Source: Comamonadaceae bacterium
GTDB lineage: Bacteria; Pseudomonadota; Gammaproteobacteria; Burkholderiales; Burkholderiaceae_C
Reading direction: 5' to 3'
DNA length: 64,000 nt
Assembly (NCBI GenBank): GCA_014190675.1
Contig: BJGT01000007.1
Coordinates: 1-64,000, forward strand
Position numbers and translations under genes: made by a program. Under the pieces are notes generated by a model, which saw only the letters and a list, made by a program, of their open reading frames with translations, was not told the DNA's origin and searched no databases. Of this stretch, positions 1 through 64,000 are shown one piece after another. Numbering within the stretch: the first letter of the stretch is position 1; each line of letters begins with the position of its first letter.

Positions 1-24
1 CGGGACTTGGGGGGGCGTGGTCAT
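1..24 (-). CDS. possible 5' end of a minus-strand gene, cut by the window edge
   Basis: An ATG on the minus strand at 24-22 opens eight codons (MTTPPQVP) up to the window edge, and an AAGGA-like Shine-Dalgarno stretch lies about 10 nt upstream. It would be divergent from the sugar-acid operon that begins near 345. A regulator or transporter gene would be usual in that position, but eight codons show no function. This rests only on the start codon and the ribosome-binding site. Confidence 0.3.
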
Positions 25-344
25 GTTGTTCCATCCTTGCGAGATTGGCAAACACTGTGGGCCGCCTGGAATGCCTTGGTGGCACTGGTCAAAACGGGCA
101 TTGGCAAGCCGCTTGTAACATTTCTCGGAGTTCACAAAAAGAGGGTAAACCACTACGCGCTGGCCTTGGCAGGTGCTGGTTATCGGGCCCCCGCCCAATT
201 TAGGCTGCGCCGCTGTACCGGCCGGCACCGCAGGTGTGCTGTATAGAAAATAACGGGTAAAGGGTAAATACGGATGCTTGTGGTGCTGTAAGCGCGCTAC
301 CATCTTTGACGCTTGTTTTTTTGAGCGCAACCGGCAGGCCTGCA
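25..344. other. intergenic region upstream of the sugar-acid operon
   Basis: I find no convincing gene here. A plus-strand frame at 7-246 is open but has no recognisable features. The segment 250-272 carries two GGGTAAA direct repeats 7 nt apart, and another copy lies near 143. These could be regulator contacts, but no clear -35/-10 pair was found. If the minus-strand start at 24 is real, this is a divergent promoter region. Confidence 0.35.
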
Positions 345-1313
345 TTGTTAAAGTCTGAAATCCTGGTAGTTGCCAAGGTGCATCCGCTGTACCTCCAAGC
401 TCTCAAAGAGGTGTTTCATGTGCACGACTGTGCACACGAAGGCGACGCTGCTCGCTTTGCCGAATTGGCCCCGCGCATTCTGGGCCTGGCGGCGGGCGGG
501 GAGTCGCTGGTGCCCAGCGCTCTGCTGGAGCAACTCCCCAACCTTAAGCTGGTGTCGGTTTTTGGTGTTGGCTATGACGGTATTGATGTTCAGGCCGCAG
601 TCGGGCGTGGTGTCATGGTGACGCACACGCCTGGGGTGTTAACCGATGACGTGGCAGACCTGGCACTGGGTTTGATGTTGTCTCTGAGCCGAAACATTGC
701 GCAGGCAGACCACTATGTCAGGGCAGGGCGCTGGCCTTCCGGGCCCATGCCTCTGGGCAGAAAACTCTCAGGTGCCCGCCTGGGTATTGTTGGCCTGGGC
801 CGTATCGGCATGGCGATTGCCCAGCGGGCTTTGGCCTTCAACATGTCAATCGCCTATACCGGCCGCAGCGAGAAGCCTGGTTCAGGCTTTGTTTTTTATC
901 CGACTGTCGCCCAGCTGGCGGCTGAGGTTGATTTTTTGCTTGTCATCACGCCGGGCGGGCAGGGCACTCGGCACCTGGTCAATGCCGAGGTGCTGGCTGC
1001 TCTGGGTCCGGCGGGCTACCTGATCAATGTGGCACGCGGCAGCGTGGTGGATGAGCAGGCCCTGATTGAGGCCCTCCAGTCAGGTGCTATTGCTGGTGCC
1101 GCGCTCGATGTGTTTGCCGATGAGCCCAATGTGCCGCGGGTGTTGTGGGACATGCCCAACCTGGTGCTCACGCCGCACATGGCCAGCGCCACCCACCAGA
1201 CGCGACAGGCCATGGCTGACCTGGCTTTTGCCAACATGGAGGCGGTCTTGGCGGGCCGGCCCGCGCTAACACCGGTGCCAGAGTGCCTGGCCGCTCAACA
1301 CCCCCGGCGCTGA
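345..1313 (+). CDS. D-2-hydroxyacid dehydrogenase (glyoxylate/hydroxypyruvate/2-ketogluconate reductase type)
   Basis: NAD(P)-dependent cytosolic reductase of 2-keto acids, 322 aa. A GLGRIG dinucleotide-binding motif lies near residue 150. The catalytic triad of the family is visible: Arg in VARGS (about 230), Glu in DEPN (about 259) and His in TPHMAS (about 278). The length is normal. The frame is open upstream to a TTG at 306, but the family-like N-terminus (LKSEILVV) points to the TTG at 345. The gluconokinase ATG overlaps its TGA, so the two are translationally coupled. Idonate and gluconate dehydrogenases downstream make 2-ketogluconate reductase (GhrB/TkrA-like) the best guess, but the substrate cannot be read from the sequence. 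Confidence 0.85.
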   Translation: MLKSEILVVAKVHPLYLQALKEVFHVHDCAHEGDAARFAELAPRILGLAAGGESLVPSALLEQLPNLKLVSVFGVGYDGIDVQAAVGRGVMVTHTPGVLTDDVADLALGLMLSLSRNIAQADHYVRAGRWPSGPMPLGRKLSGARLGIVGLGRIGMAIAQRALAFNMSIAYTGRSEKPGSGFVFYPTVAQLAAEVDFLLVITPGGQGTRHLVNAEVLAALGPAGYLINVARGSVVDEQALIEALQSGAIAGAALDVFADEPNVPRVLWDMPNLVLTPHMASATHQTRQAMADLAFANMEAVLAGRPALTPVPECLAAQHPRR

Positions 1314-1870
1314 TGTCTGTGCCAGCCATGTCTTTTTCTGCCGGTCCCAAGGCCAGCGCGATTGTCGTGATGGGTGTTTGCGGCAGCGGAAAATCCACTG
1401 TGGCCAGCGCCTTGGCCGACGCCTTGCAACTGCGCATGCTTGACGGCGACGACCTGCATGAGCCGCTCAGCATCGACAAAATGCGATCGGGTATTCCCCT
1501 GGAAGACGCTGACCGCCTGCCTTGGTTAGACCGTGTTGGCAGCTACCTCGCCGCTGTCGATGAGCAGTCGCCTCGCGGCCGTATCGTGGCCTGCTCGGCC
1601 CTCAAGCGGGCCTACCGCGACCGAATTCGGCGCATCTGCCCGGCAGTATGTTTTGTTTTTTTGGACGGCGAGCCCGAATTGATCCGACAGCGCATGGCGC
1701 AGCGCGTTGGGCACTATATGCACACCGGCTTGCTGGCCAGCCAGTTGCAAGCCTTGGAGCGGCCGCAGGCCGACGAGGCCGATGTCATTTCCCTGGATAT
1801 TAGATTGCCGCTGCCGCGTTTGGTCGCGCTCTCTATCAGCGGGCTCGGGGCAAGCCCGGCCGCTGACTAA
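1313..1870 (+). CDS. gntK: gluconokinase
   Basis: ATP-dependent phosphorylation of D-gluconate to 6-phosphogluconate, 185 aa. The Walker A loop GVCGSGKST starts near residue 20, followed by LDGDDLH and CSALKRAYRD, both typical of the GntK/IdnK family. Length is close to the usual 175-180 aa. The ATG at 1313 overlaps the upstream TGA (tgATG); a second in-frame ATG at 1328 is also possible. It is the step where the operon's ketogluconate and idonate branches meet and enter central metabolism. Confidence 0.9.
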   Translation: MSVPAMSFSAGPKASAIVVMGVCGSGKSTVASALADALQLRMLDGDDLHEPLSIDKMRSGIPLEDADRLPWLDRVGSYLAAVDEQSPRGRIVACSALKRAYRDRIRRICPAVCFVFLDGEPELIRQRMAQRVGHYMHTGLLASQLQALERPQADEADVISLDIRLPLPRLVALSISGLGASPAAD

Positions 1871-1908
1871 ATCCGCTACCTCGTTTTATTCCACATCGAA
1901 AGCCCACC

Positions 1909-2247
1909 ATGTTCATCCGCTGTGCATTTTTTCGCGGTCAAGTCAGACCTGGTTTTGAAGAAGCTTTTGACAGCTATATCCATGAGCATCTGGTGCCCCT
2001 GTGGACCCGTTTTCCGGGCGCCCAAGAGGTGCGGGTGCTGCGCCAGGTAGAAAGTGATGTCAGCGATCCGCGCTTGGAGATGGTTTTGTCGGTGCGCTAC
2101 CCGAGCCGAGAAGCCATCGAGTTGGCCCTCGCCTCCGAGGTTCGCCAGCGCAGCCGTGAGGTCTCCAAAGGCCTGATCGACATGTTTGATGGAACCGTTT
2201 TCCACACTGTTTTCAGCGCTGAAGAATTTCCCATGCCCAAAGGGTAA
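1909..2247 (+). CDS. small conserved protein, dimeric alpha/beta-barrel (EthD)-like
   Basis: 112 aa, no signal peptide or membrane segment. The layout (N-terminal beta strand, a helix with HEHLVPLW, strand VRVLRQV, second helix) resembles EthD/ABM-type dimeric alpha+beta barrels. That is a fold-level guess; no catalytic motif is recognised. It lies 38 bp after gluconokinase and upstream of the two dehydrogenases, so it is probably part of the sugar-acid operon. Sugar operons often include a small mutarotase- or barrel-type protein, but a function should not be assumed. Confidence 0.7.
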   Translation: MFIRCAFFRGQVRPGFEEAFDSYIHEHLVPLWTRFPGAQEVRVLRQVESDVSDPRLEMVLSVRYPSREAIELALASEVRQRSREVSKGLIDMFDGTVFHTVFSAEEFPMPKG

Positions 2248-2262
2248 GCCGGTAACGAACGA

Positions 2263-2272
2263 GTGCTAGCAC
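2263..2272. promoter_or_regulatory. 10-bp perfect palindrome in an operon gap
   Basis: GTGCTAGCAC is self-complementary and sits in the 135-bp gap between the small barrel-like protein and the SDR gene, the widest gap in this operon. It could be a regulator half-site pair or an RNA feature. No promoter elements were recognised nearby, so the assignment is tentative. Confidence 0.2.
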
Positions 2273-2382
2273 CCAATGCGCGGCTCCATGCTAGTTTGTG
2301 TGCTCTTTCCTGCATTAGCGCATGACCCACCTCACCGCCGCCTGTGCGGTCCGTTTCAACCAGACAGCGGAGTCCCTTTTTC

Positions 2383-3168
2383 ATGACAAATTCCAAGCCT
2401 GTGGCGGTACTTGATTCTTTTGGGCTGCGGGGCCGGCGGGCACTGATCACCGGCTCTTCGGCAGGCATCGGCCTGGCGCTGGCGCGTGCCTTGGGGCAGG
2501 CCGGCGCGCAATTGGTTCTCAATGGGCGCGGTGCGGATAAGCTCACTGCCGCTGCGAATCTATTGCGTGCTGAAGGCCTGTCAGTCACCACGGCGCTGTT
2601 TGATGTCACCGATGCCGACGCGGTGGCCCGAAGTGTTGAAGCGCTGGAGCGAGCGGGTGCAGTGGATATTTTGGTCAACAACGCAGGTATCCAGATTCGT
2701 GGCCCGCTGCATGAATTTGCCCTGAGCGATTGGCAGACCCTGATGAAGACCAACCTGGACAGCGCCTTTTTGGTCGGTCAGGCGGTGGCGCGTCACATGA
2801 TTGCGCGCGGGCGCGGCAAGATCATCAATATTTGCTCTGTGCAGAGTGAGCTCGGCCGTCCCGGAATTGCGCCTTACACCGCCAGCAAGGGTGCGCTCAA
2901 AATGCTCACCAAGGGCATGGCCATCGACTGGGGCCCGCTGGGTCTGAATGTGAACGGCATCGGACCAGGCTACTTCAAAACCGAGCTCACTGAAAAATTG
3001 GCGGCAGATCCGCAGTTCACCAGTTGGCTGGTCGGGCGGACCCCAAGCCGGCGCTGGGGCGATGTCGAAGATCTGGGTGGGGCAGTGGTATTCTTGGCCA
3101 GCGAGGCCTCCCGATTTGTCAACGGCCATATTCTGTATGTCGATGGTGGCGTGACCGCCACATTGTGA
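2383..3168 (+). CDS. idnO: gluconate 5-dehydrogenase (SDR family)
   Basis: Interconverts 5-keto-D-gluconate and D-gluconate with NAD(P)H, cytosolic, 261 aa. Classical short-chain dehydrogenase features: TGSSAGIG cofactor motif near residue 22, NNAG, catalytic Ser about 152, and YTASK with Tyr165 and Lys169. The ATG at 2383 is chosen because the family N-terminus (LDSFGLRGRRALITG) follows; the frame is open upstream without homology. It ends 11 bp before the L-idonate dehydrogenase gene, the usual idnO/idnD partnership. SDR substrate choice is hard to read, so the specific name relies on context. Confidence 0.82.
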   Translation: MTNSKPVAVLDSFGLRGRRALITGSSAGIGLALARALGQAGAQLVLNGRGADKLTAAANLLRAEGLSVTTALFDVTDADAVARSVEALERAGAVDILVNNAGIQIRGPLHEFALSDWQTLMKTNLDSAFLVGQAVARHMIARGRGKIINICSVQSELGRPGIAPYTASKGALKMLTKGMAIDWGPLGLNVNGIGPGYFKTELTEKLAADPQFTSWLVGRTPSRRWGDVEDLGGAVVFLASEASRFVNGHILYVDGGVTATL

Positions 3169-3179
3169 GAGGACCAACC

Positions 3180-4232
3180 ATGCGTGCCCTGATTTGCCAT
3201 GCGGCCGAAGACCTCAGGCTTGAACACATCGAAACGCCCAGCCTGGGAGAGCAGCAAGTGCTAGTGCAGGTAGCTTTTGGCGGCATCTGTGGATCTGACC
3301 TGCATTACTACCAGCACGGCGGTTTTGGCACGGTGCGCATCAAGCAGCCGATGGCCCTGGGCCATGAGGTTTCGGGTGTTGTTGAGGCTGTGGGCGGCAA
3401 GGTCAACGGCCTGCAGGTCGGCCAACGCATCGCCATTTCCCCTTCCCGGCCCTGCGGGGGTTGCAAGTTTTGCCAGGCTGGGCAGCACAACCACTGCCTG
3501 TTTATGCGTTTTTACGGCAGCGCCATGCCTTTTCCCCACATCCAGGGCGCATTCAGCGAAAAACTGGTCATTGATGCCGGCCAGGCGCATGTCGTTGCGG
3601 ACCACCTGAGCCTGTCCGAGGCGGCCCTGGCAGAACCGCTGTCGGTTGGCCTGCATGCAATTGTGCGAGCGGGTGGCGTGCTGGGCAAGCAGGTGCTGGT
3701 GACTGGTTGTGGACCGATTGGGTCGCTGCTGATTGGCGCGCTTCGCCGCGCTGGTGCGGCGCGCATTGTTGCTGTTGACATTGCCGATTTGCCCTTGGCC
3801 TGCGCGACAAAAATGGGCGCAGACGAGACCATCAACTTGCGCGCCGATGCCCAGGGGCTGGATAAATACAAGGCTGACAAAGGCCAGTTTGACGTAGTTT
3901 TCGAAGCCTCAGGAAGCGCCGCTGCTGTGCTTGGCGCACTCGAGGTGATCGCACCACGCGGCGTGCTCGTGACTGTCGGGCTAGGAGGTGACATGAGCTT
4001 GCCGATGAACCAGATCGTGGCCAAAGAGGTGGACCTGCGGGGCACCTTCCGCTTTCATGCTGAATTTGCTACGGCCGTGCAGTTCCTCAACAGCGGCTTG
4101 ATCGATGGTCTGCCGGTGATCACTCAGGTGCTGCCCATGAGCCGCGCCTTGGAGGCCTTTGCGCTGGCGGCTGACAAAAGCCAGTCGCTCAAGGTGCAAA
4201 TAGCCTTCGAAGAAGAAATATCGGCGGCATGA
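3180..4232 (+). CDS. idnD: L-idonate 5-dehydrogenase (zinc-dependent MDR)
   Basis: Oxidises L-idonate to 5-ketogluconate, the substrate of the preceding SDR; 350 aa. Catalytic zinc ligands are visible as Cys37 in GGICGSD and His62-Glu63 in GHEVSG. The structural zinc site is CGGCKFC...C (Cys92, 95, 98, 106). A Rossmann motif (TGCGPIGSL) lies near residue 175. The ATG at 3180 follows an AGAGGA ribosome-binding site. It is probably the last gene of the sugar-acid operon. Related threonine or sorbitol dehydrogenases share the fold, but the adjacent idnO and gntK favour idonate. Confidence 0.88.
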   Translation: MRALICHAAEDLRLEHIETPSLGEQQVLVQVAFGGICGSDLHYYQHGGFGTVRIKQPMALGHEVSGVVEAVGGKVNGLQVGQRIAISPSRPCGGCKFCQAGQHNHCLFMRFYGSAMPFPHIQGAFSEKLVIDAGQAHVVADHLSLSEAALAEPLSVGLHAIVRAGGVLGKQVLVTGCGPIGSLLIGALRRAGAARIVAVDIADLPLACATKMGADETINLRADAQGLDKYKADKGQFDVVFEASGSAAAVLGALEVIAPRGVLVTVGLGGDMSLPMNQIVAKEVDLRGTFRFHAEFATAVQFLNSGLIDGLPVITQVLPMSRALEAFALAADKSQSLKVQIAFEEEISAA

Positions 4233-4302
4233 TTGAGCCCTGCCAAACCCCGTCAAAAACAGGGCAATTGGCCACGAAATTTACCTGGCAACTGAGGCTG
4301 GC

Positions 4303-4623
4303 GTGAAAAAAACATTCCAACTCGTGATCGAAGGCAGGCACCCGGACCGGCTGCTCGAAGCAAGCAAGCATGATGTCCGGAAATACATGGCAAGGCAGCG
4401 CCGGGCCGAACTGCCAGAAGGCGCTGACTACTGGGATTTTTCCTGTCGTTTTGGCTTGACCGAGACCGATGCAGCCCCGGTGCATGTGGCCGAGCTGATC
4501 ACTGCGATGGATGCTGCGGCCAAGGGCGGAGCAGCAGCGTTTTTTGTCGACATCATGGGCCGGGCTGCTCACCGCAAAGCCAAAGCCGAACCCGGCATGC
4601 CGCCGGCGGGCTTGCAGGCCTGA
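4303..4623 (+). CDS. DUF6172-like conserved protein
   Basis: 106 aa, soluble, no signal peptide. The KHDVRKY...RR..LPEGADYWDF stretch is what I associate with the proteobacterial DUF6172 family, whose function is unknown. It begins with GTG in the context MKKTFQL. It ends 7 bp before the stop codon of the convergent NlpC/P60 gene. The 70-bp gap from idnD contains a short GCCCTG/CAGGGC inverted repeat (4237-4242 and 4260-4265). It may be transcribed separately from the sugar-acid genes. Confidence 0.7.
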   Translation: MKKTFQLVIEGRHPDRLLEASKHDVRKYMARQRRAELPEGADYWDFSCRFGLTETDAAPVHVAELITAMDAAAKGGAAAFFVDIMGRAAHRKAKAEPGMPPAGLQA

Positions 4624-4630
4624 GAAGATC

Positions 4631-5161
4631 CTATTGCCGGGTCTGAACCCGGCGCGCGCCGTCAAAGCGCCTGCGCCAGTAGGTTTGCGCCATGTCATCG
4701 ACGCGAACCTCAGCCCCAGGTTTGGGCGAATGAACAAACTTGCCCCCGCCAACATAAATGCCAACATGGCTGAAGGTGCGGCGCATGGTGTTGAAAAACA
4801 CCAGGTCACCCGGCTGAAGCTCGGCGCGTTCAATCTTTTGGGTCGCGGCTGCCTGCTCGGCTGCGCTGCGCGGCAAAACAGTGTCGGCGCTCTGCTCGTA
4901 CATGGCCTTGACAAAGCCGCTGCAATCAAAGCCGGTTTCGGCTGTGTTTCCGCCTCGCAGGTAGGGTCTACCCATGAATCCCAGCGCATTGAAAACCAGC
5001 GTCGCCGCCTGTTCGGTGGCGGTTTGGCGCACTTGTTCCAGGCGCAGCAGCAGACCTTTTTCGAGCAGCAGGCGTTCTAGGTCGTCGGGTGCGGCGTTCG
5101 GATTGGCATGGGCTGGCGCGGCCAGAGCCAACACAAACGCCAGTAGGATGGGGCCTCGCAT
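4631..5161 (-). CDS. secreted NlpC/P60-family peptidoglycan endopeptidase
   Basis: 176 aa precursor with an N-terminal signal peptide (hydrophobic LLAFVLALAAPAHA, cleavage near residue 19). The NlpC/P60 papain-like domain is clear: catalytic Cys80 in FDCSGFV, His132 in SHVGIYVG and His144 in KFVHSP. Family members cut the D-Glu/mDAP linkage in peptidoglycan stems, in the periplasm. It is divergent from acuI across a 137-bp gap that holds a strong promoter candidate on this strand. No Shine-Dalgarno sequence precedes the ATG, which with the promoter position suggests a leaderless mRNA. Confidence 0.9.
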   Translation of the reverse strand: MRGPILLAFVLALAAPAHANPNAAPDDLERLLLEKGLLLRLEQVRQTATEQAATLVFNALGFMGRPYLRGGNTAETGFDCSGFVKAMYEQSADTVLPRSAAEQAAATQKIERAELQPGDLVFFNTMRRTFSHVGIYVGGGKFVHSPKPGAEVRVDDMAQTYWRRRFDGARRVQTRQ

Positions 5162-5168
5162 CCCGGGT

Positions 5169-5198
5169 AGGATAGCGCCGTTCCCGACGGGCTGTCAA
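5169..5198 (-). promoter_or_regulatory. sigma-70-like promoter for the NlpC/P60 gene
   Basis: On the minus strand a perfect TTGACA (5198-5193) is followed after 18 nt by TATCCT (5174-5169), a 4/6 match to the -10 consensus. The ATG begins only 7 nt downstream of the -10 hexamer. Transcription would therefore start at or next to the first base of the start codon, giving a leaderless message. Confidence 0.55.
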
Positions 5199-5201
5199 TG
5201 T

Positions 5202-5218
5202 CCGAACGACATGTTCGG
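5202..5218. promoter_or_regulatory. inverted repeat between the NlpC/P60 gene and acuI
   Basis: CCGAAC, a 5-nt spacer, then GTTCGG: a perfect 6-bp inverted repeat in the divergent intergenic region, just upstream of the TTGACA element of the NlpC/P60 gene and about 80 bp before acuI. The size suits a dimeric regulator site. Which regulator and which gene it serves are not shown. Confidence 0.35.
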
Positions 5219-5298
5219 GCGGCGCAACCAATTGGGTCTGAGCGGCTCCGTAAGACAACACAAACCAAGGGCATGGTCTGCCAAACTGGAATTTTTAA

Positions 5299-6282
5299 AT
5301 GATGTTCAGAGCGCTGGTCTTGGAAAATGATGGCGGCTTTCGCGCCACCGTGAAATCGGTCGACGCGGCGCAGCTGCCTGAGGCGGACGTGACTTTGGCG
5401 GTGTCCTACGCCACCTTGAATTACAAGGACGGCTTGGCCATCACCAACCGGGGGCCAGTGGTGCGCCAGTGGCCCATGGTCGCCGGCATTGACGGCGCTG
5501 GTACCGTGGTCGCCTCCAGCCATCCGGACTGGCAGGTCGGCGATTTGGCGGTGCACAACGGCTGGGGCGCAGGCGAGACCCATTGGGGCTGCCTGGCCGA
5601 GACAGCTCGGCTCAAAGGCGATTGGTTGATCCGTCTGCCCCAGGCTTTGAGCCTGCGCCAGGCGATGGCCATTGGTACGGCTGGCTACACCGCGATGTTG
5701 TGTGTGCTGGCACTGGAAGACCACGGCGTGAAGCCAGACGCTGGCGAGGTGCTAGTCACAGGGGCGAGCGGCGGCGTGGGTAGCGTGGCCATTGCGCTGC
5801 TGGGTCGGCTAGGCTACACCGTGGTCGCGGCTACCGGCCGGGCGTCTGAAGAAACTTACCTCAAAGCGCTGGGGGCCAGCAGTGTGCTGGACCGGGCCAT
5901 GCTGGCCACCACGGGCAAAGCCTTGCAAAAAGAACGCTGGGCCGGCGTAGTGGACGCAGTCGGCTCGCATACTTTGGCCAATGCGCTGGCCCAAACCCGT
6001 TATGGCGGCGTGGTCGCCGCCTGCGGTCTGGCCCAGGGCATGGATTTGGCAAGCACCGTCATGCCTTTTATCTTGCGCGGCGTGGCCCTGGTGGGCATCG
6101 ATTCAGTGATGGCGCCTTTGTCTCGTCGCCAGCGCGCCTGGGCGCGAATCGCCCGCGATCTCGACCCCGTCCTGCTCGAGACCATGGTTCAGGAGTTGCC
6201 GCTCGACGGGGCGATTGACGCTGCCCATGCCTTGATGGACGGTCGGGTGCGGGGCCGCACCTTGATCAAGATCGGCGGCTGA
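5299..6282 (+). CDS. acuI: acrylyl-CoA reductase-type MDR oxidoreductase (AcuI/YhdH)
   Basis: NADPH-dependent reduction of acryloyl-CoA to propionyl-CoA is the established role of AcuI/YhdH proteins. This 327-aa zinc-free medium-chain dehydrogenase has YATLNYKDGLA near residue 37, GIDGAG near 72, and the nucleotide-binding TGASGGVGS near 155. Length matches the family (about 325-330). ATG at 5299; TTG/GTG alternatives were not needed. It lies in the same direction as an isochorismatase-like gene and prpE, which fits detoxification or assimilation of acrylate or 3-hydroxypropionate into propionyl-CoA. Confidence 0.88.
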   Translation: MMFRALVLENDGGFRATVKSVDAAQLPEADVTLAVSYATLNYKDGLAITNRGPVVRQWPMVAGIDGAGTVVASSHPDWQVGDLAVHNGWGAGETHWGCLAETARLKGDWLIRLPQALSLRQAMAIGTAGYTAMLCVLALEDHGVKPDAGEVLVTGASGGVGSVAIALLGRLGYTVVAATGRASEETYLKALGASSVLDRAMLATTGKALQKERWAGVVDAVGSHTLANALAQTRYGGVVAACGLAQGMDLASTVMPFILRGVALVGIDSVMAPLSRRQRAWARIARDLDPVLLETMVQELPLDGAIDAAHALMDGRVRGRTLIKIGG

Positions 6283-6317
6283 TGTAAGCCCCGTCCCAAT
6301 TTTTCAGAAAGTTAGAC

Positions 6318-6914
6318 ATGCTTCTTGAAGCCGACCAGGCCCAGTTGGTGCTACTTGATTACCAGGTCCGACTAATGCCAACCATGTGGGAATCGCACTG
6401 GGTGCTGGCCAATGCTCTGCGTTTGGGCGAAGTCGCCCGTTTGCTGGGCATGCCCTGCTGGGGGACCGAACAACATCCCGCGCTGCTCGGGCCCCAGTTG
6501 CCGCAGGTCCGGGCGCTGTGCGGCCGCACGCTGACCAAAATGCAATTCAGTGCCGGCGGGGAGGGTCTCACAGAGTGGCTGCGGCCCCCGACAAAACCCC
6601 AGGCAGGCAATGTGCGAAGCCTGCCCAAACATTTGCAAAAGGCCGCCAGCCCAGTGCGCCCGATGGTGGTGATTGCAGGCTGCGAGGCCCATGTCGGCGT
6701 GTTGCAAACCGCCCTGGATTTGCTTGAAGACGAGTTCGAGGTCTGGGTGGTGACTGATGCGTGCAGTTCGCGCACCGAACGCAACCGGGATGCGGCCTTT
6801 GACCGACTGGCCGGCGCCGGCGCGGAGCTGCTGACCACCGAGATGTTCGCCTTTGAGTGCCTGCGCAGCGCCGAGCATCCTGACTTCGCGGCGGTGCAGG
6901 CCTTGATCAAGTAG
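6318..6914 (+). CDS. isochorismatase-family cysteine hydrolase
   Basis: 198 aa cytosolic alpha/beta hydrolase of the YcaC/isochorismatase-like group. The family triad can be read as Asp14 (LLDYQ), Lys74 (TLTKMQF) and Cys122 (IAGCEAHVGV). Members hydrolyse amides, imides or vinyl ethers, and the substrate here is unknown. It is 35 bp after acuI and about 120 bp before prpE, all on one strand. An acrylamide- or nitrile-derived amide upstream of acrylate would fit that context but is speculation. Confidence 0.82.
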   Translation: MLLEADQAQLVLLDYQVRLMPTMWESHWVLANALRLGEVARLLGMPCWGTEQHPALLGPQLPQVRALCGRTLTKMQFSAGGEGLTEWLRPPTKPQAGNVRSLPKHLQKAASPVRPMVVIAGCEAHVGVLQTALDLLEDEFEVWVVTDACSSRTERNRDAAFDRLAGAGAELLTTEMFAFECLRSAEHPDFAAVQALIK

Positions 6915-7037
6915 CCGCCATGTGCAGCGCTGCGGGCGCCCAAGGCGTTCGTGGCGGGCCTGCCAGTGCAGTCAGTTGGCTGCAAGTTGCGCGGCCATAA
7001 TCTGTTCCGCAAGCGCTTGCTTCGACCGGGGACAGAC

Positions 7038-8933
7038 ATGACAGCCTATGCGGATTTTTATCGCTACTCCATCAACCAGCCTGAATCTTTTTGGGCCGAG
7101 CAATCCCAATTGATTGACTGGCAGCTAGCGCCGCAAGCGATATGCGACCACAGCCAGCCTCCCTTTGCCAAGTGGTTTGTCGGCGGGACCACCAACCTGT
7201 GCCATAACGCGGTGGATCGGCATTTGCTGCAGCGACCGCATCAGCCGGCCCTGATCGCGGTTTCCACTGAAACCGGGCAGGAGCGCAGCTATTCCTTCAT
7301 CGAGCTGCATGCCGAGGTACAGCGCATGGCTGCAGTGATGCGCGAATTGGGGGTGCGCCAGGGCGACCTGGTGTTGATTTATATGCCCATGATCGCCGAG
7401 GCGGCCTTTGCCATGCTGGCCTGCGCCCGTATTGGCGCGATCCATTCGGTGGTGTTTGGCGGCTTTGCTTCGGGTTCGCTGGCCTCGCGCATTGAAGACG
7501 CCCTGCCCCGGTTGGTGGTCAGCGCAGACGCTGGTTCGCGTGGCGGCAAGGTGGTGCACTACAAACCGCTGCTCGATGGCGCGATCCAGTTGTCACGCCA
7601 CAAGCCAGAGGCGGTGTTGCTGGTAGACCGGCTGCTCGCCCCGATGCCGCTGGTCGCGGGCCGCGATCACCAGTGGGAGCCGCTGCGGGCAAAACACCTG
7701 AATACCGTGGTGGACTGCGAATGGCTGGAGTCCACCCACCCCAGCTACACCCTCTACACCAGCGGCACCACTGGCAAGCCCAAGGGCGTACAGCGGGATA
7801 CCGGTGGCTATGCGGTTGCGCTGGCGGCGAGCATGAAGCATATTTTTTGCGCTCAAGCGGGCGAAACCTATTTCTCAACCAGTGACATCGGCTGGGTGGT
7901 GGGGCACAGCTACATTGTCTACGGGCCGCTGATCGCCGGCATGGCCACCATCCTGTACGAAGGCTTGCCGACTCGCCCGGATGGCGGCGTGTGGTGGAGC
8001 TTGGTTGAAAAATACAAGGTGTCGATCATGTTCAGCGCCCCCACTGCGGTGCGCGTGCTCAAAAAACAAGACCCCGCGCTGCTGAAAAAATACGATCTCT
8101 CCAGCTTGCGGACCCTGTTTCTTGCTGGTGAGCCGCTCGATGAACCCACAGCCCGCTGGATTGCCGAAGGCCTGGGCGTACCAGTCATCGACAACTACTG
8201 GCAGACTGAAAGCGGCTGGCCCATACTCACCGTGGCCAATGGGGTTGAGAAAACGCCCAGCAAATACGGTAGCCCCGGCCTGCCGATGTATGGCTACAAA
8301 GTCAAGCTACTCGACGACCAGACCGGCGAGGAGTTGACCAAGCCTCACCAAAAAGGCGTGGTGGCCATTGAGGGCCCACTGCCGCCGGGTTGCATGCAGA
8401 CGATTTGGGGCGATGACGAGCGGTTTGTCAAAACCTACTGGAGCAGCGTGCCAGGCAAGCTGGTCTACAGCACCTTTGACTGGGGCATACGCGACGAGGA
8501 CGGCTACTACTTCATCCTCGGGCGCACCGATGATGTGATCAATGTGGCGGGGCACCGTCTGGGCACCCGGGAAATCGAGGAAAGCATTTCGGCCCATCCG
8601 AATGTCTCGGAGGTGGCGGTTGTCGGGGTTGCCGACAGCCTCAAGGGCCAGGTGGCACTGGCCTTTGCCGTGGTCAAAGACCCGCAAGGGATGAGCGAGG
8701 CTGCGGCCAGACTCAAACTTGAAGGCGAGATCATGCGCCTGGTCGAGAAGGACCTGGGTGCCGTAGCGCGACCGGCGCGGGTCTTTTTTGTTAACGCACT
8801 GCCCAAAACCCGCAGTGGCAAATTGCTGCGTCGGGCGGTTCAGGCGGTGTGGGAGGGTCGCGACCCCGGCGACCTCACAACCATGGAAGACCCGGCTGCC
8901 TTGCAGCAGGTGCGCGACTTGGTAGGGCACTAG
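7038..8933 (+). CDS. prpE: propionyl-CoA synthetase
   Basis: ATP-dependent activation of propionate (also acrylate in some bacteria) to the CoA thioester through an acyl-AMP, 631 aa. The AMP-binding core YTSGTTGKPKG is near residue 240, the adenylation motif ends in YWQTESGWP, and the hinge is FILGRTDDVINVAGHRLGT. The C-terminal KTRSGKLLRR contains the catalytic Lys that is commonly regulated by acetylation. The PrpE signature N-terminus (YADFYRYSINQPESFW) fixes the ATG at 7038; upstream open frame has no homology. Propionyl-CoA would feed the methylcitrate or methylmalonyl pathway, neither of which is in this window. Confidence 0.93.
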   Translation: MTAYADFYRYSINQPESFWAEQSQLIDWQLAPQAICDHSQPPFAKWFVGGTTNLCHNAVDRHLLQRPHQPALIAVSTETGQERSYSFIELHAEVQRMAAVMRELGVRQGDLVLIYMPMIAEAAFAMLACARIGAIHSVVFGGFASGSLASRIEDALPRLVVSADAGSRGGKVVHYKPLLDGAIQLSRHKPEAVLLVDRLLAPMPLVAGRDHQWEPLRAKHLNTVVDCEWLESTHPSYTLYTSGTTGKPKGVQRDTGGYAVALAASMKHIFCAQAGETYFSTSDIGWVVGHSYIVYGPLIAGMATILYEGLPTRPDGGVWWSLVEKYKVSIMFSAPTAVRVLKKQDPALLKKYDLSSLRTLFLAGEPLDEPTARWIAEGLGVPVIDNYWQTESGWPILTVANGVEKTPSKYGSPGLPMYGYKVKLLDDQTGEELTKPHQKGVVAIEGPLPPGCMQTIWGDDERFVKTYWSSVPGKLVYSTFDWGIRDEDGYYFILGRTDDVINVAGHRLGTREIEESISAHPNVSEVAVVGVADSLKGQVALAFAVVKDPQGMSEAAARLKLEGEIMRLVEKDLGAVARPARVFFVNALPKTRSGKLLRRAVQAVWEGRDPGDLTTMEDPAALQQVRDLVGH

Positions 8934-9097
8934 TTTCTAGTGAGCTTGGCGCCAGGTTTTGGTGGCACAATCAAGCGCTTACTCATCCCCTGAGGGCTGG
9001 GTCGCATCCCGCAAGCGGTTCAGCCGCGACACGGGCGGTTAATCAACAAGCTTTAACCAGCTAATGTCTTCTCCAGGAAGACCGAGGTCAGCGAACT

Positions 9098-11998
9098 ATG
9101 AACGATTCAAACCGGCCAGCGGCTACTACAGCCTCGCCCACTTACCAAACCTACCAAGCCAGCACCTACCTTTTTGGCGGCAATGCGCCCTACGTGGAAG
9201 AGATGTACGAGAACTACCTAGCCAACCCTGGCAGTGTTCCCGAGACTTGGCGTGATTACTTTGATGCGCTTCAGCATGTTCCCGCTGGCGACGGCTCCAG
9301 CGCCAAAGACGTGCCCCACCTGCCAGTGATCAATGCGTTCGCTCAGCGTGCCAAACAGGGCGGGACGCAGGTGGTGGGGGCGAGCGCAGATGCCGAAATG
9401 GGCCGTAAGCGCACATCGGTGCAGCAACTCATCGCCGCCTACCGCAATGTCGGCGCCCGCTGGGCTGATCTTGATCCTCTCAAGCGCGCCGAGCGGGACC
9501 AAATTCCTGAGCTGGAGCCTGCTTTTTACGGTTTCAGTGACGCCGATCAAGAGGCCGTGTTCAACACCAGCAACACCTTTTTTGGCAAAGACACCATGAG
9601 TCTGCGAGAGCTCATGAACGCGCTGCGCCAGACTTACTGCGGCACCATAGGCGCCGAGTACATGTATGCCACTGATCAGAACCAAAAACGCTGGTGGCAG
9701 CAAAAACTAGAGCTCATTCGCAGCAAACCGAATTTCGATGCTGACAAGAAAAAACACATTTTGGAGAGACTCACAGCCTCCGAGGGTCTTGAGCGGTTTT
9801 TGCACACCAAGTTTGTTGGTCAAAAGCGCTTCTCTCTTGAGGGCGGAGAAAGCTTTATCGCCTCGATGGATGAGCTCATCCAAATGGCTGGTGCCAAAGG
9901 CGTGCAGGAAATCGTGATTGGCATGGCCCACCGCGGCCGCTTGAATGTGTTGGTCAACACCCTGGGCAAGTTGCCTGCTGATTTGTTTGCCGAGTTCGAT
10001 CATTCTGCGCCCGAGGAGTTGACCAGCGGAGATGTCAAGTACCACCAGGGCTTTAGCTCAGACGTTGTCACGCCGGGTGGCCCGGTGCACCTGACCTTGG
10101 CTTTCAATCCTTCGCATCTTGAAATCGTCAACCCGGTGGTTGAGGGTTCGGTCCGAGCCCGCATGGACCGCCGCGGCGACCCGCATGGCAAGCAGGTGCT
10201 GCCGGTGCTGGTTCACGGCGACGCGGCTTTCGCCGGCCAGGGGGTGGTGATGGAGACCCTCGCGCTGGCCGAGACCCGTGGCTACTCCACGGGCGGCACT
10301 GTGCACATCGTGATCAACAACCAGATCGGCTTTACCACCAGCGACCCGCGCGACAGTCGCTCCACCCTGTACTGCTCGGACATTGTCAAGATGATCGAAT
10401 CGCCAGTGCTTCATGTTAATGGCGATGATCCCGAGGCCGTGGTCCTGGCCACCCAGTTGGCACTGGAGTTCCGCCTGGAATTTTGCAAAGATGTGGTGGT
10501 GGACATCATCTGTTTTCGCAAACTTGGCCACAACGAGCAGGACACCCCGGCCCTGACGCAGCCGCTGATGTATAAAAAAATAGCGCAGCATCCCGGCACC
10601 CGGCGCCTGTATGCCGACCGGCTTGCCGCGCAGGGGCTTGGTGCCGAACTTGGTGATGACATGGTCAGAGCCTACCGTGCGGCCATGGATGCCGGCAAAC
10701 TCACGGTAGACCCCGTGCTGACCAACTTCAAAAGCAAGTACGCAGTGGACTGGTCGCCTTTCGTTGGTAAAAAATGGACCGATGCTGGCGAGACTGGCAT
10801 TCCCATGGCCGAGTGGCGCCGGCTGTCGCAGCGGCTCACCACCCTGCCGACCAGCATCACCCCGCACCAGCTGGTCCGCAAAGTCTATGACGACCGGGCC
10901 GCGATGGGCCGGGGTGACCTGCCGGTAGATTGGGGCATGGGCGAGCACATGGCTTTTGCGTCATTGGTGGCGAGCGGCTACCCGGTGCGCCTGAGCGGCG
11001 AAGACTCTGGCCGAGGCACCTTCACCCACAGACACGCGGTCATCCATGACCAGAATCGTGAAAAATTTGACGAAGGCACTTACACCCCCTTGCAAAACGT
11101 GGCCGATGGGCAATCCCCTTTTGTGGTCATCGACTCGATTTTGTCGGAAGAAGCGGTGTTGGCCTTTGAATACGGCTACGCGTCCAACGACCCCAACACG
11201 CTGGTCATCTGGGAGGCTCAATTTGGGGATTTTGTCAATGGCGCACAGGTGGTGATTGACCAGTTCATTGCCTCGGGTGAGGTCAAGTGGGGCCGTGTCA
11301 ACGGCATCACCCTGATGTTGCCGCACGGCTACGAGGGCCAGGGGCCAGAGCATAGCTCGGCGCGCCTAGAGCGTTTCATGCAGCTCAGCGCAGACACCAA
11401 TATGCAGGTGGTTCAGCCCACCACAGCCAGCCAGATCTTTCACGTGTTGCGGCGCCAGATGGTGCGCAACATTCGCAAGCCGCTGATCATCATGACACCC
11501 AAATCCCTGCTGCGCCACAAGGACGCCAGCTCGCCGCTCTCAGAGTTCACCAAGGGAAGCTTTCAAACCATCATTCCCGAGACCAAAGAAGAGATTGTCA
11601 AAAAATCAGACAAAGTCAAGCGGGTGGTGGCCTGCTCGGGCAAGGTGTATTACGACTTGGCCAAGAGGCGGGAAGAAAAAGGACTCGACGATGTTGCCCT
11701 TGTGCGGGTGGAGCAGCTCTATCCCTTCCCGCACAAAGCTTTTTCCCAGGAGCTCAAAAAATACAGCAACGCCAGCGAGGTGGTCTGGTGCCAGGACGAG
11801 CCGCAAAACCAGGGCGCCTGGTTTTTTGTGCAGCATTACATCCACGAGAACATGCTCGATGGTCAGCGCTTGGGCTATTCCGGGCGCGGCGCGTCGGCCT
11901 CTCCGGCGGTTGGTTATTCCCACCTGCACCAGGAGCAGCAGAAGGCCTTGGTAGAAGGTGCCTTTGGCAAGCTCAAGGGATTCATTTTGAGCAAATAA
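9098..11998 (+). CDS. sucA: 2-oxoglutarate dehydrogenase E1 component
   Basis: Thiamine-diphosphate-dependent decarboxylase of the TCA cycle, 966 aa, normal length. The N-terminal segment TYLFGGNAPYVEEMYENYL is the E1o docking region for E2. Active-site signatures include IGMAHRGRLNVL (about 270), HGDAAFAGQG (about 370), and NNQIGFTT followed by the metal-binding stretch. The C-terminal transketolase-like domain includes YGYASNDPNTLVIWEAQFGDF. First gene of sucA-sucB-lpdA, separated from sucB by 45 bp, with its own 164-bp upstream gap. Confidence 0.97.
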   Translation: MNDSNRPAATTASPTYQTYQASTYLFGGNAPYVEEMYENYLANPGSVPETWRDYFDALQHVPAGDGSSAKDVPHLPVINAFAQRAKQGGTQVVGASADAEMGRKRTSVQQLIAAYRNVGARWADLDPLKRAERDQIPELEPAFYGFSDADQEAVFNTSNTFFGKDTMSLRELMNALRQTYCGTIGAEYMYATDQNQKRWWQQKLELIRSKPNFDADKKKHILERLTASEGLERFLHTKFVGQKRFSLEGGESFIASMDELIQMAGAKGVQEIVIGMAHRGRLNVLVNTLGKLPADLFAEFDHSAPEELTSGDVKYHQGFSSDVVTPGGPVHLTLAFNPSHLEIVNPVVEGSVRARMDRRGDPHGKQVLPVLVHGDAAFAGQGVVMETLALAETRGYSTGGTVHIVINNQIGFTTSDPRDSRSTLYCSDIVKMIESPVLHVNGDDPEAVVLATQLALEFRLEFCKDVVVDIICFRKLGHNEQDTPALTQPLMYKKIAQHPGTRRLYADRLAAQGLGAELGDDMVRAYRAAMDAGKLTVDPVLTNFKSKYAVDWSPFVGKKWTDAGETGIPMAEWRRLSQRLTTLPTSITPHQLVRKVYDDRAAMGRGDLPVDWGMGEHMAFASLVASGYPVRLSGEDSGRGTFTHRHAVIHDQNREKFDEGTYTPLQNVADGQSPFVVIDSILSEEAVLAFEYGYASNDPNTLVIWEAQFGDFVNGAQVVIDQFIASGEVKWGRVNGITLMLPHGYEGQGPEHSSARLERFMQLSADTNMQVVQPTTASQIFHVLRRQMVRNIRKPLIIMTPKSLLRHKDASSPLSEFTKGSFQTIIPETKEEIVKKSDKVKRVVACSGKVYYDLAKRREEKGLDDVALVRVEQLYPFPHKAFSQELKKYSNASEVVWCQDEPQNQGAWFFVQHYIHENMLDGQRLGYSGRGASASPAVGYSHLHQEQQKALVEGAFGKLKGFILSK

Positions 11999-12043
11999 GC
12001 CCGGGTGCCAGCCTTTTTTTGAATAAAAACAGAAAGTATTCCC

Positions 12044-13288
12044 ATGGCGATCGTAGAAGTCAAAGTCCCGCAGCTTTCAGAGTCGGTCGCCGAGGCCACT
12101 CTGTTGCAGTGGAAGAAGAAAGTCGGTGAGTCGGTGTTGGTGGATGAAATCTTGACCGAGATCGAGACCGACAAGGTGGTGTTGGAGGTGCCGGCCCCCA
12201 GCGCTGGGGTGTTGCGTGAGTTGTTGGTGGGCGATGGTGCGACGGTCATGGCTGAGCAATTGATCGCCCGTATTGACACGCAGGGCCATGCTGGAGCCGC
12301 CGCCGCTGTCGCGACTGCAGCGCTCAAGGCCGCGCCGCCCGCTGCGCCAATGGCGGGTGTGGCCATGCCAGCGGCCGCCAAATTGATGGCCGACAAACAG
12401 CTCGCTGCCGGCTCTGTGGCGGGCACCGGGCGCGATGGACGAATCACCAAGGGCGATGTGCTCAGCGCAGCGGCCTCCTTGCAGTCCGCAGCGCCTGTGC
12501 TGCCCGCCGCCTTGCAAGCCTTGCCGGCCGCGAGTGTGGGGCCGGCCCTGTTGCCCGAGGTGCCCATGCCGCCGGTGGCCCTGGCCGAGCGCCCCGAACA
12601 ACGTGTGCCTATGAGTCGCTTGCGCGCCCGCGTGGCTCAGCGACTGCTCTTGTCGCAAACCAGCAACGCGATCTTGACCACCTTCAACGAAGTCAACATG
12701 GCGCCGGTGATGGACATGCGCAAGCGTTTTCAGGAGAAATTTGAGAAAGAGCATGGTGTGAAGATCGGCTTCATGAGCTTTTTTGTGAAAGCCGCGGTGC
12801 ATGCACTCAAAAAATATCCGGTACTCAACGCGTCCGTGGACGGCAATGACATCGTCTACCACGGCTATTTTGACATTGGCATCGCGGTCGGTTCGCCGCG
12901 GGGTCTGGTCGTGCCGATTCTGCGCAATGCCGATCAGATGAGCTTTGCCGAAATCGAGAAAAAAATTGCCGACTACAGCGCCAAAGCGCGCGATGGCAAG
13001 CTCGGCATTGAGGAGATGACTGGCGGCACTTTTTCCATCTCCAACGGCGGCGTGTTCGGCTCGATGCTCTCCACCCCCATCATCAACCCGCCGCAATCGG
13101 CTATCTTGGGCGTGCATGCAACCAAGGATCGAGCGGTTGTCGAAAACGGGCAGGTGGTGGTTCGACCAATGAACTACTTCGCCATGAGCTATGACCACCG
13201 CATCATCGATGGCCGCGAAGCTGTGCTCGGCCTGGTGGCGATGAAGGAGGCGCTCGAAGACCCGGCCCGCCTCTTGTTTGATATCTGA
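12044..13288 (+). CDS. sucB: 2-oxoglutarate dehydrogenase E2 (dihydrolipoyl succinyltransferase)
   Basis: Transfers succinyl from the lipoyl arm to CoA; forms the core of the complex. 414 aa. Lipoyl domain at residues 1-75 with lipoyl-Lys44 in [11 protein letters not shown], then an Ala-rich linker. A peripheral-subunit-binding domain ([15 protein letters not shown]) lies near 125-145, and a second Ala/Pro linker follows. The catalytic domain ends with [12 protein letters not shown] containing the active-site His. A single lipoyl domain is usual for E2o. The start matches the family N-terminus [15 protein letters not shown]. Confidence 0.97.
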
Positions 13289-13301
13289 AAGCAGTCGCTC
13301 C

Positions 13302-14741
13302 ATGAGCCAATCTTTTGACCTGATCGTGATCGGGGCTGGGCCCGGTGGCTATATTGCCGCCATACGGGCTGCCCAACTCGGCTTTAGCGTGGCCTGTGTT
13401 GACGCCTGGAGCAACGCCAAAGGAGGACCTGCGCCGGGTGGTACCTGCACCAACGTGGGTTGCATACCATCCAAGGCCCTGTTGCAGTCATCTGAACATT
13501 TCGAGCAGGCCGGCCAGCATTTCGCCGACCATGGCATCGGCGTGGCCGGCCTGAATCTGGACCTGCCCACCATGATGGGCCGCAAGGACAGCGTGGTGAA
13601 GCAGAACAACGAAGGCATTTTGTTCTTGTTCAAAAAAAACAAGGTCAGTTTTTTCCATGCTCGGGCATCCTTTGGCAAGGCTCTCGATGGCGCCTACGAG
13701 ATCGCGCTTGCCCCCATGTCTACCGGCGAGCCGGAGCGGGTGCTGGTCGGCAAACAGGTGATTGTTGCCACGGGTTCGAGTCCGCGGGCCTTGGTCGGTA
13801 CGCCATTTGATGAAGACAAGATACTCTCCAATGAGGGCGCGCTGGCCCTGACCAAACTGCCAAAGCGCCTTGGGCTGATCGGATCGGGCGTGATCGGCTT
13901 GGAGATGGGTTCGGTCTGGCGCCGGCTGGGTGCCAATGTCACCGTCCTCGAAGGGATGCCAATCTTTTTGGGCGGGGTAGACCAGCAGATTGCCAAAGAG
14001 GCCAAAAAGGCGTTTGACAAGCAGGGCCTGAAGGTCGAGCTCGGAGTTCAGGTGGGGGCCATCAGCGCCACGGCCAAGGGGGTTGAGGTGGCCTATGTGA
14101 ATGCCCAGGGCGAGTCGAAAACCTTGGCTGTCGACAAACTGATCGTCTCCATCGGTCGCGTGCCAAACACCCAGGGCTTGAATGCTGCTGCCGTCGGGCT
14201 GGCGCTCGATGAGCGGGGCGCCATTGTGGTCGACGCAGATTGCCGAACCAATCTGCCTGGCGTTTGGGCCGTGGGCGATGTGGTGCGCGGCCCGATGCTG
14301 GCGCACAAAGCCGAGGAAGAGGGCGTGGCGGTTGCCGAGCGCATGGCCGGCCAGCATGGGCATGTCGATTTCAACACCGTCCCTTGGGTGATTTACACCA
14401 GCCCTGAAATCGCATGGGTCGGACAAAATGAGCAGCAACTCAAGACCGCCGGGCGCGCCTTCAAGGCGGGCACCTTCCCGTTTTTAGCCAACGGCCGGGC
14501 CCGTGCCCTGGGCGACACGACCGGCATGGTCAAGATGCTGTCGGACGCCCAGACCGATGAGATTTTGGGGGTGCATATCGTCGGACCGATGGCCAGCGAA
14601 TTGATCGCTGAGTGCGTGGTGGCGATGTCGTTTCGCGCTAGCAGCGAAGATCTGGCCCGCATTTGCCATGCTCACCCCTCGCTGGGTGAGGCGATCAAGG
14701 AGGCGGCGCTGGCGGTGGACAAACGCACGCTGAACTTCTAA
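13302..14741 (+). CDS. lpdA: dihydrolipoyl dehydrogenase (E3)
   Basis: FAD-dependent reoxidation of dihydrolipoyl groups with NAD+, 479 aa. FAD-binding GAGPGGYIAAIRAAQ at the N-terminus, redox disulfide in GGTCTNVGCIPSK (Cys49 and Cys54), NAD-binding GSGVIGLEMGS, and the C-terminal HAHPSLGEA with the catalytic His. The ATG at 13302 is used because MSQSFDLIVIGAG is the family start. It lies 13 bp after sucB and completes the E1-E2-E3 operon. Confidence 0.96.
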   Translation: MSQSFDLIVIGAGPGGYIAAIRAAQLGFSVACVDAWSNAKGGPAPGGTCTNVGCIPSKALLQSSEHFEQAGQHFADHGIGVAGLNLDLPTMMGRKDSVVKQNNEGILFLFKKNKVSFFHARASFGKALDGAYEIALAPMSTGEPERVLVGKQVIVATGSSPRALVGTPFDEDKILSNEGALALTKLPKRLGLIGSGVIGLEMGSVWRRLGANVTVLEGMPIFLGGVDQQIAKEAKKAFDKQGLKVELGVQVGAISATAKGVEVAYVNAQGESKTLAVDKLIVSIGRVPNTQGLNAAAVGLALDERGAIVVDADCRTNLPGVWAVGDVVRGPMLAHKAEEEGVAVAERMAGQHGHVDFNTVPWVIYTSPEIAWVGQNEQQLKTAGRAFKAGTFPFLANGRARALGDTTGMVKMLSDAQTDEILGVHIVGPMASELIAECVVAMSFRASSEDLARICHAHPSLGEAIKEAALAVDKRTLNF

Positions 14742-14781
14742 GGCCGGTGCTGCAGCCCGCGCCGATTGATCGAAACCCGCT

Positions 14782-15900
14782 GTGGAGCAGGCCCACTCCT
14801 TGAAGCCGGTGTCCGATGCCTATGAGCGGGAGTTGCGCCAGCGGGGCTACACCAGTGACCCGGCGCAATTGCTGGCAGTAGCCGCTCTTGAGCGCTGCGC
14901 TCTGGCTTGGATTGAGTACAAAGAAAAGCGGTCTAACGCCCTGAAAAAACTGCTCAGTCGACCGGAAATACCGCGTGGCGTCTACCTGTTTGGTGGCGTT
15001 GGCCGGGGCAAAAGTTTTTTGATGGATTGTTTTTACGGCGCCATCCCCGTGCGACGCAAGACGCGGCTGCATTTTCATGAGTTCATGCGTGAGGTCCACC
15101 GAGAACTCGCCGCGCTGCAAGGCACGGCCAACCCGCTCGATGCCCTGGGCAAGCGCATCGCAGAACGGCACAGACTGATTTGCTTCGATGAGTTTCATAT
15201 CGCCGACATCACCGATGCGATGATTCTGCACCGGCTACTCAAGGCGCTGTTTGATCATGGCGTTGGGTTTGTCACGACCTCCAACTTCATGCCAGATGAT
15301 CTGTACCCCAATGGCCTGCACCGCAGCCGCATCCTGCCGGCGATTGAACTGCTCAACACCCGTCTCGAAGTGGTGAAGGTGGACAACGGCCAGGATTACC
15401 GTCGCCAGAAGCTGGAGCAACTCAGGCTCTACCACACGCCCTTGGGCGAGCAGGCCGACCAACAAATGGACGCGGCATTTGAGCAGCTGGCAGAAAGACA
15501 GGACGAAGATCCCTGCTTGCAGATCGAGGCGCGTCAGATTCTGGCGCGGCGGCGCGCTGGCGGCGTGGTCTGGTTTGATTTCAAGAATCTGTGTGGTGGC
15601 CCACGTTCACACAACGACTATCTTGAAATCGCGTCTCAGTTTCATACTGTTTTGCTCAGCAATGTGCCTCATATGCCAGTGCGCCTGGCCTCGGAGGCCC
15701 GGCGCTTCACTTGGCTGGTCGATGTCCTGTACGACCGTCGGGTCAAGCTGATCATGTCGGCCGAGGTGGCGCCACAACAGCTCTACACCGAAGGACCGTT
15801 GGCGCATGAATTTCCGCGCACCGTGTCGCGCTTGCATGAAATGCAGTCGCCTGAATTCCTGGCTTTAGCGCGGCGTTTGGTAGACACTAGGCTCACATGA
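14782..15900 (+). CDS. zapE: cell division protein ZapE (AFG1-like ATPase)
   Basis: P-loop AFG1/ZapE ATPase that associates with the FtsZ ring in proteobacteria, 372 aa. Walker A GGVGRGKSFLMD near residue 71, then RLHFHEFMREVH and the Walker B-like LICFDEFHIADITDAMIL. Starts at GTG 14782, 40 bp after lpdA, and is probably cotranscribed with the dehydrogenase genes. Its last codon overlaps the next gene by ATGA. The sucAB-lpd-zapE order is common in Burkholderiales. Confidence 0.93.
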   Translation: MEQAHSLKPVSDAYERELRQRGYTSDPAQLLAVAALERCALAWIEYKEKRSNALKKLLSRPEIPRGVYLFGGVGRGKSFLMDCFYGAIPVRRKTRLHFHEFMREVHRELAALQGTANPLDALGKRIAERHRLICFDEFHIADITDAMILHRLLKALFDHGVGFVTTSNFMPDDLYPNGLHRSRILPAIELLNTRLEVVKVDNGQDYRRQKLEQLRLYHTPLGEQADQQMDAAFEQLAERQDEDPCLQIEARQILARRRAGGVVWFDFKNLCGGPRSHNDYLEIASQFHTVLLSNVPHMPVRLASEARRFTWLVDVLYDRRVKLIMSAEVAPQQLYTEGPLAHEFPRTVSRLHEMQSPEFLALARRLVDTRLT

Positions 15901-16253
15901 CGCACTTGTTTCTTGCCGCAGCCATGGCCCTGGTGGTCGTGAGCGCCCAGGCCCAAACGGCGGACGCAGCCCCGCCGAACCTGGCGGACGCGGCCGCTGA
16001 GCGTGGCCGTATTGCCGCTGCCCGGCAGGCTGAGGCGGCGCGCTATGAGCAGCAGCAGGCCAGTTGCTATGCCCGGTTCGCAGTCAGCGACTGCCACCTG
16101 GCCAACCGGGCGCATCAGCGGGCCCTGCTTGATCTACTCAGACGCCAAGAACTGGCTATCAATGCTGCAGAGCGGCAACAAAAGGGCGCCGAGCAGTTGG
16201 AGAGAATTCTCGGCAAGTTGCCAAAACTTGAGGGCAGTACGCCAGCCCCATGA
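15897..16253 (+). CDS. small secreted coiled-coil-like protein, function unknown
   Basis: 118 aa precursor. The first 20 residues form a signal peptide (FLAAAMALVVVSAQA, cleavage before QT). The mature part is rich in Ala, Arg, Gln and Glu, likely helical, with two cysteines about 10 residues apart (SCYARFAVSDC) that could form a periplasmic disulfide. It overlaps zapE by ATGA, so it is translationally coupled. No domain was recognised. Confidence 0.72.
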   Translation: MTHLFLAAAMALVVVSAQAQTADAAPPNLADAAAERGRIAAARQAEAARYEQQQASCYARFAVSDCHLANRAHQRALLDLLRRQELAINAAERQQKGAEQLERILGKLPKLEGSTPAP

Positions 16254-16300
16254 GAAGCCCAGTCAGCGGTTCCTTGAGCAGCCATCGGCTGCGTTGATCC

Positions 16301-18313
16301 ATGGGCTTGCAAGGGCGGGTTGAAGAGGCTTTTTCCGAGCAGGGTGCCCTGTCTCGGATGACCCATGAATTCCGTCTGCGGCCGGGCCAGTTGGACATGG
16401 CGCAGGCCATCACCCGCACCTTGGAGGAGGGCGGCGTGCTGGTGGTTGAAGCCGGCACGGGCATCGGCAAGACCTTTGCCTACTTGGTGCCAGCGTTGCT
16501 CAGTGGGAACCGGGTGCTGCTGTCGACTGCCACCAAGGCCTTGCAAGACCAGTTGTTTGGCCGTGACTTGCCAGGTTTGGTGCAGGCGCTGGCCCTGCCG
16601 CTGAAGACCGCGATGCTCAAGGGGCGGGCCAGCTACCTCTGTCAACACCGCCTCCAACTCGCCCGGCTGGACGCTGACCCCGCGGACAGCGAGCAATTGG
16701 CTATTTTGGCCCGCATCGAGCTCTGGGCCCAGGCCAGCGTCTCGGGCGATCTGGCCGAACTCAGCGTCCTTCATGAGCGCTCGCCTTGGGTTGCGCTCGT
16801 CACATCCACCCGCGACAACTGCCTGGGTTCGAAGTGCCCGAGTTGGCGTGTCTGCCATGTCAATCAGGCGCGCCGCGAGGCCCTCTCGGCGGACGTGGTG
16901 GTGGTCAATCACCACCTTTTTTTTGCTGACCTGGCAGTGCGGGAATCGGGGCTGGCCGAGCTTTTGCCATCGGTGCAAACTGTCATCTTTGATGAGGCCC
17001 ATCAACTCAATGAAACTGGCGTTCAGTTTTTGGGCCAGCAGCTCAGCACCGCGCAGATATCCGATTTTGCCGGTGACCTGCTCAATGCTGGGCTTTTGCA
17101 TGCGCGGGGTTGGTGCGATTGGCCGCAGCTGGCATCCCGGCTACAGCAGGTGGCGCTGGACTGGCGGCTGCTGCTTGGCAAGCAGACCGCCGCGGTGAAA
17201 CTACCCTGGTTTGATGCGCACACCGATGATGCTCGGGCGCTGGCCTGGCGCGTTGCGATAGACCTGGTCCATCAAGCCCTTGACCAAGCCCGTCTGGCCT
17301 TGGAATCGGTGGCAGAAACCGGTCCGGAGTTGTCCCGCCTGAGTGAGCGGGTGCTCAGCCTGATCGAACGTATCGAGAGTTTTCGCCTGCCCTGTCCGGC
17401 CGGCTCGACTCGCTGGCTGGAGCTGGGTGGCCACCTCAAGCTGATGGAAACGCCATTGGATATCGCCCAGACCGTCCAGACCCGTTTGCTCGCGGTTCAG
17501 GCAGAGTCCTTGGCGCCCAGGTCATGGATATTCACCTCGGCAAGCCTGGGAGATGACGCCGCCTTGACCTGGTTCACCGAGCCCTGCGGTCTGGCGGCAG
17601 CCCGGGTGTTGCGCATCGACAGCCCATTTGACTATGCGCGGCAGGCAGCCCTCTATGTGCCGAGGGACCTGCCCAAACCAGATCACCCGGAGCACAGCGC
17701 CCAGGTGGCAAATTTTGTCGCCAAAGCCGCGCTCGCACTCGGTGGCAGGACGCTGGTGCTGACCACCAGTTTGCGCGCCCTGCAGCTGATCAGCGAGGCC
17801 TTGGCCAAGGCGTTCTCTGGCTCTGGATCACTCGATATTTTGGTCCAGGGCCGGGGCTCCAAGCGGGACTTGATGAGCCGCTTTCGCCGCGGTGGCAGCG
17901 CTACCACGGCGGGTTGCGTGCTGGTGGCATCAGCCTCATTTTGGGAGGGTGTTGACATACCCGGCGCCGCCCTGCAGATGGTGGTGATTGACAAGTTGCC
18001 CTTCCCCTTCCCGCAAGACCCCCTGGTGCAGGCCCGGGCGCAGAGGCTAGAGGCAGCCGGTCGCCCGGTTTTTAAGGACTATTACCTGCCGGAGGCAGCG
18101 ATCGCGCTCAAGCAGGGGGCTGGCCGGCTGATTCGGCATGAAAGCGATCGTGGTGTGCTGGTGGTGTGCGACACCCGGCTGACCGGCATGGGTTATGGCC
18201 GGCGGCTGTTGGCCGCGCTGCCGCCAATGCGCCGTCTGGCTGATGAGACCGAATTGGCCGCCTTTCTGGAAGAACTTACCAAAGTTTCCACCAAGGACTC
18301 TGGGCGGCCTTGA
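16301..18313 (+). CDS. ATP-dependent Fe-S DNA helicase, DinG/YoaA family
   Basis: XPD-like superfamily 2 helicase acting on DNA repair or stalled-fork structures, 670 aa. Walker A EAGTGIGKTFAY near residue 50 and DEAH box (VIFDEAHQL) near 229. Four cysteines for a [4Fe-4S] cluster are visible: one in SYLCQHR (about 113) and three in NCLGSKCPSWRVC (about 173-183). The C-terminal motifs SASFWEGVDIPG and QGAGRLIRHESDRG are typical. Length lies between YoaA and DinG. It ends inside the convergent bamD gene, with a 38-bp overlap of coding regions. Confidence 0.92.
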   Translation: MGLQGRVEEAFSEQGALSRMTHEFRLRPGQLDMAQAITRTLEEGGVLVVEAGTGIGKTFAYLVPALLSGNRVLLSTATKALQDQLFGRDLPGLVQALALPLKTAMLKGRASYLCQHRLQLARLDADPADSEQLAILARIELWAQASVSGDLAELSVLHERSPWVALVTSTRDNCLGSKCPSWRVCHVNQARREALSADVVVVNHHLFFADLAVRESGLAELLPSVQTVIFDEAHQLNETGVQFLGQQLSTAQISDFAGDLLNAGLLHARGWCDWPQLASRLQQVALDWRLLLGKQTAAVKLPWFDAHTDDARALAWRVAIDLVHQALDQARLALESVAETGPELSRLSERVLSLIERIESFRLPCPAGSTRWLELGGHLKLMETPLDIAQTVQTRLLAVQAESLAPRSWIFTSASLGDDAALTWFTEPCGLAAARVLRIDSPFDYARQAALYVPRDLPKPDHPEHSAQVANFVAKAALALGGRTLVLTTSLRALQLISEALAKAFSGSGSLDILVQGRGSKRDLMSRFRRGGSATTAGCVLVASASFWEGVDIPGAALQMVVIDKLPFPFPQDPLVQARAQRLEAAGRPVFKDYYLPEAAIALKQGAGRLIRHESDRGVLVVCDTRLTGMGYGRRLLAALPPMRRLADETELAAFLEELTKVSTKDSGRP

Positions 18314-19082
18314 CACCCAGACTCAAGAAGCTCGACTGCGGGTAGTTTGCCTGCAGCACACGCCGGCTGTCATCACGCAACTGGGTCATGCCCAGCGCTT
18401 CATAGGATTTGACCAAAATGAACATCGCCTCTTCAACAGCTGGCGTGCCCTGGTGGTCGGCAATCGCCAACTGAGCCCGGTTGACTGCCGCCACATAAGC
18501 GCCCCGGTCAAAGTAATAGCGGGCAACATGCACCTCGTATTCCGCCAGCGAATTCACGATGTAGGCCATACGCTCCCTCGCATCCGGGGCATAGCGCGAC
18601 TGTGGAAAGCGGCTGATCAACTCTTTGAACGCTTCAAACGATTCTTTGGCTGCTTTTTGATCCCGCTCAGACAGGTCTTGGCGGGTGATGGCTGAAAAAA
18701 TACCGAGGTCGTCATTGAAGTTAACCAGGCCTTTGAGGTACAGGGCGTAGTCCAGTGCGGTGCTGGCCGGGTGCAATTTCATGAAACGGTCCAAGGTAGC
18801 GACCGCCTGCGGTGCTTCCCGTGACTTGTAGTGCGCATAGGCCTTGTCCAGTTGTGCCTGCTGGGCCAGCGGGGTTCCGGCGGCTCGGCCTTCGAGCTTG
18901 TCGTACAGTGCTATGGCCTTGTCGTAGGCGCCGTTGCCCGCCTCTTCACGGGCTTCGGCGTATATTTTGCTCGGGCTCCAGTCGGCTGTCGGGTCTTTGG
19001 TCGCGCTGGAGCAGGCGCCCAGCAGCAACACAGCGAGGGCCAATGCGCTAGCGCGCACCCCTGATAATTTGGCTCGAATCAT
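18276..19082 (-). CDS. bamD: outer membrane assembly lipoprotein BamD
   Basis: Essential lipoprotein of the BAM complex that inserts beta-barrel proteins into the outer membrane. 268 aa, lipobox LLLGAC with lipidated Cys24. Tetratricopeptide repeats follow (YDKAIALYDKLEGR, APQAVATLDRFMKLHP, AAKESFEAFKELISRFPQSRYA), with the characteristic MAYIVNSLAEYEVHVARYYF near residue 180. The ATG at 19082 places the signal peptide correctly. It is divergent from rluD with only 12 bp between start codons; bamB, another BAM lipoprotein, is also in this window. Confidence 0.95.
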   Translation of the reverse strand: MIRAKLSGVRASALALAVLLLGACSSATKDPTADWSPSKIYAEAREEAGNGAYDKAIALYDKLEGRAAGTPLAQQAQLDKAYAHYKSREAPQAVATLDRFMKLHPASTALDYALYLKGLVNFNDDLGIFSAITRQDLSERDQKAAKESFEAFKELISRFPQSRYAPDARERMAYIVNSLAEYEVHVARYYFDRGAYVAAVNRAQLAIADHQGTPAVEEAMFILVKSYEALGMTQLRDDSRRVLQANYPQSSFLSLGVKAAQSPWWKLW

Positions 19083-19094
19083 GGGACAACTTTC

Positions 19095-20117
19095 TTGAAA
19101 AAATCCGGACTGAGTATATCGAGCGTACCCCTTGGCGACGGCGTTGAGGAGCCGGTCGATGAGCCCGGCGAGGCCGGGCCGGAGTTCGAGTTGCGTGCCT
19201 GGACGGCCGGTCCGCAGCAGCACGGGCAGCGGCTCGACCGTGTCTTGGCCGACTTGGCGCCCGAATTTTCCCGAAGCTACTTGCAGCAATTGATTGAGCT
19301 GGGCGCCGTTACCCTGAACCAACGGGTGGTCAGCAAGCCCGCGGCAAGGGTGAAAGCGGCTGATGGCGGAACCATTGGGCTACGACCCAGCGCCCAAAGC
19401 CAAGCATTTCGGCCAGAGCTGATGCCGCTTGACGTGGTGTACTCGGACGAGCATCTCTTGGTGATTAACAAGCCTGCTGGCCTGGTGGTGCACCCGGCGC
19501 CTGGAAATTGGAGCGGTACCCTGCTCAATGGTTTACTGGCTTTTGATGCGGCTTTCATGGACCTGCCCCGTGCCGGCATCGTCCACCGCTTGGACAAGGA
19601 CACCAGCGGTCTGATGGTGGTCGCCCGCAGTCGACCAGTGATGGACGCCCTGGTGCGTGCCATCGCTGCACGTGAGCTCGGTCGGCATTATCTGGCGCTG
19701 GCCCACCGCCGCTGGACAGGCCCGCCCAGCCGCGATGTGCTCGCCCCAATGGGCAGAGACCCGCGCAATCGCTTGCGCATGGCGGTTGTTGACTTGGCGT
19801 TGCATCCAGGTAAAACGGCCAGGACTGAAGTCACATGGTTGGAAAATGCAGCCGACGCCTGCCTGCTTCGCTGCAGCTTGCACACCGGCAGAACTCACCA
19901 AGTGCGGGTGCATCTGGCCTGGTTGGGCCATCCCCTGCTCTCCGATGAAACCTATGCCGGCGCTGTGGCCGCGGGCATGCGCCGCCAGGCATTGCATGCT
20001 TGTCAGCTGGTGTTGGTCCACCCGGTCACAGGACTGCGAATGAGCTTTCAAGCGCCACTGCCGGCAGATTTTCAGGCGGCCCTGGCCCATTTGGCCCTAC
20101 GCTACAATTTGGATTGA
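19095..20117 (+). CDS. rluD: 23S rRNA pseudouridine synthase RluD
   Basis: Forms pseudouridines in helix 69 of 23S rRNA, 340 aa. An S4 RNA-binding domain ([19 protein letters not shown], residues about 35-80) precedes the RluA/RluD catalytic domain with [11 protein letters not shown], catalytic Asp near residue 166. The C-terminal [23 protein letters not shown] is typical. It starts with TTG at 19095, preceded by few options because bamD begins 12 bp away on the other strand. A 20-25 residue N-terminal extension precedes the S4 domain, so a later start is possible. Confidence 0.93.
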
Positions 20118-20248
20118 CTCACGAACAGCGGCTTCCTAGCAAACACCCAGGGTGCCCGTGCAGCAGTTGCTTCCATCTGCCTCATGCGCCGTGTGCAGTC
20201 ACCCCGTTCTCGCGCCATCAGGGCGCCCTACCCGGACCCGTCACACCT

Positions 20249-20923
20249 ATGAATACGGCCGAAGCAAAACGTATTTTGGAAACCGCACTGATTTGCGCGC
20301 AGCAGCCATTGCAGATGCGCGACTTGCGCGCGCTGTTTGAGGACGAGGTCGGCGCCGATACCATCCGCGACATGTTGCTGGCGCTGCAACTTGACTGGAC
20401 ACCGCGTGGTTTGGAGCTGCTCAGTGTCGCATCGGGCTGGCGTTTTCAAAGCCGTCCCGAGCTGCGGATTTACCTGGACCGCCTGCACCCGGAAAAGCCG
20501 CCTCGCTACAGCCGCGCAACGCTAGAAACTCTGGCCATCATCGCCTACCGGCAGCCGGTGACCCGAGGCGATATCGAGGACATCCGTGGTGTCACGGTCA
20601 ACGCTTTGACCCTCAAGCATCTCGAGGACCGGTCCTGGGTTGAGGTGATCGGGCACCGCGAGTCGCCTGGGCGCCCAGCGCTGTTTGCAACAACAAGGCA
20701 TTTTCTCGATGACCTGGGCCTGAACTCCTTGGCGCAACTGCCCCTGCTAGATCATCCGGCGCAACAGGCTGGTGCGCTCGAAGCCCTTGGGGCTGGCGAG
20801 GTCCTGAGCCTGCAGACGGCAGCAACTGACTCGCCCGACCCCGGCGCAGGCAGCGCTGCGCAAGCGGCTCAGGGCGCGCCGGCCGCAGCCGACTTGTTTG
20901 ATTTGACAGGAAGCCTGCAATGA
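20249..20923 (+). CDS. scpB: chromosome segregation and condensation protein ScpB
   Basis: Winged-helix kleisin-interacting subunit of the SMC-ScpA-ScpB condensin. 224 aa. The two winged-helix units run from [14 protein letters not shown] to [26 protein letters not shown] (about 170), the latter being the diagnostic stretch. An Ala/Gly-rich tail follows. The ATG at 20249 is selected because [11 protein letters not shown] begins the first helix; the upstream open frame has no homology. It overlaps rluB by ATGA. scpA is not in this window. Confidence 0.93.
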
Positions 20924-22266
20924 CTGCGAACACCGCCGATGTGACTGATGCAAGCGGCCTGCTGCCCGAGCAAGCGGCGCCGCCAGTCCTGCAGCCCGAG
21001 CAGGCGGCAGATCCAGCGGCCGTTGAGCCCGGCGCGCAAAGCAGTCGATTCAATGACGTGGTGTCTGGTCTGTTCGATGCAGATGAAGCTCAGCCAGACC
21101 TGCAACCGGCCCGGCGGGTCCTGGCCCCACAGGCCGAAAATCCCAAGTTGCACAAGGTGCTGGCCCAAAACGGCATGGGTTCGCGACTGGAGATGGAGCA
21201 GCTCATCATGGAGGGGCGCATCACGGTCAACAATGAGCCTGCACACATTGGCCAGAGGATTCAGTTTGGAGACCATGTCAAGGTCAATGGCAAGCCGATT
21301 CGCATCCGGATTGATCCGCCACCGGCCCGGGTCATCGCCTACCACAAGCCCGCTGGTGAGGTGGTTACCCACGACGATCCGCAGAACCGGCCCACTGTGT
21401 TTCGCCGCCTGCCCAAGTTGTTTCAAGGTAAATGGCAGTCGGTCGGCCGGCTTGACCTCAACACCGAGGGACTGCTCTTGTTCAGCAGTTCGGGGGAGCT
21501 GGCAAATCATTTGATGCACCCGCGCTTTGGACTGGAGCGGGAGTACGCCGTTCGAGTTTTGGGAGCCTTGAGCCGGGAGGAAAAGCAGCGACTGACCGAT
21601 GGTGTCCAACTCGACGACGGCATGGCCCAGTTTGGCTCGATTGAAGAGGGCGGTGGCGAAGGTTCGAATTGCTGGTACCGGGTGACCATTTCAGAGGGCA
21701 GAAACCGTGAAGTAAGACGTATGTTTGAGGCGGTAGGCCATGCTGTCAGCCGGCTGATCCGTATCCGCTACGGCGCCATGCTGCTGCCGCGCGGCCTCAA
21801 GCGCGGGGCCTGGCTGGAGCTAGCCGAGACCGACATCAATCTGCTGATGCAGGCGGTCGGCAGTGCCCAGCCAAACACCAGTCGGGGCCGCGGCGATGGC
21901 GCCACCGGCCCAGGGGGGCGGGGACGTAATCGGGGCTCACGCGCTGGTGGCAGTGCGCGCAAGCCCAATGCCGGCCCACGGCCCGACCCGGTGAGCATAC
22001 CGGATCCGATTCAGACCGCCACCGGCGCGGGCATGGGTGCTCGAAAGACCCGCCCACAACGCGGCGAGCACAGTGATCGCTCGGCAGCTGCGAGCCAACC
22101 CGACCCGATGAAAACTGCGTTTGGTTACATCGGCGCCGACAGTTTCACCCGTCAGCGGCAGGACCAGGGCCAACGCCGCAAAAGTGGTGGTGGTGGTGGT
22201 GCTGGCGGCAACAACAACGGTGGCGGTGGCGGCGCATCGCGTCGCGGCGGTGGTCGTGGGCGCTGA
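20920..22266 (+). CDS. rluB: 23S rRNA pseudouridine synthase RluB with Gly/Arg-rich tail
   Basis: RsuA-family pseudouridine synthase (position 2605 of 23S rRNA in E. coli). 448 aa, longer than the 290-aa E. coli protein. An acidic N-terminal extension (1-70) precedes the S4 domain ([19 protein letters not shown]). The catalytic domain carries [12 protein letters not shown] with the active Asp and [15 protein letters not shown]. From about residue 310 the protein becomes a Gly/Arg/Pro-rich disordered tail ending in GGG repeats and RGGGRGR. Translationally coupled to scpB (ATGA), a widely conserved pair. Confidence 0.93.
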
Positions 22267-22365
22267 GCAGGCCGACAAACACTCAGCCGCTTTTGTCGCT
22301 TTGGGCGGCGTAAAATGCGCGGTCTTGCCATCGGGGCAAATTTCTTTTAAGGCGAATGAATTGAC

Positions 22366-22791
22366 ATGACTATCGAACGAACTCTCTCCATCATCAAGCC
22401 CGATGCGGTTGCTAAAAATGTGATTGGCCAAATCTATGCCCGGTTTGAGGCTGCCGGGCTCAAGGTGATTGCAGCCAGGATGGTGCATTTGTCCCGGCGG
22501 GAGGCAGAGGCCTTTTACGCGGTGCATCAGTCCCGGCCATTTTTCAAGGACTTGGTCGAGTTCATGATCTCCGGGCCGGTCATGATCCAGGCGCTTGAAG
22601 GCGACAACGCGGTCCTTAAAAACCGTGATTTGATGGGTGCAACCGATCCGAAAAAGGCGGCAGCAGGCACCATTCGCGCAGATTTTGCTGACAGCATAGA
22701 CGCCAACGCGGTGCACGGCTCGGACGCCGCCGAAACCGCTGCTGTCGAGCTCGGGTTCTTTTTCCCGGGCATGAACATTTACGGCCGATAA
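22366..22791 (+). CDS. ndk: nucleoside diphosphate kinase
   Basis: Transfers the gamma-phosphate of ATP to nucleoside diphosphates through a phosphohistidine. 141 aa, exact family length. N-terminus [12 protein letters not shown], the Kpn loop, and His117 in NAVHGSDA as the phosphorylated residue. Starts the long plus-strand housekeeping run that continues to 38.8 kb; rlmN begins 8 bp after its stop. Confidence 0.98.
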
Positions 22792-22799
22792 GTCATCCC

Positions 22800-23948
22800 A
22801 TGACGGTCAATCTGCTCGATTACGATCTCGAGGGATTGGCCGTTTTTTGTGAAGGCCTGGGAGAGAAACGCTATCGTGCAGTTCAGTTGTTTCGTTGGAT
22901 TCACCAAAAAGGCGCTACCCAATTTGATGCGATGACAGATTTGGCCAAGTCCTTGCGCCAAAAACTGCCGCTCGCTGCGCGGCTGACTGGGCCCGTGTTG
23001 TTATCCCAGCATATTTCAGCAGACGGAACCATCAAGTGGCTGTTCGATATGGGCGGCGGAGATGCCATTGAAACCGTCTTTATCCCAGAGGAAGATCGCG
23101 GTACCCTGTGCATTTCATCGCAGGCCGGTTGTGCCGTGGGCTGCCGTTTTTGTTCGACCGGGCACCAGGGCTTTAGCCGCAACCTGAGCACTGCTGAAAT
23201 CCTGGGGCAGCTGTGGTTTGCCGAGCATTTTCTGCGCCGGCACCTACAGCAGTCTGAGCGGGTGATCTCCAATATCGTCATGATGGGCATGGGTGAGCCC
23301 CTGCAAAATTATGCAGCACTGCTGCCCGCCTTGCGGGTGATGCTCGATGACCACGGTTATGGCTTATCAAGGCGGCGCTTGACGGTTTCGACCTCGGGCG
23401 TGGTACCCGTGATGGACCGCTTGGCGTTGGACTGCCCGGTGGCATTGGCGGTGTCCCTGCATGCCCCGAGCGACAGTCTGCGCGACAGCCTGGTGCCATT
23501 GAACAAAAAATACCCGCTGCATGAATTGCTCGACGCCTGCACCCGCTACCTGGCCCATGCGCCACGCGACTTCATCACCTTCGAATACTGCATGCTCGAT
23601 GGAGTCAACGACCAACTTCCCCATGCGCAGGCATTGGTGCAGTTGCTGCGACAGCGCACCAAACAGGGTTTGACTTGCAAATTCAACCTGATTCCCTTTA
23701 ACCCCTTTCCGGCGTCTGGCCTGCTGTGTTCCAAGCCGGCTCAGGTGCAGGCCTTTGCCAAGGTGCTCAGCGATGCCGGCATCGTCACCACGGTGCGCAA
23801 GACCCGGGGTGATGACATCGATGCCGCTTGCGGTCAACTCGCCGGTGATGTCCAAGACCGCACCGGTGTGGGCCAACGCATGTTTCGGCAGCGTCGCCTG
23901 ATGACTGCACCGGCAGCCGAGGCTGCCATGTCTGTGCCGGGGGCTTGA
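22800..23948 (+). CDS. rlmN: dual-specificity RNA methyltransferase RlmN
   Basis: Radical SAM enzyme that methylates C2 of A2503 in 23S rRNA and A37 in some tRNAs, 382 aa. Cluster motif CAVGCRFC and the methyl-carrying cysteines in TLCISSQAG and [12 protein letters not shown] are all present. The N-terminal accessory helical domain ([18 protein letters not shown]) recognises RNA. Length is normal. It is followed 3 bp later by the pilus TPR lipoprotein gene. Confidence 0.97.
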
Positions 23949-23951
23949 CCG

Positions 23952-24800
23952 ATGCCAGAGAAACTTGCCCTGCAGGCTACGGATTGGCGTGCGCTTCGGT
24001 CGGCGCTGATCCTTGGCATGGGCATGGCTGTATTGGCTGGGTTGGGGGTCTTGGGTGCTTGTGCGTCTGCGCCAGAGGCTGCAGCCGTGGCCGCGGGCGA
24101 CCTGCTAACCCCATCCGATGAGCCGGCGGCGCGCAAGCGGGCCCGGATTCGCCTCGAACTTGCCCTCGCTTATTTTGAACAGGGACAAACCACGGTTGCT
24201 CTGGACGAACTCAATCAGGCGCTTCAGGCTGATCCGGTGTATGCCCCGGCACACAATTTGCGCGGTCTGATCTATTTGCGCCTCAAAGATTTTTCTGTTG
24301 CTGATGAAAGCTTCAGGAAGGCTTTGGTGCTCAATCCGCGCGATGCCAATGTGAAGCACAACCTTGCTTGGCTGTTGTGTCAGCAGCAGCGCTGGCCAGA
24401 ATCCTTCCAGCGTTTTGAGCAGGTGCTGTCTGACCCGGGCTACACCGAGCAGGCAAAAACCTTTCGCGCGCTGGGACTGTGTCAGGCCAGGGCTGGAATG
24501 TCAGACCAGGCAGAGCGTAATTTGCTCAAATCCCACGAGTACGATCCGGCCAACCCGGTCACACTGTTCAATTTGGCGGCCCTGATGCATGCGCGTGGCG
24601 ATTTGCCCCGAGCTCAGTGGCATGTCAGGCGGCTCAACAACAGCGAGCTGGCCAATGCCGAATCTTTTTGGCTGGGTGTCAAGGTCGAGCGGGGTCTGGA
24701 TAATCGTGTTGCCATGGAACAGCTGAGCCTCCAATTGGTCAAGAGATTTCCGCTGTCGCGCGAGTCTGATTCCCTGCAACGGGGCGCTTTTGATGAGTGA
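23952..24800 (+). CDS. pilW: type IV pilus biogenesis TPR lipoprotein PilW/PilF
   Basis: 282 aa. An N-terminal hydrophobic segment ends in a lipobox-like GVLGAC (Cys37), so it is probably an outer-membrane lipoprotein that assists secretin (PilQ) assembly. Several TPR units follow: RIRLELALAYFEQGQTTVALDELNQAL, APAHNLRGLIYLRLKDFSVADESFRKAL and VKHNLAWLLCQQQRWPES. The rlmN-pilW-rodZ order is characteristic of Beta/Gammaproteobacteria. Overlaps the next gene by 8 bp. Confidence 0.9.
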   Translation: MPEKLALQATDWRALRSALILGMGMAVLAGLGVLGACASAPEAAAVAAGDLLTPSDEPAARKRARIRLELALAYFEQGQTTVALDELNQALQADPVYAPAHNLRGLIYLRLKDFSVADESFRKALVLNPRDANVKHNLAWLLCQQQRWPESFQRFEQVLSDPGYTEQAKTFRALGLCQARAGMSDQAERNLLKSHEYDPANPVTLFNLAALMHARGDLPRAQWHVRRLNNSELANAESFWLGVKVERGLDNRVAMEQLSLQLVKRFPLSRESDSLQRGAFDE

Positions 24801-25671
24801 GCCGACAGCCTTGCCCGAGCAGGCGCCAGACCTGGGCGCTGGCCAGGCCGATTCGCCCGAGCGGCCTGGCGCCATGCTGCGCGCTGCCCGCGAAGCCAAG
24901 GGTCTGCATATCGGCGCCTTGGCGGTGGCCTTGAAAGTGCCTGTCAGGAAGCTCGAGGCGCTTGAAGCTGACCGGCTCAGTGAATTGCCTGACATGGTGT
25001 TCGCCCGCGGCTTGGCGGCCGGCGTTTGCCGGGTCCTGAATATTCCGGATGCCCCGATTCTTGCCAAGCTGCCGCAGCGCCTTGTGCCCCGGCTCAATGT
25101 GGGGGATGCTCGCCTCAATGCCTCCTACCGGGTCAAAGGGCAGCGAACTGAGGCGTCGCTTGCAGGGCAGTTGTTAAGGCCTCCGGGCATAGCTGTTCTT
25201 GCACTGCTCATTGCCGGGTTGTTGATGATTTTCTTCCCCTTTCACCAGGTGTTGCAAAGCCAGGATGATGTCGCCGCCGTGCCGATTGAAACACCTGGTG
25301 CAGCGCCGCTGAACCCGCCGGCCGAAGCCCGCCCCGAGTTGGCCGATACACAGGCCCGAGGTGCCGGCTCGGCCGCCCTGCCCGGCAGTCTACCGGCCAG
25401 TGCGCTGGCTTTGGTGGAGGGGCCGGCTAGCCGCAGCGGTCTGCTGGTGCTGCAGGCACGCGGCTTGTCCTGGGTCGAGGTGACCGATGCCAAGGGTGTG
25501 GTGCAGCTGCGCAAGCACCTGTCACAGGGTGATGTGCACGGCTTCTCGGCTGCGTTGCCGATGTCGGTGGTGTTGGGCAATGCGGACATGATGAGTGTTC
25601 AGATTCGCGGCGTGAATTTTGATTTGACTGCGTCAACCAAAGACAAGGTTGCCCGTTTCGAGGTGAAATAA
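24793..25671 (+). CDS. rodZ: RodZ-like helix-turn-helix membrane protein
   Basis: 292 aa, modular: a cytoplasmic HTH_25 domain ([25 protein letters not shown], residues 26-95), a basic juxtamembrane stretch, and one transmembrane helix ([17 protein letters not shown], about 135-153). A Pro/Ala linker and a C-terminal DUF4115 domain ([16 protein letters not shown]) follow. In RodZ the HTH contacts MreB and supports rod shape. The ATG at 24793 lies inside the pilW end. Its TAA shares a base with the ispG ATG. Some annotations call this gene a domain of unknown function or regulator. Confidence 0.88.
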
Positions 25672-26942
25672 TGGACTGCTCTGTACCAATTGAATCTGCC
25701 TATGCCCGGCCCCGGCAGTCTAGGCAGGCGCGCGTCGTCTGGAACTCCCGCGTGATCACGGTGGGCGGGGATGCCCCGGTCCGGGTGCAGTCCATGACCA
25801 ATACCGACACGGTTGATGTCATCGGCACAGCGATTCAGGTGAAAGAACTCGCGCTGGCCGGCTCCGAGATGGTGCGCGTTACTGTGAATACGCCCGAGGC
25901 TGCGCAGGCGGTGCCTTTTGTGCGTGAGCAATTGGACCGGATGGGCATTGATGTGCCTCTGGTGGGCGATTTCCATTACAACGGGCACCGTTTGTTGACA
26001 GACTTTCCCGACTGTGCTCAGGCTCTGTCCAAGTACCGCATCAACCCGGGTAATGTCGGCAAGGGCGAGAAGCGAGACCGCCAGTTCGGCCTGATGATCG
26101 AGGCGGCGATGCGCTGGGACAAGCCGGTGCGCATTGGCGTGAACTGGGGCAGCTTGGACCAAGAATTGCTCGCCGGACTGATGGATGACAACAGCCGCCG
26201 CGCCACGCCCTGGCCGGCCAAGCCCGTGATGTACGAGGCGCTGATCACGTCGGCCATTGAATCTGCCCGGCGTGCCGGCGAGATGGGCATGAAACCCAAT
26301 CAGATTATTTTGTCTTGCAAGGTGAGCGGTGTGCAGGACTTGGTCTCGGTGTATCGGGAACTCGCCAGGCGCTGCGACTACCCCTTGCATTTGGGCTTGA
26401 CTGAGGCTGGCATGGGTAGCAAGGGCGTTGTGGCTTCCAGCGTGGCCCTGGGCATCTTGCTTCAGGAGGGCATTGGCGACACGATTCGCGTCTCGCTCAC
26501 CCCGCAGCCCGACGAGTCCCGAACCCAGGAAGTGGTGGTTGCCTCTGACATTTTGCAGGCACTCGAGCTGCGCTCCTTTGTGCCGAGTGTGACAGCCTGC
26601 CCCGGTTGTGGTCGTACGACCAGCACCACGTTCCAAGAGTTGACCCAACAGATCGAGGGTTTTTTACGCTCCCAGATGCCGCTCTGGCGCGACCAATACC
26701 CCGGGGTGGAAAAACTCCGTGTTGCCGTCATGGGATGCATCGTGAACGGCCCCGGTGAGAGCAAGCATGCTGATATTGGCATAAGCCTGCCCGGCACCGG
26801 CGAGGCCCCCGCGGCCCCGGTGTTCATTGACGGCGAGAAATGCATGACCCTGCGGGGCGACGCGATTGCACAGGAGTTCCAGAAAATTGTTGAGCAGTAC
26901 ATTGACAAGCGCTTTGGCAAAGCAGCGATGGCCACACAGTGA
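25671..26942 (+). CDS. ispG: 4-hydroxy-3-methylbut-2-enyl diphosphate synthase (flavodoxin)
   Basis: Penultimate step of the MEP isoprenoid pathway, converting MEcPP to HMBPP with a [4Fe-4S] cluster. 423 aa. TIM-barrel domain with VQSMTNTDT and DFHYNGH; cluster cysteines in TACPGCGRT and [10 protein letters not shown]. The insert between barrel and cluster domains is the usual proteobacterial size. Sits in the classical rodZ-ispG-hisS order with a one-base overlap on the upstream side. Confidence 0.97.
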
Positions 26943-26950
26943 GTCGGCCC

Positions 26951-28264
26951 ATGAGTAGGCCGCAAACTCCAGCCCCTGCGGCCCGCCTGAATGGCGTCAA
27001 GGGTATGAATGATGTGCTGCCGCCGAATTCCGCGGCGGTGGAGGCCCTAGAGGCCCGAGTGCGACGCTTGATGGCGCGCTATGCCTACCGCAACATCCGC
27101 ACGCCGATTGTCGAGCACACGCAGCTGTTCACCCGCGGACTTGGTGAGGTTACAGACATCGTCGAAAAAGAGATGTACACCTTTGAAGACCGGCTCAATG
27201 GTGACTCCCTGACATTGCGCCCAGAGTGCACGGCTGGCGTGGTTCGCGCCGTGGTGGAGCATGCCATGCTCTACGATGGTGGTAAACGGCTCTACTACAT
27301 TGGCCCGATGTTCCGGCATGAGCGTCCCCAGCGGGGGCGGTACCGGCAGTTCGACCAGGTTGGCGCTGAGGCACTGGGCTTCGGTGGGGCCGAGGTTGAT
27401 GCAGAACTTATCCTGCTGGCAGTGGCGCTGTGGCAGGACCTCGGTCTGAGTGACCTGCGGCTTGAAATCAACAGCCTGGGCCAGCCGGCCGAGCGGCTGC
27501 AGCACCGTCGGGCCTTGATTGAGTATCTCGAGCAGCATGCTGAGCTGCTCGACGAGGACGCGCGCCGCCGACTGCACAGTAACCCACTGCGTATTCTCGA
27601 CAGCAAAAACCCGGCCCTGCAGCCGGTGGTTGCCGCAGCACCGCGCTTACTGGATTTTTTGGGCCAGGATTCCCTGAGCCACTTTAATGCCCTGCGATCG
27701 ATTCTTGATGCCAATGCGGTGGCCTACAGCGTCAACCCAAGACTGGTTCGCGGCATGGACTATTACAACCTCACCGTGTTTGAGTTCGTCACCGACCGCT
27801 TGGGCGCCCAGGGCACGGTGTGCGCCGGCGGTCGTTACGATTACCTGATTGAGCAGCTTGGCGGCAAGCCCGCGCCCGCGGTCGGTTGGGCCCTGGGCGT
27901 TGACCGCCTGCTCGAGCTCCTCAAGGAGCAGGGGCAGGAACGCCCTGACATGGCTCCAGATGCCTATGCTGTGGTTGCCGATAAGAACGCCATGCCCCTG
28001 GTCTTGCAACAACTGCAGGCCTTGCGCGCTCTGGGCGTGAGTGTTCAGATGCAGGCCAGCGTTGACGGTGAGATGGCCAGCTTGAAGTCCCAATTCAAAC
28101 GCGCTGATGCCAGCGGTGCACGCTTTGCGCTGGTTTTTGGCGCAGATGAGCTCAGCCGGCAAAGTGTGACGATCAAGCCGCTGCGTGACGGCAGCGGGGC
28201 CCAGATCAGCCATGCCTGGGCTGACATCGCGACTTGGGGGCCGACCCTACAATCGCCCACTTAA
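26951..28264 (+). CDS. hisS: histidyl-tRNA synthetase
   Basis: Class II aminoacyl-tRNA synthetase, 437 aa. Motif 2 [16 protein letters not shown], histidine-specific motif [13 protein letters not shown], and [13 protein letters not shown] are present, with a C-terminal anticodon-binding domain. ATG 26951 gives MSRPQTP; an in-frame GTG at 26939 overlaps the ispG stop and is the alternative. A catalytically inactive-type paralogue, hisZ, lies 7 kb downstream. Confidence 0.97.
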
Positions 28265-28276
28265 TTCGGCACCCCC

Positions 28277-28951
28277 ATGGCAAACCAACTCGATCTCGAA
28301 GAACAAGAACAGCTTGATCAGCTCAAGCATTTTTGGAAACAGTACGGCAACCCCATCACCTGGCTGCTCATCGCAGTGCTGGGCTCCTACGCTGGCTGGA
28401 ATGGTTACCAATATTGGCAGCGGCAACAAGCAGCGCAGGCAGCAGCGCTGTACGACGAAGTCGAGCGGCTTGTGAAGACCGGTGATTTGGCCAAAATAGA
28501 ACGCGCGTTTGCCGACATGAAAGATAAATTCGGGGCCACCGCCTATGCCCAGCAGGCCGGGTTTTTGGTGGCTAGCCAATACCTCGAATCGGGCAAGCCC
28601 GAGGCAGCTAAAGAGGCCCTGAACTGGCTGTCTGAAAAATCGGGCGACCGTGGCTACCAGGCGGTGGCGCGTCTGCGCCTTGCTGGCATCCTGGCGGACG
28701 CCAAGGCCTATGACGATGCCCTCAAGCAGCTCGGGCTGGAGTTTGCGCCCCAATTTGATGGCCTGGTGGCTGACCGAAAAGGCGACCTCCTGATGCTGCA
28801 GGGTAAAAAAGACCAGGCTCGGGCCGAATACGAAAAAGCCTACCGCAGCTTGGAGCCGCGCACCGACTACCGCCGCCTGGTGGAGGTTAAATTGAACGCT
28901 TTGGGCGTTGATCCGCAGCCCGAAGCCACCTTGGTCAAAGGGGCGCCGTGA
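28277..28951 (+). CDS. yfgM: YfgM-like tetratricopeptide membrane protein
   Basis: 224 aa. A cytoplasmic N-terminus (NQLDLEEQEQLDQLKHFWKQYGN) is followed by one transmembrane helix (ITWLLIAVLGSYAGWNGYQYW, about 27-47) and a periplasmic TPR-like helical domain. E. coli YfgM is a SecYEG-linked periplasmic chaperone ancillary factor. Lies 12 bp after hisS and overlaps bamB by GTGA, a standard hisS-yfgM-bamB-der arrangement. Confidence 0.92.
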   Translation: MANQLDLEEQEQLDQLKHFWKQYGNPITWLLIAVLGSYAGWNGYQYWQRQQAAQAAALYDEVERLVKTGDLAKIERAFADMKDKFGATAYAQQAGFLVASQYLESGKPEAAKEALNWLSEKSGDRGYQAVARLRLAGILADAKAYDDALKQLGLEFAPQFDGLVADRKGDLLMLQGKKDQARAEYEKAYRSLEPRTDYRRLVEVKLNALGVDPQPEATLVKGAP

Positions 28952-30081
28952 ACCTGCGCCTGCGCTTGGCGCTGCGCCGCCTGCTCGGCATTGGGCTGGC
29001 GCTGGTGCTGCTAGCCTGCTCTGGCACGGCGCCGCGCTTCAAACCAGCCGAACTTGCGCCTGATCCCAAACTGGTGGGCGTGCGCCTGGCCTGGACCGCC
29101 CAAGTCGGAGCCATTGAATTTCCGATGTACGCCAGGGTGAATGGCAGCCTGCTGACTGTGGCGAGTTCAGATGGGCAGGTGGTGACGATTGATGCCGCAG
29201 CCGGTAAAGAACTCTGGCGCGCCAAGGTGTCAGGGCCCCTGGCCGCTGGTGTTGGCAGTGACGGCCGTCTGGTGGCTTTGCTCACGCGCGGCAACGAACT
29301 GCTGGCGCTGCAGGACGGCCGGGAAATCTGGCGCGAGAAGCTCAATGCGCAGGGTTTCACAGCGCCCCTAGTGGCGGGTGGGCGGGTGTTCTTGCTCACT
29401 GCTGACCGGGGCGTGGCAGCCTTTGACGGCGGCTCAGGCCGAAAGCTGTGGAGCCAGCAGCGTCCCGGCGAGGCCCTGGTTTTGCGCCAGGCTGGCGTGT
29501 TGCTGGCGGTCGGTGACACCTTGGTGGCGGGCCTGGGTGGGCGCCTGGTTGGCATGAACCCCAGCAACGGCAGTACCCGGTGGGATGTTGCCATCGCCAC
29601 GCCTCGCGGTACCAATGATGTCGAGCGTTTGGTCGATCTGGTGGCGGGGGTGAGCCGGGTCGGTGATGTGGTCTGCACCCGGGCTTTCCAGGCGGCTGTT
29701 GGATGTGCCGACGCTGCCAAAGGCGCTTTGCTGTGGAGCAAAGCGGCCAATGGTTCGGTCGGACTGCACGGCGACGAGCGCTCTGTTTTTGGTGTTGAGA
29801 GCGACGGCCGGGTGATGGCATGGCGCCGCGCCGACGGGCAGGCCGCCTGGGTTGCCGAGCACCTGCGCTACCGGGCCTTGAGCGCCCCGCTGGCGGTGGG
29901 GCGATCTGTGGTCGTGGGCGATGAATCGGGCCTTCTGCATTGGTTAAGCCGGGAGGACGGCACCCCGCTGACCCGCATGCCTACCGATGGCTCCGAGATT
30001 GTCGGCGGTCCAGTGCTTGCAGGCGGCACACTGGTGGTGGTCACGCGCAAGGGTGGCGTTTTCGGATTTAAACCCGATTAG
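28948..30081 (+). CDS. bamB: outer membrane assembly lipoprotein BamB
   Basis: Eight-bladed beta-propeller lipoprotein of the BAM complex, 377 aa. GTG start; lipobox LLAC (Cys24 in LVLLACSGT). PQQ-like propeller repeats are visible as [52 protein letters not shown] and [16 protein letters not shown]. The gene is translationally coupled to yfgM. Confidence 0.95.
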
Positions 30082-30098
30082 GCCGGGCGGCCGAGCCA

Positions 30099-31442
30099 AT
30101 GAAACCGGTTCTTGCCCTGGTCGGGCGACCCAATGTGGGCAAGTCGACCCTGTTTAATCGGCTCACCAAAAGCCGCGATGCCATCGTAGCGGACTATGCC
30201 GGGCTCACCCGTGACCGCCATTACGGCAATGCGAGGCTGGACAAGCAGGACTTTATCGTCATCGACACCGGCGGTTTTGAGCCCGATGCGAATGCCGGGA
30301 TTTACCGTGAAATGGCCAAACAAACCCGCCAAGCGGTGGCCGAGGCGGATGTGGTCTTGTTTTTGGTAGATGCGCGTGACGGTATCTCGGGCCAAGACCA
30401 TGACATCGCCAACTACCTGCGACGCTTGGGCAAGCCCTGCCTGCTGGTCGCCAACAAGTCGGAGGGCTTGCAGGCAGGTTTGCAAGTCGGCGAGTTTTTT
30501 GAGCTTGGGCTGGGTGCGGTGCAGGCTATTTCTGCCGCCCATGGTCACGGCATTCGGCCGCTGATAGAGCTGGCACTGTCCCTGTTGAGCCTGCCCGAGA
30601 CCGTAGTGGAGACGGCTGAGCAGTCGCTGGGCTTGATCCGGCTCGCAGTTGCAGGACGGCCCAATGTCGGCAAGTCAACCCTGATCAACACCTGGCTTGG
30701 TGAAGAGCGCTTGGTGGCCTTTGACCTACCAGGAACCACCCGCGACGCCATCTCGGTACCCTTTGAGCGTAACGGACAAAAATTCGAACTCATTGACACC
30801 GCTGGCCTGCGCCGCCGCGGTCAAGTGTTTGAGGCAATCGAAAAATTTTCGGTTGTGAAAACTCTGCAGGCGATCGAATCCTGCAATGTAGTGCTGCTGT
30901 TGATCGACGCGACACAGGGCGTGACCGACCAGGACGCACACATTGCCGGCTATATTCTTGAAAATGGCCGCGCCGTGGTGGTTGCAGTGAACAAATGGGA
31001 CGCGGTGGATGACTACCAGCGTGAATTGGTCAAGCGCTCTATCGAGACCCGCCTGCCGTTTTTGAAATTCGCTGCCATGCATTTGATCTCGGCGCAAAAG
31101 CGCCAAGGTTTGGGACCGCTTTGGACCTCCATCGCCCAGGCCCACAAGGCCGCCAACTGCAAAATGACCACACCAGTGCTGACCCGTTTGCTGCTCGAAG
31201 CGGTGCAGTACCAAAGCCCGAAGCGCTCCGGCATGTACCGCCCCAAACTGCGCTATGCCCATCAGGGGGGCATGAACCCCCCGGTGATCGTCATCCACGG
31301 TAACTCGTTGGAGCATGTCACCGACACCTACAAGCGCTACCTGGAGGGGCGTTTTCGCAAGCAATTTGACCTGGTAGGCACGCCTCTGCGTATCGAGCTC
31401 AAAACCGCCAGCAACCCTTTTGTTGATAAAACTTCGCGCTAG
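30099..31442 (+). CDS. der: GTPase Der (EngA)
   Basis: Essential ribosome-assembly GTPase (50S subunit), 447 aa. Two tandem G domains each start with GRPNVGKST (about residues 9 and 188), with DTGGFEPD and DTAGLRRRG switch II motifs and NKSE/NKWD base-recognition motifs. A C-terminal KH-like domain ([12 protein letters not shown]) follows. It is 17 bp after bamB. Confidence 0.98.
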
Positions 31443-31540
31443 TACCCCGACCCGTAAACACTTCTATAAACCCAAGTCCTTGGCGCGGACGTGGCTTGTC
31501 GGCCCTGTGTTATCGTTTGGCCCCTCAACAATTCGAACAC

Positions 31541-31545
31541 GGAGG
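31541..31545 (+). promoter_or_regulatory. ribosome-binding site fixing the hfq GTG start
   Basis: GGAGG at 31541-31545 is 5 nt from the GTG at 31551. The same frame is open 60 bp further upstream, but the known Hfq N-terminus and this Shine-Dalgarno sequence set the start. Confidence 0.75.
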
Positions 31546-31550
31546 ATATC

Positions 31551-31799
31551 GTGAACAACAAAGGTCAGTTACTTCAAGACCCGTTCCTAAACGCACTGCG
31601 GCGCGAGCATGTGCCGGTCGCCATTTACCTGGTAAACGGCATCAAGCTTCAGGGTCAGATTGAATCTTTTGACCAGTATGTCGTGCTGCTACGCAACACC
31701 GTGACTCAAATGGTTTACAAACATGCCATCTCAACCATTGTGCCGGGGCGAGCTGTGAATTTTTCTACTGGCGAGGGTGACCCACCTGCAGCCGCCTGA
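31551..31799 (+). CDS. hfq: RNA chaperone Hfq
   Basis: Sm-like hexameric RNA chaperone that pairs small RNAs with mRNAs. 82 aa, GTG start. Sm1 region [31 protein letters not shown] includes the proximal-face Gln and Phe residues, and Sm2 [11 protein letters not shown] carries the YKH motif. The short C-terminal tail ([13 protein letters not shown]) is typical of betaproteobacteria. A 108-bp gap before it may carry its promoter, but I could not identify a clear one. Overlaps hflX by 23 bp. Confidence 0.97.
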
Positions 31800-32997
31800 A
31801 CGCCAACCCGCAGCTGCACTGCTCGTGGGGGTGGATTTTGGCCTTCCCAATTTTGATGGTGCGCTGGAAGAGTTGGGTTTGCTGGCCCAAACCGCGGGCC
31901 TGAGGCCGGTGGCGCGCCTCACCTGCAAGCGCCGGGCGCCAGATGCTGCTTTGTTCGTTGGCAGCGGTAAGGCCGACGAGATCAAAATGCTTGCCAACCA
32001 ACTCGGCGCGGTCGAAATCTTGTTCGACCAAAGCCTGAGTCCGGCGCAACAACGCAATTTAGAGCGTCACCTGGAACTGCCGGTCAACGACCGCACCCTG
32101 CTGATTCTGGAGATCTTCGGCCAGCGGGCACAAAGCCATGAGGGCAAGCTGCAAGTCGAACTCGCTCGCCAACAGTACATCAGCACGCGCCTGGTGCGCC
32201 GCTGGTCGCACCTGGAGCGCCAAAGTGGCGGCATCGGTTTGCGCGGCGGCCCGGGTGAAACCCAAATCGAACTTGACCGACGCATGATTGGCGAGAGCAT
32301 CAAAAAAATCAAGGAACGTTTGATCAAGGTCAAGCGTCAGCGTCAGACCCAGCGACGTCAGCGTGAACGGCGAGATGCCTTCAATATATCGCTCGTCGGT
32401 TATACCAACGCCGGCAAATCGACCCTCTTCAATGCGCTGGTGAAAGCCCGGGCCTATGCGGCTGACCAGCTGTTCGCCACGCTCGATACCAGCACCCGGC
32501 AGCTGTATTTGGGCGAGGCGGGCCGCTCGGTGTCTCTGTCTGACACGGTGGGCTTCATCCGGGACCTGCCACACGGCCTAGTCGACGCATTCCAAGCCAC
32601 CCTGCAAGAGGCGGTGGATGCCGATCTGCTGCTGCATGTGGTGGACGCTGCAAGTCCGAACTGGCTGGAGCAGATGGCCGAAGTCCAGCGGGTGCTGGCT
32701 GACATCGGCGCGGCCGACATACCGCAATTGCTGGTCTTCAACAAACTCGATGCGCTGGATCCGGCCCGGCGGCCGCTGCTGATGCAGGATTGGTTTGCTG
32801 TGGCGGACCGGCAAACACCGCGTATCTTTGTCAGCGCCAAGCAAGGCGAGGGTCTGCCGGCGCTGCGCGCTTACTTGGCCGGGCGGGTGCACCGCGATGG
32901 CGGTGTCGAGCCGGATGGTATGTATACCCTTCCAGATGAAGGGGCGGTCGTTCATTTGGGCACAATCGGACAACTTAGTACTGGAATCTTGCGATGA
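31777..32997 (+). CDS. hflX: ribosome-splitting GTPase HflX
   Basis: 50S-associated GTPase that rescues stalled or heat-damaged ribosomes, 406 aa. N-terminal HflX domain ([27 protein letters not shown]), coiled linker, and a G domain with [24 protein letters not shown] and NKLD. GTG start at 31777 inside hfq gives [12 protein letters not shown]. It ends with ATGA overlapping the first candidate hflK start. Confidence 0.95.
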
Positions 32998-34391
32998 AAC
33001 TCCATATGCGTGCCATGTCTTGGCCGACCATTCCAAAAAAAATTCGCGGTATGTTCAACTTGAATGACTCGCGTTGGGGGCGCGGTGATGACAAGCCCGC
33101 CGAAGGTGCGGGTGGGCCTGGGCGTCCAGAGTCGCCGCCGCCGGAGCCAACACCGCCCGCCGGCAATGATCGCCCGCCCAAGCCGCGTCAGAACGCCACG
33201 CCGCCTGACCTCGATGAGCTTTGGAGAGATTTCAACCGCAAGCTCGGCGGTATGTTCGGCGGCCCAAAGTCAGGTGGGCGGGGCGGTGCGGGTGGGCCGT
33301 TCAATGGTGGTGGTGGTGGCGGATTTCAACCCGACATGAAGAACGCGGGTATCGGCCTGGGCTTGTTGGCGGGAGCCGCCTCTTTGATCTGGTTGGCAAC
33401 TGGATTCTTCATTGTTGAGGAGGGTCAGCAGGCTGTCATCACGCAATTCGGGCGCTACAAGTCCACGGCACTGGCTGGTTTTAACTGGCGTCTGCCTTAT
33501 CCGATACAGCGGCACGAGATGATTTTCGTGACCCAAATCCGCTCGGTTGATGTTGGGCGCGACACCGTGATCAAGGCCACCGGCCTGCGTGAATCGGCCA
33601 TGCTGACTGAGGACGAAAACATTGTTGAAATCAAGTTCGCGGTGCAGTACCGGCTTAGCGACGCTCGCGCCTACCTGTTCGAGAGTAAAAACCCCGGTGA
33701 GGCAGTGGTTCAGGCTGCCGAGTCCTCGGTGCGCGAGGTGGTCGGCAAGATGCGTATGGACAGTGCCCTGTCCGAAGAGCGCGACCAGATTGGGCCGCGA
33801 GTACGCGCGCTGATGCAGAAAATACTGGACCGCTACAAAGTCGGTATTGAGGTGGTGGGTATCAACCTTCAGCAGGGCGGCGTTCGCCCCCCGGAGCAGG
33901 TGCAAGCCGCTTTTGACGATGTCCTCAAAGCCGGGCAAGAGCGTGAACGCGCGAAAAATGAAGCCCAGGCCTATGCCAATGACGTGGTTCCGCGGGCTGT
34001 GGGCTCGGCCTCGCGACTCAAAGAAGAGGCCGACGCCTACAAATCGCGCGTGGTCTCCCAGGCCCAGGGTGATGCCCAGCGATTTCGTTCGGTTTTGACC
34101 GAGTATCAGAAGGCTCCGCAGGTCACGCGGGACCGGATGTACCTCGACACCATGCAGCAAATCTATGCCAACGCCACCAAGGTCATGGTTGACTCTCGGC
34201 AGGGGGGTAATCTCTTGTACCTGCCGCTTGAAAAAATCATGCAGATGTCGGCGCAGAACGGCTCTGGCGTGGCCGAGGTAGCGCCCCCTGCGATGGCGCT
34301 TCCCGTTGCCCCTGGCAATGCCGCACCCGCCGCACCGGCAGAAGCCCGTGGCCGAGATACCACCCGGTCGCGTGACCGTGATTCCCGTTAG
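32994..34391 (+). CDS. hflK: FtsH protease modulator HflK
   Basis: Inner-membrane SPFH/prohibitin protein that with HflC forms a cage around FtsH. 465 aa from ATG 32994; an internal ATG at 33051 (MFNLNDSRWGRG) is a credible alternative. A Pro/Gly-rich N-terminus (DKPAEGAGGPGRPESPPPEPTPP) is followed by one transmembrane helix near residues 115-140 and the SPFH domain (GFFIVEEGQQAVITQFGRY). The C-terminus is Ala/Pro-rich and then Arg-rich. hflC follows 9 bp later. Confidence 0.95.
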   Translation: MKLHMRAMSWPTIPKKIRGMFNLNDSRWGRGDDKPAEGAGGPGRPESPPPEPTPPAGNDRPPKPRQNATPPDLDELWRDFNRKLGGMFGGPKSGGRGGAGGPFNGGGGGGFQPDMKNAGIGLGLLAGAASLIWLATGFFIVEEGQQAVITQFGRYKSTALAGFNWRLPYPIQRHEMIFVTQIRSVDVGRDTVIKATGLRESAMLTEDENIVEIKFAVQYRLSDARAYLFESKNPGEAVVQAAESSVREVVGKMRMDSALSEERDQIGPRVRALMQKILDRYKVGIEVVGINLQQGGVRPPEQVQAAFDDVLKAGQERERAKNEAQAYANDVVPRAVGSASRLKEEADAYKSRVVSQAQGDAQRFRSVLTEYQKAPQVTRDRMYLDTMQQIYANATKVMVDSRQGGNLLYLPLEKIMQMSAQNGSGVAEVAPPAMALPVAPGNAAPAAPAEARGRDTTRSRDRDSR

Positions 34392-34400
34392 GAGCCTGAT

Positions 34401-35312
34401 ATGAACCGTCTGGGATTTATTCTTGCGTCGCTGCTGGTGCTGCTGGGGCTGGCGAGTTCGATGCTGTTTGTGGTCGATCAGCGCCAGTTTGGCGTGGTCT
34501 ATTCGCTGGGTCAGATCAAGGATGTGATCACCGAGCCAGGCCTGAATGTCAAGTTGCCGCCACCCTTGCAAAATATTGTCTATATCGACAAGCGCCTGCT
34601 CACCCTGGACAGCACCGACACCGAGCCCATGCTGACGGCCGAGAAACAGCGGGTGGTGATTGACTGGTATGTGCGGTGGCGAATTTCCGAGCCATCCCAA
34701 TACATCCGCAATGTGGGTACCAATGAATCCGCTGGCGCCAGCCAACTCAACCGCGTGGTCCGCAATGCCTTTCAGGAAGAAATTAACAAACGCACGGTCA
34801 AAGAGTTGCTGTCACTCAAGCGCGAGGCCCTGATGGCCGACGTCAAGCGTGAAGTGCTCGAGAAAGTACGCGGCGAGAAACCCTGGGGTGTTGATGTGGT
34901 GGATGTGCGCATCACCCGGGTCGACTATGTGGAGGCGATCACCGAGTCGGTCTACCGGCGTATGGAGGCCGAACGCAAGCGGGTTGCCAACGAACTGCGC
35001 TCTACCGGGGGTGCTGAAGGCGAAAAGATCCGCGCCGATGCAGACCGGCAACGTGAGGTAGCGGTGGCCAACGCTTATCGGGATGCGCAAAAAATCAAGG
35101 GCGAAGGCGATGCCGAGGCATCGCGTATTTACGCCGAATCTTTCGGGCGTGACCCTCAGTTCGCCCAGTTTTACCGTAGCCTGGATGCCTACAAGGCCAG
35201 TTTGGGCAAAAAAAGCGATGTCATGGTCGTCGACCCGGCATCCTCAGAATTTTTCAAGGTTTTCCGCGGTGCTGTGGGCGCCTTGCCAGCCTCTCCAAAC
35301 CCGACTAAGTAG
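34401..35312 (+). CDS. hflC: FtsH protease modulator HflC
   Basis: 303 aa partner of HflK. N-terminal transmembrane helix (FILASLLVLLGLASSMLFVV, about 6-25), SPFH domain (FGVVYSLGQIKDVITEPGLNVK), and a long helix with GAEGEKIRADADRQREVAVANAYRDAQ-type coiled-coil character near 200-235. Preceded by an AGGAGC ribosome-binding site. Same orientation and tight spacing as hflK. Confidence 0.96.
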   Translation: MNRLGFILASLLVLLGLASSMLFVVDQRQFGVVYSLGQIKDVITEPGLNVKLPPPLQNIVYIDKRLLTLDSTDTEPMLTAEKQRVVIDWYVRWRISEPSQYIRNVGTNESAGASQLNRVVRNAFQEEINKRTVKELLSLKREALMADVKREVLEKVRGEKPWGVDVVDVRITRVDYVEAITESVYRRMEAERKRVANELRSTGGAEGEKIRADADRQREVAVANAYRDAQKIKGEGDAEASRIYAESFGRDPQFAQFYRSLDAYKASLGKKSDVMVVDPASSEFFKVFRGAVGALPASPNPTK

Positions 35313-35315
35313 ACT

Positions 35316-35504
35316 TTGAGCGAAGATGTTTTTTGGCTGGCGCTAGGCCTGGTGCTGGTGCTTGAGGGCCTGTTTCCTATGCTTTCGCCTGCCGGTTGGC
35401 GGCGCATGTTCACCCAAATGTTGCTCCTGAAAGACGGGCAGTTGCGGTTCTTCGGTATGTGCAGCATCCTTTCCGGGTGCCTGTTGATCTGGTGGTTTGC
35501 ATGA
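35316..35504 (+). CDS. DUF2065 small membrane protein
   Basis: 62 aa with two predicted transmembrane helices (FWLALGLVLVLEGLFPML and FFGMCSILSGCLLIWWF). Matches the DUF2065/YjeT layout, a small inner-membrane protein found next to hflC in many proteobacteria. Begins with TTG 3 bp after the hflC stop (MSEDVFW). The function is unknown; context suggests the HflKC/FtsH membrane environment. Confidence 0.85.
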   Translation: MSEDVFWLALGLVLVLEGLFPMLSPAGWRRMFTQMLLLKDGQLRFFGMCSILSGCLLIWWFA

Positions 35505-35590
35505 CCGGCTTTTTCAGCGTCCCGGGCTGAAGCCTTGGGCTCCTGTTGCGCCCGGTAAAATCTGGCTTTCAACTGCCTCACTGCCTATCC

Positions 35591-36739
35591 ATGTCCGCCT
35601 GGGTCCTGCCGGATCACATTGCCGATGTACTGCCGTCCGAGGCGCGGCACATCGAAGAACTCCGCCGGGAATTGCTGGACATGGCGCGTTGCTATGGCTA
35701 TGAGCTGGTCATACCGCCGTTGCTCGAGCACCTGGAATCCCTGCTCAGCGGTGCTGCTAGCGCGCTCGACTTGCAAACCTTCAAACTGGTCGATCAGCTC
35801 TCCGGGCGCATGTTGGGCCTGCGCGCAGACAGTACCCCGCAGGTGGCCCGAATCGATGCCCACCTGCTCAACCGCCGGGGCGTCACCCGCCTTTGCTATT
35901 GCGGCCCGGTCTTGCACACCCGGCCGGGCGGACCGCATGCCACCCGGGAGCCTTTGCAACTGGGCGCTGAAATCTACGGGCACGCCGGCCTGGAGGCCGA
36001 CCTCGAGGTGTTGTCATTGGCTCTTGCCGGTTTGAGCGCGGTGAAGGCGCAGGCCTTGGCGGTCGATATGGCCGACGCCCGTATCGTGCGTGCCTTGACG
36101 GCTGATATGGCGCTGTCAGCCACTGGGCTGTCCCAGATCCATGCCGCGCTGGCTGCCAAAGACCTCAGCGAATTGAAAGTCCTGACCCGCTCTGCCCCCG
36201 CCGCCAGCAGACGCGGCTTGCTGGCCCTGCCCCAACTCTATGGCGGCGCTGAGGTATTGACTGAGGCCGAAAAACTGCTTCCGGCCGGCCCCCTAATTGC
36301 CCAGGCACTGGCCGAGCTCAGGTGGCTCGCCCACCGTGTGGAGGGGGCTAGGGTGAGCTTTGACCTAGCCGATCTGCGCGGCTATGCCTATTACAGCGGA
36401 GCCACTTTTTCGATCTATGCCCGCGGTGGCAGTGATGCCTTGGTGCGGGGCGGCCGGTATGACGAGGTTGGCGCCGTTTTTGGCCGCAACCGGCCGGCGG
36501 CCGGTTTCAGTCTTGACCTCAAAGCCCTGGTAGGCGTGCTGGCGCCGCGGCCCCTGCGCGCTGCGATTCGGGCGCCCTGGCGAGACGCCGGTGCGCTGCG
36601 CTCGGCCATTGCCGCTCTGAGAGCGCAGGGCGAGACTGTGGTCTGTGCCCTGCCTGGCCATGACCATGAAGAGGACGAGTTTCACTGCGACCGCGAACTT
36701 GTTGAATTTGCTGGCAGTTGGCAAGTGCAAACGATTTAA
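35591..36739 (+). CDS. hisZ: ATP phosphoribosyltransferase regulatory subunit HisZ
   Basis: Class II synthetase-like paralogue of HisRS required by short-form HisG, first enzyme of histidine synthesis. 382 aa. [25 protein letters not shown] and [18 protein letters not shown] correspond to the degenerate motif regions of HisZ. ATG 35591 gives [15 protein letters not shown], the family N-terminus. The hflC-hisZ-purA order is typical of betaproteobacteria. It implies a short HisG elsewhere in the genome. Confidence 0.94.
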
Positions 36740-38140
<1,401 letters not shown>

Positions 38141-38284
38141 GCCCGATGCCAGCCCTGCCAATTCAACCGGGGCCATCGGCAGCGGGCTCTGCCCTGCGCC
38201 CTTGCCACGTCACCAGGCCCGCCCAGGCCCGGTTTTCTCGAGCACCAAAAAGCGGTTTATTTTTATAAATTCAGGAGCAAAACC

Positions 38285-38809
38285 ATGTTGACCGAAGACG
38301 GCAAACACCTGTATGTCAGCTATGACGAGTACCACAACCTGATTGAAAAACTGGCGATCAAAATCCATCAATCTGAATGGCAGTTCGACACCATTTTGTG
38401 TCTGGCACGGGGTGGCATGCGCCCGGGCGATATCTTGTCTCGGGTGTTCGACAAGCCGCTGGCCATCATGTCGACCAGTTCTTACCGTTCGGACGCCGGT
38501 ACCGTGCAGGGCCACCTCGATATTGCCCGCTTCATCACCACGCCCAAGGGAGAGATTGCAGGGCGGGTGCTGTTGGTGGACGACCTAGCGGATTCTGGGC
38601 ACACATTGAAGGCGGTCATTGCGCAGCTGCGGACCAACTACGCACCCATCACCGAGTTGCGCAGCGCTGTCATTTGGACCAAGGCCATGTCAAGCTTCGC
38701 CCCTGATTACTCGGTGGAATTTTTGCCCACCAACCCTTGGATTCATCAGCCTTTCGAGGGCTACGACGCAATGCGTCCTGAGCAATTGATTCAAAAGTGG
38801 AGCGTTTGA
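38285..38809 (+). CDS. purine phosphoribosyltransferase family protein
   Basis: 174 aa type I phosphoribosyltransferase. PRPP-binding loop VLLVDDLADSGHTL near residue 97, substrate hood LARGGMRPGDIL near 45, and C-terminal NPWIHQPFEGYDAM. Resembles xanthine/hypoxanthine-guanine PRTases (Gpt/HGPRT-like); exact base preference is not evident. An AGGAGC ribosome-binding site precedes ATG 38285. Its position 144 bp after purA fits purine salvage. Confidence 0.88.
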   Translation: MLTEDGKHLYVSYDEYHNLIEKLAIKIHQSEWQFDTILCLARGGMRPGDILSRVFDKPLAIMSTSSYRSDAGTVQGHLDIARFITTPKGEIAGRVLLVDDLADSGHTLKAVIAQLRTNYAPITELRSAVIWTKAMSSFAPDYSVEFLPTNPWIHQPFEGYDAMRPEQLIQKWSV

Positions 38810-38811
38810 AC

Positions 38812-40029
38812 ATGGCGCAGCCGTCAGACATTGCCACCGCCCTGATCCACCACCCCTACCGCCCACAAGGGGAGTTTGCTGCGCCTCAGCCTGGCGTGTT
38901 CAAGGCATCAACCGTTTTTTTTCCGAACATGGCCGCGGTACGCAGTACCAAGTGGACCGATAAAAGCGGCTACACCTACGGCGTGCATGGCACCCCCACC
39001 ACCTACACGCTCGAAGAGCGCTTGTGCGCCTTGGAGGGTGGCTTGTATTGCCAGCTTTCGCCCAGCGGCTTGGCCGCCATTGCCCATGTGGCCCTGGCCT
39101 TTTTACGCTCCGGTGACGAGGTGCTGATTCCGGACAATGCCTACGGCCCTAACAAGGCGTTGGCCGCCGGAGAACTGTCCGCCTGGGGCATCAGTCACCG
39201 CTTTTACAAGCCTTTGGACCCGCAAGATTTGGCCGCCAACATCAGCTCCGCCACGCGCCTGGTCTGGCTGGAGGCGCCAGGCTCAATCACCATGGAGTTC
39301 CCCGATCTGCCAGCGTTGGTGCGCGTTTGCCGTGAGCATGGGGTGCTGTGCGTTCTGGACAACACCTGGGGCGCTGGCCTGGCCTTCGCGCCCTTTGATC
39401 TGCTACCCGGTAGCAGCCCTGGGTTGGGTGTGGATATATCGGTGCATGCTCTTACCAAATACCCCAGCGGTGGCGGCGATGTGCTGATGGGCAGCGTGAT
39501 CACCCGAGATGCGGCGCTGCATCGGGTTTTGCAAACCACCCACATGCGCTTGGGGCTATCTGTTGGCGCCAATGATGCAGAAACTATTTTGCGTAGTTTG
39601 CCCAGCATTGCACTGCGCTATGCAGCGCATGACGATTCAGCTCGGCAGTTGGCGCGCTGGTGTCAAAGCCGGTCTGAATTCTCCCAGGTCCTGCACCCGG
39701 CCTTGCCCGGTTCGCCCGGGCACCAGGCCTGGCAGGCGCTGTGCAAAGCCGGCCCGGGTGGTGCCGCTGGCCTGTTCAGCGTGATGGTAGACGCGCGTTT
39801 CAGCCGCGCGCAGGTTGACGCTTTTTGCGATGCTCTGCAACTTTTCAAGCTCGGCTACAGCTGGGGGGGGGCCACCAGCCTTGCCATGAGCTACGAGATC
39901 GCAGCGTTGCGCAGCGCCTGGCCCAGCGCGCTGCACCCCGGCACCGTGGTTCGGTTCTCCATCGGGCTGGAATCCGCAGCCGACTTGCAAGATGATTTGG
40001 CGCAAGCCCTGCAACTGGCCTTCGCTTGA
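38812..40029 (+). CDS. metC: cystathionine beta-lyase-type PLP enzyme
   Basis: Fold-type I PLP enzyme of the Cys/Met metabolism family, 405 aa. YGVHGTPTTYTLEERLCALEGG is a family stretch near residue 60; the PLP-binding Lys is in HALTKYPSGGGDVL near residue 220; LDNTWGAGLAF provides the Asp. The sequence is closest in feel to MetC (cystathionine to homocysteine, pyruvate and ammonia). ATG 38812 is 2 bp after the PRTase stop. Confidence 0.88.
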   Translation: MAQPSDIATALIHHPYRPQGEFAAPQPGVFKASTVFFPNMAAVRSTKWTDKSGYTYGVHGTPTTYTLEERLCALEGGLYCQLSPSGLAAIAHVALAFLRSGDEVLIPDNAYGPNKALAAGELSAWGISHRFYKPLDPQDLAANISSATRLVWLEAPGSITMEFPDLPALVRVCREHGVLCVLDNTWGAGLAFAPFDLLPGSSPGLGVDISVHALTKYPSGGGDVLMGSVITRDAALHRVLQTTHMRLGLSVGANDAETILRSLPSIALRYAAHDDSARQLARWCQSRSEFSQVLHPALPGSPGHQAWQALCKAGPGGAAGLFSVMVDARFSRAQVDAFCDALQLFKLGYSWGGATSLAMSYEIAALRSAWPSALHPGTVVRFSIGLESAADLQDDLAQALQLAFA

Positions 40030-40098
40030 GCACACTGCCGCCCGCCCAGAGCGGCTCGGCAAAATGTTAAAGTGTCTCCAACTACTTGAAAGCACACC

Positions 40099-40293
40099 TT
40101 GGCTACACCCAATTACGGTTACGAAAAGCGGCAAAAAGAGCTTGCAAAGAAAAAAAAGAAAGAAGAAAAGCTCAAGCACAAGGCTGAGCGAAAGGTTGGG
40201 GAGCCTGGTTCCGAGTCAGCTGAGCCTGATGCCGACCAAGCTGAAGGCGGCGAAGCGTCCGCTGCTGGGATCAGCCCCACTTTGCCTGCTTAG
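40099..40293 (+). CDS. small Lys-rich conserved protein, function unknown
   Basis: 64 aa. Begins with TTG (MATPNYGYEKRQKELAKKKKKEEKLKHKAERK) and ends with an acidic, Ala-rich tail. The N-terminal motif ATPNYGYEKRQKEL is one I associate with small uncharacterised betaproteobacterial proteins, so it is likely a real gene. Strongly charged and helical, with no membrane segment. Its stop codon overlaps the mnmH stop on the opposite strand by 4 bp. Confidence 0.7.
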   Translation: MATPNYGYEKRQKELAKKKKKEEKLKHKAERKVGEPGSESAEPDADQAEGGEASAAGISPTLPA

Positions 40294-41375
40294 CCGCTTG
40301 CGCCCAGTTGGGCTGGGTTCGAGTCCTTGATCAGCCTGCGGGCGAGTTCGCTCATGGCCTGTGCGGAATGGTCTGCCGGGGAGAGCAGCACTGAAGCCTC
40401 AAACCCGGTGAAGTTGCGCTGCATCGACTGCAGATACACCGGGTCATAGTGCAGCGTCAGCAGTTCCTGCACCACGCAGGCAATTCGTCCGGCACGCACT
40501 GCGGCTTGCCAGCTCTCAACCTGGGCTCTGCCGCGAATCTCGCTGAGTGCCTGCAGGCGGTCGCAAAAGTGGGCCGTGTTTTCTACAAAAAATGCATAGT
40601 CTTCCATCAGCAAGGCTACCCGCTGCGCATCTGGCAGAGCCAGCCTGAAACAGGGGCTGCGCCGAATCGCTTCGATCAGAGCCGTGGGCACTGCAATATT
40701 GCCGACCTTCTTGCTCTCGCTCTCAATAAAAACCGGTCGCGCCGGATCGATCTGCCGCAGCGCATCCCAGATCAGGGTGTCAAACCGCTTTTGGCTGGGC
40801 TGCGCCAGGCCCGGAATGGCCCCCAGCACCGAACTGCGGTGGTTGGCCAAGGCCTCTAGGTCAATCACCTGCGCGCCGGCCTGAGCCAGCGCCTGCAGCA
40901 GCCGTGTTTTGCCCGAGCCAGTGGTGCCGCAGACCACGCGCCAGTCCAAGTTGGCCACACGGCGCTCGGTGTCGTGCACCACGACGGCGCGGAAGGCCTT
41001 GTAACCACCCTCCAGCAGTGTCACCCGAAAACCGATCTGGTCGAGGATCAGCGACAGCGAGCCGCTGCGCTTGCCGCCGCGCCAGCAATAGGTCAGTGGG
41101 CGCCACTCCTTGGCAGTGGTCAGCAACTCGCGCTCGATGTGGCTTGCTATGTTGCGCGCGGCCAGAGCGGCACCGCGTTTTTTGGCCTCGAACGGGTTGA
41201 CCTGCTTGTACAGCGTGCCGATGGCGTGCCGTTGGGCGTTGTTGAGTGTGGGCCAGTTCACTGCGCCGGGCAGGTGGTCTTGCGCGTACTCGTCTTCGCT
41301 GCGGGCGTCGATCACGGCGTCAAATTCGTGCAGCCGGCTGATCGCCTGCTCGGCGCTGAGGGTGGTCAGGCTCAT
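40290..41375 (-). CDS. mnmH: tRNA 2-selenouridine synthase
   Basis: Converts 2-thiouridine to 2-selenouridine at the wobble position of some tRNAs via a geranylated intermediate, using selenophosphate. 361 aa. N-terminal rhodanese domain with catalytic Cys97 in TYCWRGGKRSGSL, and a P-loop domain with CGTTGSGKT (150-158). The ATG at 41375 overlaps the tesA stop as ATGA, so it is translationally coupled to tesA. Activity presumes a selenophosphate synthetase (SelD) elsewhere. Confidence 0.93.
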   Translation of the reverse strand: MSLTTLSAEQAISRLHEFDAVIDARSEDEYAQDHLPGAVNWPTLNNAQRHAIGTLYKQVNPFEAKKRGAALAARNIASHIERELLTTAKEWRPLTYCWRGGKRSGSLSLILDQIGFRVTLLEGGYKAFRAVVVHDTERRVANLDWRVVCGTTGSGKTRLLQALAQAGAQVIDLEALANHRSSVLGAIPGLAQPSQKRFDTLIWDALRQIDPARPVFIESESKKVGNIAVPTALIEAIRRSPCFRLALPDAQRVALLMEDYAFFVENTAHFCDRLQALSEIRGRAQVESWQAAVRAGRIACVVQELLTLHYDPVYLQSMQRNFTGFEASVLLSPADHSAQAMSELARRLIKDSNPAQLGASG

Positions 41376-42031
41376 TTCAAAATTTTTCTCAGCGTTGGCC
41401 AAACATTTCCCAATATCATGGGATGGGCGGCCTCTGTCGGGTGGATGCGGTCGGCCTGGAAAAGCTGTGTTGGATCCGGTCCGTCGCTCACGCCGGCCAG
41501 CAGAAACGGCACCAGTGCAGCCTTGTTCGCCTTGGCCACCGCGGCAAACATTGCAGCGAAACGGTCGGCGTAGTCCCGGCCGTAGTTGGGCGGCACCTGC
41601 ATGCCCGCCAGCAGGACACTGGCGCCGGCTTTTTGAGCGGTTTGTGTCATTTGGCTCAGGTTGTCCTCGGTCAGGCTAAGCGGCAGGCCGCGCAGCGCAT
41701 CATTGCCGCCGAGTTCGATGACCACATGGCTAGGCCGGTGCTGGCTCAGCAGAGCGCCCAAACGCGAACGACCGCCTGAAGTGGTCTCGCCGCTGATGCT
41801 GGCATTGACCACGACCGCATCGAGCTTCTCGGCTTTGAGGCGAATCTCCAGCAGTGCCACCCAGCCGGTGCCGCGTTTGAGGCCATACTCGGCGCTCAGC
41901 GAATCGCCGAGCACCAGAATTTTCTGGTTTTTGGCGGGCGTGGTTACGGTGCTTGAAGTTGCCCAAGCCCCCATGGCAGTCCCAGCCAAGCCAAGCGCGA
42001 TAAAGTGTCGTCGGTCCAAAGAAAGTCCCAT
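41372..42031 (-). CDS. tesA: TesA-like SGNH esterase/arylesterase with Tat-like signal
   Basis: SGNH-hydrolase acting on acyl thioesters or aryl esters, 219 aa. Block I GDSLS (Ser44), block III GGNDAL, and C-terminal DRIHPTEAAH with Asp and His. The N-terminus carries LDRRHFIALGLAG and a hydrophobic stretch up to AWA, which looks like a twin-arginine signal, so export is likely. Its ATG (42031-42029) shares two bases with the ATG of the divergent ABC gene inside a CATG palindrome. Confidence 0.92.
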   Translation of the reverse strand: MGLSLDRRHFIALGLAGTAMGAWATSSTVTTPAKNQKILVLGDSLSAEYGLKRGTGWVALLEIRLKAEKLDAVVVNASISGETTSGGRSRLGALLSQHRPSHVVIELGGNDALRGLPLSLTEDNLSQMTQTAQKAGASVLLAGMQVPPNYGRDYADRFAAMFAAVAKANKAALVPFLLAGVSDGPDPTQLFQADRIHPTEAAHPMILGNVWPTLRKILK

Positions 42032-42704
42032 GTCTGATTCAATTATTTCGGTCGAGCATCTGTCCAAGTCGGTCACCGACTCCACCGGCACCCTTGACAT
42101 TTTGCGCGATATCGATTTTGCGCTGAAACCGCAGGAAACCGTGGCCATCGTCGGCGCGTCGGGCTCCGGAAAAAGCACACTGCTGTCGATCATGGCCGGC
42201 CTCGACACGCCCACCCGGGGCACGGTGCGGCTGGCCGGGCAGGACCTGTTCACCCTGGATGAAGACGCACGTGCCGGCCTGCGGGCGCAGCAAGTCGGGT
42301 TTGTGTTCCAGAGTTTCCAACTGCTGGGTAGCCTCAACGCGTTGGAAAACGTGATGCTGCCGCTGGAACTGGCCGGCCGGCGCGATGCCCGCCAGTCCGC
42401 CACCGCCATGCTGGGCCGGGTGGGGCTGGCCGAGCGGCTGCGCCATTACCCGCGAGTGCTCAGTGGTGGCGAGCAGCAACGCGTGGCCCTGGCCCGGGCT
42501 TTTGTGGTTCAGCCAGCGCTGCTGCTGGCCGACGAACCTACCGGCAGCCTGGATTTCGCCACCGGCGAAAAGGTGATGGAGTTGATGTTTGCCTTGAACC
42601 AGGAGCAGGGCACCACCCTGGTACTGGTCACCCACGATCGCGCCATTGCCAGCCGCTGCAGCCGTTGCATCACGATCGAGGCGGGTCGAGTTTTGGGCGG
42701 TTAG
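42030..42704 (+). CDS. ybbA: YbbA/LolD-type ABC transporter ATPase
   Basis: 224 aa ATPase. Walker A GASGSGKST near residue 42, Q-loop FVFQSFQLL, signature LSGGEQQRVALARA, Walker B LLLADEPTGSLD, and H-loop VTHD. It belongs to the MacB/LolD/YbbA group that drives outer-membrane-directed lipoprotein or mechanotransmission systems. Divergent from tesA as in many proteobacteria (tesA/ybbA). The large ybbP permease that usually follows is absent here; a palindromic spacer lies downstream. Confidence 0.92.
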   Translation: MSDSIISVEHLSKSVTDSTGTLDILRDIDFALKPQETVAIVGASGSGKSTLLSIMAGLDTPTRGTVRLAGQDLFTLDEDARAGLRAQQVGFVFQSFQLLGSLNALENVMLPLELAGRRDARQSATAMLGRVGLAERLRHYPRVLSGGEQQRVALARAFVVQPALLLADEPTGSLDFATGEKVMELMFALNQEQGTTLVLVTHDRAIASRCSRCITIEAGRVLGG

Positions 42705-42793
42705 CACGCGTTTTTGCCACCACTTTGGGTTGGGCTTTGGGGGCGCTGGTGCTGTTGTGGTTTGTGCATTGGTGTTTGGGCCATGTTTGTCGC

Positions 42794-42846
42794 GCTGCAG
42801 GGGCCGACTGCGTGCCACTGCTCGTGTTCCCCATCCTGCGGGAGTC
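42794..42846 (+). repeat. half copy of the first palindromic element
   Basis: About 53 nt that match the left stem and loop of the element at 42866 (first 15 bases identical, then GCGTG and CTGCTCGTGT shared, then CCTGCGGG), offset by 72 bp. It lacks the right stem, so it cannot form the long hairpin. Reads as a decayed or partial duplicate. Confidence 0.7.
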
Positions 42847-42865
42847 AGGGGGCCTTGGTTGGCAA

Positions 42866-42959
42866 GCTGCAGGGGCCGACGGCGTGTCGCTGCTCGTGTC
42901 CCCCCGCCCTGCGGGCTCCTTCCTTAACCTCGCTGCGACACGCCGTCGGCCCCTGCAGC
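42866..42959 (+). repeat. palindromic element 1: 25-bp perfect stem, 44-nt loop
   Basis: The arms 42866-42890 and 42935-42959 are exact reverse complements over 25 bp (left arm begins GCTGCAGGGGCCGACGGCG). The loop contains CCGCCCTGCGGGCTCC at 42904-42919. The structure resembles a REP-like or terminator-like intergenic element; family membership would need a genome-wide search. Confidence 0.85.
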
Positions 42960-43062
42960 AGGCCAGGGGTTGGCGCAACAGCTACAGGTAAACCAGTACA
43001 TCGTTACACCGGTGATTGGCGACGCCCCTGACTCTTTGCACTGTGCACCAACCACAGTGCCA

Positions 43063-43156
43063 GATCAGGCCGGTGGGGCGTTCGGCGCAGCGGCATCAAG
43101 GGGGAGCCCGCAGGGCGGAGGACAGCCGCGGAGCCGAATGCCCCACCGGCCTGATC
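43063..43156 (-). repeat. palindromic element 2: 24-nt stem with one G-T pair, 46-nt loop
   Basis: Arms 43063-43086 and 43133-43156 are complementary at 23 of 24 positions, the exception being a G opposite T (43080/43139). The stem sequence (ATCAGGCCGGTGGGGC start) is unrelated to element 1. The loop, read on the minus strand, contains the same 16-nt core CCGCCCTGCGGGCTCC (43118-43103) and then CGCTGCG, as in element 1. Confidence 0.85.
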
Positions 43157-43226
43157 CCGCAACCAAATCCACAAGCACAACGACAAATCCCAAACCGCCA
43201 CCCGCCGCTGGCTCAGAAGGGGATAC

Positions 43227-44777
43227 TCAGTTCGCCTTAACCGCGATCCCCTTGAATTCGCCACTGGCGATACGCTTTTGCCACTCGGCCGGGCCGGTGA
43301 TGTGGGCGCTGGTGCCACCGGCATCCACCGCCACTGTGACTGGCATGTCGACCACGTCAAACTCGTAAATGGCTTCCATGCCCAGGTCGGCAAAGCCCAC
43401 CACGCGGGCGCTCTTGATGGCCTTGCTGACCAGGTAGGCGGCGCCGCCCACGGCCATCAGGTAGGCGCTCTGGTGCTTGCGGATGGCCTCGATCGCCACC
43501 GGGCCGCGCTCGGCCTTACCAATCATGGCGATCAGGCCGGTGTCGCGCAGCATCATCTCGGTGAAGCCGTCCATCCGGGTGGCAGTGGTGGGACCGGCCG
43601 GCCCCACGGCCTCGTCTTTGACCGGATCGACTGGCCCGACGTAGTAGATGACCCGGTTGGTGAAATCCACCGGCAGCTTTTCCCCGCGTGCCAACATGTC
43701 CTGGATGCGTTTGTGCGCAGCATCGCGGCCGGTCAGCATCTTGCCCCTAAGCAGCAGGGTGTCGCCGGGTTTCCAGCTCGCCACTTCCTGCGGTGTAAGC
43801 GTGTCGAGATTGACCTTGCGGCTCTTGACATAGTCGGGCGTCCAGGCCACGTCGGGCCACAGGTCGAGCGAGGGCGGGTCTAGGTAGACCGGGCCGCTGC
43901 CATTGAGCACAAAGTGGGCGTGGCGCGTGGCGGCACAGTTGGGGATCATGCCCACGGGCTTGCTGGCCGCATGGGTGGGGTACATCTTGATTTTCACATC
44001 CAGCACCGTGGTCAGGCCGCCCAGGCCCTGGGCCCCGATGCCCAGCGCATTGACCTTCTCGAACAGCTCCAGGCGCAGGGCCTCGGTCTGGTTCAGTACG
44101 GCACCTGCGGCAGCCTTGGCCTGCAGCTGGTACATGTCCAGGTCCTCCATCAGGCTCTCCTTGGCCATCAACACCGCTTTTTCGGCGGTGCCGCCAATGC
44201 CGATGCCCAGCATGCCAGGCGGGCACCAGCCCGCGCCCATGGTGGGCACGGTCTTGAGCACCCAGTCCACCACCGAGTCGCCCGGGTTGAGCATCACCAG
44301 TTTGCTTTTGTTCTCGCTGCCGCCACCCTTGGCGGCCACGGTCACCTCCAGCGTGTCGCCGGGCACGATTTCGGTGAAGATCACCGCCGGTGTGTTGTCC
44401 TTCGTGTTCTTGCGGGCGAACTCGGGGTCGGCCACGATGCTGGCGCGCAAGGTGTTGTCCGGGTGGTTGTAGGCGCGGCGCACGCCTTCATTGATGGCGT
44501 CATCCAGCCCACCGGTGAAGCCATCCAACCGCACATTCATGCCGAGTTTGAGGAACACGTTGACGATGCCGGTGTCCTGGCAGATCGGCCGGTGGCCGGT
44601 GGCGCTCATCTTGCTATTGGTGAGGATCTGCGCGATGGCGTCTTTGGCCGCCGGGCTCTGCTCACGCTCGTAGGCGCGGGCGAGGTGGGCAATGTAGTCG
44701 GCCGGGTGGTAGTAGCTGATGTACTGCAGGGCAGCAGCGACGGATTCGATCAGATCAGCTTGGCGGATGGTGGTCAT
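43227..44777 (-). CDS. fumA: fumarate hydratase class I (Fe-S)
   Basis: Iron-sulfur fumarase of the TCA cycle, single-chain form, 516 aa. Cysteines that would bind the [4Fe-4S] cluster: Cys66 in PICQDTG, Cys185 in GAGWCPPGM and Cys281 in MIPNCAATRH. KGGGSENKSKL and GPTTATRMDGF are family stretches. ATG 44777 gives MTTIRQADLIES; an upstream TTG at 44786 is open but less likely. It is separate from the sucAB-lpd genes but serves the same cycle. Confidence 0.96.
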   Translation of the reverse strand: MTTIRQADLIESVAAALQYISYYHPADYIAHLARAYEREQSPAAKDAIAQILTNSKMSATGHRPICQDTGIVNVFLKLGMNVRLDGFTGGLDDAINEGVRRAYNHPDNTLRASIVADPEFARKNTKDNTPAVIFTEIVPGDTLEVTVAAKGGGSENKSKLVMLNPGDSVVDWVLKTVPTMGAGWCPPGMLGIGIGGTAEKAVLMAKESLMEDLDMYQLQAKAAAGAVLNQTEALRLELFEKVNALGIGAQGLGGLTTVLDVKIKMYPTHAASKPVGMIPNCAATRHAHFVLNGSGPVYLDPPSLDLWPDVAWTPDYVKSRKVNLDTLTPQEVASWKPGDTLLLRGKMLTGRDAAHKRIQDMLARGEKLPVDFTNRVIYYVGPVDPVKDEAVGPAGPTTATRMDGFTEMMLRDTGLIAMIGKAERGPVAIEAIRKHQSAYLMAVGGAAYLVSKAIKSARVVGFADLGMEAIYEFDVVDMPVTVAVDAGGTSAHITGPAEWQKRIASGEFKGIAVKAN

Positions 44778-44818
44778 GGGGTGCAAATCCTGCGTAGTTG
44801 GTTGGGCTTGGGCCGCGC

Positions 44819-45421
44819 TCAGTGGTCTTGTTCCGATAGCCGAATCATCAGTTTATCCGTGTAGGCAATGGCGATGGCCGACAACAAAAAAGTGATGTGT
44901 ATGGCGGTTTGGGCGATCAGAACCTTGTCCGCGTAATTGGCAGCGTTGATGAAGGTTTTGAGCAGGTGGATGGAGCTGATGCCAATGATGGCCGTGGCCA
45001 GTTTGACCTTGAGCACCGAGGCGTTCACATGGCTGAGCCACTCAGGTTGGTCTGGGTGCCCTTCAAGATCCATACGGCTCACAAAGGTCTCGTAGCCCCC
45101 CACAATCACCATGATCAGCAGGTTGGAAATCATCACCACGTCGATCAGTGCCAGTACCACCAGCATGATGATGGTCTCATTGAGCGAAGTCGTGATCGTG
45201 GTCTCTTTGTAGCCAATGCTGGAGATCAAGGCTTGCAAGGCGGTCTGGCTGCCAAAGGCCGCCTCGAGCAGGTGAACCAGCTCCAGCCAAAAGTGAAACA
45301 CATACACCCCCTGCGCCGCGATAAGGCCTATGTACAGGGGCAGCTGCAACCAGCGGCTGGCAAAAATAAAGGCGGGCAGGGGTCGCAGACGGTGGGGTTT
45401 TTTGGCGGCGTTGGGCATCAT
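44819..45421 (-). CDS. YqhA/UPF0114-family inner membrane protein
   Basis: 200 aa integral membrane protein with about four hydrophobic helices: LQLPLYIGLIAAQGVYVFHFW, IIMLVVLALIDVVMISNLLIMVIVGGYETFV, KLATAIIGISSIHLLKTFI and IAQTAIHITFLLSAIAIAYTDKL. The GGYETFVSRMDLEGHPDQPEWLSHV stretch is typical of the UPF0114 (YqhA) family, whose role is unknown. Two adjacent ATGs (45421 or 45418) begin it. About 40 bp before the fumarase start, same strand, so possibly cotranscribed. Confidence 0.85.
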   Translation of the reverse strand: MMPNAAKKPHRLRPLPAFIFASRWLQLPLYIGLIAAQGVYVFHFWLELVHLLEAAFGSQTALQALISSIGYKETTITTSLNETIIMLVVLALIDVVMISNLLIMVIVGGYETFVSRMDLEGHPDQPEWLSHVNASVLKVKLATAIIGISSIHLLKTFINAANYADKVLIAQTAIHITFLLSAIAIAYTDKLMIRLSEQDH

Positions 45422-45480
45422 GGCGATCTTAAAAGTGTGCTTTGATCTTGATTGTAGGAGGCGGAAGATATGATGGATTC

Positions 45481-46047
45481 ATGATCACTATCGAATCTAT
45501 TCAAAGCCATTTCTTTCTTGTGTCGAACAAAACCAGGCACAGGGCTTTACCCGTTTCAAGATTACGCCTTTGACGGTTTGACGCCTACAGTGTGTAGCAG
45601 CTCTCAGGGGCAGGCCATCATCCACCGCGGCATCGATTGTTTACAGGCCCTGCGAGATGCGATGGGACCCGAAGTCTTGCTGATGGTGGATTGCCATTGG
45701 CGCATGGATGAGGCGCGGGTCTTGTCGACACTGGCGCTGCTCGAACCGGTGGGCCTGCATTGGTTTGAATGCCCGCTGGCAGAGACGCACGCCCATTGGC
45801 CTGCCTTGCGAGAATTCGGCAGGCCGCTCGCCAGCAAGGTGTTTTACTGGCCGCGGCTGGAACACAAGTGGGTTTAAGCTCGTTCCAGGCCGTGTTTGAA
45901 GACATTGATCCGCACCGGGGGCATTTACGTCAACCCGGGGCAGGCTTGAGTGCCTCGTTGGCTGTGCAGGGTCTCGATGAAAGCCTGCTGGCGCAATACC
46001 CCTATCAGCGCGTACCTCCAGGGATTGAAACCCAACTCAATCGATGA
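45481..46047 (+). pseudogene. decayed enolase-superfamily (mandelate racemase/muconate lactonizing) gene
   Basis: Three remnants in order. (a) A start, MITIESIQSHFFLVSN, in one frame, stopping after about 30 codons. (b) In the next frame, 45518-45877, a central barrel piece with LLMVDCHWRMDEARVL (Asp metal ligand) and LHWFECPLAE (Glu metal ligand). (c) Back in the first frame, about 45890-46047, a C-terminal tail with PHRGHLRQPGAGLSASL. Roughly half of a normal 370-400 aa protein remains: most of the N-terminal cap and the later barrel strands are missing. It has at least two frameshifts plus deletions. It probably encoded a sugar-acid dehydratase linked to the neighbouring Bug genes. Confidence 0.75.
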
Positions 46048-46062
46048 ACCAGACCTAGCGGG

Positions 46063-47079
46063 CTACTGGTTCGCCGTGATTTTGGCGGCTGCGACCAAAG
46101 CTTTCCAGCGTTGCACATCGGCGCTGACCCGTTTGCCCAGAGTTTCTCCATCGGACATGATCATTTGTGTTCCCTGAGATAAAAATCGCTCTCGCAGGGC
46201 GGCGTTGTTGCGTAGTGAAACCAGGGCGGCTTGCAGCCGATCGGTGATGGCCTTGGGCGTGCCTTTGGGGGCAAAAATCGCGGTCCAAGCAGAAGCGTCA
46301 AATTCGGGCATACCTTGCTCTGCCATCGATTTGACGCCTGGCAACAGAGGTGTTTGGGTGGCGGTGGTCACGGCGATGGCCTTGACTTCTTTGGCCTGAA
46401 TTTGCGACATGATGTTGGACAAATTGGTGAAGTTGGCTTGTACCTCTCCGCCGATGAGTGCGCGCGCAGCTTCGGGCGCACCTTTGTAAGAGATGGAGAC
46501 AAATTGAGTGCCTGATTGAAGGCGGAACAATTCGGTCATCAAGTGGGCCGATGAGCCCGGTGTGGTGATGCCGAAGTTGATCTCCCCGGGGCGACTCTTG
46601 AGCACCCGGATCAGGCTGGCCAAATCATTGACATCATTGTTTTTGGCATTGACCACCAGCACATTGGGCCCCACGGCCAGCAAAGACAAGGGCACAAAAT
46701 CTTTTTCAAGATCGTAGGGCAGATCTTTGTAGATGGCGGCATTGATGCCATTGGAGCCGGCATTGCCCAACAACAGTGTGTGACCGTCCGGTGCTGAGCG
46801 GAAAGCCGCCTCCACACCGATACGTCCGCCGGCGCCGGGTTTGTTTTCTATCACGATGGCCGCTCCCCCCAGCGCCTCTGACAAAAGGGGAGAAATCAGG
46901 CGGGCAAAAATGTCGTTCCCGGAGCCTGCTGCATCGGGCGAAATGATGCGAATCGCACGAATGGGCCACTTATCTCCCGTGCTTTGTGTCTGCGCATAGC
47001 CATTTGCGGCCAGACCGAATCCGATGGCGCCTAAGCCCAATAACTGTTGCTGAAATTGACGGCGCGTCATTGAATGCAT
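46063..47079 (-). CDS. Bug/TctC-family periplasmic solute-binding protein
   Basis: 338 aa. N-terminal TRRQFQQQLLGLGAIGFGLAANGYAQ looks like a twin-arginine-type signal. Mature protein has the Bug hallmarks: IRIISPDAAGSGNDIFARLI, VIENKPGAGGRIG and ISYKGAPEA. Such proteins bind carboxylates for tripartite tricarboxylate transporters, but no TctA/TctB genes are near, so it is an orphan. GGAG ribosome-binding site 6 nt before ATG 47079. Precedes the enolase remnant, and lies 53 bp downstream of the second Bug gene. Confidence 0.9.
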   Translation of the reverse strand: MHSMTRRQFQQQLLGLGAIGFGLAANGYAQTQSTGDKWPIRAIRIISPDAAGSGNDIFARLISPLLSEALGGAAIVIENKPGAGGRIGVEAAFRSAPDGHTLLLGNAGSNGINAAIYKDLPYDLEKDFVPLSLLAVGPNVLVVNAKNNDVNDLASLIRVLKSRPGEINFGITTPGSSAHLMTELFRLQSGTQFVSISYKGAPEAARALIGGEVQANFTNLSNIMSQIQAKEVKAIAVTTATQTPLLPGVKSMAEQGMPEFDASAWTAIFAPKGTPKAITDRLQAALVSLRNNAALRERFLSQGTQMIMSDGETLGKRVSADVQRWKALVAAAKITANQ

Positions 47080-47132
47080 AGAGACTCCAGAGGAGTATTG
47101 TTCAAATTACATCGGGTCATCGCTGGACAAAC

Positions 47133-48131
47133 TCACTCAGGCTTGATGTCCGCTGCCTTGACCACCTTGGTCCACTGCACCAACTCTTGTTTGAAAAATG
47201 CGTCGAAAGTTTCTGGCTTGCCGGGTTTGGCACTGTTCATGCCGGCATTGGCAAGTGCCTGGCCGAAATCGTCCTGTACCAAAATTTTATTGACTTCGTT
47301 GACCAATTTATCGATCACCGCCGGTGGTGTGCCCCTGGGCGCCAGCAAGCCAAGCCACTGGTCCACTTCAAAATCTTGCACGCCGGCCTCGGCCATGGTG
47401 GGCACCTGTGGCAAGCCCGGCATGCGTTGGGGACTGGTAACCGCCAGTGCGCGCAATTTGCCTGCTTTAATTTGCGGCAAGGCCACAGCGGCGTTGGCAA
47501 ACTGGTAGTCAATACGCCCGGCGATTTGGTCTGTGATGGCCGCAGGCGCGCCGGTGTAGGGAATGTGAATCACAGATAAATTGAGCCGCGATTTGAGCAA
47601 TTCGCCGGTCAGGTGCGCCGGCGAGCCGATACCGGCCGAGGCGTAGCTCAGAGCGCCGGGCTTGGCGCGCGCGGTTTTGATCAGGTCTTCCAGCGTAGTG
47701 ATGTTGCTGTTGGGGTGAACGACCAACACCAGCGGCCCATAGGCCAAAATGGCAACCCGTTCGAGATCCTTGACGGCATCGAAGGGCATGGGCGCGCGCA
47801 TGGCGGTGTTGATGGTCAAGGCGCTGGTGGTGAAGAGCAGGGTGTAGCCGTCGGCGCTGGCTTTGACCACCTGGTCTGCGCCAATGTTGCCCCCGGAACC
47901 GAGTTTGTTTTCCACCACAAAGGGCTGCCCAAGGCTGGTTTGCAGGCGGCTGCCCAGTTGGCGTGCCGCCACATCGACCAGGCCACCTGCTGGCCAGGGC
48001 ACCACAACGCGAACAGGTTTACTGGGGTAGCTTTGCGCCTGGGCTTGAAACAAGCAAGCCACAAGAATATTGGTGGCTAGCAGCAGGCTGCGCAGTGCAA
48101 CATGACGGGGAGTCGGTAGCTTGGTTTGCAT
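47133..48131 (-). CDS. second Bug/TctC-family solute-binding protein
   Basis: 332 aa with a Sec signal peptide (LRSLLLATNILVACLFQAQAQ). Hallmarks VRVVVPWPAGGLVDVAARQLG, VVENKLGSGGNIG, and IHIPYTGAPAA. It differs enough from the adjacent Bug protein to suggest a distinct ligand rather than recent duplication. AAAGG precedes ATG 48131. It lies 33 bp downstream of the GntR stop, so a GntR-Bug-Bug transcript is likely. Confidence 0.9.
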   Translation of the reverse strand: MQTKLPTPRHVALRSLLLATNILVACLFQAQAQSYPSKPVRVVVPWPAGGLVDVAARQLGSRLQTSLGQPFVVENKLGSGGNIGADQVVKASADGYTLLFTTSALTINTAMRAPMPFDAVKDLERVAILAYGPLVLVVHPNSNITTLEDLIKTARAKPGALSYASAGIGSPAHLTGELLKSRLNLSVIHIPYTGAPAAITDQIAGRIDYQFANAAVALPQIKAGKLRALAVTSPQRMPGLPQVPTMAEAGVQDFEVDQWLGLLAPRGTPPAVIDKLVNEVNKILVQDDFGQALANAGMNSAKPGKPETFDAFFKQELVQWTKVVKAADIKPE

Positions 48132-48164
48132 GGCAGTGCCTTTCAGTGGTAGTTGCAAGGATCG

Positions 48165-48902
48165 TTAAAGCGTGAGCTGCATCTCGAATTGGATGAAATC
48201 ACCCCGGTAGGTAATCTGTCCGAGGTACAAAACCGTGCCGTCCGGAGCGAGGCAAATACGACGCACTTCAGCCACCGGCGAACCTACTGGAACCTGGATC
48301 AGGCGGGCGATTTCGACATCGGCCGTCGAAATGCGCAAGCTCTGGCGGGCCTTGGCGATGTTCACTTTGGGCAGGTCCATCATGACCGGGATCACGGTTT
48401 CTTGGCGAAAGCGTTTGGGCGCCTGGCGGAAGACTCGTTGGTCTATAAAAATCGACGCTGCGCAGTAGGCTTGACCATCACGCGAATGCACCCGGCGCAT
48501 ATAGTGGTAAGCAGGTGCTGCATTGCCGTCCCTGGGGGTGAGCGGCGGTTGCACACCGGCTTCTTCCAGTAAGGTGAGCTCGGGTTTGTCATTGCGGTAG
48601 GCGTCGGCCAGCCCGCGCAAAGAGGTTTCTAGCGTGAGCGAGCGTTCGGTACGCACTTGCTCGGTGACAAAGGTACCGCGCCCGCGCTGGGGTAGCAGAA
48701 GGCCCTCGCGCGTGAGTATGTCAATGGCTTGGCGCACGGTGACGCGGGCTACCTGAAATTCGGCCACCAAGGCCTCCAGCGAAGGCACTTTGGTACCCGG
48801 CTCCCACAGCCTGCGCAGCACGCGCTGGCGCAGCAAATCCGCCAGCTGGGCATACAGCGGAACCGGGCTGGCGGGGAAGATGGGATGAGCCGAGTTCTGC
48901 AT
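48165..48902 (-). CDS. GntR-family transcriptional regulator with UTRA domain
   Basis: 245 aa. N-terminal winged helix: PLYAQLADLLRQRVLRRLWEPGTKVPSLEALVAEF and VARVTVRQAIDILTREGLL, with the wing QRGRGTFV (residues about 12-78). The C-terminal HutC/UTRA ligand-binding domain includes VHSRDGQAYCAASIFIDQRVF. Divergent from the sulfatase gene and upstream of the two Bug genes, so it likely controls both by sensing the transported compound. No Shine-Dalgarno precedes ATG 48902, and a TATAAA box sits 7 nt from it. Confidence 0.9.
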   Translation of the reverse strand: MQNSAHPIFPASPVPLYAQLADLLRQRVLRRLWEPGTKVPSLEALVAEFQVARVTVRQAIDILTREGLLLPQRGRGTFVTEQVRTERSLTLETSLRGLADAYRNDKPELTLLEEAGVQPPLTPRDGNAAPAYHYMRRVHSRDGQAYCAASIFIDQRVFRQAPKRFRQETVIPVMMDLPKVNIAKARQSLRISTADVEIARLIQVPVGSPVAEVRRICLAPDGTVLYLGQITYRGDFIQFEMQLTL

Positions 48903-48909
48903 CAAAAAC

Positions 48910-48938
48910 TTTATAGTTCTATCTATAGTAACATGTTG
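48910..48938. promoter_or_regulatory. candidate operator between GntR and sulfatase genes
   Basis: TATAG, 6 nt, CTATA (48912-48927) forms an inverted repeat, followed by the palindrome AACATGTT (48930-48937). Both lie in the 106-bp divergent intergenic region, next to the GntR start, and are AT-rich against the local background. Plausible binding sites for the GntR protein; not demonstrated. Confidence 0.35.
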
Positions 48939-49008
48939 CCACAAAGGTCTGTATGCGCCGCACGCGGCTGCTCGGCGCCGGACTGCATCGACACTGTAAG
49001 GCGCACCC

Positions 49009-50544
49009 ATGAAGACGATATTTGTACTTTTTGATTCGCTGGTGCGTAATGCGCTGGAGTGCTACGGCGGTAGTGCGGTGGCCACACCACAGTTCCAGCG
49101 CTTTGCCCAAAGGGCAGTAACCTTTGACAACCATTACGTCGGCAGCTTGCCATGCATGCCGGCCCGGCGCGATTTACATACCGGGCGCCTTAATTTTTTA
49201 CACCGTAGCTGGGGTGCGCTGGAGCCCTTTGACCAATCCTTCTCCGAATTGCTACGCGCCCGGGGTACGTATACGCACCTGATCTCGGACCATTACCACT
49301 ACTGGGAGGATGGCGGGGCGACTTACCACAACCGCTATTCTTCGTGGGAATTTATCCGGGGCCAGGAGTGGGACAAATGGAAGGCCATGGTGCAACCGCC
49401 CTTGGAGCGTTTCAGGCAGATGTACCACCCCATGCAGCAGCCCGAAGGCCCTAACGATGGCCGCTTGCAAGCCATGGTGAACCGGCAGCACATGAAAGAA
49501 GAGGCTGATTTTTGCTGCCCGCGCACTTTCAAGGCTGGCTTTGACTTTTTGGATACCAACCGCGACGCTGACAACTGGGTGCTGCATCTCGAGTGCTTCG
49601 ACCCGCATGAGCCCTTTGCCTCGCCGGCGCGTTTTCGCGAGGCTTACCCCACGGGCTATACCGGTCCGATACTAGATTGGCCGCGCTACAAGTGCTGCGA
49701 GGAAACTGCGCTCGAGGTGCAGGAAATGCGGGCCAACTATGCGGCCTTGCTCAGCATGTGCGACGAGTACTTTGGCCGATTGCTCGACTACATGGATCGC
49801 CACGCCATGTGGGCGGACACCACGTTGATCCTCAGCACTGACCATGGCTTTTTGTTGGCCGAGCACGACTGGTGGGGCAAGAACCGCATGCCATTTTTTA
49901 ATGAAATTGCGCATATTCCGCTGATGATTGCGCATCCGGCTTTTGCAGCGCAGGCTGGCCAGCGGCGCCAGGCCTTGACGCAAACCACCGACCTGATGCC
50001 CACCTTGCTGGCGCTGCATGGGGTCAAACCCCCGACCACGGTGGAAGGCCACTCGCTATTGCCACTGTTGGAGCAGGACATGCCCTTGCGCGAGGCGGCG
50101 ATCTACGGCATGTTTGGCGCCGCGACCAATATCACCGACGGGCGCTACACCTATTTCCGCTATCCGCGGGACATGACCCGACAGGACTTGTATGAGTACA
50201 CCTTGATGCCCATGCACCTCAAGTCCATGTTTGCGGTGGCCGACCTGGCCCAGGCCGAGCTGGCACGCGGCTTTAATTTCACCCAGGGCGTGCCGCTGCT
50301 CAAAGTGCCGGCGCGGCGCAATGCGAAAGGCCAACCGGTGGGGCATACAGGGCAGGGAAGTGGCTATGAAGACACGACGACCGTGCTGTTTGACCTTGTC
50401 GCAGACCCCGAGCAATTGCAGCCTATCCGGGATGAGGCAGTGCAACAGCGCTTGATGGCGCAGGTCGCTTTGTTGATGGAAAAAAACGATGCGCCTCCCG
50501 AAGCCTTTTTACGGCTCGATTTGCCTGTGCCTGCCAAGCCCTGA
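49009..50544 (+). CDS. formylglycine-dependent sulfatase/phosphonate ester hydrolase family
   Basis: 511 aa alkaline-phosphatase-superfamily sulfatase. Modification site CMPAR (Cys49), which formylglycine-generating enzyme would convert. Metal-ligand stretches FDSLVRNALECYG at the N-terminus (first Asp) and LSTDHGFLLAEHDWWGKNRMPF (Asp-His). No signal peptide, so a cytoplasmic enzyme that would act after uptake. Substrate not deducible: sulfate ester, or phosphonate monoester as in some relatives. Divergent from the GntR gene, suggesting co-regulation with the two Bug transport proteins. Confidence 0.9.
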   Translation: MKTIFVLFDSLVRNALECYGGSAVATPQFQRFAQRAVTFDNHYVGSLPCMPARRDLHTGRLNFLHRSWGALEPFDQSFSELLRARGTYTHLISDHYHYWEDGGATYHNRYSSWEFIRGQEWDKWKAMVQPPLERFRQMYHPMQQPEGPNDGRLQAMVNRQHMKEEADFCCPRTFKAGFDFLDTNRDADNWVLHLECFDPHEPFASPARFREAYPTGYTGPILDWPRYKCCEETALEVQEMRANYAALLSMCDEYFGRLLDYMDRHAMWADTTLILSTDHGFLLAEHDWWGKNRMPFFNEIAHIPLMIAHPAFAAQAGQRRQALTQTTDLMPTLLALHGVKPPTTVEGHSLLPLLEQDMPLREAAIYGMFGAATNITDGRYTYFRYPRDMTRQDLYEYTLMPMHLKSMFAVADLAQAELARGFNFTQGVPLLKVPARRNAKGQPVGHTGQGSGYEDTTTVLFDLVADPEQLQPIRDEAVQQRLMAQVALLMEKNDAPPEAFLRLDLPVPAKP

Positions 50545-50719
50545 AATCCGCGATGTCTTGGCATGGGTGTGCGAGCGCTTGGCCCCCGGGTTGCCCGGCC
50601 GCTCAGATTGTGCAGGGTGATGGTTGGTCGTCCAGTAACCAGCATGGTCCAACAATTTGAAACGCGTGCCTCAGCAGAGCATGGGCTTTCACAAGCCTTT
50701 ACACGCTGTCTTCACAAGC

Positions 50720-50748
50720 TTGCGATTTCCTGGAAATTGGCTCAAAAT
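50720..50748 (+). promoter_or_regulatory. weak promoter candidate for the secreted TPR gene
   Basis: TTGCGA (50720-50725), 17 nt, CAAAAT (50743-50748), each a 4/6 consensus match, about 85 nt before ATG 50834 in a 289-bp gap with no recognised gene. The spacing is right but the hexamers are poor. Confidence 0.25.
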
Positions 50749-50833
50749 CGTCCTTACCCGACTTGCTGATCAAGCCTGTTTTACGGGGTTGATGTCTGAT
50801 TACGAGTGCGCCACTGACCTTGAGGTGATTGAA

Positions 50834-51520
50834 ATGTCTATTTGTTTTATTCGTTTGTCCGTAAAACGCCTGTGCGCCCTGGCCTGCGCATCGACCCTTG
50901 CCCTCGGCTTGGGTTTAGCTAGGCCCGTCGCTGCGGAGCAAGTCACGCTTGACCGCGAGCAAGCCCTGCTGGCCCTAGACCATGCCGACCCATTGCGGCG
51001 GCTGGAGGGCATGGTTGGGCTGGCAAACACCGGCGGAGCCGGCGACGCCGAGGCCCTGATGCCGCGTCTGCTCGACGCCGACCCAAGCCTGCGCCAGGCC
51101 GCCGTGGTGATCATCTGGCGATTGTGGGGCCGCTCTGGTGACGCCGCCATCGATGCACTCTACCAACAGGGTATGGGCTTGATGCAGTCTGGCAATTTGC
51201 CCAAGGCAGTGGCGGTGTTCAGCGACATCATCAGCCAGCGCCCTGCCTTCGCCGAGGCATGGAACAAGCGCGCGACCATCTACTACATGCTCGACCAGCA
51301 CGACCTGTCGATAAAAGACTGCGAAGAGGTTCTCAAGCGTGTGCCCAACCATTTCGGCGCCCTGTCGGGGTATTCGCAGATGCTGGCCGAAAAAGATCAG
51401 CCCGAGCGGGCCCTGGAGCTACTAGAGCGCGCCTATCGTGTGAACCCAAACACGAGCGCTGAGCCCATGATCGACGGCCTGCGCCTGCGGATCGAGGCCA
51501 AGCGCAAGGCGTCGACCTGA
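50834..51520 (+). CDS. secreted tetratricopeptide repeat protein
   Basis: 228 aa precursor with a signal peptide (KRLCALACASTLALGLGLARPVAA, cleaved before EQ). A HEAT-like Ala-rich segment (DPLRRLEGMVGLANTGGAGDAEALMPRLLDADPSLRQAA) is followed by TPR units (LYQQGMGLMQSGNLPKAVAVFSDII, FAEAWNKRATIYYMLDQHDLSIKDCEEVL, FGALSGYSQMLAEKDQPERALELLERAY). GAGGTG precedes the ATG. The frame is open upstream to 50657 but without homology. Function unknown, presumably periplasmic protein-protein interaction. Confidence 0.82.
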   Translation: MSICFIRLSVKRLCALACASTLALGLGLARPVAAEQVTLDREQALLALDHADPLRRLEGMVGLANTGGAGDAEALMPRLLDADPSLRQAAVVIIWRLWGRSGDAAIDALYQQGMGLMQSGNLPKAVAVFSDIISQRPAFAEAWNKRATIYYMLDQHDLSIKDCEEVLKRVPNHFGALSGYSQMLAEKDQPERALELLERAYRVNPNTSAEPMIDGLRLRIEAKRKAST

Positions 51521-51582
51521 GCCGCGGTCTTGGGTATTTCGCTGAGGGCACGAGAACGGGATTGCGCACTGGCCCGTGCCAC

Positions 51583-53124
51583 TCAGATCACCAATTCAAT
51601 CAGGAAGGGCCCGGTCCGGGCGATGCTGTGTGCCATCAGGTCCGCCACTTGGCCCAGCGTCGTGGCCTGTGCGGCTTCCACGCCCATAGCCTCGGCCAAT
51701 TTCACCCAGCCGATCTCGGGATTGCTGAGGTCCAGCATGTTCATCGCCGTCGGCCCCGGGTTGGCGCCAACGCCCTGATATTCTCCGATCAAGATCTGGT
51801 ATTTTCGGTTGGAGAGGATGATCGTCGTCACCGGCAGTTTTTCCCGTGCCTGAGTCCAAAGCCCCTGCACCGTGTACAAAGCCGAGCCATCTGCCTGTAG
51901 CGCGATGACGCGCCGTCCTCCGCCCCCGATCGCAGCCCCTGTCGCCAGCGGTACCCCGCAGCCGATGGCGCCGCCGGTGATCTGCAGCCAGTCATGCTTG
52001 GGCGAAGCGTGGGTGTGCGAAAAAAAGCCGCGGCCGTAGCTCACAGCCTCATCCACGATGATGGCGCCTTCCGGCATCAGCGCCGCAACGGTGCGGGCTA
52101 ACCCCTCGGGCGTGGGTGAGCCGCGTTCGACCTGCGGGCGGGGGCCAGGATCGGGCATTTGCGCATGCGGGGCCTTGAGCTCCTCGGCCAGCGCTCGCAG
52201 CGCGGACTCCGCATCCTGCTCGGGCCGGGTCAGCTCGGTGATGGATGCGCCTTCGGGGTAGTGCTTCGACGGCAGCTTGGGATACGCGAAGAAGCCGATC
52301 GGTGCCTTGGCGCCGACCAGGATGATGTGTTCCACCGCCGCCAGATTCTTGATCGCCAATTCGGCGGAGTAGGGCACGCGCTCCAATTGCAGCCGACCCT
52401 GGCCACGCTGGAACTTCGCATTGGAGGTTTCGCCCAGCAGCCTGGCACCGGTCGCTAACGCAATTCGGTTGGCCTGGATTTGCGCCCCCTCGCTGGTGCC
52501 CATGGTCCCACCCAGCAGCACGAGTACATTGGTCTTGGAGCGCAGCACGCGCGCCGCATTGCGTACGGCCTGCATCTCGGCTTGGGGCACGCTGTACAGG
52601 GGCAGGGCATCGGCCACCACGCCGCCCTCATCCCAGCAGGTGTCAGAAGGCAGAATCAAGGTGGCGATCTGCCCGGGCGAGGTGCGTGCCGCGTGCACTG
52701 CAGTTGCGGCATCGGCGCCAACCTCGGAGGCCTTCGTACTGGTTCGAACCCAGTGCGAGACGCTACGGGCTAAGCCCTCGGTGTCGGCAGTCAGCGGCGC
52801 ATCAAAGGGTCGGTGGTAGCTTGCTTGGTCACCCACGCAATTCACGATGCCGGAGCGGGCACGCCGGGCGTTGTGCAGGTTGGCCAGGCCATTGCCGAGG
52901 CCAGGGCCGCAATGCAGCAGTGTTGCCGCGGGCTTACCCGTCATGCGCCAATAGCCATCCGCAGCGCCAGTGACTACATTCTCTTGCAGGCCCAGCACGC
53001 AACGCATTCCGGGAATGCGGTCGAGCGCGGCAACGAAATGCATCTCGCTGGTGCCGGGGTTGGCAAAACACAGTTCCACGCCGCTATTGAGCAGGCTGTG
53101 CACAAGGCTTTCGGCACCATTCAC
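51583..53124 (-). CDS. TPP-dependent enzyme, acetolactate synthase/benzoylformate decarboxylase-like
   Basis: 513 aa thiamine-diphosphate enzyme. N-terminal Pyr domain with LCFANPGTSEMHFVAALD and the TPP-activating Glu in LQENVVTGAADGYWRM. C-terminal PP domain with ADGSALYTVQGLWTQAREKLPV and ILSNRKY, the GDG...N-type metal motif. The PP domain reads more like benzoylformate decarboxylase than IlvB, and no regulatory subunit is nearby, so a 2-keto acid decarboxylase is as likely as an acetolactate synthase. GTG start after an AGGGGAA ribosome-binding site. Divergent from the acyl-CoA operon. Confidence 0.85.
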   Translation of the reverse strand: MNGAESLVHSLLNSGVELCFANPGTSEMHFVAALDRIPGMRCVLGLQENVVTGAADGYWRMTGKPAATLLHCGPGLGNGLANLHNARRARSGIVNCVGDQASYHRPFDAPLTADTEGLARSVSHWVRTSTKASEVGADAATAVHAARTSPGQIATLILPSDTCWDEGGVVADALPLYSVPQAEMQAVRNAARVLRSKTNVLVLLGGTMGTSEGAQIQANRIALATGARLLGETSNAKFQRGQGRLQLERVPYSAELAIKNLAAVEHIILVGAKAPIGFFAYPKLPSKHYPEGASITELTRPEQDAESALRALAEELKAPHAQMPDPGPRPQVERGSPTPEGLARTVAALMPEGAIIVDEAVSYGRGFFSHTHASPKHDWLQITGGAIGCGVPLATGAAIGGGGRRVIALQADGSALYTVQGLWTQAREKLPVTTIILSNRKYQILIGEYQGVGANPGPTAMNMLDLSNPEIGWVKLAEAMGVEAAQATTLGQVADLMAHSIARTGPFLIELVI

Positions 53125-53354
53125 ACGAATTCCCCTAAAAGGCTTTCATTTTATCGACGGCGCCTTCGCGGTGATGGTCATTCACTGCAGAACATTTTTT
53201 AGGCGCTGAAAACTCTTTGTTCAATGTCTTATCAGCTCAAGCCGGGCCTGGGCTGAGTTCTTATAAGATGGGGGCAGACCGTGCCTGAGCTGGTCATGCC
53301 GGCAGATTTGGCATGCCCTGACACCAGCTTGGCAGCATACCGAGGAGTTTGTCG

Positions 53355-54980
53355 ATGTCAGTGATAGAGAGCCAGCTTGACACGCTTGGCCAAGCTTTCG
53401 TGCGCAACCGCGATGACATGCTGGGAGCGCTGGCGCAGGTTCGTGCGGTCGAAGGTCGGGTGCGGGCCGCCGAGGCCGAGAAAAAACCCAGATTTCACAA
53501 GCGTGGCCAGCTGATGCCGCGCGAGCGCGTCAACCTGCTGCTCGACCGCGGCACACCGTTTCTGGAAATCTCCACTCTGGCCGGTTACCAGCAGCATGAC
53601 GACAAAGACGGCTCGCTGGCCGGGGGCAACAGCATTTGCGGTATCGGCTATGTGTGCGGCGTGCGGGCCATGGTGACTGCCTCCAACAGCGCCATCAAGG
53701 GGGGCACGATCACGCCCTGGGGTCTGCGCAAAACCCTGCGCATGCAGGACATTGCCATGAAGCAAAAACTGCCCATCATCAGCCTGCTGGAATCGGGCGG
53801 CGCCAACCTGCTGTACCAGGCCGACATCTTCATTGACGGCGGTACCACCTTTGCCAACCAGGCCTTGTTGTCCGCAGCGGGTGTTCCGCAAATCACGGTG
53901 GTGCACGGCTCCAGCACCGCGGGCGGGGCCTATGTGCCGGGCCTGTCAGACTACACCATCATGGTGCGCAAAAACGCTAAGGTATTTTTGGCGGGTCCGC
54001 CGCTGCTCAAAGCGGCTACCGGAGAGATCGCCGAAGACGAGGCGCTCGGCGGCGCCGAAATGCATTCGCAGATCAGCGGTACCAGTGAGTTCCTGGCCGA
54101 AAGCGATGCCGACGGCATACGCCTAGCGCGCGAGATCCTGGCCAGCCTGGACTGGAACAAACACCGCCCGGCGTTGCCCCAAACAGCGGTGCGGCCACCG
54201 CTTTACAGCCCCGGGGAACTGTGCGGCGTGGTGCCGCTGGACTACCGCCAGCCCTATGATTGCCGCGAGGTGATTGCCCGCCTTGTGGACGGTAGCGAGT
54301 TTTTGGATTTCAAGACCGAATACGACAGCCACACGATTTGTGGCAGGGCCCATATCCACGGCATGGCGGTGGGTATTGTTGCCAACAACGGCCCCATCAC
54401 AGCCAAGGGTGCGACCAAGGCCGCGCAGTTCATGCAGTTGTGCGACCAGGGGGATATTGCCTTGGTATTTTTGATGAACACAACCGGCTATATGGTGGGT
54501 ACCGAGAGCGAGCAGGGTGGCATCGTCAAGCACGGCAGCAAAATGATCCAGGCGGTGGCCAATGTGCGGGTGCCCCGCATCACACTGGTGATAGGCGCAT
54601 CCTTTGGCGCAGGTAATTACGGCATGTCGGGGCGAGGCTTTCGGCCTGACTTTATTTTCGCCTGGCCCAATGCGCGCACCGCCGTCATGGGCGGCGAGCA
54701 GGCGGCCAAGGTGCTGTCGATTGTCAACCGCGAAAAAATCATCAAGGAGGGGCGCCAACCTAGCGCCCAAGAGGAAAGCAAATTTGCTGCCATGGAAGCT
54801 GCGGTGATTGGTCAATTTGACCGCGAGTCGCAAGCCCTGGCCGGAACCGCCCGCCTGTATGACGACGGTCTGATCGATCCGCGTGATACACGCCGGGTGC
54901 TGGCCATGACCCTGTCGATTTGCCGTGAGGGTCGCACCCGGGTCTTGCAAGCCAACAGCTACGGCGTGGCCCGTTTTTGA
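53355..54980 (+). CDS. acyl-CoA carboxylase beta (carboxyltransferase) subunit
   Basis: 541 aa, crotonase-fold carboxyltransferase of the methylcrotonyl-/geranyl-/propionyl-CoA carboxylase type. N-terminal RGQLMPRERVNLLLDRGTPFLEIS, oxyanion-hole stretches VHGSSTAGGAYVPGLSD and GASFGAGNYGMSGRGFRPDF. ATG 53355 is 7 nt after GAGGAG. Closest in feel to MccB/AtuC (branched acyl-CoA) but specificity is not provable. First gene of the operon running to 61.0 kb. Confidence 0.9.
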   Translation: MSVIESQLDTLGQAFVRNRDDMLGALAQVRAVEGRVRAAEAEKKPRFHKRGQLMPRERVNLLLDRGTPFLEISTLAGYQQHDDKDGSLAGGNSICGIGYVCGVRAMVTASNSAIKGGTITPWGLRKTLRMQDIAMKQKLPIISLLESGGANLLYQADIFIDGGTTFANQALLSAAGVPQITVVHGSSTAGGAYVPGLSDYTIMVRKNAKVFLAGPPLLKAATGEIAEDEALGGAEMHSQISGTSEFLAESDADGIRLAREILASLDWNKHRPALPQTAVRPPLYSPGELCGVVPLDYRQPYDCREVIARLVDGSEFLDFKTEYDSHTICGRAHIHGMAVGIVANNGPITAKGATKAAQFMQLCDQGDIALVFLMNTTGYMVGTESEQGGIVKHGSKMIQAVANVRVPRITLVIGASFGAGNYGMSGRGFRPDFIFAWPNARTAVMGGEQAAKVLSIVNREKIIKEGRQPSAQEESKFAAMEAAVIGQFDRESQALAGTARLYDDGLIDPRDTRRVLAMTLSICREGRTRVLQANSYGVARF

Positions 54981-55024
54981 GCTGCGGCCTCCTCGATTGC
55001 CCACACCTGTGCCCCCCAACCACG

Positions 55025-57076
55025 ATGAATCGGCCGACCACCGCCGCGCCACCAGAGCCACCCCCGATGTTTGACAGGGTTTTGATTGCCAATCGGGGCG
55101 AGATTGCGGTGCGCATCATCCGGAGCTGCCAGAGCCTGGGCTACAGCACGGTGGCGGTGTATTCCGATGCCGACCGCGAGGCGCTGCATGTCAGCCTGGC
55201 CGATCAGGCGCTGTGTATCGGCCCCGGGCCGGCCGCGCAGTCTTACCTGGCCGGCGACAAGCTCATAGCGGCTGCCAAAGCCAGTGGTGCAGCAGCAATC
55301 CACCCTGGGTACGGATTTTTATCCGAGCGCTCAGATTTTGCGCAGGCGGTGCAGGGCGCCGGCCTGGTGTTTATCGGACCGGATTGGCAGGCTATTGAGG
55401 CCATGGGCAATAAAAGCAGCGCCAAAATACGCATGCTCGCTGCCGGTGTGCGCTGCGTGCCGGGCTACCAGGGCGATGCACAAAGTGATGCGAGCCTGCT
55501 GGCCGAGGCCATCAAGATCGGCCTGCCGGTGATGGTCAAAGCTGCAGCCGGCGGTGGTGGGCGCGGCATGCGGCTGGTGCAGGAAGCGGCTGATTTGCCG
55601 GCCGCCATCCAGTCGGCCCGCAGCGAATCGGTCAATGCCTTTGGCGATGGGCAGTTGTTGATCGAAAAAGCCGTGCTGCAGGCGCGGCATGTGGAGATCC
55701 AAGTGTTTGGCGACCGGCATGGCAATTTGGTGCACATCGGCGAGCGCGACTGCTCGGTGCAGAGGCGGCATCAAAAACTGGTGGAAGAGTCGCCCAGCCC
55801 GGCGGTCGACCAAGCCCTGCGTGCGCGCATGGGGGCAGCTGCAGTGGCCGCTGCCCGGGCGGTGGACTACGTGGGTGCGGGCACTGTGGAATTTTTGTTG
55901 GCGCGCGACGGCAGCTTTTATTTTCTTGAGATGAACACCCGCTTGCAGGTGGAGCATCCGGTGACAGAGGCTGTCTATGACCTCGACCTGGTGGCCTGGC
56001 AGTTGCGCGTGGCCCGAGGCGAGGTACTGCCGCTCAGCCAAGAGGCCATCAATGCCCGGCGCAGCGGCTGGGCCATGGAAGTGCGCTTGTGCACCGAAGA
56101 CCCTGCCAACGATTTTTTACCCCAGACCGGCAGGCTGCTGGCTTGGCAGCCGCCACAGGGCAGGGGCATGCGTGTTGACCATGGCCTGCAGCCGGGTGAC
56201 ACAGTGCCGGTCTTTTATGACAGCATGCAAGCCAAGTTGATTGCAGCAGGCGAAACCCGTGAGGAGGCGCGGCGCAAACTGCTGCAGATGCTAGACCAAA
56301 CCCTGCTGCTGGGCTTGCCCAGCAACCGCGACTACCTGCGCCAGATCATTGCTCACCCGGTGTTTGCGCAAGGCGATTTTTCAACCAGCTTTGTGACCGA
56401 GCACCTGAGCCCCGAAAGCTTTGCCGCCAGCCAAGTTCCCACGCCTTTGCACAGCGCGCTTGCCGCGCTGCTGCTGTACCGCAGCCAGGCGCTGGCCTTG
56501 CAGACCGATGCGGCGCTGGATGCTGAGCTGCTGGAGTGGCAAAGCTCGGCTCCCGCGCAGGTGCCGATGCTGCTGCAATGCGGCGAGCGCTCGATGCGGG
56601 TCAGTGTGAGCGCCCTTGGCGATGGCCACTACCTCACCGAACTTGAAGGGCAGGCACTGGACATCCAGATTCTCGAGCTGCAAGTCCCCACGGCTCGCTT
56701 CATGCATGCTGGCCTGGCAGCCAAGGCCAGCTACATGGTGGCGGGCAGCAGCGTGTATTTGTCCTATGGCGGCCAGACCCTGAGCTACGCCGACACCACC
56801 CTGTCTCCGGTCGCCAAGTCCGCGGCTTTGGGGGATGGGCGCATGCTCGCGCCCATGGACGGCAAGGTCTTGCGGGTGCTAGTCACAGCGGGCGAAAACG
56901 TCACCAAAGGGCAGGCGCTGGCGGTGCTCGAGGCCATGAAAATCGAGTTTGTTATCAGCAGCAGCGCGGACAGCCTGGTCACAGCGGTGAGCTGCCAGGC
57001 CGGCCAGCAAGTTCGCGCGCGTCAGCTGCTGATCAGCCTTGCGCCCGGCCAAAAGGAAGTAGCGGCAAGCCCATGA
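55025..57076 (+). CDS. acyl-CoA carboxylase alpha subunit (biotin carboxylase-BCCP fusion)
   Basis: 683 aa. Biotin carboxylase domain with VLIANRGEIAVRI, HPGYGFLSE, the ATP-grasp glycine loop KAAAGGGGRGMR, EKAVLQARHVEIQVFGD and MNTRLQVEHPVTE. A middle BT-like segment is followed by the biotinyl domain with the attachment Lys in LEAMKIEF (about residue 637). ATG 55025 gives MNRPTTAAPP; ATG 55067 (MFDRVLIANRGE) is the alternative without the Pro-rich leader. Pairs with the upstream beta subunit; overlaps the GST gene by ATGA. Confidence 0.92.
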   Translation: MNRPTTAAPPEPPPMFDRVLIANRGEIAVRIIRSCQSLGYSTVAVYSDADREALHVSLADQALCIGPGPAAQSYLAGDKLIAAAKASGAAAIHPGYGFLSERSDFAQAVQGAGLVFIGPDWQAIEAMGNKSSAKIRMLAAGVRCVPGYQGDAQSDASLLAEAIKIGLPVMVKAAAGGGGRGMRLVQEAADLPAAIQSARSESVNAFGDGQLLIEKAVLQARHVEIQVFGDRHGNLVHIGERDCSVQRRHQKLVEESPSPAVDQALRARMGAAAVAAARAVDYVGAGTVEFLLARDGSFYFLEMNTRLQVEHPVTEAVYDLDLVAWQLRVARGEVLPLSQEAINARRSGWAMEVRLCTEDPANDFLPQTGRLLAWQPPQGRGMRVDHGLQPGDTVPVFYDSMQAKLIAAGETREEARRKLLQMLDQTLLLGLPSNRDYLRQIIAHPVFAQGDFSTSFVTEHLSPESFAASQVPTPLHSALAALLLYRSQALALQTDAALDAELLEWQSSAPAQVPMLLQCGERSMRVSVSALGDGHYLTELEGQALDIQILELQVPTARFMHAGLAAKASYMVAGSSVYLSYGGQTLSYADTTLSPVAKSAALGDGRMLAPMDGKVLRVLVTAGENVTKGQALAVLEAMKIEFVISSSADSLVTAVSCQAGQQVRARQLLISLAPGQKEVAASP

Positions 57077-57690
57077 AGCTCTACCACAGTGTGGATGCGC
57101 GCTCGCTGCGCCCACTCTGGGCGCTGGAGGAAATGGGTTTGCCCTACGAGCTCGAAGTACTGCCTTTTCCGCCGCGTGTTTTGAAAAAAGACTTTCTGGC
57201 CCTCAACCCGCTTGGCACGATTCCCTACCTGATCGACGGCGATATCCGCATGACCGAATCGAGCGGCATCTGCCACTACCTCGTAGAGCGCTACGGCAAG
57301 CATCAGTTTGGCCTGCGCCCGGAACACCCCGAATACGGCAGTTACATCAACTGGTTGTTCCACAGCGACGCCACCCTCACATTCCCGCAAACCGTAGCGC
57401 TGCGCTACGGGCTGATGGAGCCGCCAGAACGCCGGTTACCGCAAGCGGTGGCGGATTACAAAAAATGGTATTTGGCGCGGCTGCGCCTGCTCAGCACTCA
57501 TCTGCTGACCCGTAATTACCTGTGCGACGGGCGTTTCACGATTGCCGATATCTGCATCGGCTATGCGCTGTTTCTGGGTACCACCGCGGGGCTGGACTTG
57601 GGCGCGCAATATGCGCCGCAGGTGCAGCACTATCTGGCACGCCTGCTGAGCCGGCCGGCCCTGCTGCGCGCCCGTGCCCTGGGCGCCTGA
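57073..57690 (+). CDS. glutathione S-transferase family protein
   Basis: 205 aa cytosolic GST. Thioredoxin-like domain with LYHSVDARSLRPLWALEEMGLPYELEVLPF, cis-Pro in GTIPYLI, and TESSGICHYLVERY for the gamma-glutamyl site. An all-helical C-terminal domain contains the conserved N-capping FTIADICIGYAL. Its ATG overlaps the carboxylase stop, so it is expressed with the operon. A glutathione step is not expected in ordinary branched-acyl catabolism, so a thiol adduct or detoxification role is possible. Confidence 0.88.
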   Translation: MKLYHSVDARSLRPLWALEEMGLPYELEVLPFPPRVLKKDFLALNPLGTIPYLIDGDIRMTESSGICHYLVERYGKHQFGLRPEHPEYGSYINWLFHSDATLTFPQTVALRYGLMEPPERRLPQAVADYKKWYLARLRLLSTHLLTRNYLCDGRFTIADICIGYALFLGTTAGLDLGAQYAPQVQHYLARLLSRPALLRARALGA

Positions 57691-57739
57691 TGGCCTGGCT
57701 GGCTGAGCGCAAACCCTGGCACCTCAAAAGGATGATCGC

Positions 57740-58891
57740 ATGAGTGATGTAGACCTGGCCGATACCGAATTGATGCTGGCCCAAGTGCGCCGCTTTGCGC
57801 AGACCGAGGTGGCACCTCATCTCGAAGCATGGGAGGCGGCCGGGGAGTTTCCGCGCAGCATATACCGGCGCTGGGCCGAACTCGGCTGGCTGGGGCTGGG
57901 TTACCCGCAGGAACTGGGTGGAATTCCCGCCCCCTGGATGTTTCGCAATGCATTTGCTGTGGCCATGGCCCGCTACACCGGCAGCGGTGGTTTGTTAGCG
58001 GGGCTGGGCAGCAACAGCATCGGCCTGCCGCCCATCATCAATCATGGCAGTCCGGCCTTGCAACGGGCCATTGTTCCGCCGGTGCTGGCGGGCGAAAAAA
58101 TTGCCGCGCTGGGCATCAGCGAGCCCGGCGCTGGCTCGGACGTGGCGAGCCTGCGCAGCACCGCGCGGCGTGAGGGCGATCACTATGTGATCCAGGGTGA
58201 AAAAACCTTCATCACCTCGGGTATGCGCTTTGACTGGATCAGCCTGGCTGTGCGCACCGACCCGGCAATCAAAGGCGCAGGCGGCATCTCCATGCTGGCC
58301 GTGCCAGGGGATGCGCCCGGCCTGTCGCGCACCAGGCTGCACAAAATGGGTTGGCATTGCTCGGACACCGCCACCCTGCACTTTGACAATGTGCGTGTGC
58401 CCCTGGGCAATTTGTTGGGAGACGAAAACCAGGGCTTCAAAATCATCATGACCAACTTCAATGGTGAGCGCCTGGGCATGTCGGCTACTGCCGTGGGCAT
58501 GGCCGAGGCCTGCTATGACGAAGCGCTGGCCTGGGCGCGTCAGCGTACAACTTTCGGTCAGCCACTCACCAGCCACCAGGCGGTGCGCCATAAACTGGTC
58601 GATATGCGCATGCGTATCGAAGCGAGCCGTGCCTGGCTAGACAAACTCTCGCTACAAGCCGACCAGCAACAGACTGGCCCGGCCTGGGTGGCCGAGGTCT
58701 GTATGCTGAAAAACCAGTCCACCCAGACCATGCAGTTTTGCGCCGACCAGGCGGTGCAGATTCTTGGCGGTATGGGCTACATGCGCGGCAGCGCCAGCGA
58801 ACGCATCTACCGCGAAGTCAAGGTCATGACCATTGGCGGGGGCACCGAAGAAATCATGAAAGAACTGGCTGCGCGTCAGCTCGAACTCTAA
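57740..58891 (+). CDS. acyl-CoA dehydrogenase (isovaleryl-type active site)
   Basis: 383 aa FAD flavoprotein. IAALGISEPGAGSDVASLRSTA and GEKTFITSGMRFDWI mark the acyl-CoA dehydrogenase middle domain, and RQRTTFGQPLTSHQAVRHKLVDM the C-terminal helices. The usual MCAD catalytic Glu position reads GGG (IGGGTEEI), while NGERLGM carries a Glu where isovaleryl-CoA dehydrogenase has its base. That suggests a branched or bulky substrate. 50 bp after the GST gene. Confidence 0.9.
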   Translation: MSDVDLADTELMLAQVRRFAQTEVAPHLEAWEAAGEFPRSIYRRWAELGWLGLGYPQELGGIPAPWMFRNAFAVAMARYTGSGGLLAGLGSNSIGLPPIINHGSPALQRAIVPPVLAGEKIAALGISEPGAGSDVASLRSTARREGDHYVIQGEKTFITSGMRFDWISLAVRTDPAIKGAGGISMLAVPGDAPGLSRTRLHKMGWHCSDTATLHFDNVRVPLGNLLGDENQGFKIIMTNFNGERLGMSATAVGMAEACYDEALAWARQRTTFGQPLTSHQAVRHKLVDMRMRIEASRAWLDKLSLQADQQQTGPAWVAEVCMLKNQSTQTMQFCADQAVQILGGMGYMRGSASERIYREVKVMTIGGGTEEIMKELAARQLEL

Positions 58892-58934
58892 AGCCCGAAC
58901 CAGACCCACAAATCAGCAGCAGGCAGGAAAAAAT

Positions 58935-59801
58935 ATGCAAAAAGCCATACTCACCTGCGCCCTGACCGGCGTGTTGACCGACCCCCTGCTACACCCGGTG
59001 CCAGTCACCCCAAGGCAAATGGCGGCCGAGGCCAAGAGTGCCTATGACGCCGGCGCGACCATCATGCATGTACACCTGCGTTGCCAGCAAGAAGCCATGG
59101 GCCACTTGCCCTCCTGGGACCCGGATCTGGCGTGGGCAGTGACCCAGGCCATACGCGATGCCTGCCCCGGGGTCATCATCAACCTGAGCACCGGTGTGGT
59201 GGGTCTGGACATCGCAGGCCCACTGGCCTGTATCCGCCGCGTCAGGCCCGAGATTGCGGCCTGCAATGCGGGCACACTGAACTACCTCAAGATCCGCTCG
59301 GACGGCCGCTGGGCCTGGCCGCCCATGGTATTTGACAACCCTGTCGAGAAGGTGCGGGCTTTTCTGGAGGTGATGCATGAGACTGGCACCATGCCTGAGT
59401 TCGAATGCTTTGATGTCGGCATTGTTCGCTCGGTGGCAATGTTTAAAAAAGCCGGCATGACCGATCACTTGGATTACAACTTTGTCATGGGCGTGGACTC
59501 TGGTATGCCCGCCGATGCCGAATTACTGGCCTGGTTACACCGGCAAATCGAGCCTGATGTCACTTGGCAAAGCACTCTGATTGGGCGCCAGGACATCTGG
59601 CCGGTGCATCAGGCCACGGCCGATCTCGGCGGCATGCTGCGCACTGGCCTGGAGGATACGTTTTACCTGCCTGACGGGTCCCGCGCCAGTGGCAACGGTG
59701 CGCTGATTGCTGCGCTGGCCGGCTGCGCCCGCGCTGCCGGGCGCGATGTCGCATCCCCTGCCGAAGCCCGTGCCTGCCTGGGGCTGCGCGCAGCGGCCTG
59801 A
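58935..59801 (+). CDS. beta-keto acid cleavage enzyme (BKACE, DUF849)
   Basis: 288 aa TIM-barrel zinc enzyme. BKACEs condense a beta-keto acid with acetyl-CoA to give acetoacetate and a new acyl-CoA. ILTCALTGVLTDPLLHPVPVTPRQMAAEA is the family N-terminus; IMHVHLR carries the zinc-binding His pair; MPEFECFDVG and FVMGVDSGMPAD follow. The usual HVHxRD after the His pair reads HVHLRC here. It sits between the two dehydrogenase genes, so it likely acts on the product of the same acyl chain. Substrate unknown. Confidence 0.9.
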   Translation: MQKAILTCALTGVLTDPLLHPVPVTPRQMAAEAKSAYDAGATIMHVHLRCQQEAMGHLPSWDPDLAWAVTQAIRDACPGVIINLSTGVVGLDIAGPLACIRRVRPEIAACNAGTLNYLKIRSDGRWAWPPMVFDNPVEKVRAFLEVMHETGTMPEFECFDVGIVRSVAMFKKAGMTDHLDYNFVMGVDSGMPADAELLAWLHRQIEPDVTWQSTLIGRQDIWPVHQATADLGGMLRTGLEDTFYLPDGSRASGNGALIAALAGCARAAGRDVASPAEARACLGLRAAA

Positions 59802-59837
59802 AGTACCAGCCAAAATCAAACTGTTTGCGGAGCCAAC

Positions 59838-61022
59838 ATGCAATTTACCCACGAACACCGCGAAGTCCAAAAAAGTCTCAAACGCTTGATAGACCAAGAG
59901 ATCAACCCCCATGTGGACGAGTGGGAGGAGGCCGGTATTTTTCCGGCCCATGAAGTATTCAAAAAACTTGGCAGCCTGGGCCTGCTGGGCCTGACCAAAC
60001 CCGAGGCCTACGGTGGCGCGGGTCTGGATTACAGCTACAGCCTGGCTATGGCCGAGACCCTGGGCCATATCCATTGCGGCGGCGTTCCCATGGCCATCGG
60101 TGTGCAGACCGATATGTGCACGCCAGCGCTGGCTCGCTTTGGCAGCCCCGAGTTGTGCCAAGAGTTTCTCGCCCCGGCTGTTGCGGGCGATATGGTGGGC
60201 TGTATCGGTGTGTCCGAACCCGGCGCCGGCAGCGATGTATCGGCTATCAAAAGCCAGGCCCGCAAGGACGGTGATGACTACCTCATCAGCGGCCAGAAAA
60301 TGTGGATCACCAACAGCTTGCAGGCCGACTGGATGTGCATGCTGGTGAACACCGGCGAAGGCCCGGCGCACCGGAACAAAAGCCTGGTGATGGTGCCCAT
60401 GCGCCAAGGCCGCGGCGGGCAGCTGACCAAGGGAATTGAGGTGGCGAAAAAAATCCGCAAGATCGGGATGAACAGCAGCGACACCGGCCTGATTTACTTC
60501 GACCAGGTGCGCGTGCCACAACGTAACCGCATTGGCGCAGAGGGCCAGGGCTTTGTCTACCAGATGCAGCAGTTCCAGGAGGAGCGCCTGTGGGCGGCGG
60601 CCAGCACCTTGCAAGGGCTCAACAACTGCATCCAAGACACCATAGGCTGGGCGCAGGAGCGCCGGTTGTTTGGTGCTACCTTGGCAGACCAGCAATGGGT
60701 GCAGTTCAAACTCGCCGAGATGAAAACCGAGGTGGAAGCCCTGCGGGCCCTGACCTACCGCGCCTGCGAGCTGTATGTTCAGGGGCAGGACGTCACCGAG
60801 TTAGCCAGCATGGCCAAACTGATGGCCGGACGCCTCAACCGCAGCGTGCCCGATGGTTGCCTGCAGTTTTGGGGTGGCATGGGCTATGCGTGGGAGAGCC
60901 GAATCGCGCGCGCTTACCGCGATGGTCGCCTGGCTTCGATTGGCGGTGGCGCAGACGAGGTCATGCTGGGCATTCTGTCCAAAATCATGGGCATTGCAAA
61001 AAGAAAGCCAGCACCCGACTAA
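59838..61022 (+). CDS. second acyl-CoA dehydrogenase (isovaleryl-type active site)
   Basis: 394 aa. CIGVSEPGAGSDVSAIKSQAR and GQKMWITNSLQADWM are the middle-domain signatures; AYGGAGLDYSYSLAMAETLGH the N-terminal helices. As in the first dehydrogenase, the MCAD Glu position is GGG (IGGGADEV) and a Glu occurs in QEERLWAA, the isovaleryl-type base position. The two proteins are clearly diverged, so they probably oxidise different intermediates. The last 4 bp overlap the stop of the convergent Sel1 gene. Confidence 0.9.
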   Translation: MQFTHEHREVQKSLKRLIDQEINPHVDEWEEAGIFPAHEVFKKLGSLGLLGLTKPEAYGGAGLDYSYSLAMAETLGHIHCGGVPMAIGVQTDMCTPALARFGSPELCQEFLAPAVAGDMVGCIGVSEPGAGSDVSAIKSQARKDGDDYLISGQKMWITNSLQADWMCMLVNTGEGPAHRNKSLVMVPMRQGRGGQLTKGIEVAKKIRKIGMNSSDTGLIYFDQVRVPQRNRIGAEGQGFVYQMQQFQEERLWAAASTLQGLNNCIQDTIGWAQERRLFGATLADQQWVQFKLAEMKTEVEALRALTYRACELYVQGQDVTELASMAKLMAGRLNRSVPDGCLQFWGGMGYAWESRIARAYRDGRLASIGGGADEVMLGILSKIMGIAKRKPAPD

Positions 61023-62053
61023 CCCGGGTGCTGGGCCTGGTGTGCTTCTATTCTGGCCTGGACCAGGTCGCGGTTTTTAATCGCGTTCGGGTCGCCTTTT
61101 TTGGCGGCCATGGTGTACCACCGCAGCGCTTGGGCATCGTCTGCCTCAACCCCCTGCCCTTGATCGAACATAAAGCCCAGGTTGGACAAGGCAGCGGCAT
61201 GGTCTTGAGCCGCAGCCAACTTGTACCAGCGCATGGCCTCTGGGTAGTTTTGTGCGACACCGCGGCCGTTAGCGTACATAAAGCCCATTTTGGTTTGTGC
61301 ATCGGCGCTGCCTTTGGTAGCGGCTGCTTGGTACCAACGCAGCGCTTCGTGGTAGTCTAGTTTGACCCCCTGTTCATGCTCATACATCACGCCGATGTTG
61401 TACTGCGCAGCATGGTGCCCACGCGCGGCTGCCAAGTGATACCAATGCAGGGCCTGTGCAAAGTCCTGCTTGATGCCGCGCCCATGCTCGTACATGACGC
61501 CAAGCTTGTTGTGCGCATCAAAATGTCCCAGCTCGGCTGCTGCCCGATACCAGGTGAAGGCCTCCATATCGTCTTGTTCAACCCCCTGGTGGTGTTCATA
61601 CATGAAAGCAATGCCATATTTCGCATCTGCATGGTTTTGGGCCGCAGAGAGTTTGTACCAGCGCATCCCTTCTTGAAAGTCTTGTTTAACACCATGACCA
61701 CAGTTGTGCATGAGGCCCAGGCGGTATTGCGCGGCAGCGTGGCCATGGTCGGCTGCCAGCTTGTAGTAATGCAGCGCTTGGACAAAGTCTTCGCTGGCGC
61801 CTTGTCCTTTTTCGAACATCAGGCCGAGATTGAACTGTGAGATCACATTCCCTTGTGCTGCTGAGAGTTTGTAGCAGCGCATCGCCTCGGCGTCGTTTTT
61901 TGCTACGCCCTGTCCCTTCTGGTACATCACACCCAGGTTGTATTGCGCCTCGGCCTCTCCCTTTGCCGCAGCATCTCGACCTCTGATGAACTCGGCTTCA
62001 ATAGCCAAAGCAATGTCGTGTTGCTGCTTGAGTAGTTCTTCCATTCTGGACAT
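61019..62053 (-). CDS. Sel1-repeat protein
   Basis: 344 aa, no signal peptide, so cytoplasmic. Eight consecutive 36-residue Sel1/TPR-like units cover residues about 35-322, each ending in a pattern like AxxWYxxAAxxGH; examples are AEAQYNLGVMYQKGQGV and ADAQTKMGFMYANGRGV. The repeats form an alpha-solenoid used for protein-protein contacts. ATG 62053 follows AGGAA; an upstream TTG at 62077 is open. The partner is unknown. Confidence 0.9.
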   Translation of the reverse strand: MSRMEELLKQQHDIALAIEAEFIRGRDAAAKGEAEAQYNLGVMYQKGQGVAKNDAEAMRCYKLSAAQGNVISQFNLGLMFEKGQGASEDFVQALHYYKLAADHGHAAAQYRLGLMHNCGHGVKQDFQEGMRWYKLSAAQNHADAKYGIAFMYEHHQGVEQDDMEAFTWYRAAAELGHFDAHNKLGVMYEHGRGIKQDFAQALHWYHLAAARGHHAAQYNIGVMYEHEQGVKLDYHEALRWYQAAATKGSADAQTKMGFMYANGRGVAQNYPEAMRWYKLAAAQDHAAALSNLGFMFDQGQGVEADDAQALRWYTMAAKKGDPNAIKNRDLVQARIEAHQAQHPG

Positions 62054-62183
62054 GGCTGATTCCTGTGCGTTGGTCAATAACGGTACCCTGGCGTGAATGA
62101 TAGTCTGACACGGCCATGCCTTGCGACATACCGTGTGACGAAGACCCTTGGATGCTGCCTGGCTGGGCCAGGCCAGCAGGGTG

Positions 62184-63149
62184 TTACTGCATTTTGATGT
62201 TGGCTTGCTTGATCAATTTGCCAAAGCGCTCAAACTCCTGCCGGTTGAGTTGGCTGAATTGTTCAACGCTCAGATTACCAGGCTCGCCGCCCAAGCCCCT
62301 GAGTTTTGCCTGCACATCGGGCAGCTTGATGATGCGTGCAAGCTCTGATTGGAGCCGGGAGACCACCTCTGGCGGCGTGCCTGCAGTCACAAAGACACCG
62401 TACCAGGTGCTCATGTCGGAGCCGCTGACGCCGGCTTCGGTCAAGGTGGGGACATTGGGCAATTCAGCGCTTCTTTGTGGCGTGGTGACTGCCAGGGCTT
62501 TGAATTTACCGGCCTTAATTTGGCCCATGGCCGAAGAGGTGGTGTCAAACATGATTTGAACATTGCCGGCAATGATGTCCAGATGCGCTTGCGCGCTGCC
62601 TTTGTAGGGTATGTGCACACTTTTGACGCCAGCGGCGATGTCAAACCCCTCGCCCGCTATGTGTTGCGTGCTGCCAATCCCCGACGATGCGTACTTGAAG
62701 TCTTCCGGTTTGGCCTTCATCAGGGCCACGAGTTCCTTCACGGTATTGGCTGGGACATTGGCGCCAACCACCAGCACATTGGGCACCGTGACCACCAGGC
62801 CGATTGGGGTGAGGTCTTTCATGGGATCAAAGGACAGCTTGATCAAATGCGGGGCAATCGCCTGCCCGGTGTTGGTGGCCACCAGCAGGGTGTAGCCATC
62901 GGCTTGCGCTTTGGCGGTTAATTCGGCGGCAATGGTGTTCGAGGCCCCGGGTTTGTTTTCAACAACGAATGTGCCCTTAAAAGACTCGGCCATTTTTTCA
63001 GCCAGCATGCGCGCAATGATGTCAGTGCCGCCACCGGCACCGGCGCCAACCATAAGCCGCACAGGCTTGCTCGGGTAAGTGGACTGGGCGTGGGCCGGCA
63101 TGGCAATGCTGATGCAGGCGGCGAACAGAAAAGCAATGGTTTTCTTCAT
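62184..63149 (-). CDS. third Bug/TctC-family solute-binding protein
   Basis: 321 aa with a Sec signal peptide (KKTIAFLFAACISIAMPAHAQ). Hallmarks VRLMVGAGAGGGTDIIARMLA, VVENKPGASNTIA and VHIPYKGSAQA. No transporter permease genes are nearby. It lies 26 bp downstream of the PdxA-like gene on the same strand and is likely cotranscribed, so its ligand may be the four-carbon sugar acid or precursor of that enzyme. Confidence 0.92.
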   Translation of the reverse strand: MKKTIAFLFAACISIAMPAHAQSTYPSKPVRLMVGAGAGGGTDIIARMLAEKMAESFKGTFVVENKPGASNTIAAELTAKAQADGYTLLVATNTGQAIAPHLIKLSFDPMKDLTPIGLVVTVPNVLVVGANVPANTVKELVALMKAKPEDFKYASSGIGSTQHIAGEGFDIAAGVKSVHIPYKGSAQAHLDIIAGNVQIMFDTTSSAMGQIKAGKFKALAVTTPQRSAELPNVPTLTEAGVSGSDMSTWYGVFVTAGTPPEVVSRLQSELARIIKLPDVQAKLRGLGGEPGNLSVEQFSQLNRQEFERFGKLIKQANIKMQ

Positions 63150-63175
63150 GATGTCTCCGTGTGATGTTGAGGGAG

Positions 63176-64000
63176 TTAAGCGGTTTTTGATTGGCGATGG
63201 TGCAAGCCCATTCGGCAGGCCAGTTCGAAGGCATTGAACATGGCCTGCGGATTGGCTTGCTTGGTTCCGACGATGTCATAGGCGGTGCCGTGGGCTGGCG
63301 TGGTGATTGGTATTGGCAGGCCGCCATGCACCGTGACGCCCTTCTCAAAGCCCATCAGCTTCATGGCAATTTGGCCCTGGTCGTGGTACATGGTGACCAC
63401 GCCGTCGTAGCCCCCTTCCTTGCGGATTGCGCGCACAAAGGCGGTATCGGCAGGGAAGGGTCCGTCTGCTGGGTAGCCAGCGGCTACGGCCAGTTGCACA
63501 CCGGGCGCAATTACTGAGATCTCTTCATCGCCGTAGTTGCCGTTGTCGCCGTTGTGCGGGTTGAGCCCGCACACCGCTATTCGTGGTTGCGATTTGCCAG
63601 CGGCTTTGAGCGCATTTGAAATCATCCTGATGGCATCGCAGACCTTGCTGCTTGACAGGCCTTGGCTGACCTCTTTGAGAGGCACATGCGAGGTGACCCG
63701 CGCAGTCCAGAGGTTCTGCAGAACATTGAGTTCACCGCAAACGCCCTGGTAGTTTAAAAACTCGGCAAACCAGCGCAGTTCGTCCTCTTGGTGCATACCG
63801 CCCAAGCGCAGGGCGCTTTTGTTCAAGGGGGCAAAGCAAAAGGCATCCGCTTTGCCATCGGCGACGAGTTGCGCGCCCTCGGCCAGTGCGTCGAGCATGT
63901 AGCGACCGTTGCGGGCAGTAGCAATGCCGGGCTCGAATGCTGGCGCATCAATGCCGGACCATGGGTGCCAGCGCACATCTGCGGTGGCACGAATCGCTGC
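63176..64000 (-). CDS. PdxA-like 4-phosphate dehydrogenase, 5' part beyond the window
   Basis: About 274 residues are visible; the reading frame stays open through the right edge (AAIRATADVRWHPW), so the N-terminus is missing. Diagnostic YHDQGQIAMKLMGFEKGV and THGTAYDIVGT-like stretch (TPAHGTAYDIVGTKQANPQAMFNAF) mark the PdxA metal and NAD region. The VHGGLPIPIT version, with the Bug neighbour, is closer to the PdxA2 branch that oxidises D-erythronate/threonate 4-phosphate than to pyridoxine synthesis; a DUF1537 kinase upstream would settle it. Confidence 0.85.
   Translation of the reverse strand, partial: AAIRATADVRWHPWSGIDAPAFEPGIATARNGRYMLDALAEGAQLVADGKADAFCFAPLNKSALRLGGMHQEDELRWFAEFLNYQGVCGELNVLQNLWTARVTSHVPLKEVSQGLSSSKVCDAIRMISNALKAAGKSQPRIAVCGLNPHNGDNGNYGDEEISVIAPGVQLAVAAGYPADGPFPADTAFVRAIRKEGGYDGVVTMYHDQGQIAMKLMGFEKGVTVHGGLPIPITTPAHGTAYDIVGTKQANPQAMFNAFELACRMGLHHRQSKTA

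Follow-up and report, generated by a model that had tools for sequence, protein, structure and literature searches.

The hairpin family described here has its closest likeness in the REP, BIME, and REPIN elements, which are also small dispersed palindromes that occur as inverted pairs in intergenic regions, 3' of genes. The title of one study names GTAG and CGTC as tags of REP elements (PMC3733652). The present family is BIME-like in its placement and pairing, but its 24-bp stems are free in sequence and enclose an internal loop that is conserved, it shows no association with the RAYT transposase, and among the aligned copies listed no terminal GTAG or CGTC tag is visible by eye at either the outer or the inner ends.

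Single-stranded DNA that acts through its fold offers further parallels. The attC site of integrons is a folded single-stranded DNA hairpin with a preferred strand, and it is recognized more by structure than by sequence. The hairpin family would resemble attC in all of these respects, but its conserved part is an internal loop placed inside a long stem, and no integrase, cassette array, or core site was noticed alongside it. Another parallel is the promoter of the phage N4 virion RNA polymerase, described as a hairpin of DNA, closed by a C-G pair over a G..A loop, that is extruded by supercoiling, differs between strands, and has non-conserved stem bases that are free provided that they pair (PMC4496689). 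In contrast to the hairpin family, the N4 promoter hairpins are described as short, few in number, and read by a phage polymerase, and they are not a dispersed paired repeat (PMC4496689).

The nearest published repeat is the Beta-proteobacterial repeat element, BRE (Hot et al. 2011), which is described as being about 90 bp long, sometimes conserved over just 40-60 bp, usually intergenic, and present in Rhodoferax, Polaromonas, Acidovorax, Delftia, and Bordetella (PMC3110155). Judged by title and abstract, nothing else among the open-licence papers listed was recognizable as the hairpin family, and passages from papers on bacterial palindromic repeats name no Comamonadaceae family.

The window carries one inverted pair of hairpins

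The window is the whole stretch of 64,000 nucleotides of Comamonadaceae DNA that was analyzed. The original prediction placed in it two stem-loops with unrelated stems around the same 16-nt loop core, and both hairpins have the coordinates and anatomy given there, to the base (Table 1). Hairpin A has a perfect 25-bp stem and a loop of 44 nt; the stem of hairpin B has 24 pairs, including one G-T, and its loop is 46 nt long. The predicted shared core, CCGCCCTGCGGGCTCC, is exact in both loops and has no other exact occurrence in the window, the remaining five matches carrying 3 mismatches, which is approximately the level obtained from shuffled sequences. We refer to the strand carrying GGAGCCCGCAGGGCGG as the sense strand; it is the minus strand for hairpin A and the plus strand for hairpin B. 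Going beyond the earlier claim, A and B are the halves of one inverted-pair unit. Its spacer exceeds the 35-63 nt of six of the eight other A/B units in the genome (the remaining two have 42 and 89 nt).

Table 1. Features at the hairpin locus (positions in the window).
Feature	Position	Strand	Details
ABC transporter ATPase ORF (upstream neighbor)	41661-42704	+	best NCBIfam matches YbbA and LolD, both below cut-offs; first ~120 residues not covered by the match
Decayed, incomplete duplicate of hairpin A (outer part)	42778-42832	-	84% alike over 55 nt; 72 bp upstream
Hairpin A (element 1)	42866-42959	-	arms 42866-42890 and 42935-42959; loop 42891-42934; model R1, 110.3 bits
Core in A	42904-42919	+	
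Tip hairpin of A	42906-42916	-	GCCC-GCA-GGGC read on minus; C-GNA-G triloop
Spacer between A and B	42960-43062		
Hairpin B (element 2)	43063-43156	+	arms 43063-43086 and 43133-43156; loop 43087-43132; model R1, 111.1 bits
Core in B	43103-43118	-	
Tip hairpin of B	43106-43116	+	GCCC-GCA-GGGC; C-GNA-G triloop
Fumarate hydratase gene (convergent downstream neighbor)	43227-44786	-	

At the same site in the closest relative (G458), both neighbor genes flank the two hairpins. There, A and B lie approximately 2 kb apart (L367, G458 C24:1-2700; L368, G458 C22:1-700), three ORFs of 283, 243, and 132 amino acids are found between them, the outer part of the 5' arm of B is lost, and a contig break falls inside B. 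Among the relatives for which both sides of the site were listed, the neighbor genes either do not share a contig or are separated by more than 100 kb, and no clean empty site was seen.

The pair belongs to a large family

The genome as a whole contains 15 exact copies of the 16-nt core, compared with none of a reversed control pattern. In each of the 14 distinct copies that were folded, the core lies within a long hairpin, and the stems fall into three kinds (A, B, and C) or more. Paired flanks thus accompany the core elsewhere too, and the search of the genome and its relatives that had been proposed returned many intergenic copies whose stems differ yet are self-complementary; the core is by no means confined to the window. 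Fifteen copies were aligned with MAFFT (alignment A1), the stem register being the one that gives most pairs, and a covariance model, R1, was built from this alignment. R1 detected at least 39 places in the genome at E <= 0.01, with 150 of 5120 first-look candidates scored; one of these places is the antisense of hairpin A. Applied to stretches taken from the window's genome, it gave 41 matches at E <= 0.1, or 38 after three antisense rows were removed. Another model, R2, was built from 48 copies from other genera (alignment A3).

In the GTDB family to which the window belongs, 59 of 150 genomes have matches at E <= 1e-4, and copy numbers in these genomes are lower bounds because 24 candidates were scored per genome. 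Matches become sparse further out: 13 of 300 genomes in the order (5 in family f1, 6 in f13, and 2 in f21) and 5 of 369 in the class (two in f1, two in f63, and one weak match in f142). The weak f142 match (L376, 1501-1603) is a palindrome without the AAGGAGGAG and GGACA blocks. Genomes with names supplied at least 80 loci, nearly all from Comamonadaceae and other Burkholderiales; the genera listed include Variovorax, Hydrogenophaga, Rhodoferax, Ramlibacter, and Rubrivivax, as well as Sulfurisoma and one Pseudoxanthomonas. The last is a gammaproteobacterium, Pseudoxanthomonas sp. NC8, with a full minus-plus pair (L194, 2062-2398), which suggests horizontal spread. A single 73-base query matched no phage record and no E. 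coli genome but did match three plasmid records, all of them Variovorax replicons of over 1 Mb, and an exact-pattern search of IMG/VR matched one contig end. The inverted hairpin pairs are a real, large, structure-conserved family, the putative function of which is discussed below.

Whether this family is BRE is a question of naming that is compatible with any mechanism; the comparison is one of published descriptions, on which the two may or may not be the same. The original prediction stated that such elements are not described to its author's knowledge, and on this point the published BRE, as described, may be the same family (PMC3110155). We regard the identity as possible but doubtful. 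The size of about 90 bp, the intergenic position, and the presence of Comamonadaceae among the hosts agree with it, but BRE is described as a tandem repeat (VNTR) (PMC3110155), whereas the hairpin family forms inverted pairs, 40:1. Moreover, R2 gave one match in 250 genomes of the family presumed to hold Alcaligenaceae, and no element was found at ten-plus lexA loci of that family, which may include Bordetella. The single match (L350, 1501-1590) is weak, at 33.9 bits; this long palindrome has TCAAGGAGGAG and a GCGAAGC tip in common with the hairpin family, of which it is possibly a remote relative. One of the lexA loci (L361, 735-961) carries two nested perfect inverted repeats of 27 and 24 nt that are not of this family.

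Stem pairing is maintained and wobble pairs favor one strand

The proposal that pairing of the stem, not its sequence, is maintained was borne out by strong covariation in both alignments. In A3, which was fitted to R1 and therefore leans towards it, pairing holds in 94.8% of cells and two-sided change is seen in 29 of 32 pairs. Its covariation score of 0.800 compares with 0.200 in shuffled alignments, none of 500 of which scored as high, and slid controls did not exceed 0.141. The MAFFT-based alignment A1 scores 0.585 versus 0.203, with 19 pairs changed on both sides, and its further pair types do not exceed those of shuffles (40 versus 39.0; 228 of 500).

Departures from Watson-Crick pairing are strongly asymmetric. 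Read on the sense strand, the outer 23 pairs have G-T and A-C in a ratio of 84:6 in 38 copies from the window's own genome (43 other mismatches), 96:1 in the 48 copies from other genera (23 others), and 226:12 in alignment A4 (66 others; 113 of 117 rows used, four antisense or weak rows having been removed), these counts not being independent because the three sets share some organisms and the copies are related. Copy by copy, G-T exceeds A-C in 94 of the 113 rows of A4 and falls below it in 2. A neutrally decaying palindrome should yield G-T and A-C in equal measure.

Compensatory change is also seen at fixed sites, where some units have stayed at one operon position across genera. Another pair, the E/F unit, sits in a carboxylase operon between a carboxyltransferase gene (best NCBIfam match mmdA, below cut-off) and a biotin carboxylase gene (above the NF006367 cut-off). 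Both flanks of this site are homologous in L091, L047, L052, L055, L133 (Hydrogenophaga), and L184 (Rhodoferax), and one flank only in L058. Among 20 regions with this site from the window's genus, hairpin E is present in 9 (with F in 4 of them) and neither is present in 11, the empty ones being judged by eye; in six of the latter the gap measures exactly 20 bp. An empty gap does not align with an occupied one at this operon, and no junction or target duplication can be read there. The 15 copies of E have 307 Watson-Crick, 27 G-T, 4 A-C, and 7 other pairs, with two-sided Watson-Crick changes at 12 of 23 pairs; the 11 copies of F (including that in L058) have 218, 28, 0, and 7, respectively, with such changes at 16 of 23 pairs. 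Pairing reaches 96.8% in E and 97.2% in F, compared with at most 91.9% and 85.4%, respectively, in 2000 shuffles. Five other orthologous site pairs, with eight hairpins, add 30 compensated pairs, 13 changes to or from G-U, and 8 broken pairs; two site pairs were left out of this comparison, L054/L176 because they are identical and L049/L171 because their match lies away from the unit. F at the carboxylase site is of more than one sequence type, and replacement by gene conversion is a possible alternative source of compensatory change at fixed sites.

A conserved internal loop with covarying non-canonical pairs

The CGCTGCG tail corresponds, on the complementary strand, to a portion of a longer block that is conserved. 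On the sense strand of the wider family this block reads GCAGCGA(A/G)(A/G)T(A/C)AAGGAGGAG, followed by the tip hairpin and then by CGGGGGACA...GCGGAG. The variable positions of the facing GGNGG strands, readable in 177 of 196 distinct copies, are A/G in 148, G/A in 16, A/A in 8, C/G in 4, and G/G in 1. The inner helix takes the forms AAA/TTC (68), AAG/TGA (37), GCA/GCC (24), and AGG/CGA (22), plus rarer ones; tandem G-A pairs thus interchange with Watson-Crick pairs, and the non-canonical inner pairs covary. Mimicry of a Shine-Dalgarno sequence by AAGGAGG in the loop was considered and dropped because the middle letter varies. The two GGNGG strands could possibly form a G-quadruplex.

The tip is 5-63 nt long, with 102 distinct sequences in the 191 of 209 copies that fit the pattern. 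The cut that yields 103 distinct tips assigns a triloop to 78 of them, a tetraloop to 19, and a larger loop to 6. C-GNA-G triloops account for 51 of the 103 (GCA 29, GAA 15, and GTA 7). Hairpins outside the elements have triloops in 336 of 1191 cases, of which C-GNA-G makes up 8 on the strand read and 16 on either strand, a control that is incompletely matched because the background stems have at least 6 bp and the tip stems at least 2. The complementary loop on the antisense strand is not of the C-GNA-G kind. DNA mini-hairpins that combine a GNA loop with two or more G-C pairs are described as having extraordinary stability (PMC4686876), and in N4 promoter hairpins the C-G closing pair and G..A loop are described as required for supercoil-driven extrusion (PMC4496689).

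Pairs lie downstream of genes at unrelated sites

Of the 80 named loci, eight short ones were omitted, and R2 gave 117 matches in the other 72. Neighboring matches within 1 kb of each other in these loci are minus-plus in 40 cases and plus-minus in 1, after removal of three antisense rows, and 31 loci have a single match. Same-strand neighbors are absent from the named loci and occur a few times in the window's genome (e.g., L089 and L090). All sets together contain 68 minus-plus units with close ends, with L066 and L151 as opposite cases. Spacers within units are mostly 42-52 nt and vary by subfamily. The widest pair (L054/L176) has 625 bp between model ends, encloses an ORF, and reads as two single hairpins.

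The nine A/B units of the genome are 70-97% alike over the pieces aligned by BLAST, and their flanks, compared 90 and 40 nt away, show no similarity except for one stretch between two units on the same contig; the units have therefore been dispersed to unrelated sites. In this respect the earlier suggestion of a mobile palindromic family stands in part, as does structural conservation, which it had attached to a structured RNA; the folded species is, in our reading, more probably DNA than RNA, for the reasons discussed below. Positions 2770-3626 of locus L078 hold a nucleotidyltransferase gene followed by a HepT-like gene, likely a toxin-antitoxin pair, with an A/B unit on one side and a lone B hairpin on the other.

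Placement relative to genes was determined with a simple codon-usage gene finder trained on the window, and places near locus ends were omitted. Of the 97 intergenic places between two genes, 28 lie between convergent and 6 between divergent genes, compared with 89 and 72, respectively, of 514 gene pairs in the same loci; four further units fell inside an ORF call. Units lie at a median of 62 bp after a stop codon (range -18 to 1564; n = 119).

The folded strand: DNA or RNA

The observations from which we argue are the family itself, its covariation, strand asymmetry, and pair geometry, its position after genes, its dispersal, and the compensatory changes at fixed sites. The best explanation in our view, one on which we are evenly divided, is a dispersed inverted-pair repeat with a strand-specific fold, the selected form of which is folded DNA. 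Each half comprises a stem of approximately 24 bp whose sequence is free, an internal loop that is conserved and purine-rich, with tandem G-A or Watson-Crick pairs, and a short hairpin at the tip, which most often has a C-GNA-G triloop. The sense strand would fold when single-stranded, during replication or repair, or when extruded under supercoiling, with the tip nucleating its folding. A putative structure-reading protein may recognize the internal loop, whereas the stem would merely have to pair. The unit would have spread as a non-autonomous element, presumably by transposition, and would be tolerated or kept just downstream of genes, much like REP/BIME elements.

That the folded species is a DNA strand has about even odds in our view, ahead of RNA. 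DNA is favored because the C-GNA-G loop is ultra-stable in DNA, and these tips, taken with the wobble asymmetry, therefore suggest that it is the sense strand that folds, as DNA. Against this, since the halves are sense on opposite strands, one folded strand would never show both in the favored form. With DNA energy parameters, the sense strand is favored over the antisense strand in B (-42.0 vs -37.6) but not in A (-42.5 vs -42.7). Also against folded DNA, a structured RNA would likewise tolerate G-U, contain tandem G-A pairs, and undergo compensatory change in place, and the finding of no recognizing protein or mobilizer for the hairpin family counts against it as well. None of ten neighbor proteins scanned indicates an autonomous copy with a transposase; eight belong to ordinary families and two to no family.

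The alternative that fares best is a structured RNA family, in which the sense-strand transcript of each half, as a small hairpin RNA or a processing or stability element, would be under selection. The tolerance of G-U on one strand, together with covariation, is what such an RNA predicts, and the position shortly after stop codons would suit it. RNA energy parameters favor the sense strand of both window hairpins (kcal/mol, sense vs antisense: -73.6 vs -68.9 in A and -71.8 vs -67.5 in B; sense-strand z -11.1 and -8.9, respectively, from 200 dinucleotide shuffles). If BRE is the same family, a transcript of about 70-80 nt described at a BRE locus, encoded on the strand that neither flanking gene uses, would also fit (PMC3110155). 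On the other hand, single copies between co-directional genes are sense in 12 cases and antisense in 10, which disfavors a role inside the host mRNA, although some apparent single copies may be pairs with an undetected partner. The tips are mostly C-GNA-G triloops, with GNRA tetraloops in 3 of 103, and include very short ones such as GCGAAGC; no promoter-like conserved block is visible by eye in the spacers; and no Rfam family reaches its gathering score in positions 41000-45000 of the window, the best matches being far below. We therefore consider structured RNA unlikely, though a serious competitor to folded DNA.

It is also conceivable that the stem has no function and that replication template-switching keeps the arms matched, the core being a conserved remnant. 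Template-switch correction of quasi-palindromes gives two-sided changes without selection, and the stems are indeed near-perfect palindromes. However, this process predicts no strand bias, contrary to the excess of G-T over A-C in alignment A4, and it could not produce the A-G/G-A/C-G and tandem G-A swaps of the inner part or the C-GNA-G tips, so we consider it improbable.

Mobilization as a REP/BIME family by the genome's RAYT (Y1) transposase would account for inverted pairs near gene ends and is compatible with a Y1 protein in 112 of 150 genomes of the family, but it is largely refuted and highly improbable, as Y1 is equally common in genomes without the element (66 of 91) and with it (46 of 59; Fisher p 0.56, from two genome tables crossed by hand), none of 31 Y1 loci carries the element, and G020, with 21 scored copies, has no Y1 match. 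The single Y1/RAYT gene of the window's genome (L016, G000 C22) is flanked by its own short AATTGGGGTCAGATTCCAATT-like repeats, which are unrelated to the hairpin family.

Implications

Returning to folded DNA, the fuller reading is a chromosomal single-stranded DNA fold with RNA-like anatomy that would be read by a dedicated, putative protein, its inverted pairs marking gene ends in many Comamonadaceae genera and some other proteobacteria; we put this forward tentatively, as somewhat less probable than the folded strand itself. Covariation is usually read as evidence of RNA structure; in this family it is accompanied by a tip loop known for its stability in DNA, and no bias towards the host transcript is visible. 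The family is abundant, is easily found with a covariance model, and occurs in genera that have been cultivated, Variovorax and Hydrogenophaga among them. It thus makes it possible to test directly whether selection can act on chromosomal DNA as a folded strand, and if a protein reads the loop, that protein would represent a new structure-specific DNA-binding or recombination system.
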